Notes under the pieces: generated by a model
Told to the model about the DNA's origin: nothing
What the model saw: the letters and a program-made list of their open reading frames with translations, nothing else
Databases searched by the model: none
In this document: positions 1 to 64,000 of the stretch, piece by piece
How positions within the stretch are numbered: the stretch's first letter is position 1
Layout: the number at the start of each line of letters is the position of its first letter
Assembly: GCF_023343835.1 (NCBI RefSeq)
Contig: NC_064447.1
Span: forward strand, 9,816,501 to 9,880,500
Direction: 5' to 3'
DNA: 64,000 nt
DNA from: Lagopus muta
Taxonomy: Eukaryota; Chordata; Aves; Galliformes; Phasianidae
Position numbers and translations under genes: made by a program

Positions 1-720
1 TGCTTTTGCATCCTACGTACACCTTGACAGTTCTTCATTCTTAACCCACGTGAAAAGCACTCAAGCAAATGAAAAGGTTGCCATAGGCAACCTCCTTCTG
101 ACATTGTAAAATTAATTGCAGGACTCCCTGAGAGGATCAGGGATTCCCTGCCCATTAACTAACCATATTGATGGGAAAGCAGCAGCTAAAATTAAGAAAC
201 TGTGTTGAGCTTTACCTTCAAATGGTGGGGGGAAAAAAAGCCTAGGTTTTAGCAGCTGAAAAACATAAATGACTTTAATTATATGGAAAGAACGAGGATT
301 GTTTTCCTAGAGTGTATGGGAATGAGTAGAAACAGTAATTGAGCAAATGAATTCCGATAGAGGCATAATTGATACTTGAAAACTCAAATAATAATCTTTT
401 AATCTACGTTACTTCAACTGCGATGACTTACAGGAGGGAATTGTTAAGAGTGCTTTCTAACAATTAGTCTTGGTCAGGTTCTCATCCCTCCAAATAAATC
501 TCTTTGGAGTTAAAGCTATATTTTAGAAATTAATGACTTCTTCCATCTGAGGCAATCCTCAGAAGCCAACCAAATTCTGATAAATCTATAAAGCAAACCA
601 CGTTCTTTTCATTGGAATCTGGAAAAGGATGACGTTTATGTAATGGATGAGTTTTGTGCCGTCCCTGGGAAAATAATCTCATATTTTACTAAGCTATAGT
701 CTGCAGAAAAATTGCTGCTT
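1..720. other. AT-rich intergenic block, candidate regulatory DNA
   Basis: No convincing coding exon is present on either strand. The stretch is AT-rich and contains many TAAT/ATTA cores, especially around 260-540 (for example TTTAATTATATG and ATAATTGATAC). This composition is typical of conserved developmental enhancers in vertebrate intergenic DNA. It is equally compatible with ordinary AT-rich DNA; conservation cannot be judged from one sequence. Confidence 0.25.
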
Positions 721-1844
721 TCATACGCTTAATAAAGACTCATTGAAACATCACAAAGAAATCCCTGAAGATCAACTCTGCAGTGATCCATGCCAGAAGT
801 CTAAGGAGGCAGTGGAGATGGGCCTGGGCAGCAGAAGAGCAGCACCAAGCCCTGCCCCATCTATCTATGCTCCTCCTGCTGATGTCCTGAAGGCAAATGG
901 ACAAGGAAGGAGGGGTTGGAGACCCTTCAAGAAGGACGTGAGAGGGATTTGGTGAAGGGACCATGTGGGACCAGTGGGAACTGGGAAGAGCCTTTGGAGA
1001 TCCCTGGCAATAGCTCGGTTTGGCTGACATTAAGGCAGTCATGAATTCATGGTGATGGAGGAGCCTTTACTTTCCAAGGATTATCACTTTCTGCCTTACA
1101 GCCTTCGAGTCCTGGCCCAGAGAGCCCCAGGGTAGGAGATGCTGCACAGCACAAGCCAAAAGGTCTGCATTTACCCCTGAAATATCTGCCATCAAAGGTA
1201 GGGTTGCATGATTTCCTTTCCCATCTGTTTGCAAAATGAGCTTTGCAGACTTCAGGGGAGCAGAGAAAACCACCTGCTTGGGTTCACTCTGAAGTTCATC
1301 AGGCCAATCTCTGCTGGGTGGATTTTTCTTTGTGAAAGCCTATCCACGGGCAGCTACATGTGTGTGTATCCCTTGAGAAGATGTGGAACTCCTTCCTGCT
1401 GAATGCCTTCCCCATGGCTGCTGCCAATAAGACAAAATCCATCATGAGCCAGATAAGTTACTAAAGCAATCCATACTTGCTCTTTTTTTTTTTCTTCTTC
1501 ATTTTTCTAATTAAAATGTAAGATTAATTTTACTGGAATTAAAACTGGCATTTTTTTTCCCCATGCCTAGGATGGTTCTGGAACCAGGGCACTCATATTT
1601 CCCTTCTTCATGTCATGCTAATTGCTAAATCGGCTTATTATTAGCTGCCCCTTGCTCTAAAGAGAAGATTTTCAAAGAGCTGGGCAGGGCAGCTCTGTGC
1701 TGGCAGGGAAGCTAGCAGCAGGTACCTGGACACCAGCCCCAGTAGGTCAGCCATCTGCAGCTCTTCACTGCCACTCCTGCATTGTCTTCTGACTACAAAA
1801 AGGCCTCTGATGAATGCCCCAGCTGTGAATATACTTTTATAGAG
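721..1844. other. Intergenic, nothing recognised
   Basis: Only short overlapping frames on both strands (100 residues at most) are present. They lack recognisable domains or paired splice signals. I see no repeat or RNA gene here. Confidence 0.5.
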
Positions 1845-2044
1845 ATTCATAGAATCATCAGGGTTGGAAAAGGCCTCTCAGATCACCAATGCCAGCACGA
1901 ACCCATCCCACCATGCCTGCCAGCCACATCCCTGAGTGCCACATCTCTGCAGTTCTGGAACACCTCCATTGGTGGTGACCCCACCACCTCCCTGGGCAGC
2001 AGTGCCAATATGTTACCACTCTTGCTGAGAAAATTTTTTTTCTA
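1845..2044 (-). mobile_element. CR1 LINE 3'-end fragment
   Basis: On the + strand the block opens with GATTCATAGAATCATCAGGG and continues into GTTGGAAAAGGCCTCTCAGATCACC. It ends with the complement of the CR1 segment for 'cccagggaggtggtggggtcacc'. This is the reverse complement of the conserved avian CR1 3' end, so the element lies on the minus strand. At about 200 bp it is strongly 5'-truncated, as nearly all CR1 copies are, and it keeps no coding capacity. The octamer-like tail (ATTCTATG family) is seen at 1845-1860. Confidence 0.88.
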
Positions 2045-2446
2045 ATGAGAGCATGCACTTAAAATGCAATTATGTGGATTCAGCCATAGAAAAAAACGGT
2101 GCCTTTCATCTAGTCACTGATATTGCATGAAACACTTCTAATGTTATGGGTTAGCTTTTGTGGAGCAAAAACCATTTGGTGCTTGGATGGCTGCTTGTAT
2201 GGATTGGGCAGAGAGATGTTCCCTTCCTGTGCAGGTCCTGAGCTGATCTCTGCAGCCAACCTCTGGCACCTCTGGCCCCACTCCTACAGCCCTGAGCTTT
2301 GTTGCTCACCCAGAAGCAACACAGAGCACAGTGTCCTGACCTCAGCTGCAAAGCGTGTCTCAAGCCCAGCATCACAGATTTTGCTGAAATGAGGCTTCAT
2401 TTCACTTAGGATGGGAATACAGATAAAGAAAGAAAATTGATTTACT

Positions 2447-2471
2447 AAAAAAAAAAAAAAAAAAAAAAAAA
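2447..2471 (+). repeat. Poly-A tract, 25 A
   Basis: An uninterrupted run of 25 adenines. It is not preceded by a recognisable retroelement body or a nearby AATAAA at the usual distance. It could be a decayed retrocopy tail or simply a slippage-prone mononucleotide repeat. Confidence 0.9.
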
Positions 2472-4125
2472 GCTTTTTAAAATCTTCTCTTTATCATAAG
2501 CTTCTTGGGATTTTTGCCAGAAAAATACCACCGATGACTATTGTTTACACCCTCGCCCATGCTGAAGGTTTGAGGGACACTGAGCTCACCCAGCAATCAT
2601 CCTAATGGACTGTAGCTTTCATTCCTAGTTAAAAACAACAGCGTGTTTCTTAAAAAATGGACCCAAAATCCCAATTACAAGTATATTTGGGCAGAGTTCT
2701 ACTGGAATTTGTGAAAATCATCAAACTCATACTCAGATCTTTACTAATGTGGTTACTTGCAAGAGGACCAAACTGAGGGAGCCTTTCCTTGGTAATCAGC
2801 TGCTAGCACAGATAATCTTTTGTAATTTGCTGGAAGAGTGGAGTAATGCCTCTTTCAGAATTATTATGGCCAGGAGACAGGACTATCCAAGCTACAACTG
2901 GACAACAGACAACTTTCACTGTTCTCCATAGAAATGTTATGGAATCAATAAAAACTGAATGGCAGCAAGGTGTGCCTGGCTTTGCCTATCTTTTAGCATC
3001 CCTGGGCACATGCTCAGCTGTGTGGAGCTTGTCCCGCTTATCTCCTACCACATTTCAAGGCAACCTGATCATGAAAGATGAGGAAAAACCCCATCCTGGC
3101 AAAGCCCACACAATGAAACACGACTGAGATAATGAGTGCTGCCACCAATTTGCCAATTTCACGCTTGTGAGCAGCCTCACCCAGCACTTCACTTGGCAGA
3201 GCTGGATTAAGTGTTACTTCTTCAAATCATGCAGCCAAGGGACTTGTCACTTCCATTTCCTTCACCACTGCAATATTTGCTTTATAATCACATCAAATCA
3301 GCAGGCAATTTTCTCTGTGTTCTGTTCTACTCTTGGACTGCTTACCTGTGGTTACCAGCAGCTTCAGGACATGGTGGAAATGAGAGGGCCGCAGTGGGCA
3401 CAGGAGGAGAACAAACCAGCTGTGTAACTCCAGTGGGACCAGCTTTTACAAAGATTGCCTTGATTAAAGCCTGAGGAATGCCCTCTCCTCTGTTGGCAGA
3501 GAGCCCTGACACAGGCTGCTCCTCAACGTGCTGCTCTGAAGTCAAATTCTCTTCTATGGTGGCTGGAAACCTTTAGCTGGAGTTGGGTTGGCCTTGCTTG
3601 GTGCTTTTTTGATCTGCTACCTTCATCACAACTTTGCCATCAAGAATGCAACCCACTGATTACTTGTAAGAAAAACCTTAACTTCATTGTGAGTCTGCAA
3701 AGTCCTGGAAGCACACTGGCTCTGCAAGATGGTTGTACAGCTTTCAAAAGTGCTTTTACTTCCTCAGATTGCAGTGTCACACAAAAAAAGCAGTGACAGA
3801 AGTGCAGCTCAGCACGCACAAAAAAAATCTACATCCAGAACATGTTGACCATCACAACTACCCTCTATAGCCAATTTCCTGGCTTTTCCTTCTGCCAAGG
3901 CAGTAAGAAAGCTGTTATTATCAAACTTCTCTTGACCTGCCAAAGTAAGGAGATATTGCAAAGGTTATTATTTAAAAGGAAAGGTAAATGGAACCCTGCT
4001 AGGCAAAGGGCTGTATGATGGGGTTGTGGTGGAATGGCTTCATGGGCACAAACAGGGCCAAAAGTGTAAACCTTTTTGCCAGGACTAAATTATAACATCT
4101 CCACTTTTGCAGGCTTGGTCACTGT

Positions 4126-4160
4126 TGCAGAAAACAGTACTGTGTGCAGAAAACAGTACT
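4126..4160 (+). repeat. 16-bp direct duplication
   Basis: The 16-mer TGCAGAAAACAGTACT occurs at 4126-4141 and again at 4145-4160, separated by three bases (period 19). It is a small local tandem duplication with no sign of function. Confidence 0.9.
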
Positions 4161-6239
4161 CCCTTGGTTGTCAACATTTCCTCCTAATGAATTCATGTTT
4201 CTCTTGTGGAAGGTTGTAGGTGTTAGTGTGCAACTAGCATTTGATTAATATGAACATTCAGGCAAGACTTGAACCCAACCTTGGAAGAGTTTGGAAACCA
4301 GGATCGTAATAGGAGCTCTCACACAGATCTAGCTATAAATTCCTCATCTGTTTTCATTCTGTTCACTGGTGGGGGCTGAAAGTGCCAAAATGCCCAAAGA
4401 AAAGCTGTTTTTAAGACCTCTCCAACCTGACCAGATGTACCAAGCAGGAGGAACTCACTAGAAATGCAGATGGTGTTCAGTTTCCAGCTCAGTTTTGCAA
4501 ATTCACATGGCAGAAGAGCTACTCATGGAGCAGCCTGACAGATTCAAGTGCTCAGCTCACACCAGAGGCAATGGGGACAGACTGGCATGGCTGGTGTCTT
4601 GGAGAGATGTGCAGAGACCAAAACACACAGCAGCCCACCATGCCAGCAGCAGCACAGACATGGGAATTCCATTCACAACCAAGAGTTAAGGAAACCATAA
4701 AGCAGAGAGGACACCGATTGTCCCTGCTTTGTGGATGAAATGGGACTCTAGAATGGACTTCAGGGCTGTTCCAACTTGCCTCTGCCTTGAGGAACCCATA
4801 AGACACTCAGTGCATCTCTCTTTTGTGGTTTACAGTGTAAATGACTTTATCTGTGCTAGTCATCCAAACTCCCTGTGAATGGAAAGAAATAGGCACCCAA
4901 GAGGGTGATTCATCTTGTCCTTATGGAGCTGTCTAAAATAGGTCAATGAATCATGCTCTAAAAATGCCTTTTTCTCCCACAGACTAGCAAGGGAATTTCA
5001 AAGATGAGCTCAGATTTAGATGCCTAATCTGTGGACATCTGAGGATGTATTTGCCATCCTGCCTTCCTATTTCTTATTTCTGTGTGGGCAGGCCCAGGAA
5101 GGGCATTTCAGAAGACTGCAGGAAGGAACAGCTTTATTATGGAGAAAGCCTGCAGGTCCATGAAGGACCTCAGTGTCTCCCACCATCAGGGTACCTCCAT
5201 CCATCTCAGTGCACCACCTTCTGTGCATACATCCGTGCACCCACACAGTTACAGCTTGTGTTCTGACTAAAGCCCATCCCCACCTCTCCTGAGAAAGGTT
5301 CATATCCTGATCAGCTGATTTTTCCTTCAGCCCGTCCAATGCCTCAGGCCCTGCCAATGGGGCAGCCATTTGACTGAGTCATCCACATGGGATTCCTGAT
5401 TCATCTCGAACACATGGTTCACTCTTATGTCCACTTCAGTTTTCTGGAAGTCATCAGCACCACACAACACTGGGTTTGTGAACTGACTCTTCTTGCAGTC
5501 AGGACCAGTCACTGCGTAGCTCGGGGTCTTTGGTTTCACACTTCTTGCTGGTACATATGGACAAACAACCTATAGGTTGATGAGAAAAGAGAACTCTGGA
5601 AAATTTCCAGGTTTTATCTTTTGCCCTGACTGTTGCAGAAGCTCAAACCAGACTCATCTGTGCGAATCCTGGTCACCTTCATTGCCGTGTCATGGTCACC
5701 ATTAATCTCAGCTAACACCATGCAAGCACTCCAAGATTTTCTCTAATAAATTGCACAGGAAGGGTGGAGATGGGTCAGCTCTTTCCATGAGCAAGAACAG
5801 CCAAAGGCACTGTAAACAAACAGGAGCAATCTGCTCACAGCCTCATTGTTCCAGCCTCTCTGCAAAGCTGTCACTTGGGCTCTCCGATTTTCCACCCAAC
5901 AGTTCAGGTTCCGCCACTTCAGACATGAATCAGGTCTTCAGCTGGCAGAAGTCAACCGTAACCACCTAACATGGCTGTATGTCATTGTAGCCACCTTTCC
6001 AAAGCCAAACAGGGTCTAAATGATGTACATACCTCAACAATGCCAACATCATCAGCTCTGTTAACAACCAGCACAGTTATGAGGAAGGGAAGGGCACTGC
6101 AAGGGGTCCATTGGATGGACTAGCAGATGAACAAACAGCAGGCACTTGGCAATACAATTGGTGTATTCCTCAACCATTCATGGTGTAAATCACGGTACCT
6201 GCACTGGCTTCAGTGAGGTGTCAGAGCTGAAACCTTACT

Positions 6240-6720
6240 AAATGTTTATTCATTTATTTTCAGAGTGTAATCAATGCAGACATCTGTCTTTAACACAGTG
6301 TGTTAACGAGGCTGCCAATGGCTTCGACTTTAATTTTATGCATATATAAAAAGCGTAAGTCTAGCCGTGCCACACACTCCTGATTTACAGGCAAAATGAA
6401 CAGCAGCTCTACCAATTTACAATCGCCTGATTGACGCTTTGATGCCTGTAGCATAAAATTAAATGGGGCAGTGTTATCTGTGGGAGGACGGCTGGGCAGC
6501 ACCTCGTGCTGTGGTTGGTGGTGGGATGGGGACCTCCTCTCAGCGCCGCTTTGTCTTCTCCTCCACACGTCTTGCATCGCTCGAGTGCTGGTTTGTAGGC
6601 GCTTCAGAGCACAATTATGATTAACAGCGCTGTTTGCTTGCTCAGTCAGTGTATCTGCTTATCACGGGAATCATCTTCTGTTCGTAATTATGGGATTACC
6701 TCCCTTTCCTTCTCTCTGTG
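6240..6720. promoter_or_regulatory. Candidate conserved non-coding element
   Basis: This AT-rich block keeps an unusual number of CpGs and is dense in homeodomain-type cores. Visible motifs include TTTAATTTTATGC and ATGCATATATAAA near 6320-6350, TGATTGACGC (PBX/MEIS-like) near 6427, ATTATGATTAAC near 6612 and GGATTACC (OTX/CRX-like) near 6691. AT-rich DNA that has not lost its CpGs suggests selection or hypomethylation. The call is an inference from composition and motifs; no conservation data were available. Confidence 0.35.
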
Positions 6721-8689
6721 TTAACCACATGAGCACCCCAGGCAAGTTTGCAATTGATAGGGCTCTGTGAAGCTTCCTGAGTGTCTCCAGGGCCACCTGA
6801 CAGCAGGGGCACCAACCCAGTGCCCGCAGCTGAGTGGGGCTGTTTCCTTCCACCTTGGTGAGAGGAATAATGTGATAGTGGGATGCGCAGGGAAGCAAGG
6901 CAGGGTTCAACCATGGGGACGTGAAAACATCATCATCTTTAATTTTTAATTGCTCCTTATCAACTGGCATCAGGGAGGATGAAGTTTCCTGAAATTTTAA
7001 TTGGCAAAGCATTGACCCATTTCTTTCTGTCCCTGGGTGGCAGCACACAGAACCCGTTGGGCTGGCAGGGGGACGTGATTCGTGCCAGAATGGGAAGTCT
7101 GGAGCCAAGAAAATCCCAAAACCTTTTCTGAGAGGACATCTGGTGACCAGTGAGTACTTGTTTCACAATGGCCAACTGCTGATTCCAGTCACAGAGACAC
7201 AGACACATCTATGGGACAGGGCTGGGGTACTGCACCAACAGCACTTAAAGGACACTGGAGCAGCTGAAGATCTCAAGCAAGCATCATGATTGTGAACATC
7301 TTAAGCAAAGCTTTGAGCACCAAAAGCATGGGCAGATTCTGTCTGTGCTGGAAGATAGCACAACCAGAAATCCCTTATAGAGGGGAGAAACTGGGAGGAA
7401 ATCCTTCCAGAGGAGATTCCTAAGATTGTGGTGCAGGTGCAGGATGCTCTGATCTCTTGTCTTACCACAGGAACTGGGAGGTGGGAGCAGAGGCGGTGCC
7501 AAATAATCTATGCAGGGCTGGGGAACAGCTCTGGGCTTCTCCTGGGGATGAGTCCTCACAGAGCAGCAACTCCTGGCCAGCACCTGGAGGCGAAGTGCTC
7601 TGAGTGATGCCTGGCCTCAATGAGACTGGGAAAACTGTGTCAAATTGACATTGTGTCCATGCCTCATTTTCACAGAATATATAGTATTGTTTAACAAGGA
7701 GAAAAATTCTCCTAGAAAGAGGCTGCCAATCAGAGAGAGGGACTTGAAATCCTGTTAGACATGAATATGAATTCAGAGTCATCTATAAAATAACATTCTT
7801 GTCAATCAGAAGCTGTGTTACAGACACAAACCCAACGTCAAATCCAAGCATAACAAGGAAGCTGACTGAGTGACAGATTGTGTGGAAAACGTCCAGAACT
7901 GGGCTGAAATGCAGTTGGCCAGACATCTTCAGCAGCATTTAGGGATGAACTCACCATTTAAAGTTTCAAGTTTCATTTTTAAGGCAAACAATGCACTCCG
8001 TTACCCAGATGGAGATTCTCTTTGAAAAGAAGTCATTAACTTTTAAATCACCTGATGTCATCCACCATTGAGACGCACACACACACCTACATAAGGGAAC
8101 AGGCAAAGGGGCTCCCTGTGATCTGCATCGAGGTGATGAGTAATGCATTCATATGACAGAAGCTAACGAAAACAAAATCCCAAAGAGAACCCAAAAAGCT
8201 GATTGGGTATTAAAAAGCACACAGCATTCAGTGATAGTATGGCAGTTCCCAAGGGAGGGCGATTGTGGGAAATGGGAGGGCTACAACCAGCACAACTCCA
8301 AATTAGGACTCTCTACCAAAAAAAAAAAAAAATCTGATAAAACTCTGACTTTGTGATGCAGCTGGGAAAACATCCATAATTCAGAAAGGCAGATGCTGTC
8401 CTGAGACAGGAGAAGGGGAGAAGAAAGCGAAGAACTGCCACAGCCGCAGCACAACGGATGGCAGAGCAGCACTTGGTTGGGCTCAGCACCACACAGTGGG
8501 TGCATGGAGCAGCTCTGCACCTCGCCCTCTAGATGACAGCAGCAGTACCTCTCAGTGCGCTCTGCTCTCTACAGGGATGCTTTCTTCCTCTCTATTCTCT
8601 ATAAGGATGCTCTCTTCTCCCATCCCACCTCCAGCGCTCTTTCTTCCTGTGCCAAGCCCTCGACGCTTTGGAAATTAAGATTTAATAGA
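6721..8689. other. Intergenic, no gene recognised
   Basis: Contains overlapping short frames on the minus strand (up to 145 residues, 6671-7108) that show no recognisable domain and no codon-like constraint. There is an A15 run at 8318-8332. An imperfect pyrimidine-rich duplication (…GGATGCT-TCTTC…) lies around 8570-8620. Confidence 0.45.
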
Positions 8690-9140
8690 GATTCGGGAAG
8701 GTGGCTTCTTTATTCAGGCTTAATATTAACTAATTATTAAGGGTACAGTTGAGAGCAAACCTGGCAAAAATCAGCTGGCATTTCAGGATGTTGCAATAAC
8801 CACCACAGTTAATGGCAAATAGATACGTCCCCTTAGATTTAAAATGACAGCTCATTCCTCCGTGTTTAACACCAATTGAGATTATTAAAAACATCTATTG
8901 AGGCTCTGGCTTCTCTGCAGTAAAATATTCATCAGTCCCAGACTAGTTAGAGCTTGAAAGGATATATTTTTAATAATCAATTGCCATTTTAAATACTGTC
9001 ACACCCCAATTAGACTCGAATTAAACATCGCAGATAAATTAACTTTTCATTTAATATGTTAATTGAATGAACATGTTTATGGCTTTGAAACATTGTTCCT
9101 TCAATTCTTGTTTGAATAAAGGTGTGCCACACTACATGGA
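8690..9140. promoter_or_regulatory. Candidate conserved non-coding element
   Basis: An AT-rich block with many TAAT cores: TTAATATTAACTAATTATTAAG near 8720 (split here as TTAATATTAAC and TAATTATTAAG), AATAATCAATTG near 8973, and TTAATATGTTAATTG near 9051. No ORF of note and no repeat similarity was found. It resembles developmental enhancer DNA by composition, but this is inference only. Confidence 0.35.
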
Positions 9141-12109
9141 ACGTTAACTCCTGTGCTTGCTCTGCTTTGCTCTGCATGTGGTCCTTCACGTGCACAGATC
9201 TCACAGCAAACGGAGCTGCTCAATGCTGAGCATGGGGTCTGTCAGCTTCATATCTAACCAAAACCTCAACACTGTGATTCTGGGCTGTGTCAGTGCCATC
9301 ATTCTCAGGTGAGAGGCAGCACATCCATGCTGAGTCCTGGAAAACAGGTATGGAGATGTTCCCCATCAGGAAATTATTTCTTTTCAATATAGTTCTTGCT
9401 GAGCCACGGCTGATGGCATACAATAGTTGTGTGTAGAGGGAATCCTTTCCATTCACTATACTAATTCATACCCTTGTTAGCAGCCTAAGCAAAAGGCAAA
9501 AGGAATCTCTTTGTAGAACTGGATTCAGCCTCCCCAGGTTGGTTTTTGTCCACATCACTAGATAGGGAACTCAGTTTCCCTCTGCCAGGGAGTTTACCCA
9601 CTTTCCACGGGGACAGGGAAGGCATTAAGGTCTCCTTTCAATGCAGGAGTTTTCCACAATGCTAGATTTTAACCAAAGAAACCCTTCAACTATTTGTTCT
9701 TGTGCTTTGTTTCCCTGCCTTTTGGTGCACAGAAAGAAACTTTCTTGGGTGCAGGACTGCAACACTTTGTCACTCCGCAGCTCATCTCCAGGCAGAGGTC
9801 ACCTTCTTCCCTTGCAAGTATGGATGTACATCCCTCACTGGATCACCTTGCCTCCAGAATAATCTCTTCTATCCCTAGCTAGAAGACAAAAGCAATTGTT
9901 TTTGTACAGATGTGCTTCACTTCATGCTTGAGCCAACTCAACCCAAGTGGACTGAATATGTAAAAGAGCAGGAAAAGAAATGAGTGCAGTGTACTGCTTG
10001 TAGGAGGTGAGTCAGAGCCCAAGCTTAAATAAAGCCTTGGAGCTCCCCTATGAGCAGCTGGTGCTTGCAGAATCCCAGACCCCAGCATTCCTCAGTTCTT
10101 CAGGACTTGCCCAAGTCTGAGGGATGCAAATCACATCCTCTGGACCACCAGATAGTTTGCTCACCAACACAATTAGCAGAAAAGCACAGAAAACAGGACA
10201 GCCCACTTGAAGCAATACACCGAAAAGCAGGGGCTTGACTGCCTCTTTTGTTTGTCTGGGATTATCCTATTTTTATTTCATAATCCTCTGAGTACAGCTC
10301 CTTGCTGAGAGGCACTTCCAACAGCCATTAGCAACGATCTATTTGGAGAGCAGGATTAGAGGTCGCATCATTTAAACACAGAAATCAGCTGAGATTCATC
10401 AGATGCCTTTTTGCTCCACATTCTTTTAATTGTTTTTTTTTAAAGCTTCTTGGGAGGGAGGGAAGGAAAAGGTTCATTAAGACATCTCAGCAGATAGAGC
10501 ACCTCCTTTGTGCCGCTGTGCCCGTGAGCAGCATCACCATGGGACCGGCTCCTTCAACCCCTTCAGATAGCAAACGTCCTCAATGTGACAAGATGGTGTT
10601 TTATTGGGGTAGGAGTATTTGGGGGCTATATTTTTAGAGGAAGACAAATAAAGGCGGCTGACTGGATATTTTCCATTAAACAAACAAACAAGAAAAAGTA
10701 ACTCATAAGTTGTGTTGGTAGCTTGTGGTCCCTCCAAAGTAAGCCAAGCTCTTATCGCAGCCCCCTATTTGTTCTGGATGAGAAATAAGGCAGCAGAGAG
10801 CACACACTGCTGAATGCACAGCGCTTGGCAGCCAAGCAGTTAACAGAGCACAAAATGCCGATGGAGAGGGCGATGCCCTGCCTGCTGCACGGCCACGTAT
10901 GGGGCATCCCCAGGCTGATCCACTCCAGGCTTTTGTCAGGTGAAACCTGCTATGTTGTTTTAAAGGAGATTTTGCATTTTATCTCTTGCACGTCTGACTC
11001 AGTTGCTAAGCAACATCCCCACCAGGCTCTGGGATCGTTCCTCTTACAAATGGGAAACAACAACAACAAAAATCCCTCCGTGTTCGGCAAAATGAGGCAA
11101 AGCCCTCCATGCCCACACTCACCCTACACCCAGGCAGCCGCAGCAGCTCAGCCCGCACACAGCATCCTTCCATTCCACCCGATCTGGACGTGCTTCCCTC
11201 GGCTGCCATCATTTCCAAAAGCTGTTGGATTGCTCCAGGCAAAGGAAAATGCTTTTCTCCCCCCCACAGCTCCAGCTTAGGGCTGTCGGTGTAGACAACC
11301 GACCTCCAAGCACGAGATGCCTCAGGGTCCAGATGCATTGATTACCTTGTATCTAACAGGTGCCAGAGGGAAACGCTGTTGTAGAACTATCAGATGTATC
11401 TGCATCACTGTGAAAATCTTTCTGGCTAATTAGCAAGACTCGAGGCAAATTAGGGTGAGACAACTGAGGGTCTTCTTTCTTCTCTTTCTCTGCAGACGGT
11501 GCATGCCTAGAACCAACCCCAAGCCCTTCAATAGACTCTTTGCCATTTACCTCTTGGAGCAATGGGCAGCTGTGCCACACCTGGGCAGGGCAGGTCACTG
11601 CACAAATGCAATTTGCACCCACTTGTCACAGCAGCACCATGCCCGTGTGTGCCAGGATGGAGCCTGGAAGAGGCACCACTTTCAGCTCAGTGATGTCCGA
11701 ACAAAGCGCTTCGCACAGCCGATCACAGCCCCATCACTCAGCAGTTGTCCCGGTGTGTCGCTGCCGAAACGCAGCCCTGCACAAAGGAGTGAGAGAGGAA
11801 AGCAGGGAGTGAGGATTTGTTGGCGAAAGATAAAACTGCTGAAGTGCCTTTGAAGGAGCTGTTTGCTTGGGAAAACGAGGGGAATTACAGCTCAGCTGGA
11901 GCACTGGCGCTTTGCAAGTGGCAATGTCATGATTACCTTGGTGTCTCCCAACAAAGCTGCCTGCAACCCATGAGCAGGACGTAGGAAAAGCTCCTGGGCT
12001 GCTCCTCTTCTTCCCAAATAGCCCCATTTGGATACATTCTGAAGGTACATACCTATGTCCCTCCAGCTGGCAGTAGCATCTGCAGCATGCTCAGCTTGCA
12101 AAATGAGTT
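9141..12109. other. Intergenic, no gene recognised
   Basis: The longest frames are 151 residues (10825-11280, +) and 132 residues (11455-11853, +). Neither shows a known domain, a signal peptide or splice-site pairing. Composition is mixed. I see no repeat element. Confidence 0.45.
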
Positions 12110-12440
12110 TATGTGTTATTAAACCTGATATTTCCCCAAACCAGGCTGTTTAACATCCCAATTACTTAATTCAAGTACTGTTCTTATTAAGATTATAATC
12201 CATTATTCCCCTGATTGCATTCAGACAGGTTGTTGTACAGAGCCCAGCACTTCTTCCTGCATCTTCCATACACATCAATTATTTCTCTGGGTTTTATAAC
12301 ACATTTATACAGTTAGGCTAATAGATGGAAAACAACTCCAGATTGTCTAAAAGTTGCAGAAATCATTAGGTAATGAATAATCAAAATTACTTTTAATGAC
12401 TTTAATTAATTTCACTTAGGGGCCTTTTCGATATCACATT
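12110..12440. promoter_or_regulatory. Candidate conserved non-coding element
   Basis: A dense array of homeodomain-type sites in AT-rich DNA: CCAATTACTTAATTC near 12157, AAGATTATAATCC near 12190, GGTAATGAATAATC near 12369 and GACTTTAATTAATTTC near 12398. No coding potential is present. The motif density over about 330 bp is the strongest of its kind upstream of the gene, but conservation is untested. Confidence 0.38.
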
Positions 12441-15400
12441 CTTCCTCCCCACTGCTTGGGATTTTTGCCAGTGGCTTCATTACGCTCAGGTTCCCTTCAG
12501 CTTGTCTGTCTCAGGAGTGAGGACGCCATCGAAATAAGGTCGCTGAGCTGCCATCTGCATGGCAGGAAGCTGTTAGCAGCTCGTCATTTAATAGCATCCG
12601 TGGTCTGCAGACACAGAGCCAAGGTTGGCAGGTTCCCCCACACTCCAGGAATGCAAGCAGGGGAAAATTAGCCACGTTTAGGTTCTTGTAAAACAAGCAT
12701 TTACCGAGCTTCAGAAAAATAAATGCGTCCATAAAATGTAAGCACGATAGAAAAAGAATAATAGTGGTTGGTTGGTTTTTTTTTTCCTAAGCAAACATTT
12801 TCCTGTCTTGCAGCTGAGATATTGCAATTTTATGCTGGTGCATGCGGCCAGAGAATGATGCTGAATAGGAACAGATGGGCAATGTATGCAAATGGCTCTG
12901 GCAAAATGGAGAAGGACAGGATCGTGGTCACCCAGGCATCCCACCAAAGTGGGCACGGGGTGGTGGAGCACACAGAGCCCTCCTTGCTGATGGATAGATG
13001 CAGGAAAAAAGGCTTCCAGGGAGGCTATGCTCAGAGCTTCCTGGTACTCCAACATCAGTGAGCTGCTCCCATATACAGGAGCCCTCCTGGATGAAAACCA
13101 GAGAAATACTGGGGTTTACATGGCTTGCAGCTTCTCCATCAACACTCCCAACCCATGCCAATTGCAGATTGGAAAGCAAAGCTCCCAAAAAGTGAGCTCA
13201 GAGGCATCAGGATTTGCCCTGACATGAGATTTGAATTAAGAACCATCCCCATGTGACAACTAAAGCATCAGTATCACCTCCTGGAGTGTCTGGGGTGCTT
13301 CTCAGCTGCCACTCTGGCACATCTTTTCCTGGGATGGCAGATCCATGGTGTAACTTCTGGGCTGAAGGGAATGCTTTGGTTCCCCAGTGCTTCATTCCAC
13401 TCAACAGTGAGATGTCAGTGGCATTGGTAACTGATTTCAAAGGGAACCTGAGTAGGTTCTGTGCCAGCAAAGAGCTGACCCAGAGAAACCTGGTTAAAAC
13501 CTAAAGGCGGTCTTATCAGCTGGTGCATCTGCATTTAAATCAGAGTGCTGATTTGCATCTGACCTTCCCATGTGTGACACTGGTGTCAGCACTGAGGTGT
13601 GCAACACAGAGATCACCTCTGTCCAGAGGAAAAACGTTGTTTGAAGATCTGCCCATTGATTTAGCCATAAAACAGACCACATCTTTAAACTGCATATGAA
13701 TTGGTGCTTTATTATTCCTTATCTGCTTTGTGTTATGGTTGGTAAATTTGTTTGAGCCAAAATGTTATAAAAATACACTTTAAAGCCCTAATAAAACTGG
13801 AGTTAACATTATGCACAGCTTGAAGCCTTGGGAATTGACTGTAAGGAAAGGAAACCTGCTCCAGCTCTCCCCTACAATAAACCCTAGAATTAAGCACAGC
13901 CTTGGACTTGTCTGCAGCACAACCTTGCACAGGGCAGGGAAACATCTTGCAGCACAACGAAGCACAGGGCAGGGAAACATCTTGCAGGGAGCAGCTGACA
14001 CTGCCAGGTGAGCATGGGATGAACACTACGGACTGGAAGTGTGGGGAGAAGAAGGAGATAAAATAAATGAAAGTAAGAGTCCCTAATGCTCTTTTAATAT
14101 GGGAATGGGAGTTCCTGGGCCTTGAGATGTAGCTCTCTGTGGCTTTCATCCAACAGTCCCCACCGCATCCCATATTAACCCCCATTATCATTCCAGTTCA
14201 TTTTTTTGTCCCTATCCCCACCACTGAATGTTAGGGCTAAAAATTTCCTTCTGAGCAGAATGAAAACATCTTTTTAGCCTCTAGACAGTTTATACTTATT
14301 TGCTCTCATGCCAAAATTGTCCATTAGCTTAAATAGCACTGCTCTTTCTCAATGTTTACCTCTCTGATGTATTCACATTGAACATTCATCTCCCCACTTC
14401 TGCTGCACCTGGACATGTCTATTTTATGGCTGATACCACAGCAAATGCTTAATGTTCCACTGTTTTCTTTATTGCTATAATTGCTCTGCAGGTTCAGAAT
14501 GCATCCACTCATCTTCCAGACCTCTGATGGACCATCCATCATGATCGTTGTCTCCAGCTTTGTCTTATGACACAGCTTGCCAGAAAACCTGGCGGCCCTT
14601 CCATGGCCAACAGGATGACCTTGTGGTGCTTGTAGGACAGGGCATGGGACAGCTCAGCTTTCTGCTCCCAATCCCACAGGAATCCTGGATCAGCACTGAG
14701 CACCGATTAAGGAATGTTTGACCTCTAAAGCAGTTTCCTACATCAACTGAAGTTGTGTTTCAGCTGCTGAAGTCCCAATGCCAGATTAAGAAATTCTACC
14801 ACGAGAAATAAAATGTCACTAAATCTGAACCTTTCACCTCTGCGTCCAGAGGAAGAGAAAGAACATGTCGAGCAATGCAGTTGTTAAGATGATCTTTAAT
14901 TTCTTTTAGCCCCAGAGAAGCTTTTGGGACTTGTGATATACCAAAACAATGGAGATTTATGGGGAAAAGTCTGTCCATCAGCATTTCTCACTGCACACAC
15001 AGCCTCTGCCAGCTCCACATAAAGGTGCACCCACTTCAGTTGAAGGCATTTGGCCTAAACTAAGAATCAGGGTAAAAAAAAGGCTCATTTGAAGTCATAA
15101 TAATAACCATAAAACAAGGTTAATGGATCTGTGGCACCTACAGAAGAGCTTGCATCCTTGGCAGGATCCTTTTCATTCACCCGTGTTCTTTGACATAGAA
15201 GAGGTTTTGCTGAAACCTATGGATAGGAATTTCATTCACCCCTGTGCCAGGAGAGCACTGTACCTCTGCTGTGATGTGGGAGGACTGCATTCAAAATTAA
15301 TAAATAATCCTTTTCAGACAGATTTTCCATATCCTCTTTTGTAACCCAGTGACTTGTAGAGCCACCTGAACCCACACAAAGAAAAAGAAAGCAGTGCAGG

Positions 15401-16950
15401 TAAAACACTGATAGGAGAGATGGTTTTGCAGCTGCTTTACATGACTTTACTACTGACACAAGGCACCTGGTGATGCTGAACTGCACTTTTGTATTCACTG
15501 CCTTGGCTGCTTGTAGGTTCTTGGATCCGAGCTGATACTAATGCAAGCATAGTATTCTGGCAGCCTGGAGAGAATGATGACCGTCCTGCTCACTGAGCCC
15601 CAGCCCAGTCCCTCTGCACTGCCCTTCTCTGCTGCCAAAAACCATTGCAGTCACACGGCTCCAAGCTGTCCGGGCTCCAGGTTCCCATCGCCCGCTCTGA
15701 CCTTGGGCACTTCCTCAGTTTCCCCACCAGTAAAACAGAAATAGTGCTTCCATGCTTCCTGGAGCCCTCCGAGACATGCAGCAGAAAAGTATGGCTTAAG
15801 TGCACTTACGACGACAATGGATTATTTATTACTCCCCCAGGAAATTGTTCCTCAGCCTGATACATCTCATTGTTAAAAAGCTATTCTTGATATTTGCTAT
15901 GATTTTGTCCCTTCCCCAGTCCCACTGCATTACTCATAGTAATATTCCTTCTCTTGTATCCCTACCCAAGGGGAAAGGAGAAGGATGCATTTTTACAGGT
16001 GACTTTTTATGCCTTGTTTTTGTACCCAATAAAACTTTCCCAAGCACAACTGCTGAGCACCTCCAGTGGCCTTGAAACTCATTTGGTGAAAGTACTCTGC
16101 ACCCCTGAAAGTAATTAACTGGAGTGATTAGAAAGGAATGCAATGCTCCATCATCTTCATTTGCTTCTTTCTTTGTTTTGTTTGAATAGAGAAGAAAAAG
16201 ACCTACCTCAAGGTCTTCCAGTGTGATTTCACATCCTCCTCCTGCTGCTGAAAAGAGGCAAGGGCTATGGGTGAATTCTACAGCTGATTTTTTAACAAAA
16301 ATATAATTTAGTGTACACATTGATGTATTAATTAAATAAACCCTCAATTGCTTCCCTTTCCGTTATCTTTTGTAACACATTTTGCATTCCCATCCCCAGC
16401 GGCTCAGTTTCAAATGCCCACCCTGTAAAACTCTATCAAGGAGATCAGCAAGATGAGCAGACATTCACTTCCTTCTGTGACATCTCAGTGAAAGAGGGAA
16501 CACACATTAACCTGGCCATGACAAGAGCAAAATTTGCCTTTCTGAGGTAGAGAATGATCCAGTAGGAAAGAAACTGTCAGAGTGGGTTGGAAGGACATTT
16601 CTCACGCCCTGACATGCGCATGACAAAGTTTCTTTTTCTAGCACCTTTCCCAAGACGATTGGCCCCTCAGAGACACGAGTCTGCAAGTTATGAGTCTAAT
16701 CCTGCCAGCAATGAGAATGTTCCCAAGGACAGGAAAATCTCCTGCTGGGGAAGCGCTCAGATCCTTCAACACAGCCCAAAGGAGATGCAAGAAGCTGCAG
16801 GTGTTTCTCCAGTGTGAGAAGCTCCATTGTGGAGGCAGCAGGAGATTTACTGGCCAGAAACCCACACATCAGTAAGATTCTAGTTGAGATCTGGTCCGTG
16901 TTTCAGCTCCCATATGCCATAAGCAAGATAGCAGAGACAGATGAAGTTTT
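12441..16950. other. Intergenic, no gene recognised
   Basis: Only short unrelated frames (152 residues at most, 13733-14191 minus, part of which merely reads through the 35-bp duplication at 13914). No element, RNA gene or exon could be supported. Confidence 0.45.
13914..13987 (+). repeat. 35-bp tandem duplication
   Basis: Two adjacent copies of a 35-bp unit (13914-13948 and 13949-13983) begin with GCAGCACAAC and end with GCAGGGAAACATCTT. A four-base start of a third copy follows. Copies differ at only a few positions just after the shared start. This is a recent short tandem duplication. Confidence 0.9.
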
Positions 16951-17082
16951 CACCATCCCTGTTTGAAAACCATGGAGATGCAGCTCTGGGGAACATGATC
17001 AGTGGGCATGGTGGGATGGGTTGGGGTTAGACTTAATGGTCTTAGTGGCCTTTTCTAACCTTCATGATTGTGTGATTCTATC
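16951..17082 (+). mobile_element. CR1 LINE 3'-end fragment
   Basis: Starts near CACCATCCCTGTTTG and contains ATCAGTGGGCATGGTGGGAT followed by GGGTTGGGGTTAGAC. It ends in TTCATGATTGTGTGATTCTATC, quoted here in part as GATTGTGTGATTCTAT. These are the last ~130 bp of an avian CR1 element, including the 3' octamer-type tail, in + orientation. It is heavily 5'-truncated and non-coding. Confidence 0.85.
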
Positions 17083-20052
17083 AGGCTTCCTGTCAGACCC
17101 AGCTCTAACACATTCAGGACTCAGAGAAACCCAATGCCATCTTTGTATCTCTTTTATATTTAGGTGAAATGGCTGCCAAGGACCTACAGTGCCTCGGACA
17201 TGACCGAGATTTTGTGGTGTCAGGTGCTATGGAAGGCCAACCCCTGTGTGGGTGATTATTGTCCCTTCTCTTTCTCCCACATGTTCAAACACAGAGGCAT
17301 GGACTGATGGGTTTGAGGCAGAAAGCTGTGTATATGGACATGGAGAAACTCCCCAGTCCAGATGTTAATTGCATCTGGGTTGAATGACACAGCAGCTTAT
17401 TGATATCATTTTCTCCTTTTCTACATGCAGTTGAACAGTGGCAGCCTGTGATTATTTTAACTGACTGATGCACAAGGAGATCCTTTCATTATAGGGAAGA
17501 ACTGCATCTGAGGGAGTGAGTTTAGAAACACAGAGAAATGAGTGCAGCATTCCTGCATCTTCTAAACAGCACAGAAGGAAGGGAGGTGTTGGGGGGAAAC
17601 CAGGAGGGGATATTAAGGAGGGATTAGTGCTCCGCTGAAACAGCAAACAGAATTAAAATGGAAATACAGAGGGAGGTTGAAAAGTCAGCTGCTAAATGCT
17701 CTGCAAGTGAATGCTGTTAAATATTTAAATTTCACAATCAAGCACATTTTCGTTTATTAAAAAAAAAAGAAAGAAAGAAAGAAAGAAATGCCCAGGAGGA
17801 CTCTGAGTCTGAGTCATTAAGCAGGGTAATGACATTTCCACCTCTTCCCTCTATAAATAATTAGAAGTGAGTTATGTGCAATGGAGGAATAGCACTGCGG
17901 TTGTGCAGGTATGGGATGGATTGGCCCAGCCCACCAGGCTCCATGTCATCCCCCATAGCTCAAAACAGGGCACCAAGCTCAGGGATGTTCTAACTGCCAG
18001 GAAAGGGGTTCCACCTCCACCAGTATTCCCCAGTAACTACCAAAGAGCTGTTAGTTGTTCCAGGCTGCTGAGAGGTGATGGGGACACACACCTATCGGCG
18101 TGGCTTTCTGCTCATCCAATGGTCGTCATTCATCTCAGCTGAGAATGGACGTGTGAATACATGTAAAAATGAGTCAATCTTGTATCTTGTTTCAATATTT
18201 TCAATTAAAACAAAACACCGGGGACTGACCTGAAATTTGTTTTCTTGTTTTATTTTCTCACCATTTCCCAGTGGAGTCTTCAGCAGAGCCAACAGGATCC
18301 AGCAGGCACAGCTGAGGAGCTGTTTTTTTCACTCAGCTTGGCTGTTAACTTGAAATGGTTGTTCTGAGGTACTACGAAAGGCCCCTCATTTTTGGTATTC
18401 AGAAGTTTCCACAAACACCAAGCCACTTCCAAGCCTTTTGAAGCAAAGCTCAGCTTTGCAGAATCAAACTGGAGCAGATCCACCAGCCCTCACCCACTGC
18501 GGCTGTTAAGAAGAGCTGAGCCTTCTCCCACTTCCAACAAAAGCCATAGCGACATCAGTATGAGCAAACACTAAAATGAAATTGCCTATAAACAGTGAAT
18601 TCCTCAACACAGACTCCATCCAAATCATCATTTAAATACGAATTTCCAAACTTATCTCCTGCCAAAAAATAAATGCATTTAAACAGTCCTGAGCTGTGTG
18701 TACTATAACACCTTATTTGCCCATTCTAATGGGCCTGGAAAGGAGATAAAACTCTCAGAGAGCATTCCAAATTTCTCTTCCATGCTGATATTTACAAAGA
18801 TCTGAATCAAAGGAGGGAGAAAGAGTAGAAAAGTGGTTTCTGCTTTGAAGCTTTGAACACTTAGGGTTAGATCAGATAAAGGGCTTGAGCAGAGGGGTGG
18901 TTAGCAGCTCTGGACTTTCATCTCTCAATCCTACCTAACTGCTGCTGAATCCTAGAAGTGCCTGAGCTCTGAATCACACTGTTTGACATGAAGGTATTTT
19001 AAGCATGGATTTATGTCCAAAAGTTTGGCTCTAGCCTCTCTGCTAGCTTCCACCCATGGTTTTAGGGACTCAGGTGGTTGCTGTGCAGTGCAAAGCCAGT
19101 GAAAGCAAATCACTTGTTCAGGGTTTTGCACGGAAAGCTCCCATGGAACAATGTCCATGGCTTTTGGAAGTCCTGAATTTTGGAATTGTCTTTTGAAAAC
19201 CCCGCTCTGTGTCCTTCTAATAAAGCTCTCTCCAAGTAGGCTTGTGCCTTGAGACATTGAGTGGGAAGAGGGCTGGAAGGAGAAATCAAGGCTGGGAGAC
19301 CCCGTGCTGCTGGTTCTGAATCATTCATGGAGCCCAGTTTTCTGTTCTTCCCATTTCCACATAATTTGTTGGGAGCTCAGTGAGCAGAACTACAAACAGC
19401 ATCCTTCTGCCCTGGAGGGAGAACAGCTGGCCAGGCTGTGCACGCATCTCTTCTCCCTCTTACATGGGAAACGCTCCCTTTCTCTCTGACTACACTTCAG
19501 GACAGTTCTGTGCATTGACATTATTATTCATGCATGATCCAGAAAATGTTATCTACAGAATAACCGTCTGCATTTAATAAAATTTTCAAAGCTACACTGG
19601 TACACCTTTCACATTATTTTGTTCTGAGTGACAGATTAGTAGTGCAGAGGGAACACTTGGTTCCTCTGCTCATCAACACAAAATAAAACCAGGGTGTTTT
19701 GCAGGGATCTGGTGGCGCATCAATGAATTTGTTCCAATCTCTTGAGCATGTCTCCCACAGGCAGTATTTTATTTTCCACATGGAAGCAACCTCTCTCTTT
19801 GAGATGAACAGGCCAGCAATGTAACTGAGCTATCCTGCTTATGATGAGAGAGAACTGCCTGGAGGCATTCCATGCTCTCAATGAAGTAATCAATACAGCA
19901 GCATGGATGGCCAAGGACTGTGACACGCACATAAGGATGGGTGTGCAACCAGTGCCAATACTCAGCATCAGAGGAGGGATCTGGGGGGAGTTTGTCACAC
20001 TGCAAGTATATCTGTGTTCAACTGATTTTTTCCCTTTAGTTATTGCTTCTAT
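17083..20052. other. Intergenic, no gene recognised
   Basis: Short chance frames only. A (GAAA)5 microsatellite lies at 17759-17788. Around 18660-18760 there are paired GATA-type motifs (CTTATCTCC and GGAGATAAA), too isolated to call an element. Confidence 0.45.
17759..17788 (+). repeat. A-run plus (GAAA)5 microsatellite
   Basis: Ten adenines are followed by five GAAA units (17769-17788). A simple sequence repeat, probably grown from a poly-A tract. Confidence 0.92.
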
Positions 20053-20135
20053 GATCTTAAGGTCCCTTCCAACCCCTATGATTCTGTGAGCCTGCGATCA
20101 TAGAATGGATTGGGTTGGAAGGGTCCTTAAAAATC
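20053..20135. mobile_element. Two CR1 tails, tail-to-tail inverted repeat
   Basis: A + strand CR1 3' tail (20053-20089, GATCTTAAGGTCCCTTCCAA followed by the CTATGATTCTGTGA end) is followed after eight bases by a minus-strand CR1 tail (20098-20135, TCATAGAATGGATTGGGTTG). The two 3' ends face each other and form an imperfect inverted repeat with arms of about 37 bp and a short loop. Each is an extreme 5' truncation. The + tail may extend slightly upstream and the - tail to about 20150. Confidence 0.82.
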
Positions 20136-21470
20136 ACCAAGTCCAGGCCACTGAAAAAAATATGAGACATTTCACAGATTTATGTCCCACTTACTGTCCA
20201 TTGGCACACCCTCAGGTGTTATTTAATGCTTTGAAATCTACCCGTTTTCTCAGTCCCAGCTCAGTCTAGCCCTGTGCATCTCTCAGGAAGAATCCATCCC
20301 ATCTGATGGAGCTGGTGGGCTCAGAGCCAGGGAAGTGTCTGTGATCTCAGTGCTACAACAATGCCTCCTTTGTCAGTGCTTTTTAAGGGAAAAGCTGCTA
20401 AAAGAACTCTAATATTGCATGCCATAGGGGAAAGTTTAGAAACACGGCATAATTAGGAGTAGGAAAAGCTTTCTGGTTTCCCTTACATTAGGGATTTGTC
20501 ACAGCTTGTTTCTCCTGAACCACAGAAATTTACTTCCTGGCATTGAGTGAATGGTAGAAAAAGCTTTCCGCAATGAGGCACACATGTGACACCCCAGGGC
20601 TCATAAACAACAATTGCTACAGGATAAACCTATTTCCAGGGTCTGCAAACTCCTCCCCCCAGCTGGCAGAGCCCTGATTTTCTATGTTGTGATTCAGATC
20701 TTCAGTAAGCTCCTCAGTGTGTTTCATGTGTTAAAGACCTATCAGTGAAAACGCAGCAATATGGAAGGTGGGAATAGGAGACCTTTGCAGAGTAATGACA
20801 GATCTGCTTGGAATAATTACTTAATGGGATGCATTTGGGCTGTCTGGATCTGCATCAAGCCCACTACCCTTGAAAGCAGCATCAGCTGCACCTCCCTGGG
20901 AGCAAGTGGGTGGGTATATAATGGGATGCAGAGGTGTTACATGAGGTTTGCAGGTGGAGATGGGGGATTTCTTGCAGCTGGAGGAACAGTGCCAACTCTT
21001 GAGTGTGAACCAGGAGGGAGCATGAAGAGGATGAAAGGTCCCTGAAGGAAAAGCCAGGTTGGTGTGGCACCTCTGTGGCTGGAAATGTGGATGCTGAGGT
21101 ATGGGTAAAAACTGCCCTAAGTGGGGGTTTGATTTGCTGGAACACCAGGATGGGGAAGAGGGGGATTGCAACCCTGAGTGATGTGAGGCTTTGCTCCTGC
21201 AGTCGTAAATAAAGATTTGCTCTGATGATTTGGGATTTCTAAGCAATGATCTATATACAGGCTCACAGCTGGGGAGTTTCTGCTCACCCAGGGTCCCGAC
21301 AACCATACTAAAAAAGGTATCTGGGAAGTACTTTGCATCTGCAATGCTCTGAGTGTCACTCTCTGGTGGTGCGCACTTCCCTGGCAAAATGGGTCCCTGC
21401 AAATCCCACCCAAAACACTTCAGTGTGTCTATGTGGCTTAGCTTTCAAGCAGTGATATCTCAGCAGCTCT

Positions 21471-21494
21471 AAAAAAAAAAATAAAAAAAAAAAA
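21471..21494 (+). repeat. A-rich tract
   Basis: Eleven A, one T, then twelve A. A simple low-complexity tract without a recognisable retroelement body next to it. Confidence 0.9.
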
Positions 21495-22799
21495 TTGGGA
21501 TTTATGAGGGCCATCCCCAAACCTGGGTAGATCATGATTGTACCCAAGTACAACTGTTCTACTGCCCAGGAATGCTGGAGCTGGCCAAACAGGGAGATGC
21601 TTACCTGGCTTGCATTTGTGTAAACACTCTATATGTCTTTCCATAGCATATTACTATCTCTCTGCCTTTGAAAACTGGGTGCCTTCACAATCAGATCTTG
21701 CTTACCTCGCTCTGAGCATTTTCTTGACTTACAGTCTTCACAAATGCAAGAAGCTTAAATTTTTAAGCATTTGCAACCAGTTTTCCTTCCATCTGCCAGC
21801 AACTTGGAGCCAGATGTAACTGGCTCAAAGAGATTGGAGTGTGTTTTTCTGTTCAATATTTGAAAAATGGTTTTGTTCAGGTTGCTGATGGCTCTTTGAG
21901 CAGAGTCAATATTTGATGGTGGCTAGTGCTGTGAAAACATGTGCTGGGTTCTAGTTGTGAAAAAATAATTTTATTAAAAGCATGCAAGCTATTAATGTAT
22001 TAGCTGCTTGCTGGAGGTGTATTTGGTAATGGTCAAAAAAGGCCAATGGCAGAAGTAAGAAAAATAGCAGCTCATAGAGACCTGAACTGCTTGGCAATCA
22101 CTATGAATCTTCCATGTTGAATGCCAGAGGCCAGTGCCAGTTGCCTGCACACCAGGAGTTCTGTTTGCCGGCTCCAGAAGCTCCTCGTTCATCATCTCCT
22201 GCAGATGCTGTCCCTGCAGAGGGTCTGATGCTCTCTGCCTGATGGGCACCAGAGCTCACATAGCTCCAGCATGTGCTCTGTGGTGGGCACTGAGGAACCA
22301 GGTTTCCATTATCAGGTTATTATCTTGATGCCCTGAGCCCAAAATAATCCAAGGAGGCTGATCTGGGTCTGCTGGCAGGATGTAGGTTGGCACAGCATTT
22401 CTGCGGTGAGCCTCATACACCTCTAATGCCTTTTCCAGCCTCTCTGCAGTCCCATCTGTCTTGAGGTGGCTGTGCCAAGACCCTGTGGCTATGGCCACCC
22501 ACGCCTGCAAAGAGCCAAGCAAATGCAGTGCTGGTGCTCCTTCCCTCCCTTCAGGGTCTGGGAAAGCCCTTCTGGCTATTGCACAGGGACTGGTCAGAAG
22601 CTGTGAATAATATGGTGCTCTTGCCTTAAAGATGGAATTGCTCTCACACAGAGGTGTGCAGCTTCATTCTGAATGCCTCCTCTGTAATACCTTAGACAGG
22701 CTGTCCTTCTCACAGGTTTTATACTTTTAAGCTGTTCTTAGGATTCCCATGTCTCCTTGTGATGCATCCTAGTTTGGGAACAGTGTACTGCAAGTAAAG

Positions 22800-23180
22800 A
22801 TTGTTGGGCTGATATCTTGGGCACTCTTTAGTTCAATTACTGTGATATAATCTGGAAAACACCGAGCAATCCATTCTTTCTCCTCTCTGAACAATCTTAT
22901 TGCTCCACAAGTCTTTCTCATTTACAACTTCAGAACAATTTACTGCAGCTTGGGCTTAATACTGCATTAAATGAAGTTCAAAGGTGGAGAAAATGCTAAA
23001 CGAAGCCTAATCCCTTCCTAGCTTATATAAATATTTCTAAGTAGCTCAGTATTTGCAGCAAATTGCTTCCCTGGAGACACTCTCCTGGGCTATAACCACA
23101 TATACATTTCAAAGTCTTTAATATTGACTGAGCACTGGAAGAGGAAACTGATAATGAGCTGGGGAATATCGTGACACTGA
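22800..23180. promoter_or_regulatory. Candidate regulatory block with inverted SOX motif pair
   Basis: AT-rich block with AACAAT (22890-22895), a three-base spacer and ATTG (22899-22902). This matches the inverted-dimer arrangement preferred by SOX proteins of group E. Other visible motifs are TTAATACTGCATTAAATG near 22957 and TTAATATTGACTGAG near 23119. The function is inferred; no conservation evidence is available here. Confidence 0.25.
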
Positions 23181-26100
23181 GACTGAATCTGCATGGATGC
23201 TGCCAGAGTGAGCCTCTCTAGCTACTGGCCCAGATCTGTGGTGTAACAAGAAATCCATGGTGTATCATGATGAAGGTGCCCAGTGTGGCTCATTCCAGGG
23301 TGCAGTGACACTGGCACCTGCCTTTGTCATCTGGCTGGAGTGGATGAAACGTGACTAGTGGGGTTGCTTGGACTGATCTAACATGATAGATTGCCTGAGG
23401 GTGAGATGGGAGAAAATCGCTTACAAAAGCTTTTTTGGTATCTTTGTAATGCGTTCTGCTCTAATGATTACAGCAGCTGCTTGCTTGTAGTGCTATTTCC
23501 ACGTGAAATGGGGACGATGTTGCTCAGCCCAGGAGCAGGCTCGCTCCTCAGCAGACAGAACTTTGTTAACCTTTGTTTAAATCCTCTCTCAAGCTGTTTT
23601 GCTCTTTCTTTGGAAAGCAGCAACGTTTTGCAGTGGTAGAAGGACTGGTAACATGGATCATGGTGCTGGAGGAGGGTGAGCTGCTTCCCAAGGCACAGGG
23701 GATCAGAGCCACAACTCCTGTGGGTGCGGAAGGAGCAGCTGCAGGAGGATGGCACAGGGACAGGGCTCAGTGATGAGCAGTGCTATAGCAGTGGAGCTAA
23801 TGATGCTTCAGAGATTGGTGTATGTTGAACTGAGGTTGAACTAGAAGAATTGTTCTCAAGAAGGCTTTGTCTGAAAAGTGACAGCGGCTGGAGTCGTTCA
23901 CAGCCCTGCTGAGGAACAAGGATCCAGTATGTCTAACGTTGAGCTGTGAAACGCTGACTGGAGCTGACTTTGTGACTGTGCTTTCTTTTCTTCTGGGGCT
24001 GCTTCTGACACTCACTGTCAGGATGCATGAGGGTTTCCACGTGCTGGAGGCATTAGGGGCCTGTGCCAGGAGTGCTGAGATCCTCCTGATACAGAACTGG
24101 CTGCATGGAGGTCTGCTTTGCTTTCCAGGCAGGAAAATAGCACTGCAAGGACGCACTGGGGGACACAAACCTCTTTACACCCACAGTGCTGAATGCTCTC
24201 TGCAAATGACTTTGAATAAAGCTCTTTGAACCAATTCCACATAAGCTGTGAGAGAACTTCATTATGAAAAATCTTTGTTTGCTCTGGAATAACTGAGAGT
24301 TTGGGGTACTATTTTTGCTTGCAGTGTTTGTGATCAGCTCTCAGCCTCTGTAAATGCCTCCATGGGAGCAATGTGCTTTTTTTTTTTCTTTTTTGTCATA
24401 CTGTGTGAAACCACAGTGTGCTGAACACCTTGCCTTTGTGCCCTTGAGAAACAAAGCAGCAGCCCTAGGCTGCCATGAACATACCTCTCCTGCCCATCCC
24501 GGTGGGATGTCCTCATCAGTCCTTCCTGCTGATGGAGACTGCCTGGGTCCTGCTTGCTCAACTGGGGAACCTCCATCAGCCAGGGGGAAAAGCCACAGCT
24601 GGATGTGCCCACTTTACCTTTGGCTCCTTTTTAGACCCGATGCTGACATTAGGAAGGACGCAATGCTCCTTGTCCGAGGTGAATGGTGATGTCTCACAGC
24701 TATCTGTCTGGTAAAGGCTTGCTTTGTACATGGCTGTAAACTGGTCTAGCCACTAGCCTTAGTAGTGATTAATCTGTAAGACTGATACATGGTTTTTATT
24801 CTTTCCATTTTAAAGTCTCTCAGACTACAAAGGAATCTGAAAGGATTTGATAGCTGAGGCTTTTCTTGTCGCAAGAACAAAGGGTAAGTAGCTATCTCTT
24901 TCAGCAGCCTAGAGAGGCTTCTAGCCAAGGCTGAGAGATTAAGAGAAGCTACCTGGCAGGCAAGTTGGCTTTTAAAGGGAAAAACAGGCTTTTAAGCTTT
25001 TGAGACAAGGGAGAGCTGAGCTGAACACACAGGGAGCAGCGAGCGAAGCAGAGGTGTTTTATATGCTCTCCTGGTTGCAAGGGTAATGGAGTAGGAAAGA
25101 ATTAGCAAAACCCCTTTGTTTTGCTTTTTGGACCCTTGTAGCATAACAAGTAAATGTTATGTAGTACAGGCATGTTTTAATTGCTCTTGATTGCTTCCGA
25201 CTCACTTGCTGTCTCAGCTGTTTCAGCTGCAATGAGGAGTTTACCTCTGTAAGCGACCTCAGAGTTTCCTCTGCCTTCACCTTCATTAGCGCATAAATAT
25301 TTCAGAGGTGAGCACAAAGCCCAGGTATCCTACAGCTGCAGTGATGGATATAAGCTCAGAAGTGCCTGAGTAACTTTTCCATAAGCCCCACTTACTTTGA
25401 GCTGTCTGTGTGCTGCAGAGTCACTCGGTGCCCTCAGAGCTTGGTGCAGTGATGTCTGTGCACAAGGTCAGAGGGAGCTGCAGCTCTCAGAGATGGCTGC
25501 CTCTGGAGAGGGAAACAGAAGTTGTTCAACTTGGTTGTAGCAAATACTCTGTGATTCTGCAAGGTCTGAACTCCTCATAGGCTGTGCCTGGGATAGAGAC
25601 TCCCCTTTCAGGTGTGTGATTGCTATGGGAGCATCCTGGTTTTGCAGCACTGTCAGTCTGCAGCATCTATAGAACTGCTGTGTGGCTTGGCTGGCCAAGC
25701 AGGAAAGCTGGCCTTACTTGGGAAATTTTTCTGCCCTCTCTTACTGTGCGTGCTTGGTTTCACCTGACTCTGAGCAGCCCCAGTGAGCTGCTGTGAGGGG
25801 TTAAGGCACTTTCCTCCAGCTGATTTTCCTCTGGTAGGAGAGCACAGGGAAGCTGCAGCAGTTCAAATGCAGTAAGCTGTGTCCTTCTGTTCAGTCACCT
25901 TCCAGGTTACTTTTCCTCCTTCCACTGCTGCCCTGGGCACTGGAGCAGGGAATGGAGAAATGCAGCTGTGCCTTCCCTGGCTGCCATCTCTCACTTCTGT
26001 GTTACTTCCACTGTGGCCAGAGGGAAGTACACAGCAGGAAAGTGCCTGGATTGACTCAGCCACAGCATGATGCTTGCAATACTCTGGGATTTCTTGCATC

Positions 26101-27059
26101 GATGCACTGGGCTAGCCAGGGATGGAGTGGGATCTCCCCATGGTTTGAACAGACCTCCAAGGAGCACAGCCTACTGCACTAATGTTGAAAGCAATGCTTT
26201 GAGCGGAATGCCCATGTCCTCAAGCTGGCAAGAGCGTAAGCTTGGTGCTATGCTCAGCTTGGGGTCTGTCCTGAGGTTGCTAGCTTCACAGTGGGGGGAA
26301 ATGTATCTCATCTCTGTCCTGTGCTGCCCCTCATGCTTCTGCTATAAATATAAGTGGCACTGAGGTTCCTGCAGACCATCCTTTGGCTTTTCTAGGGCAG
26401 TCTTAATTTGTGACAAAACACTTATTTGCTGCTCATTGGTGCTTCAGAAGACAAGCTGTGCCAAGACTACAGATACTGCTAACCTTCACTTAGGCTGTAA
26501 TTGCTTTGTTGAAGCTGTCAAGAGCATAGGTTTGAACTTTTTATTTAAAGCACAGTCATCTGAAGAAAGCAGACTCCTCTTGTCCCATGCCTTCAGGACT
26601 CAAAGGGAAAAGTCTCCAAACTGGGTGCTGGTAGAAGGTGCTGCATCAATTAAAAGCTTGGCTGCCAAAGCAAGCAGTGCTTACAGACCTGCATTTATGT
26701 CAGAACACAGCTCTTGTCCCTTCTGGAGAAAGCAGGCATTGTACTAGCTTGGTGTGGGAGCTGCAGCAGCCTGAACCCACAGCTGGGCCCATTCTTGCTC
26801 TTGCTGTGAAGCAGCACCTCCCTGGGCAGCTGTTGTGAAAACTCCAAAAAGATTGCTTTCCACTGCTCCATTCAAAGAGGAGAGATTAAATCTTCTTCTA
26901 GCTAACTCTGGAGCTCACAAATAGTGAAAGGAAGTCTGGAGGCTGCTTGCTAGTGGATCTTCAGGAAATGAAGAAATTGGCTGTTGCTATTACATAGCAA
27001 TCTTCTGGGGTTTGTGCAAATAGGTCTCCCTCGGCAGCGGGTGCTGCACAGGCTCCTTG

Positions 27060-27200
27060 CTCTCGTGGCCATCTAATTAGACTGCTCCACAAATTGCATT
27101 TTCACCAGAATCATTTTTATATTATGTCCAACATGGTTAGTTAGTTTGGGGAGCACTTATTAGGATTTAAAACAATGAGCTACTAATTATCTCTTGCTCA
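27060..27200. promoter_or_regulatory. Candidate conserved non-coding element
   Basis: A short AT-rich segment with CATCTAATTAGAC, CACAAATTGCATTTTC and CTACTAATTATCTC. These are homeodomain and OCT-like cores. No repeat or ORF explains it. Low-confidence compositional call. Confidence 0.28.
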
Positions 27201-27480
27201 GGGGCTGAGTGGGAAAAGCAACCTTTTGTCTTTTCTCCTAAATGAGGAAGCTGAGGAGCTGTGCAGGGAGCTGTGCTGCCTGTAAAGTCTCTTTACTCCC
27301 TCCTGGGACACTGGCATTCATGCCTTGCTGCTCTCCCTCCTGTGCTGAGTAATTGGTGGCATGGATGCATCTTTGTTTTTTGAAGGAATACATCCATGCA
27401 TGTACTGCTGAAGTAGTTTAAATGGTTTGAAAGCACTTTTCTGAGTGCACAACCATCCTGGTCATGACTTTTCTTCCAGG

Positions 27481-27665
27481 TTCAAGTTGGATGTTAGGAA
27501 AAACTTCTCTAAAAGAGCAGTCAAATACTGGCACTGCTACCCAGGGAGTGGTGGAGTCCCCATTCCTGGAGCTGTTCCATAGCTGTGGAGATATGGCACT
27601 GAGGGATGTGATCAGTGGCCATGGTGGGATGGGTTGAGGTTGTCCTCAGGGAATCTTGAAGGACA
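27481..27665 (+). mobile_element. CR1 LINE 3'-end fragment
   Basis: Begins with TTCAAGTTGGATGTTAGGAA and continues through CACTGCTACCCAGGGAGTGG and GATCAGTGGCCATGGTGGGA into a decayed tail. This follows the order of the conserved avian CR1 3' untranslated region in the + orientation. Divergence in the terminal part suggests an old copy. It is non-coding. Confidence 0.87.
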
Positions 27666-30600
27666 GCAGTGTGAGGAGCTCTCCCCTGGTTGCTCATTGG
27701 CCCTATGGGGTAGCCAAAGGCCTTGGTTAGATCACAGCATGGGCTCCATGCTTGTCTTTGTGTTTTATTCTCCTACAGAAGAGACCTCAACCTTATGTTC
27801 AGTATTGGTGCTTAACCTCTAATGAGTTGGTCAGAGGCTGACTTAGCCCATGAGCTGCCCCTGGGGCGCTGTTCAGTGTGGTTTAAGGCACCTTATCACA
27901 GGGCTGTTGGCCTTTCTGGCTTATAAGCTGTTATTAGGGGACAGCAGAGAAATAAGTGTAAACGTCTGCTATGAAGTGTCTAAAGTCAAGCCCTGCAGAG
28001 CTGCGCGAGTCCCCAGCAGTGCTGCTTGTGACCTTCTACTGATGCCTTTTTGTGGGCAGTGGCCTGTAAATGCTTTAAACCCCTGGCTCTGCAGTAAAAC
28101 TACAGTGAGTGGTTTTGTGTTCCTGCCTCTCTGTGGTCTTCACAGTTTTTATGCAAAGAAAATTCTGAAACAGTGAACGCTCTTAAATAGGAGAGGTGGA
28201 TGGAGCCTCGTGACTGGGAAAAGTAGGGATCGCATCACTCGTGAGGAAACCAAAGCTTAGTATGCCAGCAGGCTCATCCTGCCTGCTGTGTTTGTGTCCA
28301 TTCCAGGGTGTTTTTAAGGTAAGCAGCATCCTTCAGAGCGATTTTCAAAGCCACAATGAACTAAAAAACCCTGACAACGCAGCTGAAGGTACATCATGCC
28401 CTGTGGGTCTGAGCATGTGCCTTGATAATTGTCTTGTTCCAATGTTTGAGTCAGTTTAATATTAAACTTATTCAAATAGTGAGGTCTCTGCCAGTGAAAT
28501 GGATTTACATATGTCATTTTGTTCTGCCAGCCCAGAATCCCCTGGGATGCTCTTGTAGTCATGTTACCCCTCTGCCACAGTTTTTCTCATTGTAAACAGC
28601 AGCCCAAAGTCAACAGCTTTGATTTAGGGCTGGGCATGGCCAGCACTGCTCGCTTCTGTGCTGTCACAGACGAGAGCACTGAGTGCTGACCTTGCACAGT
28701 GTGACAGAAGCATGAAGAAGACCTTTGCCCCTTATTTGCTTTAGGAGGAATTGGAGGTTCTCTTGAAGCCCCAAATTCACCGTGGGGACCACCTCATCCA
28801 CAAGATGCTCCAGCTGGAGTCAAGACCAGAGCATTACTCATTCTTAGCCCTGTGAAATTGGAGCAGTTGGGAAATTTCAGCCAGATTGATGTCTTTATTT
28901 ATGCTGAGTGGTACTTTATACAAGCCTGCTGAAGCAAATCACCATGATTAAATGTCAGAAGCTGGTTTCTTGTAACCTTTGGTGAGAAAACTTTCCTGTC
29001 TGGAGGAGTATTTCAAGGATGAAATACTCTCTGGTGCGGTGTGCGAGTTTAAACCCTCTTGAAATAAAATGCCCTCTGAACAGGGTTTAAATACAAGTGA
29101 GGTGACACACAGACAAGTAGGTGTCTCTTGTCTAAGAAAAACCTCATCTCAGATGGGCAGCTAAGCTGCTTTCATGCTGAAAACCCTTCTTCTGCTCCCC
29201 ACTGGGGTGGCTGGAAGTATCTCTGATGGTCATCTTCAAAAGAAAGCAACTTTGTGGTTTGTTCTTGGTTGTCCTTGTTGTCCAGAGCAGTTCAGGTCTC
29301 TGGTTCTACAGACTTTATCATGCCATGGCTCAACAGCAGCTGCTTGGAGCCTCACCAGCACTACTGAAGCTGCTGTTAATGCATGGCACCCATAGCATTG
29401 CAATGGAGTAAATACAAGGATGAAACCATTTCTGCACTGCTTGGTGGATACACATCTGCATCCACATGAAAGGCAATGATGCGTGCTGGGCTGTGAGTCT
29501 CTCTGAAGCATCTATGGGATCACTTATGACACTCAGGCTGCAACTTGGGATCCCTGTTTGCGTTGCCCTGGGCTGGGAGCTATAAGGGCATGCTGTCATT
29601 AGGATCTTTTGGGAAGTGTGATCAATGAAATGTCTCTGCTTGTCAACCCTGTCCCACCCAAGAAATGCTGATTTGTGAGGTATTGCTTTGGAATGTCATT
29701 ATTTTTTCCTCTGCCTTGTTTTTAACCTTAGATATTAGGACTCTTTGGTGGTTCCTACACCCCCTTCTTCCCTAATGCTGTACAAATATTCTCTAAGTCA
29801 GACAGGAATCTCTTTTGTCATTTAACTTTGTGATTGACTGCTAATAAGTTACAATTCCCTGATAACTGGAAATTGTAAATCTACCTTCTCTCATCCTTCA
29901 TGCAGTCTTCCAGGAATCGAAATCTATATCCTCGAGTACCATAAATCTCCAGTCCTCCATTAGCTGCAAGTAGGAAACACAGACAGCCCAGTTCCTTACC
30001 TCTTCTCTGGATCTAAGGAACAAAAGGACTCAAAAGACTGTCTTTGCTGTGCAGGTCACACTTAAAATAGCTTTCCTGGTCTCTCCAGGAGATTAATACT
30101 TAGCAGAGAGGCACAAAAGTATTGCTGCCTTCTAACAAATTACAAAGGCATGACAGGAGTTGTCTAATGGGGTCATCTTATTTATGGGATTAATGACACA
30201 TCTGAAGCCAGTTGTGTCATCTGGCAAGAACTGTCTTAACAGAGGACCCAGGGGGTGGCTTACAAAGCCCCCTCAAAGCTGCTACGGTTGAGTTGCAGGA
30301 AACAATTACTTTAGGTAGGTCAAAAGTAGGAAACAAGCTATTGGTGACAGTGATCAATAGTTAAATATCATTACTGGAGAACAAGTGCAGATCAGACGGT
30401 GCCAGGCTGCTTCCAAGTGCAAGGGATGCCTAGGGAAGAAAAGACAGCCAAAAAGCTGTGATAAACTCTTGTGGGGAAACATCCGTATCAGTGATGTGCT
30501 GCCTGTCAGCTGCATGTCCTTATGTTCTCCTGCTCCCTCGTAATAAGAATGGAGGGACAACTCCCTTGGTGCTGCAAGGATGGCTGTCCCCATGGCACAT

Positions 30601-33600
30601 CTCTCTGAGCCCACTGCCTTCACAGGTGAATCAGGGACACCTCTGAGTCCATAGTGGAGGTGTAACTCATCCCTCATCTGCAGGGTTCATCAGTGAATTT
30701 AACCAGAAGACAAGGCAAGAAGGCAATTAAGCTATTGATTCAAGATTCTGTTGGGAAGAAGCCTGCAATCAGCCTGTGCCAATAAACCTTCAATCAATAA
30801 AGATTGATAAGTTGTTGTCTGTAGTTTTGGTTTAGGCAGGAGCTTGATAGTTTCTGCTATGCAAGTTAACCTGCTTTTGGAGCATTTCATTGGGAGAATT
30901 TGGAGCGTGGAGTTTATCAGTTTGTTGGCCACAGGATTTGTGTGGGGATGCCTGGAATCATTGGGGTAGCGCCTGTTGGGGCTGTATGTGTTCAGGTAGC
31001 TGCTAAAACATCAGGATCCCAGCACTGTCCTCCATTAATCACTCACAGTTCTGGTCCTTTCATGCAGATTTGTACTGAAATGCAATTTTCTGAAGCTGAG
31101 CTCTTCATTTGGACTCCATAAAGTTTTCTCATATGTATTCTGATAGCTGAAGAGCAAGTGTGCATTGTCTCTGGATTGGGACTTTTGATGAAATCTTAGT
31201 GTGGGGCTTTGTTCCAAATGGAACTGAAGGGGATTTTGTCTAACAGTAATGTGGATTTTGGATTTTCTCTGGGGTGGAAACTCTGCTGTTCAACCAGTGC
31301 CAGTGAATAAGCTGTCAGAAGTTCAACACAGTGGATTGCTTTTTTTCTTCCCCCCCGTGTTCGCATGGGTGTACAACACAGTATTGTAAAGTAAATCCCT
31401 GGGCTGCTCCAACTAATGTGCTCCAGTTTCATTGGCATTTGGCCTACTATTTCAGAAAGGAAAATGTCACTTCTGACCTAAATAAGATTTTGCTTCTAAG
31501 AGGCTCTGGGGTGAAAACCCGCTTCCAGTTGAAACCTAAAGGCTGTGCTTGTATGGATCAGAGTGGAGTCAGCTCCACGTTTTCAGTGCAACCATGAGCC
31601 AATTAAAGGTAATAAGATTCTTAGGACAGTGTAGTTAATAATGAAGGGTGTGCCTCCAAGTGTCAGGCCTGTTCTTAATGAGCCCATTGGAATATGGATG
31701 CATTGGGGAACTTCTTGTGTCTGGACTGGGATGGGAAAAGGTTTTCTTCTGGCTTTTCCAATTCAAGTCAGCCAGTGAGCAGATGCTGCTTTTCAACTGA
31801 AGGCAGAACCCCAGAATCTGAAAGGTGTAGAATAAGATGTGAGATTGGTCAGAAAACTAAAGTTGGGGAGAAAGAAGGATGAAGTTGTCTAATCCTTCCA
31901 TGTAAGCATGAGAAGAAACGCTCTTATCTTTATATGGCATAAATGTCGTTTTATGGACTATCTGTTTAGGACAAATATCTTTGTATGCTTGATATGAGAT
32001 TCATTTCAGAAACGTGCTGGTGCTGTGGAGGACAGAGATTGAATTTGGATGCTGGGGCCAGCCTTTGTCAGGCTGAGCTGTGGGCCTGGATATTAAATAA
32101 GAGCCCTTATTGCTGTGTAACTCCAGGATGGAGAGGAAAAAAGTGAGTTCTAGGAGGGCTTTTTTGAAATGTGGCTTGGGGTGGGTAAGCTTTGGGACTG
32201 TTGGGTTCCTGTTCTCTCTTATTAACCTCAGGCTGTGAAGTTGTGGTTTAGTGAAGGAATGACATCCCTCTTTACTTGCAAGTCAGCTCTTCAGGTGCAG
32301 ATGGCAAAAAGAACGGAGACAGGAGAGCTTTTGGTGATTTGAAAGGAAAAAAAAAAAAACTAACTGAAATCTAGAAAATGAACCTCTTTTTGGGTATAGT
32401 TATCCTAATGAAATGGGAAGTAAAATGGGTGAAGGTGGAGGAGATCTTAACTTAGCAGAAGTGCTGTGGGACGACTTTGCACCTGGATCCCTTCTGCTGC
32501 CTTACAGCTGGTGGTGCCACTGCCTTTCTCATGCAGGGACATGAGATCCCAAACTCCCTGAGCAAGATGCTTTGCGGAGTGGTCAGGCATGAAGCATAGA
32601 AAGAAGGAAAAACGAGATTGACTTGGGGAGAGAAAGTGTGACAGCTCCTCTTCAAATGTGACAGAAAGGGGCCAGGCGCATATAGCCACATTTATTTCAA
32701 CTCTTTCGCTGGCTGGAATGAGAAGGATTTCTCCTGAATATGCTGCATTTCCTTTTTTTTTTTTTTTTTTTCTTTTATAACCTACCCTATGAATAAGGCT
32801 TTGGTCATTTTAAAAGCTGACATGCTAATAAAAGGCTATTAAATCCTGCCACTTCCTCTACAGAGGAGGAATAAGTCAAGACAGACATGACCAACGAGAG
32901 GGAAAGAAGGCTCCAAATGTGATGGTTTATTAAGCATTTCACCCTTGGTGTATTTAATATGTATGAGACTACTGTCACTGTCCTACTAATGCTCTTTCAG
33001 ATCACAGTGACAATGGAAAGGAGCCCTAAAGTGGAGCAGAGTGCATCCCATGTGAATGACATTGCCAGGGATACTTCTGGTCACAGCAGTGTGAAGGGAA
33101 GGACTGGGGAGCTCCCAAGCCACAGCTAACAGCACAAAGTTTGTGCTGGTTTGGGTAAGTGGGTCTGACTCTGCATCTCTTCTCTGTGCTCTGGTCACCT
33201 GAAAAAAGAAATGATTTTGGCCAGGACCTACACACTCGTAAGCACAGTGTGTGTCAGAAGCTGGGGCCGGCTTGTAGGTCTCTCACCCTATTTCTTAGGG
33301 TCAGGAAACAATTTTCTCATTTGACCCCCTCTTCCTCCCACTGCTATCCCACACTTATCTATGATCAGATTTTTTTTTCCTTTACTTCTAGCACAGTGCT
33401 TAGCAGATATTTCCTACCAGCCCTGGCCAAGTGATAACGCTGACCAGAAGAGGAGGCAGACCAATTTTCCAACTAACAAAGATAAATTTAAATTAAATTA
33501 TGCTGGACTGTCCTGCTACAACACCAAAAATGTCTCCCTGAACTCAGCCTTGCAGATTATTGGGAATAAACACAAGGTTGCCCAGAGCTGGTAACCCCAC

Positions 33601-36600
33601 TGAAAAGGTTTTGTGACCCCATTTCAGGTTGAAAACCTCTTTTTGAGAAATGCTGAGCCCTCAGAAAGAAGAAAAAGCAAACTTGCTTATAGTAGGCTGA
33701 AGTGAAGCTTTGCTTAGGAAAACCAGAGCTTTTCCTGAAGTTACATAAGCACAAACTTTGGATGAGTGAAGCCAATTGCCTCTGTTGCTTGCTGTGTATC
33801 GTGGATGTTCTGCAAGGAAATGTGAGATCTGACTTCCAGAGGTCCTGGTGATTCAAATACGTTCTGGCTTCATCCTCCTCAATAAAGGCCTTGTGGAAGA
33901 GGTTGGGAAGGAGCCCATCCAATCTCAGGGTCACTGTCAGCACATCATGATTGTAAAAGAAAGTAAGTGTGGAAATGTTCCTTGCCATCAGTTGGAGGAT
34001 GCTCTTAGGGACGGCAGGAACTCCTTTTGCTCCCATCTCCTGCCTTGCTCTCTCCACCATCTCTCAGCTTTCAGCCACTGGGTTCAGCTGATGCAGAGCA
34101 GGATCTCGGGATGGCCGCTCTCCTCCCTATCCCCGCATCATCATCTCGGTGTGTTTTCAGTTAGCTGAAGCCTTTTTAATAGATGTGGCTGAATTATTCA
34201 TCATGCACAAATTAGTTGATGGGCACTGTCCTTCTGTGAGTTGTTTATCATGCTGGTTTTTTTTTCTTTCACATGGGCCATTAACTGGTTAGAGATTTTG
34301 GCCAGAACTTGGCAGTTTCCAGCCACTTGCTCAGACTGATTTTCCAAGGCCTTGGTGGTCTGTTTGGGAAATTTTCTTTCTCCCATGGGGCAGTTTTTGC
34401 TCTCAGTGGCTTTATGGCACATAGCAAGTGCTCTCCTTGCTGGTTTCAAGCTGGAATAGGCATTGCAAATTAAATGATTTCTTGCTTTTTCCTTCTGAGA
34501 ATAAAACTTTGCAAATGGCTGGGGTGCAGCCGAGGGGACAGCAACTTTAACTTCATGTGGCCCTATGAAGGACCTTGTCTGTGCTCTTGGGGCCTCTTAT
34601 GGATTGCTAGTGTGAAACAAACTTGTTAATTTCATAGCTCTGAATGCGTCAGCTTCAAACAGCCAATAGGGTGTTAAAAGAATCACGCACACATCTTTGC
34701 TCTTTCTTATCTCTAAGTATTCAAAAATCTCTTGAAAATGTAATTCCCAGACATTGTCATTGCCTCCTTCTATCCCTTCAAGTTCTCTTCCCTCATTTTC
34801 CCACCTGGGGGCTCTACCCACATGTCTGCAGTCCCTCCCATCCTCTTGTGCCGTGGGGTTTTGGAGGTGTCGCTGCAAAACCTCCCCAAAGGCTGTTGTT
34901 GAACTCATATCTGTGTGAAGGTGTAGTTGCTGTAATGCCTGCTGTAAAGGTGCTCTAGTTTGGGGCTTTTGCTGATATCCCAGGATCTCTGTTTGCAGGA
35001 GCTGCAGAGCACCCATTTCTCCTGTGCTGCTTTGCAGGGCTCAGTTCCCAGCATGCATGCACAGAGCTGCTTCCAGCCTCAGTATCTCCTCCTCTCCCTC
35101 TGCCATGAACCTCTTAGGTTAATTTTTTTCTGCCTTCTTTTGTTGGTGGTGTTTTTTCCCACTAAATTAGCTTGTTGTTGCACCGCCCATACTTGCTAAA
35201 GGTCACAAAATAAATACTGCCACTGTCTCATGTATCAAAGCTGCTTCCTACATTAGCTTTTCAAGTGTTTTCAGATCGTTAGAACTGTCTCCTTGTTCTT
35301 TACTTTTGGTGATCAAAGCATCATTTAAAAATCACATGCAGAATGTGCTTCATCTCCCCCAGCAGTTCCTGTGTTCTTGGAGAACGTTTCCTTCTCTCTG
35401 ATTTCTCTGGATCAGCTCAGGAGGGAAATGGTTAAATGCTTTATAAGAGGGAGGAAAACAGTAAAATGGGCCTTATTTGTTCTGTAATGAGACTCCAGGT
35501 ACCAAGGCGAAGAGTTACTGACTGTCAGTGAGCGCAGCAAATAGGAAACTGTCTTATACACTGTTCTAGAAGGCTGAAAGGTCATAAAAAGGATTTAGCA
35601 CTATCGCAGGAGACAACTTTGTTTAAACAGTGTCATTAGTCTCTTCGTAGCTCTTTTTATAGTGCTTTCTGCTGTGTTTCGTTGCTCTCTTCTATTTTTC
35701 TTTTCCCCCTCTCTCCTTTTTCAGTGTGGAAGTCTGTGCAATCTCCTCAAAGCCACCTGGTGCCAAGGTGGGCTGAATGCTGCATGAAGTGGGGTCCTGG
35801 GGGGAGGGGGATTGGGAAAATGGGCTGTAAGGAGCTGGAGGTGATGGGATGGCGGCTGAGGAATGGCCCTCTGACTTTGTGTGTTTCAGAGGTAAAAATC
35901 CCAATGTCTGTGATTGGGAGAGATCATCCTGGTGCTTGCATCTCATGTGAGCATGGACAGGCAGAGATCATTGGGGTCACATGCGTTTTCCTCATCTGTA
36001 GTGGCAAGAATGGTGCTACGAGGGGTGGGAAGTGCAGGGATGGCTAAAGAGTGCTCAACTATGTGAAAAAAAAACAATTCAGGTTTGAAGCAGACCTTAG
36101 TATAGGAAATGGGAGAGCTTGTGCACATAGACCCTGAAAGGGCAGGAGATGGCAGAAAAAAAAAATAAATCTGTGAAAAGACTTTGCCAACAGATATGTC
36201 ATTCAGGAGTGGTTCCTATAACCAAAGAATGGCAAACAGTACTCTTTATGAAAGGAGGAGGAAAAGCAATCCAGGCAGCAAGTGGCTTTTCACAGTCTGC
36301 AAAGCTTTAGACAAATTGTGAAGGAAAGAATAATGGGATGAAAATAGGACCAGGTCCAATCCAGTCTTACAAAGGCACATTGAACCTGCTTGCCTTGATA
36401 TTTTTTGTTGGTAGGAGAACTGGTTCCCTCCACAAAAGAAAAAATGCATTTCTTCTTTGGCTGGCTTTTGGTTAAGTGATGTTTTGGGGATGTTTCAGTG
36501 GATGAAAAGAAATGAATCATCTGTGCTAAAAGACAATGCTGGTGCATGAAGAAGTACTAATATACAATAAAAATAAAAAAATAAAAAACAACCTGGGAAA

Positions 36601-36977
36601 TGGGTTCTTAGCAGTTGGAAGAGAGGCTTTTGCTAGGTTTGAGAAGGGCTGAGGGATGCTTCAGCCACAGCAAATGCTGGAGCAGCAGTACGAGACTGCC
36701 TTGTCCCCATAGGCACCACTGATGCAAGGCCCGGAATGAAAGGGATGGAGAAGGAGGGATTAGCAGGATTAGTGATGCAAAACTTGCTGAATTTGCCTGG
36801 GTTTTCATTCAAACCAAATCTAAGCACGCAAATATTCATAGTGCACAGTCAAGGTGGTGAGCATGGCTGACATGACCTTGGCGGAGCCCAGCTGATGTGC
36901 CATCCTTCACCAGCACTGCCTGTGGAGACGCGGCACAGCCATGAGCATTTTCTTCTCATCTGTGCCTTGCATTAACA
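27666..36977. other. Intergenic, no gene recognised
   Basis: Numerous frames under 170 residues on both strands. The longest, 33557-34060 minus (167 residues), was inspected and resembles no family I can name. A T19 run lies at 32753-32771 and an A-run at about 32347-32358. No CR1 tail was recognised between 27665 and 36978. Confidence 0.42.
32753..32771 (+). repeat. Poly-T tract, 19 T
   Basis: An uninterrupted run of 19 thymines, followed by C and four more T. It could be the complement of an old poly-A tail or a simple slippage repeat. Confidence 0.9.
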
Positions 36978-37012
36978 AATGGAAGGGACCAATAAGGATC
37001 ATTGAGTCCATC
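36978..37012 (-). mobile_element. Possible tiny CR1 remnant
   Basis: The + strand reads AAATGGAAGGGACCAATAAG followed by GATCATTGAGTCCA. This resembles the complement of the CR1 tail segment that covers 'tggactngatgatc…ggtcccttcc'. Only about 35 bp is recognisable, so the assignment is tentative. Confidence 0.4.
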
Positions 37013-38439
37013 TTGGGAGGATATATTGACTATAATTCAGTTCCCATTTATCTCTGGGACGTGGTTGCGTTAGGAGAGTGTTCATTTGGCAAGAGCAGAT
37101 GATGCACTGCAGGGATGCTGGGGCTCCAGCAGGATCCATCCTGGTCCAAAGAGCGTAAGAAAGGCAAAATGTGCAGCAGGAAACTCCCTTTGCTCTCGCT
37201 GCTGCTTTTTCTCTCGTGCCACATCTGACCCTCCTTCTGCAAAAAAGTAGGGAAGACCCGGGTCCCTCCTGCCCTTTCCTGTGGGGTTTTGCTGTGCTCC
37301 TGGAAAAAGAGGCCACCAGCAGAGGGCACACAATATATGGAGATGGAGATCCCATAAAGTCCTGCGAGCAGCGGCCTCCAGGCACTCCTCAGCACATTTT
37401 TTCCAAAAGGGGAGAAATCGAGGCATGGAGAGAACTGGCCCCTCCAAAGTTGGAGACAGTTGGAACACAATGTGTGTCCTGCAATGCAGAGCTCTGATAT
37501 TCATTGCTCTACACAAGGAAGCTTTGATTTGGTTTCACTTCTTCCCCTCAGACTCTATTTTCGGTGTTTGGGTGTACTTTTATTTTTCTCCTTCTGCCTG
37601 ACTGAGGCACTGAGGATCTGTATTGAGGCATTTACAGTCCAAAAGCCCCAAATCCGGCAGGGCTGGTTTGGGTGCTCATTGTCCTGGGTGCAGAGATGGC
37701 TCCAATCAAAAACGTTTCAACCTTCATGAATGAAAATTTCTTTCAACTACTTCCAGGTCCTTTGGGTTTCCACATACTAAGTCAGCTGCAAATGTTGTTT
37801 GAAAATGCTTAGCAAGGTGGAGTCCATTGGCATCAATCAGTCACTGAAGACGACCAGCTTGTTTTCTTGCTCTTCTTTCATATTCCTTCCCAGCAAAGCT
37901 CTGGAGGTGTCATTAAGAGCAGTGAGCTCTTTGGAGGCAGCCTAACTGCTGCTGAGCAGGTCGGTTCTGCATCATTAATTTGCTTCTCAGCTTCTCTCCC
38001 TGCCACAAACTGAGGGCAGTGAGTGGCTCCTCAGCAGAGTAAGTACCTACTGGGGGTTCTGCTACGACCCCCAAAAAGCCCTGCACCAAAGCAGGATGAT
38101 GTGCCTACATAGAGGGATGTACTCAGCATCATGTTGCCTGTGTGGATGGAAACATCTGGGTTGACTGACAAGCCAAGCACCCACCCCCTGGCCCAGAAGC
38201 ATCTCCAGTGATGGGACCTGCTTCTCACCAGCTGCTTGGTGGCAGTGGGGCAGGATGCAACAAGGCAGCAGCGCAAGGAGAGAAGGGAGGAGCAGCAGTG
38301 ACACATGTACCAGGTACAGAGCCCAAAACATAACACACATGAATCTGTGGTGGGTTCTGAGCCCTGTATCCTCCATCTGTGGTCAGTTCAGGAATTTGGG
38401 AGCATCAAAGTGGTTGTGCTAAGTCAGCAATTGGCTCTC
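37013..38439. other. Intergenic, no gene recognised
   Basis: Three overlapping minus-strand frames of 128-144 residues (36999-37516) shadow each other. This shows stop-poor composition rather than a gene. No domain, splice pair or repeat was recognised. Confidence 0.42.
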
Positions 38440-38790
38440 TGGCAGCGTTAGTGCAATAAATTGCTGTTATTAATGTCTGTTTGTTTATTTATCCCCCCAG
38501 AATTTCTCAGTGGGGCCTAGATTTCCTTCTTGTCCTACCATAGCCCCTCTACATTATTAAAAAGAAACATCCTATTAAATAATCTCAGAAAATAACCCTG
38601 AAAATTGCACCTCAGCCTTAAAATGGAGGGCTGAAAACATCCCTGGGAGCTCCTCATACATGTCACCTGAAAATAATAATTCTAATTAGCTTCCATGCCT
38701 GCCCTTGGGTCCAGGCTAATAAATCCTAATGAACAATCACTGATTTGAAGTATATTCTTCTGAGTTATTTAAGACAATAAGCGTGCCTCG
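38440..38790. promoter_or_regulatory. Candidate conserved non-coding element
   Basis: AT-rich and rich in TAAT/ATTA and TTTATT cores: AATAAATTGCTGTTATTAATG near 38455 (AATAAATTGC and TTATTAATG), ATAATTCTAATTAGC near 38674, and GCTAATAAATCCTAATG near 38716. No ORF or repeat explains it. Inferred from composition only. Confidence 0.33.
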
Positions 38791-41700
38791 TTCCAAGGGA
38801 ACAGTTAACAGCAATGGTGGGTCACTGGCACATCCCCTTGCAACGAGCAAGGCTGGAGGAGCAGATCACTGGTGTTTTCCATGAGACCTTGGGAATGCTG
38901 AAGTATGACTTGTAGAACACCAGGGAAGCCTTAACTAATAGAAACATCTTTGCAAAAGAGCACTTTCAGGGCAGGCTGGATACTGAGTGATGTGACTGCT
39001 TAAAGCAGCAGTGAGGGCAAGATGACTTGGGCTCAGTCTCCTGCTAGCAGCTCAGTTTCAGGCTTGAGGCAGTAGTCAGGATGTCCCTGCTTTTCTCCCT
39101 GTGTGGGCATGGCCTAAGAGAGAGTGAACTGTTGGACCCTGATTGATGAAATGGGGATGAGCTACAGACTGAGGCAGGATAAGAGGTGGCTTTATTCCTG
39201 TGAATTACCCAGGTGGCAGCAGATGTGAAAGCAAATCCTTGCGCATCTTGGCTGCTGAGCAAGCGTCCTTCTCCCCCCCTTACAAAACATGTGCTGCCAC
39301 TTTTCTCCTATAAATCAGCGCCTCTTTTCAATGCTCAGCTTTGCAGTAAACTGGATTTCCCTTAACAGGTGAAATTCTGTAAAGCACCTGCTTTTCCAAG
39401 AGCAGCATCTCCTTCCCTCCTCCCCATAAGAAGGCTGAAGCAGCTCCTGCTACGGAAGACCAGGTGGACAGATGACCATGCTGGGGGCACCCAGCACAGA
39501 GCTGTGCAGTGGGATGTAAGCCAACAGCATCCCTCAGACACCTGCAGCACATTGGGGTGGCTGCCCATAAAGGAGCACCCAAGCAGAAGCCAGCTGCAGT
39601 CTCTCAGCACTGTAATCGTGTTATTCAGAAATGCAGTTTTTCTGTGCACTTGATGTCTGTTCAGCCATGTCCACCGAGCTGTTCTTTGTCCTGCAGATGC
39701 ATTTAACCTATTGCTTCTAGCTCGTTTGCACTTTTATTTACTTGCCTGTCTCTCTAGGTCTATAAATAAGAACATTTTCACCTACAGAGTTAATGGAAGG
39801 GCAAAGGTGGGATGGAGTAGGACTTCTTGCATTCATTTGCCTTTAGTTTGCAGAACACTTGTGTTCTTGCTTGGTTTTTTGATGCAGCCTGAGCTGCCTG
39901 GCTCCTGTTACATCTAGCAAGAGCTTTACTTCTATAAGCATGTGCTGTCTCTTTAGGCTTGTGTACCTGCTTCTGTTGGAAACCTACAACACGCAGAAAA
40001 AAGATGATGGGAAAGTTCAGCATGCCACTGATCTATGCACAGCTGCCACAGCATTGCCCCATAGGTGAGACTCTGGAGCATTTTGCAATATCCACTTCTA
40101 AATTACCCAGCAAAAACATTTTACACCTCCCTTCCTTTTCAGGATTATCCTAAGCAATTCCTATTCACTTTGGTACTGCTGGCCATAAAGCAAAGAGGCA
40201 GCTGCAGAGATTTTAGCTAGAAGCTGCATCTCCAGACCTACCTGTGGCATGAGTGGGAGCCAGCCCTGGTGGTAGCAGTGTGATGGGACCACGTGCAGTG
40301 TGTTGGGGCAATGTATGATTCCCATCCAGCCTTGTAGCAGAGTCTGCCAGCAGCTGCCTGGGAAGCCTTGGGCTGCAGGGAGTAAAACTGACTTTGACTT
40401 TGCCTTGTATTTATCCCCAGCAACTACTGCTCAGATTTTCTATGTCTTGCAAGCTTCGGAGAAGGTGATGAGCAGATGGTGCACTCCACCAGGACAGAGA
40501 GCCCCGCATCCTCTGGGTGTCCGTCTGTCCATCCTGCACAGCCCTGAGATGCTATTGCAGGGGAGGAGCAGACCAGGTGTCCCAGACAAGGTTTGCAAAC
40601 CAGGACGTGACTGCACCCAGCCTGCACCCGGCACGTGCAGCTGTTCGATGTCTACGGTGTGGGATTAAAATAGCCAGCGTGCTCCTCGTGTCCCACAGCT
40701 CTCTGCTTTGCAAAGCTGGAGCCTGCAGCAGCCCTCTCCCACAGTCCCACCAAGGGACACCCCTGGGCCAAGGGCACTGCATGGTGAAGGCATGCACTTG
40801 TATGGGGCCTGCAGAGCTCTGGGCTGTGCCCTTGGGGACTGGCTGCATGGACTTATTTCAGTTTTTGGAGACAGGAGTTAGCAGAGTTTCATGGGAACGC
40901 TTTATACTTTCGCTGTGCGTTTGGTCCAATATTTTCTAATAGTTCTAAATCAGTTACTCATTTAACCCGGGCTGAATAAAGAGACTTTGAGAGGCTGAAA
41001 TTTTGGCCTTGGAGCAATAAAGTCTTTCTAAATACTGCAGAAGCTGAAATATTTATTTTTGGCTTTGTTCGCTGTCTAAAGTGATGAAAGGATTCTTTCA
41101 GGCAGCTGCTCTCTGTGTCTTGTAAAAGTTGGCTGCTCCACAAAGAGGGAGAAAAAGATGCTCCCCTGACCTTCTGACACTCTTTGTGAGCCTCATGCTT
41201 CATATAGAGCCTCTTCTGCTGACCTCCCTGGAGCCAGAGACCACTTGGATGTCACCATCTTGGGCTGTCACCTTCCAACACACGTTGCTGCCCAGCCAGG
41301 GAGAAGTTCATTTTGTCATTAAGGCATAGGGGAGCCTGGATCTGCTCCTGTCACAGGCTTCTTGTGTGAGGCCAGATGATAGACTGCTCGGGTAAGATAT
41401 TGTCTCTGTAAGATTGTTAATGGTTTTGTTCTCCTGATTTCAGCTTTGGAGGCAGTCTGAGGAACACAAGCTCCATAGATGTTATGTATGGAATTAAGGC
41501 AGAAGAATAATAGGAGCTGGCAGAAGGGTGCGTGGGCTCACGTTCTGTGCCTATGCAGTGCTGGATCTTGGTGACAGTGGAAGGAGGGAGCAGAGCAGTG
41601 CTGACCCCATTGCAGGTGAGTTTATGGGATGCTGAGCACCATGCAGGTACTCTGAGGACGAACACCCATTGCAGACTACAGGTGTTTGGGCTTTGATTAA

Positions 41701-42229
41701 AGACAGTAAAGTCATGGCTGCTGCCTCACCAGGCAGGGCGGCAATGCAATAAATCCAGATAAAATCAGCAGAGCATTAAACAAGCCATGAGTGATTTACA
41801 ATAAATTGTGTAAAGAACATCATAGGAGTTTCATAGCACGAGGAAATTACAGCTGGAGCAGGGTGAGGCACTGCTTAGTTCTAGTTTCCTCTTGCATTTA
41901 GTTGCATTCAGCTAGAGTCCTGCATGGGCACTGCTTGTGCTACCTGCATGCATCCCAGACCCTGAGTGCTTTGCTGCTTGATACCTGAACCCACACAGCA
42001 CTACAGTGTTTTGCCTCTTTGGTTATACTTCCTTACCTTGTGTTTGCTGCCCAACAGTTGTCTTTGAGGGCTGGAAGAGAAATGTCAAACCACTTAGTGT
42101 GTGTAAAAGGCATCTGCTTGCTTCCCCTCTGTGGATGCGTAACGGTCCCAAATTAAATTATTGCTCATGCAAAGCATCTTCTAATATATTCAGCCCATAC
42201 ATATTCTGTATATATCCCTGTGTACGTTA
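38791..42229. other. Intergenic, no gene recognised
   Basis: Short frames up to 140 residues (40517-40939 +), overlapping with frames on the other strand. No domain was recognised. No repeat of note. Confidence 0.42.
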
Positions 42230-42650
42230 AACCCCCTAATATATTCATCTCCTTGACATCATCAGCTTGGGTAATTCGTTTAAACTATTAGCAGCTATTT
42301 AAAAGACTTTTTCCCCATAAGATTTGGTTCTTAGTGCAAGAAAGGTCATTTTGTCCACTAAATTAGTGAGTCTGTACCATCAGCAGTTTGCCTCAGTGAT
42401 TTCAAGTATTCTGTCACGCCATAAATGCATTTACCAACAATAAAATCAATTAGAATAATTTTACCTCTGATGGGGCCTGACCTACAGTGAAGTCATTTAA
42501 ATGAACAAATTCATTTTAATTCATTTTAAATCTACTCAGGTACTTCTTTAGTTAAATTGTGCTTTATTTCCCTTTAATTTTCTGTTGTCTTCTGCGTGGA
42601 AGAATAAATTGTCTGCAAGAAATCAGATTCTTGCAGCCTTTAAGGTTTTA
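42230..42650. promoter_or_regulatory. Candidate conserved non-coding element
   Basis: A long AT-rich segment containing GGGTAATTCG, AATCAATTAGAATAATTTTAC (as AATCAATTAG and AATAATTTTAC), TCATTTTAATTCATTTTAA and TAGTTAAATTGTG. ORF-free and repeat-free on inspection. A compositional call. Confidence 0.33.
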
Positions 42651-43201
42651 GATCTGCACCAAAAGTGTTTTTGATACTGGCAACAGGCTGAAAAGTCATT
42701 ATTTTTGTCTTGTCTTGCCCATCTAATAAACAAGTGGGAATGTAGCAGGCATCTGTAAAAGCAAAGCTCCTCTCATTCTCACTGCATAAGGCTACAGAGT
42801 CATCAATGACGTTAAGGAACATGAAATTTCAGCTCTGTGGAAGGAAACGCTCTTGCTGCAGCAAGCAAAGTTATCCAAAATGCAGATGGGAAGAGTAGCA
42901 TAGGTACTGATGAATGCTGGATGGCGTTCAAATTGACCACAGGTCCAAGAGGAGAGTTGCCAGTAGGTATGTAAAGGCAGAGCATTGGGACAGCAAGCCT
43001 CAAGCCAGCCTAAATTTGTTTTTTCTTTGCAGGGACAACACTCTGTATCTCTGGGGCTTTTGGTGTCGGCTCCCTCTCACCAAGCATGTGTGCATGTATG
43101 TGTGTAAGCACTGTGTTGTGGAGACGAAGGCATAAGCGAAGGGCAAACACGGAGACCAACTTCTTCTCCCATTTCAGGTTTGCCTTCCAATAATTTTCAC
43201 T

Positions 43202-43392
43202 GAATCAGAGAATGGTTTAGGTTGGAAAGGACCTCTAAAGGCCATCTGGTCCCCCTCCATGCACTGAGCAGGGACACCCACAGCTCCATCAGTGCTCAGA
43301 GCCCCATCCAGCCTGACCGTGGGTGTCTGCAGGGATGGGGCACTGCCACATCTGGGCACTCTGTGCCACTCCTCCCTGCCATCAGTGTATTA
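43202..43392 (-). mobile_element. CR1 LINE 3'-end fragment
   Basis: Starts with GAATCAGAGAATGGTTTAGG followed by TTGGAAAGGACCTCTAAAGG and then CATCCAGCCTGACCGTGGGT. This is the complement of the avian CR1 3' end, so the element is on the minus strand. About 190 bp remains and it is non-coding. Confidence 0.88.
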
Positions 43393-44329
43393 TCATGCCC
43401 TTATTTTGGGAACATTTTCCAAGAAAGCACTGCCTGTCACTGCCAACCTGGTAGCTCCTCTTCTGCCCTGCTGGGGCTGTTGGATTTGAATCAACTTCAC
43501 GTGGAAATTATTTTTAACAAATATTTCTTATGGAAATATTCTATTTACAACATGTGCTAAAAGCATAAAACGTGAGAAGGCAGATTTGGGCACTGTATTT
43601 TTATTTTTTTTTTTTCCTCAAGGACTCGGAGAATATTTTGCACAGTTATTTTAAACAGCTTTTATATTTAGCAAGACTAAGCATGATACGAGAACTAAAT
43701 AAATCAGAGCAGCAAACACAACAGAAGAAAGAGAGAAGCCACAAAGCAGGTTTTGAGCCTGTTCAAAACATGTGGATTTGGAATACGTTTGCATTTGGAA
43801 ATGTTGCATCTCGGTAGCAGTGCAGGTGGGTGAAGGGTTTGAAGCTTTGTGCTGCTCTAACATGGCACTGAAAGCTGACAGGGATGGAAAATGGTGTTTT
43901 TCTGGAGGATAATTGGAATTGAGGTGGAATGGAAGCATCACAGTGTGCTGGTCCTGGTCAGGGCTTAGGTGGGATTTGAAGCCTTTGTACTCCTTGCGTG
44001 ATCCTGGTGGCTTTCTCCAATCTGGCAACTGAGAGCCTGTGGCTGCAAAATGCAAAACCCAAGATGTTTTGGCAAGATGCCCTCCAGGGCTGTTATGGGG
44101 ATAGCAGCACCTTGCAACTCACTTTTCAACAGAAGGCCAGGGAGGTGAGGTGTGGACATCAGAGCACAGGGCAGGATGGAGGCTGAGCACAGCAGAACCT
44201 GATGGAAAAGGAAGGGGAAGGGCTGAGATGGGAGTGCAATGGGAGAAGGAGCCCTGGAGTAGGTGAAGTGTTTTCTGGTGCTGAGGAAATGACAAATTAC
44301 TGGTGAGTTTGAAAATCATAAAAGTAAAA
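43393..44329. other. Intergenic, no gene recognised
   Basis: Contains only a 134-residue minus-strand chance frame (43651-44055) and short T-rich runs near 43600-43616. Nothing else identified. Confidence 0.42.
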
Positions 44330-44720
44330 ATGTAACTCTGGCCTGGGACCTATTTATCTATCTATTTTAAAAAGCATTTTAACATCCATGTATTTTTAAT
44401 TAAAAATACATTTTAGCACCAGCACAGCCAAACTACCACAGTGCCAATCTCCTTTTTTGGAAATTTTTCCTTAGCATTCTGAATTTATTACAAATTCATT
44501 GTTTCTAATACAATTTTTCCCCTTCTCTCGTCAATTTATTATCTGTTTTTCATTTCCCTTCTCTTTTGTTAATCTTTCTAAATAACTTTAAAGTGGTCCT
44601 CCATCTATTTAGCTAAATGAATTCACTCCACAGATACTCATTATTTTGAGAATGATTTATGCAAGCACTATTAGCTAGATTGTTCCTTGTTTGAAGGTTT
44701 TTCTGCAATCAGAAGAACTC
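44330..44720. promoter_or_regulatory. AT-rich block, candidate regulatory DNA
   Basis: AT-rich with a near-palindromic segment TTTTTAATTAAAAATACATT around 44393-44412. Several SOX-like motifs are present (ACAATTTTTCC, ATTGTTCC). It lies about 2.5-3.5 kb upstream of the CACNA1H CpG island. No ORF or repeat is present. It could be enhancer DNA or neutral AT-rich sequence. Confidence 0.27.
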
Positions 44721-44777
44721 AGATTTGAGTCAGCTAGAATGAGATCCAGTGGAAAAAAAAAATTATTACATAAAGTA

Positions 44778-44794
44778 TTCAGCACCTCCATCAG
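44778..44794 (+). promoter_or_regulatory. Partial RE1/NRSE (REST) motif
   Basis: TTCAGCACC is an exact left half of the RE1 consensus. It is followed, at the spacing expected in the full element, by CAG of the right half (44792-44794). The remaining right-half positions do not match. On its own this would be at best a weak REST site. Confidence 0.2.
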
Positions 44795-46229
44795 ACTTCA
44801 CATGTGGGAGGTCAGCTCACAAGGCATAAAAACACAAAGCAGCTTTCTGCTGTGGGTCTGACCCACTGATCTCATGTTAGCCTGGGAAATGCTATAGCAT
44901 CATACCCCAAAATTAAATCAGATTGTTGGGGTTTTTGGTTTTTGTTTTCCAGCTGATCCTTGCAACTCTATGGGAAGAGGTTCTGTGTCGCAGTCACAGT
45001 GGGGTGCAGACGTGTCATACAGAGGAGCAAGAGCCAGGATAGCCCTCATTCCTTAGGGTCACTGGGGGGTTTACAGCCCTTGGGAGGCTGTAGGAAAAGT
45101 GGGAGGGGGAACAGCCCGTAAAATTGGCTTTATGAAAAATGCTTGAGAAGACTTGGGGAGCTTTCTGCAAAGTCCTATCTTGTCTGTACCAGCAAATAGC
45201 TGCTTTGCACTAAATAAATGAAATGATGAAGAAGACAAAGGGACTGAGGTTAGATGCCCTCAATCCACGTGTAGGCTGTGACAGAGCACATCTGCTATTT
45301 AATTTACAGCAGCATTGTGGTTGCTGTAGCTGTGGGAGCTGTCTTGGCCCGTGTGGCTGCTGCCTGTGTGATTTTGGGGCAGCTGTGCCCATCTCCAGCC
45401 TTCCCACCTCCTGTGTGCTCTGGAGTACAGCCAGGTGCGTGCCAGTGGGGGACGATCTATGAGGGCCAGTTAAGAGCATTACACATCCCATTAGGGCAGC
45501 TGTGAAATTGCAAGCCAAGTGCCCATTCAGGGTATATACATCCTCAGATCAGTATTGATCTTGAGATTTCTGCTGGCTTATTAATGACAGCAGTGCTGTG
45601 GCCAGATCCTTCTAGCTGGTGTAGACCTGCAGCAGCTCTCCTGCTGCCAGCGCAGCCATCTGGAGTAAATGGAGCAGGATCTGCCCTGCTCCTTCCAACT
45701 GCCACACGTAGGTTAAGTAGGAAGCATGGGAGGGAGGGAGTGTTTTTCCAGCAAAACGTTGTCTCTCTTCAGCAATGACCACCATTGGAGCTAATTCATC
45801 TTTTGGAGGATGAGCCAAAATCCTCACTGAGGATTGGTTTGGGCCTATTTTTTTGCCAAGCTTCATCAGAATCCTCTGTTCTTGCAATAAAAGTCCCTCT
45901 CAGCTGCCATCGTTGTATGGAGTTTATTAATAAGGCTCTTGGCTTTAAATACTCTCCATCAAACAACAGGTTAAGACCTTGAAATTGCCATGCTCAGTAT
46001 ATGATGCCTGGCCATGGGAAGGCTGTCTGCAGCCCAGGCTCCCCACAGCCCCAGCCCAGACAAGGACAGTTGCAGGGGAATGGCTTTGAGGGTGGATTTG
46101 TTGGCCAGGGGAGCAGCATCCTGCTCTCTGACATGGGGCTGGAGGGAAGCAGTGCCTGGTTTATGGCCTGGGCAGCAGAAGCTTGGCCTCTTCCCACTAC
46201 AGTAGAACTCCTTTTGTTCCTTCAAAGGT
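44795..46229. other. Intergenic, no gene recognised
   Basis: Short opposing frames up to 102 residues, without domains. The stretch is moderately GC-rich. No transcript evidence can be read from the sequence. Confidence 0.42.
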
Positions 46230-46985
46230 CATTTTCCTGAGCAAGGTAATTTACGAGTGGAATTCAAGTTGCTCAAGGAGAGCCACACCAACTCGCAGAC
46301 AAATCTTCCCTTCCTACAGTAAATTATGATTTGCCCTAATTATCCAGCATGGAAACTCCAAGCGCAATCTCTCCTTCGCACCATCGCTTTGCAGGCCCGT
46401 GTCCTGCTTGTCAGAGGCATTGTTTGTTCAATAATAAAATGGCCACATACTGTTAATCACAACCTGCAAACATGTAATAAAACAACCACCGAACGCGCGT
46501 GTGTAAAACCATCTCCTCACTGGCCCCATTAGGCTCTGTGCTTTCTGCTCGGAGAGCGGCATGACCTCCCTTTTCAATCAATTCCCAGTTATTAACCATG
46601 AAGAATAGCGTTGGGAACTGCATTTGCAAATTGAATGTGGTGGTGTAGACTGAGCTCACTCTTCAAAAGATGCCAGTCGAAGGGAATGCATCAAGCTAAC
46701 GTTCTTAATCTCCCTTTCCCCTCTTTCCACCTGCGCTACAGACGGATATAATTTACCAAATTTGAAATAACTTAGAAGAATCAAACTTCCTAAGCAGAGT
46801 TTTGAGGGGACAGTGCCTGTAACGGACTTTCTATTATCTGTTTATTCTGATCCCTCCAAGCTAAGCCCTTGAGAAGATTAGCTACTCAGCTAAAAATCAC
46901 TGCAGTTTAAGAGCTGATCTTTATTTATTAAAACGCTCCGACCTCTAACTTGGGCTTATCCATTTATTTATTCAGACTAATGAAT
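46230..46985. promoter_or_regulatory. AT-rich block abutting the CACNA1H CpG island, candidate proximal enhancer
   Basis: Immediately upstream of the CpG island the sequence is AT-rich yet keeps CpGs (for example ACCGAACGCGCGTG near 46487). Visible motifs include GTAAATTATGATTTG and CCTAATTATCC (46319-46345), TTAATCACAACC near 46452, TTTATTTATTAAAAC near 46919 and ACTAATGAATTAATG at the island edge. It contains no ORF or repeat. Position and composition suggest conserved proximal regulatory DNA for the downstream channel gene. This is inference. Confidence 0.38.
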
Positions 46986-47376
46986 TAATGCCCCCGTGGC
47001 ATTCAGGGGGGGGCTGCGGGACCCCCATGGGAGTGGGGTTGGGTGCAAACCCACAACGCCGCGCTCAGAGAAAAGCACAAACGGGGGGCTGCATCCGCCC
47101 CTTTGGGGTGCGCGTTCACGGGGAGCCCGGCGGAGGCGGAACAAACCCTGTCCCCTCCAAAAAAAAAAAACCAACCAAAAAAAGCTTTGTAAGGCCTTTA
47201 GGGGAGGGGTCCGCCTCCCCTTACTCGTGAGCGTGGCAGCCCGAGAGGATGGGGGGGAATCTTCCCTTCGCCACGCATCGCCCGGAGCCTGAACAAAGGT
47301 ACGGGAAACGCAGCGCAGCCGTCCGGGGGAAAACATGCAGCCGACCCCCCGGGGCTGCCCCGGCTCCTCCCGGCCG

Positions 47377-47395
47377 CCCGCCCCCGCCCTGCCCC
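47377..47395 (-). promoter_or_regulatory. G-quadruplex motif on the minus strand
   Basis: The + strand has C-runs of 3, 5, 3 and 4 separated by 1, 1 and 2 bases. The minus strand therefore carries a four-run G-quadruplex motif with very short loops, the most stable class predicted by such motifs. It sits in the promoter region, about 425 bp before the exon 1 donor. Confidence 0.7.
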
Positions 47396-47423
47396 GCCGG
47401 GCTCCCAGCCCCCTCCGCCTCCG

Positions 47424-47459
47424 CTTCTCTCTCCTCCCCTCTTCTCTCCCTCCTCCCCC
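47424..47459 (+). repeat. 36-nt homopyrimidine tract
   Basis: Thirty-six consecutive C/T bases without a purine. Such tracts can form triplex (H-DNA) structures and are common in GC-rich, TATA-less promoters. It ends just before GGTAAATCC, a weak donor-like sequence for which I see no matching use. Confidence 0.85.
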
Positions 47460-47711
47460 GGTAAATCCGAAGTTTCCTGTTAAGCACGGGCGAAGCTTTG
47501 CAAAGCGGTTGCGGAGCCGCCCGCTCGCTCCTTGGGATTACCGTCGGGAGAGACTCCGCTCGGCTCCGATCGGCTCGGGAAGGGCCCCCGCCCCCGCCAC
47601 CTCTCCTCCTCCTCCCCAGCCTTCCTCCATCCCCGAGGGCGGACGCTGCACGCCGAGCCCCGGTCTCCCCCCCGCCTCCGTTGGATTTACGTTGTCGTTG
47701 GGGAGCTGTGT

Positions 47712-47819
47712 ATGGAGGGGGGGGTCGTCCGCCTTCCTTTGCCCCGATTGCAGCCTGGTCCCATGTGAACCGCACGGCACGGCTATGCTCCTGGGGACAC
47801 CGAGCTCCGCCGAACTAAG
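47712..47819 (+). other. CACNA1H: CACNA1H 5'-untranslated exon 1 (3' part)
   Basis: This is the non-coding first exon, inferred from its strong donor AAG|GTAGGA at 47819/47820 placed 263 bp before a good acceptor at 48082. Its 5' end is unknown; the part given here starts at the first visible upstream ATG near the donor. It contains three upstream ATGs: a frame at 47712-47768 (18 codons plus stop), a minimal ATG-TGA at 47763-47768, and one at 47785 that reads across the splice junction. The last has G at -3. Upstream ATGs this dense before a channel gene would be expected to lower translation. Exon identity is inferred from splice signals, not from a transcript. Confidence 0.6.
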
Positions 47820-48101
47820 GTAGGACCCCACCCCCTTCCCAGCAATATTCCATCCCTGAAAATCTAAAGGATGGGTGGGAGCACCCCAGAGGAGGGTGAT
47901 GGAGGGGTGGGGGCACGGACATCCAGCTTCCCTTCTCGAGGGTGGGAGCGGCCGCGCCCGGAGGCGGCTCCTCGCCCCACACCGCCCGGCTTTGTTGCGG
48001 CCGAAGCGGCGGGGCCAGGTGGGAGCCGCGCCCGGCGCTGCGAGGGAGCTGCAGCCCCTCACCCCTTGCCCTTGCCCCGCAGGTCCTGGCTGCTACCATG
48101 A
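47785..48101 (+). promoter_or_regulatory. Junction-spanning upstream ORF overlapping the main start
   Basis: ATG at 47785 begins a frame of 12 codons up to the donor. After splicing 47819 to 48083 it continues for five codons and stops at TGA 48099-48101. The stop overlaps the channel's ATG (48098) as ATGA. The spliced frame is 17 codons. If intron 1 is retained the frame stops at TAG 47821-47823 instead. The overlap is the geometry associated with termination-coupled reinitiation. It depends on exon 1 being as inferred. Confidence 0.5.
47820..48082 (+). other. CACNA1H: CACNA1H intron 1 (263 bp, U2-type)
   Basis: Donor GTAGGA at 47820 follows AAG. The acceptor at 48082 is preceded by a pyrimidine-rich stretch ending CCCTTGCCCCGCAG. 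The intron is short, GC-rich and lies wholly inside the CpG island. The open frame that runs through it from 47942 into the coding exon is explained by stop-poor GC-rich sequence, not by coding. Confidence 0.65.
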
Positions 48102-48363
48102 GTGATGGCGAGAGCCGAGAGCCGCGCCCGGCCGGCGGCGAGGTGCGGGTGCCCATCACCGTGCCGCCCCGCCGCCCCGCCGAGCAGCCCCTGGACGATG
48201 CCGGCTCCGTTCCCAGCGGTTCTCCCAGCCGCGACCCGCCGCCCGACCTGGCCTCCGAGGAGGAGGAGCAGGTGCCTTACCCGGCTCTGGCACCCACCGC
48301 TTTCTTCTGCCTCAAGCAAACCACCCGCCCGCGCAGCTGGTGCCTCAGGCTGGTCTGTAACCC
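48083..48363 (+). CDS. CACNA1H: First coding exon of Cav3.2 T-type calcium channel alpha-1H (partial)
   Basis: The product is the pore-forming subunit of a low-voltage-activated (T-type) calcium channel in the plasma membrane. It drives near-threshold calcium entry in neurons, heart and endocrine cells. The coding part starts at ATG 48098 (A at -3, good context) and gives 88 codons plus two bases of the next. Residues 1-58 are the variable cytoplasmic N-terminus, with EVRVP at 15-19, which matches the start of mammalian CACNA1H, and an acidic EEEE at 54-57. Residues 59-89 hold the conserved [14 protein letters not shown] and [16 protein letters not shown] that lead into S1 of domain [16 protein letters not shown] fits CACNA1H. 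CACNA1G reads [10 protein letters not shown] here and CACNA1I reads TSPRNWCIKM. Family proteins exceed 2000 residues, so this is only the first few percent. The exon ends after AACCC in phase 2, at an AT-AC donor. The longer frame starting at 47942 is rejected because it crosses the acceptor. Confidence 0.9.
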
Positions 48364-48374
48364 ATATCCTTTCC
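48364..48374 (+). other. CACNA1H: U12-type AT-AC splice donor
   Basis: The intron begins ATATCCTTTCC, a full match to the minor-spliceosome donor consensus (A/G)TATCCTTT. Cutting here leaves the conserved C-N-P intact, with the next exon supplying the last base of the proline codon before the expected W-F-E. The only nearby GT (48357, GTAACC) would remove seven bases and break the conserved frame. AT-AC minor introns are a known hallmark of voltage-gated sodium and calcium channel genes. The acceptor lies outside the window. Confidence 0.85.
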
Positions 48375-49179
48375 CCGAGGGACACCGCACCCCGCACCAT
48401 CCCCATCCCACTCCCGGAGCCCCTTCCCGTGCCCGGAGCACTTCACCAGGGTTCTGCATCCTAGTGCCCAGGGATGCTTGGAGCCCTGGGGTCCCTGCGG
48501 TTCCCTCTCTGCACTGCCCTGGTTCCCATTCCCAGGAGGAGGATATGGGTCTGCACCCCCTCACTGCAAGAGCGGGACATGTCGGTGTGCATCACCCCCT
48601 GTGTGTAACCCCCTGCCCTGGGGAGGAACACGGTGAGGTCTCAGCTGTGGTATGGGGCAGTGGGATGAGGTGCTCTGGTGTCACAGGGATGGGGACAGCA
48701 CCGAGTTGCCCCCTGCAGAACGAGGAGAAATCCTTCAACTTCGCTTCTCTCCCAGTCCGGGTGGGAGGGAGAGAAGTTTATAGGCGACCTCGTATTTATT
48801 TGAGACGCGGTGGGGAATTTCAGACAGGCGCTGACCCTTTTGCTGTTTATATAAGAGCTTGGAGTGCATGTGTGCTTTCTCGTGGCAGAAAAATGGAGCG
48901 GGTCGGAGTTTGGGGAGGGCACACACATTGCTCCTAAAAACTCCCCTTTGCTTTTGTTCTTTTGCAACTTGCAGGCAGGGAAGGAGGAGGGAATGCAAAG
49001 CTCTGCATCTTCCCCCGTCTCCTGTGTCCTTTATCCAGTTTATTAACGTTAAATAAGAAAGAGCAGTCTGTTCTTTTCAGTTGTGACATACGGGAAAATT
49101 GAATTTTACCCGAAATGCTTGTGTGAAAGCTGAGAGTTGTCAGTCTGTCTCAGTGATCTTCAGAAGTGAGCTTTTAGCT

Positions 49180-49440
49180 GTGCTCCGCACGTCAGCTCAG
49201 CAGCATTGACATTGTGCAGATAATTAATGCTTTTTACCTCTACCCTGGTACCTGCCTGCAGCTCGCTGCCTGCATCCTGCCGCCGCTATTAAAAGCATTA
49301 TTTATTAATACTGTTAGTATTGATCTCCTTTCAGTTAACCAGAGAAACCCGTGCGCATCTGAGATCACCGCTTTCCACCGCCCGGTGAGCGGTGTCATTA
49401 GGAGGAATTGCACAACCCTCCTCAGGACGTTGCCTTAATC
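49180..49440. promoter_or_regulatory. Candidate intronic enhancer
   Basis: Mixed AT-rich and CpG-retaining sequence about 0.8-1.1 kb into intron 2. It contains GATAATTAATGC, TTATTTATTAATACTG, CGCACGTCAG and GATCACCGC with several CpGs. CpG retention outside the island and motif density suggest regulatory DNA. Low-confidence compositional inference. Confidence 0.3.
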
Positions 49441-51691
49441 CGTAAGGAAGAGAAATCTTGGAGGGAAAAGCCCATGGGTTGTTTTTTTTTTTTATGGCCT
49501 TGAGCTTCCCCTTGTTTCAGCTGGGTTCACGTAAAGTTGCACAGAGAGATTTCTGCTTTATGGTTTTGCAAGAAGGGCCACGTGTGTATTGAAGGGAGAA
49601 GGAAACGAGCAGGAGCTGTGCACAGCAATGCTTCGGCCCTATAGCCATTAAACGTGGAGGATGGTTCTGTAAGTACAAAAAGTGAAGTATCCATTCCATA
49701 TCCTCATATCTGAGGCAGAGCTGTTCCCACAAAGTAGATTATCTCCTTTCAAAACTTTGGGGGCTAAAGGAGGGTGAGGCCTCTCCCCGGGCTCTGGCAG
49801 CAGCTTGCTCTGGAGCATTGCTCTGGGCTCAGCAGTCTTAATGCACAGGTGCTGCCAAATTAACCCACAGCTGATAGGAAGCAAAGTGGTGTCACCTCCC
49901 AGCCAACAGCATTCTAGGGAAATGGGTTCAGGTGCACTTGTGTGGGTGAGGTTGTGCTCTTATTGTTGGGCAGAACTTTGTGTCACAGCATCTTGCCAAA
50001 GAATTCACAGGAGAGCAAATTCCTTTGTAAAACTTAACTCGTGTGACATCATATTGGATGGAAATTGTGACGGTTGGTTCACAGTGAGGCAGAAATCTAA
50101 TAAAAGCTCATAAGCCCCTTCTTCAGCATTACTGCTGTCGGAACTGGCATTTTTTGGCTGGAACAGAACAACGCTCGTGACAGGGGTCAAGCTCCTGGCT
50201 GGGATTTTTCCCCACCTCTGTCTCCTCCTGCCCACCACTAGTCCCATGTGTTGCAGTGAGAAAGTGTCAGCCCTTACATTTCTTGGTGAGAGTGCTCGCA
50301 GTGCTGCTGGGTGTGCTTTTGGAAGCTGTGCGGAGGAGCACAGAGGTGTGCATCGCATTGGGAACTGGGGCTGAGTGCATGGTGGTGTTGGGCTTCTCAG
50401 GGATGGATGCCACTGCTGAGGGCTGGGAAACTTGGAGAGATTGGAGGAGGGCTGAGGTCCCCCCATAAGGACTGAGATCCCTGCCAGTGATGTCCCAGGG
50501 GAAGAAATAACTCGAAGCAGAGGTTGGAAGCACCAGCGGGTTTCTGGCCAGCCGTGCAGTTGTGGTGACTCTTCCTGCCTATGTAAAAGCACAGATCCAT
50601 AAAGCGTGATAATGATCTTTAGGTTTGCATTAAAATCTCCCTCTGTTGCAGACAGAAGGGTGTAAATGTGGGGTTCTTAGAATCTTGTGTCTGAGGTGCG
50701 TGCTTCTCTGGGAAGCACTGAACCTTTCTGTAATGCGGGTTTCCTCCTTCAGTGCTGGTTTTTGTTGTCCTTTGGTCTCTTTGTGATTGGGAATGCTGGG
50801 GAAGTTTTCCCTCTGAGCCTCTAATGCCCCTGTCCCCCCTCTCCCCGGCTCATGGGGTATTTCACAGTGTGGGGTTCATTGTTTCTATGATATTCTTGCT
50901 CCGAAACTTGCACGCCGCTATGCAGAAAGCCTTTATTTACCCCTGTGCTACTGAGTTGTCTGTCTGCCCAGCATGCCTCAAATCCTGTGGGTGCTCCATC
51001 CTGCACGATTGGGGTTCTGTTTCCATGTAGGCAGCTCTGTGGCATCTTCCTGGGGTTGACACCGCAGAGCTGGGTGCAGGAGCATCCTAAAAGGAGACGC
51101 CGTTGCAGCTCAAGAAGTGCTGCTGAGTGCATCTCCTGGCTTAGGGCAAGCCCCTGTCAATCCCACATCACTTGAACTGCAAAAGCAGCCCAGCCGCTCG
51201 GAATATTTGTTGTCAGCAGAGATAGCGCAGACCTGTGCCCCGGAGCAGGTGGAATCCCACACGGCTCAGCCAGAAGCATGGTTCCCTCTGCAGCTTAAGC
51301 AGGAGGGGGCTGCTGCCAGGCTTAGGAGCAGCTAAAAAAAGCCCCTGCCTGGTTCTTGGGGGGACAGGTGGGGCTGGGATCAGCTTACGGGACCGGGAGC
51401 GTGCTGGGCTGGAGGCATGCAGCCACCCCAGGGCTGTGCATCGGGTGCTGGAGCAGCAGGCAGGAGGTGTGTGGCTGTGGGGTTGGTGACGGTGCTTCAT
51501 TTGGAAGTGGAAAAATCTCCCCCCACAAAAAAAAAAAACAAAAACGCACATGTTTATGTATTAATAAAAACACCAAATTTTGCCAAGAAATGAAAGCGAA
51601 AGATGTGCGTGGAGCTGATTTTCACATACGGGAGCAATAAGCAGAGAGTTGTGACCATTAAAGTTTAATCACAGGAGCGGAACGCCGGGGC

Positions 51692-51704
51692 TCCGTGGTG
51701 CTGA
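51692..51704 (-). promoter_or_regulatory. RE1/NRSE left-half motif in intron 2
   Basis: The minus strand reads TCAGCACCACGGA, matching 13 consecutive positions of the RE1 element bound by REST. The right half is not matched beyond GGA. REST control of CACNA1H through an intronic RE1 has been described in mammals, so the position in the gene is notable. The match is only partial. Confidence 0.3.
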
Positions 51705-51840
51705 GCGGCTGATTGTTGTCAAACTGTGTTTGTGTGTTGTCTTGTGCAGGCAATGGGCTTTCATAAGCGATGACTGCAGCTCAGGAATCTCCTTCCTAGC
51801 TCAGGCTTATCTCCAAACCCTGCTCCAAGCAGGAATCCAT

Positions 51841-51862
51841 GTGTGTGTATATATATATATAT
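51841..51862 (+). repeat. (GT)4-(AT)n microsatellite
   Basis: Four GT units are followed by about seven AT units. A simple dinucleotide repeat in intron 2. Confidence 0.9.
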
Positions 51863-52194
51863 GTTGGGTTGGAGCAAATACACAGCTTGGGTGTAGCTCC
51901 TGTGACACAGGCAATGGTCAAAGCTGAGTTCTTTGCTGTCTGGTGTTGTATTGTGTTACCTTCTGTTATTACCGACATTATTTGCTCTTTTTTAAAAGAT
52001 ATATAATTGGAAGCAAACTTACTTATTTCTCCAGTCCTGGATCTCCTACGTGGGTTTATTTATGGAGGGCTGTGGGTGGGACGTTGTGTACTTTGTGTGC
52101 ACGTTGTGAGGCGCAGAGCAGGATTTGGGCGTTGAGACCCTGCGAGGTCCTTTCCTGGTTATTCCCAAGCTGTCAGCCCACAGCAGCCCCAAGT

Positions 52195-52242
52195 TATGTA
52201 TGTATGTATGCAGCTCATTTTCCCCCCCCCCCCCCCCCCCCC
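52195..52242 (+). repeat. (TATG)4 followed by C21 run
   Basis: Four TATG units (52195-52210), eleven bases, and then 21 uninterrupted cytosines (52222-52242). Long poly-C/poly-G runs are rare in vertebrate genomes compared with poly-A. In the transcript sense this is a poly-C tract able to bind poly-C-binding proteins. The complementary G21 can form G-quadruplexes. Exact length may be uncertain because such runs are hard to sequence. Confidence 0.9.
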
Positions 52243-54287
52243 GAACATAATGTTTTGCTGTTGCTTACATTTGGACCATGAAGTGCCGAGTCGCGCTGTG
52301 CCCATCACTGGGTGTCCCTGCTCCCCATGGGTGCTGGGTGCAGCAGCGCTGTGCTGGGAGGGCAGGGTGCAGCCAGCTCTGTGCATGCACTAGGGCCAGA
52401 GCAGCAGCAAGGAATGCTGCTTGGTGCCCCCTGGCACCTTCCTACGTGCGTGGCTGGGAAATAGGCTGCAATCCGTGCTGGGACCTGCTTTCCATCACAG
52501 CCCCAAGTGGCAGCACGGCTTCGATAAGGCTGGAGGAACTTTGCTGCTTTGTTCGTGATTCATAAAAACATTCCGTGATTCATAATAGGTTGAGTTCTGT
52601 GTGCCTTCGTTGGAATAAAACCTCCTGTGATTTATGGTCTCGAGTGGTTACAGAGCGTGGTGGTGCCAGCGGGGTTGCTGTGGGACTTGGCTCTGCTCTC
52701 CTATTTGGTAGAGCCTCTGCTTGCATCAAACCTGATTTTTTTCCTAGTTTTTATTATATTTTCTGAAGCGCAGCTCTTTGCAGTGCTTGCTGGTCGCCCT
52801 GACATCGCTTTGGGGCAAACCCAACATTCCCAACAACATCCTGTGTGTTATTCCAAACCAGCCCTCAGTGCAGGTGTCTATAAATACACTTGGATGCTGA
52901 AAAAAAATGTACTTTGTGCAAAATGATGTATGTGATCTGTGTCCAACGCTCCACGCTGCAGCTCCGTGCTATGGACAGGGCCGAGCTGTTTGTTGGGTGC
53001 TGCTATGGATCCAGCTCTGAGCTGGGGCTTGCAGTTGGTTCATTCCTTATTGCATGAGCAACATGTGCTGGCTCTGTTCTGCTGCAGTGTTGCAATTTGT
53101 GGCTCGGGGCTCTGTGCTGGAGCACACGGAGGTGTGGATGCAAGCGGCTCCCGTTGCTTTGGCAAACTTTATTTGCTTGCGTTCTGCTCCGTAACCAGCG
53201 TGTATCAGATGTGAGGAGCTTTATCAGAAAGCCTTTGCTGCTAATCTGGCTTTATTCAGACCATACCCTGACAAGTGCAGCGGGAGGCTTTGAACTAATC
53301 ATCGTTTGTCATCTCGGAGTATAAATATTGCTGTTAAAATATTGAAGCGTGCCGTGGAAAAACCTGTTCCCAAACAGCCATTCTTCTGGTATCATCCGGA
53401 GCTGCTGAGCACTCACAGAGTGCAGGGAGAGGTGCAGGTGCAGCACCCAGCAGCATCTCCTGCTGAATGGCAAGCAATTAGGCACGGCGAGGGAGAGAAC
53501 TTGTGCAAATTGTGACTTGTCTAAAAATATGCTGTACCTCCACATGTGTTTTTAGTTCCGCTTATTTTGGCTCTCTGTGTTGGCTCAATACAGCTAATCA
53601 AGAGTTTAATCCCGAGCTTCCTGTTTAATGTCAACAGAAACTGGCTCGGTTGGCACCCGAGGTCCGTGCTTCCCTCACCCTGCACTCCTCAGCTTTTGCT
53701 TTTCTCTGTGAAATGCCCTTTGTTCCCATCTCCCAGCCAAGCTCAGGTTCGTGGTTCAGCAGTGGGAGTTCCCATCCCTTGCAAAGTGACTGACAGCCAC
53801 AGAGCTTCTAGTGCTGGAGCACAACGTTGGGATGGCTGTGATTTCAGGCAGGCACGTGGGGATGCTTGGTTCCTGCTTTCAGGATGGCTTTTGTAACAAG
53901 GGAGGTTGGAAAGCTAATTACAGAAATGCTTGCAAAGCAGATGGGGGGTTTTCCTTGTTGTCTTGCAGTGAAGGTTGGCGTGTGGAACACCTGTGTGTGC
54001 TCGGGAGTGTGAAGAAGGGAAAGCAGATGGGGCTGGTGCTGGTGCCCAGGAATGGGAATGTGAAATTGTGGCTGGTGGAGTGAAGCTGAAGCAGAACCAG
54101 GAGAAAAGAAAAAAAAAACCAAAAAACGCATCTGGGCAAAGTAGATCAGGAATATAAATAATGGAAATAAAATCAGATTTTTGACTTTAAAAACGTAACG
54201 TTCTGTAAGCTGTGGTACAGCCATGCTGCTGCCATTCCTCACTCCTCACGCTAACATCAGCAGAGCCACATCCACCAGCCTTGAGTT

Positions 54288-54488
54288 GGACAGTGGGAGT
54301 AATTTCTTCTCCAAAAGGACAGTTGTGCACTGGCACTGCTGCCCAGGGGGTGGTGGGGTCACCATCCCTGGAGGTGTTAAGAACTATGAGATGTGGCACT
54401 GAGGAATGTGATCAGTGATCATGGTGGGGTGGGTTGGCGCTGGGCATCTCAAAGGGCTTTTCCAACTTCAGTGGTTCTATAATTCATC
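54288..54488 (+). mobile_element. CR1 LINE 3'-end fragment
   Basis: Contains TAATTTCTTCTCC, CACTGCTGCCCAGGGGGTGG, TCACCATCCCTGGAGGTGTT and a decayed tail ending TTCAGTGGTTCTATAATTC. The order is that of the avian CR1 3' end in the + orientation. About 200 bp, 5'-truncated, non-coding, inserted in intron 2 in the sense direction. Confidence 0.88.
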
Positions 54489-55189
54489 TCTGTCCCTATT
54501 CCATTTGTGCTTTAGTTACAGGCTACGCATGCAGTGACTCAGAGTAGAAATTTGTCCCAATATTGTCCCAAGCCAGGTGTGTCTGAGCAGGTTTGATTCC
54601 AGATGCACTTAGAAAACAACTGCTCACCCATTTCCTCCTCATTTCTTAACCTCCTTAGTGCTCCTACAAGAGCTGGGTGGTTCAGAAGTTAACTGTGCAT
54701 CTGCACACAGCTTACTATACCCACCATTCACTGCAGGCAATCATTACAATTCTTTCAGTGTGTTTGTGTGTGCTTTCCCTTTGCTATTAATTTTTTAAAA
54801 TTTATTCCATGTTGGATATTTCCTACTGAGAGAGATGCTGACTTGTTGCAGTAGATATTAATAAACATTTCTTGTGAACTGTAGCTGTTTCGCAGGGACT
54901 ACTTTTTATTTTCAGGCTGTAATTTATAATGCTTCAGAGAAATTCATTTGCTGCTTTTTGAGGCACTTAGAAGCTGCATCCCAGACTGCGCTTTGTGAGG
55001 TTCTTTGGTTGCCTTCAGAGTTCTCACTTCTCAGATTTGGTGGGAACCAATGAATGCAATTTCAGTTTGCAGTTTCTTTACAAGTTGGCCTGATGCATTG
55101 AGAACACATGTCTTTTTCCCAGCATGTTTCCACGCCAGATCCACCATTCACTGAAACAGGAGGCGCTGCGTTTGCCCTATCTCTGGTGA

Positions 55190-55308
55190 CATGCAAGGCC
55201 ATGGATGGGCCCTGGGCAGCCTGGTCTGTTGGGAGGCAGCCAACCTATGGCAGAGGGGTTGAAACTGGGTGATCTTTGAGGTCCACTCCGTCATAAACCA
55301 TGCTATCC
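55190..55308 (+). mobile_element. Degenerate CR1 3'-end fragment
   Basis: The series GGGCCCTGGGCAGCCTGGTC, GCAGAGGGGTTGAAACTGGG and TGATCTTTGAGGTCCACTCC follows the CR1 3' end of a different subfamily from the copy at 54288. The octamer tail is decayed. Divergence suggests an old insertion. Confidence 0.75.
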
Positions 55309-57939
55309 AGTTGAACTCTGCTGATTAATGGCAGCAGAAGTCCAGAGCTCAGAGTCAGTGCTATTTCCTCATGTTGAGGAAGAGTTTTAGGCAGTTTGGG
55401 GCTTCTCTGCCTCTAGATCTTTTCCAAATTACCATCTAGCTGTCTCTGAGATGTTCTACTGTATTTTGTGTGTTTTCTTAAATAGAAAAGTAGGTTTAAG
55501 TTTATAATTCAGTTACGCTCTGAGCAGCACCTTCCTAGAGCCACTCAGGTTGCAGCTAGCTCCTGTTTACCTTTTCCTTGGCTTCTGTCACCTACATTTT
55601 TAGTTTGGGGCCAGCAGCGTCCACCCACCTTACTGGGAAAGAAAAGATGAGATTTATCCGATGGGCTGTGCCTAAATGACATCTTTGGAGTAATTCCATT
55701 AGAGCAACCAGGATCGCATTAGTTTACAGTGAATGAACTCTGAATCATGTTTCTGTGTTGGTTGGTTGTTTTAAATTGCTTTTACAGACAGGGAGCACTG
55801 TGAGTGCCCACGGACAGAGCTGCGATTAGTTTTCCCTGGATTATGCACAGAGCTGATGATCTTGTGCCCATGTAAATGAGGAAGAGACGCAATACAGCCC
55901 CAGCCCCACGTCTGCATGCCACAAACACTTGGTGGGCTGCATTCTTACCCCATGTTCCTCCCTGAATTCGACCCTCCTGGGCCCCCAAATCATACCGCAG
56001 CAACCTCTGCCGTTAGCGTTAAAGCTCATGCAAGAAATATGTTACCTCTATTTGCACAGATGTTTTAAGAGAACTTGAGCTCAGATTTTGCCCTTAATTC
56101 TTAAGGTAGCATCTGGCGTTCATGTCCAATCCGTTAATCCTACTGGTGAAGCAGCGCTGTGATTTTAAATGAGATATACCTTTAAGTGAATGTTTAGCTT
56201 TTGGGATGGTGGGAAAGTTATGATGCGATCTCCTGTGATAGTTAATCCTAAGATTTCAGAAAGCCTAAAATCACTGGGATGTGAGCTGGATTTTTGAACC
56301 AGCGGTCGGGAGCCACTGGGCTGCATAGAGGGGGAACTGGGAGAGAACTGGGGCTGCGGTCCACTCAGAGCTGGGTGGGAGTCACAGCTCTGATGGTATG
56401 CAGCTGTAAGAGACCTTTTCCTCTTTATTCCCCGTAATAAAAATCTGTACTGAGCCCTGTACCAGGCGGGCTAGTTTTGGCAATGGATTAAATGCATGGA
56501 TTTGGGATCTAATGATGCCGGTTTCAATTGACAGATGGAAATGGTGCACTTTCACAATGCTACCAGTATTTTGCTGTTACTGCTCAGCAGCCGGGCCTCT
56601 GGAAGCCATCCGGAGAAATAAGAGAACTCTGTGTGCCCATCTCTGTGTCACGGTTCCTTCAGGCAGTGAGTTCAGGGTGGGCACTGCTCTGCGCCTGCTG
56701 CTCCCATCCTTGTCCTGCAATGCAGGAGAAGGACTTGCCAGATTTTCTAAGATTCCACAAACCTTGTTGCAGAAAGTCATCCAGAAAGGATGGGACATCT
56801 GTTGTGTTCCAGAAGGCTGGAGAGTGCCACGAGCTGTGGGTGTTACGAGCAGGGATGCCTTGGGACTGGTTGTCCCCTGGGGCCATTGGCATACCCAACT
56901 CTTCAGTTCCCCCCCATTGCCCATGTTTCTTGTGATTTGCTGTTGTTCTGATGCAAGGGCTTAAGCCCTCTGAGATTTGTGTTGGAAAAGCAGCAATTTG
57001 CACAGAGCTGCTGTCTCAGAGGAGCTGCAGCCCAGGTTTCTTCTTGACGTGGCTTAGGAGAGGAAGCAGCAGCAAGTTGCTGCTGTCCCTTGTTGGCGAT
57101 GGCAGATGTGGGGAAGGATGAAGAGCTCACCAGGAGACAAAGCAAACTGCAGCATTTGGTACTGCGCATGGGAATTCTTTGGGCTTAGTTTTCAGGCACA
57201 GGTGATGGAAAAGCAGAGGGACAGACAAAAGCAATGTGTGTGTGCATGTGTGATACATATCTGTATGATACATACAGAATACTTATCTGTGTGTACCTGT
57301 GCTTTTGTTCCTAGTGGAGTAGACCTTGCGTTATTTATTTATTTGTTGCAAAGGAATGGAAGCCTTTCTTGTGCAGCTTGATAGCAATCAAGCTTATTCC
57401 TTGGTTTCTCCATGAGGGTGTATTCAGGTGGATTTGGAGGTGTTAACAGAAATCTGAACTGAACTGACTGAAATAATGAATCTGCGAGAGCTTTGTCATT
57501 GACTTTGGTTCCCTACCATAGAAGAAGCTCAGAGAAGGTTCAGCAGGAGACAATGGGTTGGCTTTGGAAAAGAAAACAAGACTTGATTCTTTTTCTTTGG
57601 CCCCATGTTCTGGATAGGTAATTCCAATGCCAGCAAGGCGGATGGATCCAGGAGCAGGATTTAGCCCTAAACACACTGTGTATCCCCAGCCTCTTATTAC
57701 CAAGCCCTTTTGTAAGTGTGTTTGTGCGTAGCCTGTAATGGTATAATGTACACTGTAATTTTGTTGTTAAATCTGAGCCACTTTGGCATGGTGGGGACTA
57801 GACAGCTTATAGCGATCGGAACATTAGGGCTTATTGAATTTCATAGCCTGGGGGACTGAACCGCACAGAGCAGCTCTTGTAGGGGGAAAAAAAAAAATAA
57901 TACCCCATCTATTTCTCCTGAATTTCTTTTCTGGATTGA

Positions 57940-57965
57940 TTTTTTTTTTTTGGTTTTTTTTTTTT
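57940..57965 (+). repeat. Poly-T tracts, T12-GG-T12
   Basis: Two runs of twelve thymines separated by GG, followed by CCTCATTTTACAG. In sense orientation this resembles a strong polypyrimidine tract plus AG. I see no downstream exon with coding similarity or a suitable donor, so it is listed as a simple repeat. Confidence 0.85.
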
Positions 57966-60900
57966 CCTCATTTTACAGACTCGGACTTCTGGGCACAGAG
58001 GGTTGGGAGAGATGCCAGTGGTGGGAAACAAACCCTGGGATGGTGGTGTCCTATGAAGTAGCCTCTCAGGGAAGGAGGTTTGGATCCATTCCCAAAGGCG
58101 CTGGGAAACGCCGCGTCTGCTGGGATTTCCTTCACCTCCCTTCCCAGTAGAGGCTTTGGTTTCATCTCTCTCAATACTGGAAATGAAAAAGAAGCCAGAA
58201 GGGCTTTCTGGTTCTGATGTGGTTGCAGCATTTTCCTTTTATCATTGATCTCAAATGTTGTTTCTGCAATTCCAGGCCTACACCTGTGCTGTAACCACTT
58301 CTGCCATGCTCTCACAGTCTGCTTAGACTGGGAGAAACTTGGTCATTGAGGGCTACGGTTACAGAAAAGGACAGGTTTTCATTACTGGGAACTTAGCTAG
58401 ATGCTTGTCTTGCATACTATGGATTAGCTCCATTTTTCTGATCCTGTCTGAGTGTTTCTCGCATGTATGAGATGGCTCCATCCCCAACCCACAGCTCCAC
58501 ACACCCATTAAGATGAGCTGAAATCTTACTGTATTGCTGGAGCAGGGCTTGCCTGGAAAAAATCAATGCTCGGCCATAGCCAAGGGAGGGTCGTCTTAAG
58601 GCTGTATTTAGTCTGTTTTTACATTAAAAAAAAAATTAAACACATCTCTTATTGAAATTTCCCAGGCCCTGCTGAGTCATGGCTGTTTTCTTGGTGCTCT
58701 GTTGAGTTTTTGACAGGCACCTACCAGGCTCTCCTGTATATGTTTGTCAGGGGGTGGAGCTCACCAAGCTGCTTCTCATGTGCACAGGCAATCAATTATG
58801 GAGCCCATTTGCTGCTCTGTTATTAATATTTACAGAGCAGCACTTGCATTATAAGAGCAGATCATGTGCTTGGAAAGCTTCAGGGAAGAAAGGTCATCAT
58901 TTTGTAGAAAGGAAGAAAGGAACCAAAGCCAAGAAGCAAGAAGGTGACATGTAAGGGGCCAGCAGCTGAGGTGTGAGACACAGGTTGATAGTCAAGGTTG
59001 AGGCTGGGGCTGTAATTCCTCCTGTGAAGCATCACCAAAATAGTTTATATCCCTGTGAGCAGAACAGAACTTCTAAGAGATGGGTTCTAGAGGTGAGTAC
59101 CAATTTATGAAGCTGTGCACTGCATATGGTCAGCGTTCTCCAAATGCTCCAGGACTTCTGATTACCCCAGTGTTGGCTTGAGGAGGACGGGCAGAGCTTG
59201 GGAATGATGGAAAGGGAATAACTTAAGCTAAATCGCAGAAACCTTTGGGTGTTACGTGGTCATTGGGAATCTTGTCTTGCTGTGAGCTTTTCTGATATCT
59301 TCCTGTTGCTGCTTATCTGAGACCAGTGGGTTCCATGTGCAGGGAGCTTCCACCACACAGTCCTCTATTGCACTGGTGCATTCCCACAGTCCCATTGTGA
59401 CCTAGCAGAGCTGCTCATTTTGGTAAGGGCTGTAGAATTTGCCCTTAAGCAAGACAAGAGGCATCAGTTAGGCAAAATCAATCCCCTGCCTGCTTCATAT
59501 CACTTTGTCCTGATAAGCTGTCACTTTGGCTCTTAACACTGCATTTGAAAGCACATCCCTGCTCTCCAGGATGGGTCAATGTCAGCAGCAGTATCAGCTG
59601 AAGGATGGATTTAAGCCTCCAGCTCGTCGCAAGAAAAGGGAACGACGTCTGAGGCATCACTTCTTGGCAGCCTTTGGTCTTTCACAGGTTGGAGAGAAAT
59701 TTGGTAGGCTGAAATATCCCTGAGCCATCCCTTTTGGTTTAATGGCGCTAATAGGAATTGTGACGATGAGGAGCTGGAAGTGTATGAAGGAGACTCTGTG
59801 TCACCTCATGGCTGTACTTGGGGGATGCACCAAAGCAAACAGGTCCTTGGATGTCATGTCAGGGGGTCACGTAAGGACCGAGTTCAGCTGACCTTAACCC
59901 TGCGTTTCCTGGCTCTGCCTGATGTAAGCCAGACCTATTGCCTTGTTTGCACACTGGCTTTGCAGCGGGGGTGATGGATTGCAGTGTGAGCTTTACCACC
60001 CTTCATCGCTGCTTCCTGTGCTCTTTTGGCCTGTTATGTTCAGTTCAGTCAGAGTTTATTATAAATAACTTCAGATAGCTGAAATATCCCGGGCTCGCTT
60101 CTTTTTTTTTCTTGGCAGTTGCAGAGCATGAATCGGCTTTGAGGTTATTGAGGTATTTTAACGTAACATTTACAGCCCCTATCTATACAAAATGTGACTT
60201 GTGTTTATAGAAGTGTGCCTTTAACAGTCTCTTATCAAAACATATGGGACTCTACAGTTGGATGCTGGGGTTCCTCTAAAGCATTCCCCAGACAACACAG
60301 TTCCACGTTACGTTGTCTTATGATGTCTGGAGACTTAACCGAGTCTGTTGTTCTGCAAATACAGTTGTGTGTCTTTCTGTCTGGCCCATGATGCTCGCCT
60401 CTCCTCCTCTGAGCTCCCTTATCGCCGAGTCCCCCTTCGCCCCTCTGTGTCCTTGGCAGGCAAGGCAATGTCACAACACAGAAAAGCACGTCGTGCTAAA
60501 TAGGATAAGATATCAGCAAAATGGAGCGACAGGCTGACATCACGATATGTCTGGGAGCAGGAGGTTGTGAATAAGCCCCAAGAAGTGACGTTTGCATTTT
60601 TCCCTGCTGCAGATCTCACAGATGTTTTGTTCTTATTTACGGCTCCTTATTTACATGGCCAGAGGCTGGGGTCAGACTGGGCTGTGGGTCACCAGAGTGT
60701 AAAACAGGGAGAGCTATCCTCCCTCAAAGACATCAAAAGGAATGTGTTTGGCCCTATGAGTGTGTCCTCATCCAGTCCCACGTTGGACACTGTCCAGGTT
60801 TTATGCAGCATCAGAGGGCTCTTGGTGCAGTCTGTTACCGCCTGTTGTTTCACAGCAGGAGGACGGGGTGTCCACTAGATGCCCTCTGCATTGTAACGCC

Positions 60901-62989
60901 CAGACCAGCATCCTTAAAGAGTTGCATTGTTGTGTTGCATTTAATAGGGCTGCCAAGAAGAACAAGATCTATTGGGCTCTCGTCCTGCAGTGTTGTTTTC
61001 TTTGGTACATTGTGACACGTTGCCCTTGCTGGAGAGCTGGAGAGCCTTCCAAAAGCTTCACTTTCTCATTCAGAGCCTGTCCAAGCTTCTATCCTGAGCT
61101 GCTGTAGTCTGTAAATTGGAAAGAAAGTTTGAGCAAAAATTGGCCTTCCTGTGGAAGCTCTTGTCCTCTCCAGCCCATAAATTTTAATGGGAATTGGGCA
61201 TGCTGAATCCCTAGGTGGCTATGCAAATCTCAGCCTTTTCTGAACCGAATCACAAGTACTCAAGCCTAAAGTTCTTTCTTATCCTGGTGTCAGGTTTGAA
61301 CTTGGGTACTTAAGTTTGTATCTTATGGCAATTTGTGAGAATTGATCAATTTATCTCGAGACATTGTTTGCAGAGGCTCTGGTGAGTTGAGGAGGATAAT
61401 GCTTTATGTCTGAGCAGCATTATCTAAATTAAGTAATGAAGTTGTCTGTCTATGGGCAGTCTGGTTTGCCTTTCTGATGGAGGTAGATGCTTTGATTTAT
61501 GCAAGTTCACAGACTGGTAGCCCAGGCCTTGCTGCAGCTGTCAGGGGGAAGGGAGCCTTTAGAAGGGCTGAGAGTGGGTGACCCTATTGAGCCACCCCTT
61601 GTGAACCCACACTGCAACAGCTGGCAGCCTGTGGGGCTGATGACTCCGTGCAGCCCTGTTGGGTTTTGGTAACCCTATAGCAGTGAAGTAGGGAGGCACT
61701 GGCTTGTTTTTGGCATTTCAAAAATAGAGTACCACATGTGCTTGCTCGATGTCCCAGCATCTCCTGGAGCCTGCCTTGCTCTTGGATCTCCTGCCAGCAC
61801 TGGGCCTGGGTAACCTCTCCCTGATCTTGATGCTGCCTGGTGTCTTTTGGTTGCAGTAACACCCCAGCTGTCGTGTGGTTGTCTGTGGGGGCCGATGAGC
61901 CCCTGCTCTTTGAGTCTCATCCAGCAGGGAGGTGACTTTGCGCTCATGTCCCCTGCCTGCACGGTGACAGCTTCTTGGGAGCCGTCTGTCCACTAGATGT
62001 CAAACCTCTGCTGCAGAAGGGGTGCTCCAGCATGCGGGGAGGTTTCAAACACCGATGGCGTGTAGGGAGCAAAAATGGGATTTAAAGTCTGACATGGGCG
62101 GACGTCCACCGATGACCTCACTGCCCATCTGGGGAGCATGCAGGGTTTCATCTGGCTTTCTCTGCTGACATATTTCAGGTTAAAGCAGGGTGGGACAGGA
62201 CTGCTTTTTTTTTTTTCTTTTTCTTTCTGGAAGCATATGAATTAGTTCAAGTGAAGTATTTCAAGGGTTCAGTTCTCCTGCAGATGCAGTCCTTCGGACT
62301 GAAGGGGCTTCCAGATTCAGAAGTAAACCTACAGGGACCCACTTCTGATCTTATCTTTCTTTTATACCCTCGTTTGTTTGTTGTTTTTTAAATGGGAAGC
62401 ACCTGCTTTAACACAAATAGCTGTTGATCATCATGAGCATAACTCCCTTGAGCTGTTGCTGGACATGGATGAGGCTGGAGCACAGTCAGAACCTCTGCTC
62501 TCATGCAGACTGGATGTCTCCAGTGCTGTTGCTTGCTCCAATTTTACTTATTATCAACTTACAGCAGGAATTTGGTGTTTCTTTTGTCTTGGATCTTACT
62601 GTTTCACTTTCATTTGGTTTTCATATTCTTTTTTCTCTGCTTCTTTGCTCCTGCCTGCTACCAAAGACAGGACATAGACAGATTTCTGGTGGTGCCAGGT
62701 ATGCAGGCATGGATGGAGGTTGGCGCATTGTGTATGTTCCCCAGTGTGTGCCTGTCCCTTAAGGGCTTGGCTGGGCCCCATGTTTGGGTGCCCCAAAGGA
62801 AGGGAGAGTGCTTCTGCAAAACAGCAGACAGTCCCAACTCTGCCATGACCCCATTGTGCCAAAAGCCAAACGCATCTAGTCCTTGGCAAGTGCTGCTCAA
62901 CTTGTCTCACAATTCGCATCAATCATGGTCTCCTTTTGTCTTAATTAAGCAAAACATTGTGCTTGTGTGTTCCTCAGTGAAAAGCGCAC

Positions 62990-63350
62990 GCAAGATTCCT
63001 GTTTGGGATTGTTTTTAGTCTCTGAAATTATTCATGAGGCTGCTTTTCCTGATTTATGACAGCACCCAGCACATCGTCATGTAAATGACTTTTAAATGGA
63101 ATGTTTCAGCAGTTTTATAAGAATTCCTCATGTGAGGGGAAAATAAACAGTTTGTCATTTACCAGACTGTATTTGATTATTAGATTTGTTACTATAAACA
63201 GCAGGCTATGCTTCCTTAAGCTGAAGCTGCCGGAGATGTATGACTTCTGAGAGACATACTGTTAAATAAAAGCAAACCTGATGTGAGAAATCAGCACGGG
63301 ACTGATCAGCCCCATTCCTCACTGGCCAGATACACAAATCTTGGCCAGAA
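62990..63350. promoter_or_regulatory. Candidate conserved intronic element
   Basis: AT-rich, ORF-free and repeat-free stretch with AATTATTCATGAGG, CATCGTCATGTAAATGAC, GATTATTAGATTTG and AAATAAAAGCAAACC. Composition resembles enhancer DNA. No conservation evidence is available. Confidence 0.27.
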
Positions 63351-64000
63351 ATGAATATCTGACGCTGGGATTAATGAGACTTTAGATTTTTATGTCTCAT
63401 TTGAAGAGCTGTGAAAGGTGGTAGACATGGGTTGGGTGTCCTGAGTACATGGTGGAGCTCCAGGCTGTGCTTTAAGGTCAGAATACTTGTGTGATGTTTG
63501 AAGAAGTTAATGCAAAGGGGTGAGCATGGCAAGACAAGTGCAGTACAGTAAAACTTCAGCATCCTGTGAGGGGATGGGATGGGCAGAGCATTTTATATGC
63601 AGGCAGTGGCATGGAGGGACCTTCTTGTTGAGTGGAAATGCAACCATGCAAATTCATCAATGTGTTGCTAAAGGGATGTAGAATGTCTCTCAGGCCCATG
63701 GGGATTGGGTTAGAGAGGAGAACCTTAAACCAATAACTGCATGGCAGGTTAGGAGCTTCATGCAGAACTCATCTTCTTCCCTCAGGCTAAAATGCACCCT
63801 GCATGGAAAGGAGTTTTGTGTAAAACTGTGATTTGGAGGAACGTGGGGGCTTTAAGGTCTGCAAAGAGCATTTGGGAAGTGACAGGATCAAGCTGTGGGG
63901 CTGGTTGTGTTGTAGGTGACTGTGTGCACAGGGGTGCTTTGGGCCCTCTGCCTGCAATCGATGACTTTGTGCTTTGCCACAGCACTGAGTCTGCATCCCC

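Follow-up and report, generated by a model that had tools for sequence, protein, structure and literature searches.

The first coding exon and its leader

The window (the whole stretch of 64,000 nucleotides that was analysed) holds on its forward strand, at 48098..48363, what is most likely a portion of the first coding exon of the CACNA1H ortholog, encoding the N-terminus of the T-type calcium channel Cav3.2. This assignment was made from the translation together with phmmer and tblastn searches. The reading frame opens with the ATG at 48098, and its 266 coding bases consist of 88 codons followed by CC, an end in phase 2. Immediately downstream are a U12-type AT-AC 5' splice site (48364..48372, forward strand) and the 5' part of the corresponding minor intron, which occupies 48364..64000 of the same strand and presumably runs past the window.

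The identity of the gene was judged from 88 residues. When the exon protein was compared by phmmer with the sequences of solved structures, human Cav3.2 came first (9ayg_A, residues 78-142, E 4e-15), followed by two Cav3.1 sequences (E 9e-12 and 1e-11) and by Cav3.3 (E 3e-9); these four distinct sequences were all the matches up to an E of 1. In bits, the 88-residue query scored 59.4 with Cav3.2 against 48.6 and 48.4 with Cav3.1 and 40.5 with Cav3.3. Among the Cav3 paralogs Cav3.2 is thus the closest, from these 88 residues alone, and because human Cav3.2 is placed ahead of Cav3.1 and Cav3.3, the gene is most likely CACNA1H. In the reverse direction, segment 78-142 of human Cav3.2 found the first coding exon by tblastn with an E of 4e-21 and 60% identity, which served as a positive control. 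A Pfam scan with E up to 0.1 assigned no family to the exon protein; in the same scan, 5 of the 29 listed open reading frames of the window each had one match below the family cut-off. There were no Rfam matches at gathering scores, and the motif of a CR1-like 3' repeat, sought as a mark of bird DNA, had no match.

Upstream of the exon, consensus sequences suggest a putative leader intron of the ordinary U2 type with GT-AG ends (47820..48082, forward strand; AAG/GTAGGA ... CCGCAG/GTCC). If it is spliced in this way, with 47785-47819 joined to 48083-48101, a frame of 17 codons, MLLGTPSSAELRSWLLP, would begin with the ATG at 47785, and its TGA would share bases with the start codon of the channel at 48098 (ATGA); it is possible that such an upstream frame controls the translation of the channel. 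The likely leader also carries a minimal start-stop element, ATGTGA, at 47763-47768, and a second short upstream frame, from the ATG at 47712, ends on the TGA of this element.

The exon boundary and its donor

The junction reads ...CTGGTCTGTAACCC/ATATCCTTTCC, with 48363 as the last base of the exon and 48364 as the first base of the intron; the letters just 3' of the exon end are ATATCCTTTCCCC. On the basis of the phmmer match and the sequence of the structure chain, the boundary was placed in the codon between residues 142 and 144 of 9ayg_A: the match stops at N142, and WFEHVSML, the S1 stretch of domain I, starts at Trp144. The exon end accordingly lies one codon ahead of the Trp that opens this stretch in Cav3.2. 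Exactly one residue, number 143, which we take to be Pro, stands between the two, and this fits a codon split at the end of the exon. Past 48363 the window continues in frame with YPFPEGH where Cav3.2 has WFEHVSM, and hence the homology ends at the donor. The position, where S1 of domain I begins, is that of the D1S1 intron conserved in Cav and Nav genes; the place of that intron in these relatives is taken from published text.

The donor itself, ATATCCTTT, agrees at nine of nine positions with the AT-AC minor-intron consensus as quoted in PMC6259924, and positions +5 and +6 of the intron are CC. The mere presence of this 9-mer says little: it occurs once per strand in the 64 kb (at 48364 on the forward strand and at 8965 on the reverse strand) against 0.13-0.25 expected per strand, so that its significance resides in its place. 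The 8-mer ATATCCTT reached two copies in 46 of 100 shuffles. The chance that the exact 9-mer would fall within 15 nt on either side of the homologous boundary is 6e-5 to 1.2e-4. The proposal of an earlier note on this DNA, that an AT-AC donor of the U12 type directly follows the first coding exon of CACNA1H, was borne out in its gene, boundary, phase and donor.

The consensus of the major-class (U2) donor is MAG/GTRAGT. Were ATATCCTTT a coincidence, the exon would have to end at an ordinary GT nearby, for example at 48353 or 48357, or else read on downstream. GT dinucleotides are indeed present at 48340, 48353 and 48357, and the frame is open as far as 48937; but these three GTs match the U2 consensus at only 6, 6 and 4 of nine positions, and among the 15 GT, GC and AT sites scored in 48330-48419 the top U2 score was 6 of 9 (48340, 48349 and 48353). 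With any of the three GTs as donor, the Cys-Asn that the exon has in common with human Cav3.2 would be lost, if not more, whereas reading through would yield the YPFPEGH given above in place of the S1 stretch. A U12-type site at D1S1 is, moreover, already in print (PMC6259924). We regard such a coincidence as very unlikely.

These comparisons also refine two points of the earlier note. It had held that a Cys-Asn-Pro reading and phase 2 are kept only if the AT-AC donor is used: at least Cys-Asn would indeed be lost at the GTs of 48340, 48353 and 48357, but the Pro does not speak for the donor, since CC followed by any base encodes Pro, the CCA of the read-through included. What argues for the donor, besides that loss, is that the Trp-starting S1 of human Cav3.2 is not what comes next in the frame of the window. 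The GT at 48357, named as the site to which a gene finder would turn if it did not read on into the intron, exists; it is nonetheless a poorer U2 donor than its neighbors at 48340 and 48353.

An intron could also have AT-AC ends and yet be removed by the major spliceosome, as occurs with some AT-AC introns of sodium channel genes (PMC2831892). However, those U2-type introns carry a G at +5 according to the same text, and the base at +5 here is C; the CC at +5 and +6 belongs to a full minor-class ATATCCTTT. This alternative has as slender a chance as a coincidental 9-mer. We conclude, with a probability of about 96%, that 48364..48372 represents the 5' splice site of the U12-type AT-AC intron that T-type channel genes have conserved where domain I S1 begins; no finding speaks directly against this.

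The extent of the intron

From the donor to position 64000 there are 15,637 bases, and because no domain I exon was detected in 48364-64000, though tblastn readily finds the first exon, the intron is probably longer than 15.6 kb. The length suggested by the earlier note thus holds insofar as no domain I exon was found downstream up to 64000. With domain I of human Cav3.2 and Cav3.1 (163 and 162 residues) as tblastn queries, no downstream match better than E 2.9 was present among the matches listed, and the 42-residue S1 pieces of the same two proteins likewise gave no downstream match better than E 2.9. The best matches overall, at 16786-16842 (E 0.29 with domain I and 0.029 with the S1 pieces), are upstream of the exon and look like chance. 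The pattern TGGTTYGA is absent from 48364-64000. The sole match to a looser pattern for an exon start, CAGT-TGG-TTC at 53033, reads WFIPYCMS by hand translation, unlike WFEHVSML, and was rejected.

Further marks of U12-type AT-AC introns are a branch site, TTCCTTRACYCY, not far from the 3' end, an AC acceptor, and splicing by U11, U12, U4atac and U6atac. In 48364-64000 the tight forms TTCCTTRAC and TCCTTRAC have no match, and the 3' end of the intron apparently lies beyond the window. Looser patterns occur three times (CCTTRAY) and four times (TTYTTRAY) in the same interval, none of them tied to a domain I exon. The length of the intron is not anomalous in itself: for either class of intron, mean length is correlated with the size of the genome (PMC7367187).

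An ancestral minor intron

According to Fux et al. (2018), nearly every Cav and Nav channel has a U12-type (AT-AC) splice site at D1S1, and Cav1, Cav2, Cav3, Nav1 and Nav2 are named (PMC6259924). The intron described here has the same donor consensus and the same place in domain I S1, in a family, Cav3, that their list includes; no difference was seen in a comparison made from their text rather than residue by residue. Lin et al. (2010) list intron 1 of 23 of the fly T-type gene as AT-AC, and as U12 in both fly and human (PMC2831892, Table 2), with the human U12 orthologs sharing the subtype of the fly introns; the human T-type paralog is not named in that table. Drosophila Ca-alphaT intron 1 thus likewise belongs to a T-type gene and to the AT-AC subtype. 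It is the first intron in the fly, whereas here it would be the second, since a non-coding exon seems to precede it. In the same paper, 156 of 180 clusters have U12 introns conserved across the full set of eight vertebrate lineages, with chicken as one of the species, the passage giving no indication whether CACNA1H is among the 180. MIDB is quoted as giving a minor intron for the alpha genes of all human Nav and Cav channels, or 100% (PMC6865273). The calcium channel genes that carry minor introns and are affected in SMA include Cacna1h, the same gene as here, in a passage that has neither intron number nor sequence (PMC6558932). In the available parts of two further papers, CACNA1H occurred in the reference list only (PMC9652823) and no channel gene was found (PMC10639083). 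A search limited to the text of papers found no report of this particular intron in a bird.

Since a U12-type AT-AC site has been published for D1S1 of Cav and Nav channels and an AT-AC U12 intron for fly and human T-type genes, and since Cacna1h is named as a minor-intron gene, the earlier note gave a correct reading of a known and ancient feature. Introns of this kind are uncommon, but in calcium and sodium channel genes they have been on record for a long time and are ordinary. The surprise that the earlier note implied is unsupported, since this minor intron is documented as ancestral.

The 5' splice sites of minor introns are recognised by the U11 snRNP and then by U6atac. On this scheme ATATCCTTT would be recognised first by U11 snRNP and then by U6atac, and splicing would connect 48363 with an exon beyond the window that starts with one base and then the Trp codon; removal by the minor spliceosome, an AC acceptor and the dependence of the full-length message on this donor are what the donor sequence predicts. 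Were the intron retained, the frame would stay open for 190 sense codons, up to a stop ending at 48937. The product of 279 residues, of which the exon encodes 88, the split codon one Pro and the intron 190, would be without a channel segment, and no channel would result.

It seems to us improbable, if slightly less so than the alternatives weighed above, that in this lineage a long intron which the minor spliceosome removes slowly serves as a regulated on/off switch for Cav3.2, with a channel output that tracks the activity of the minor spliceosome. If it were true, the retained message ending at 48937 would make no channel. Minor splicing as a possible control of excitability is an idea already printed (PMC6865273). 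The intron is one further instance of that reported from fly and human T-type genes (PMC2831892, as above) and opens no new question. For this genome, its practical consequence is that annotation of the first coding junction of CACNA1H needs a non-GT donor.
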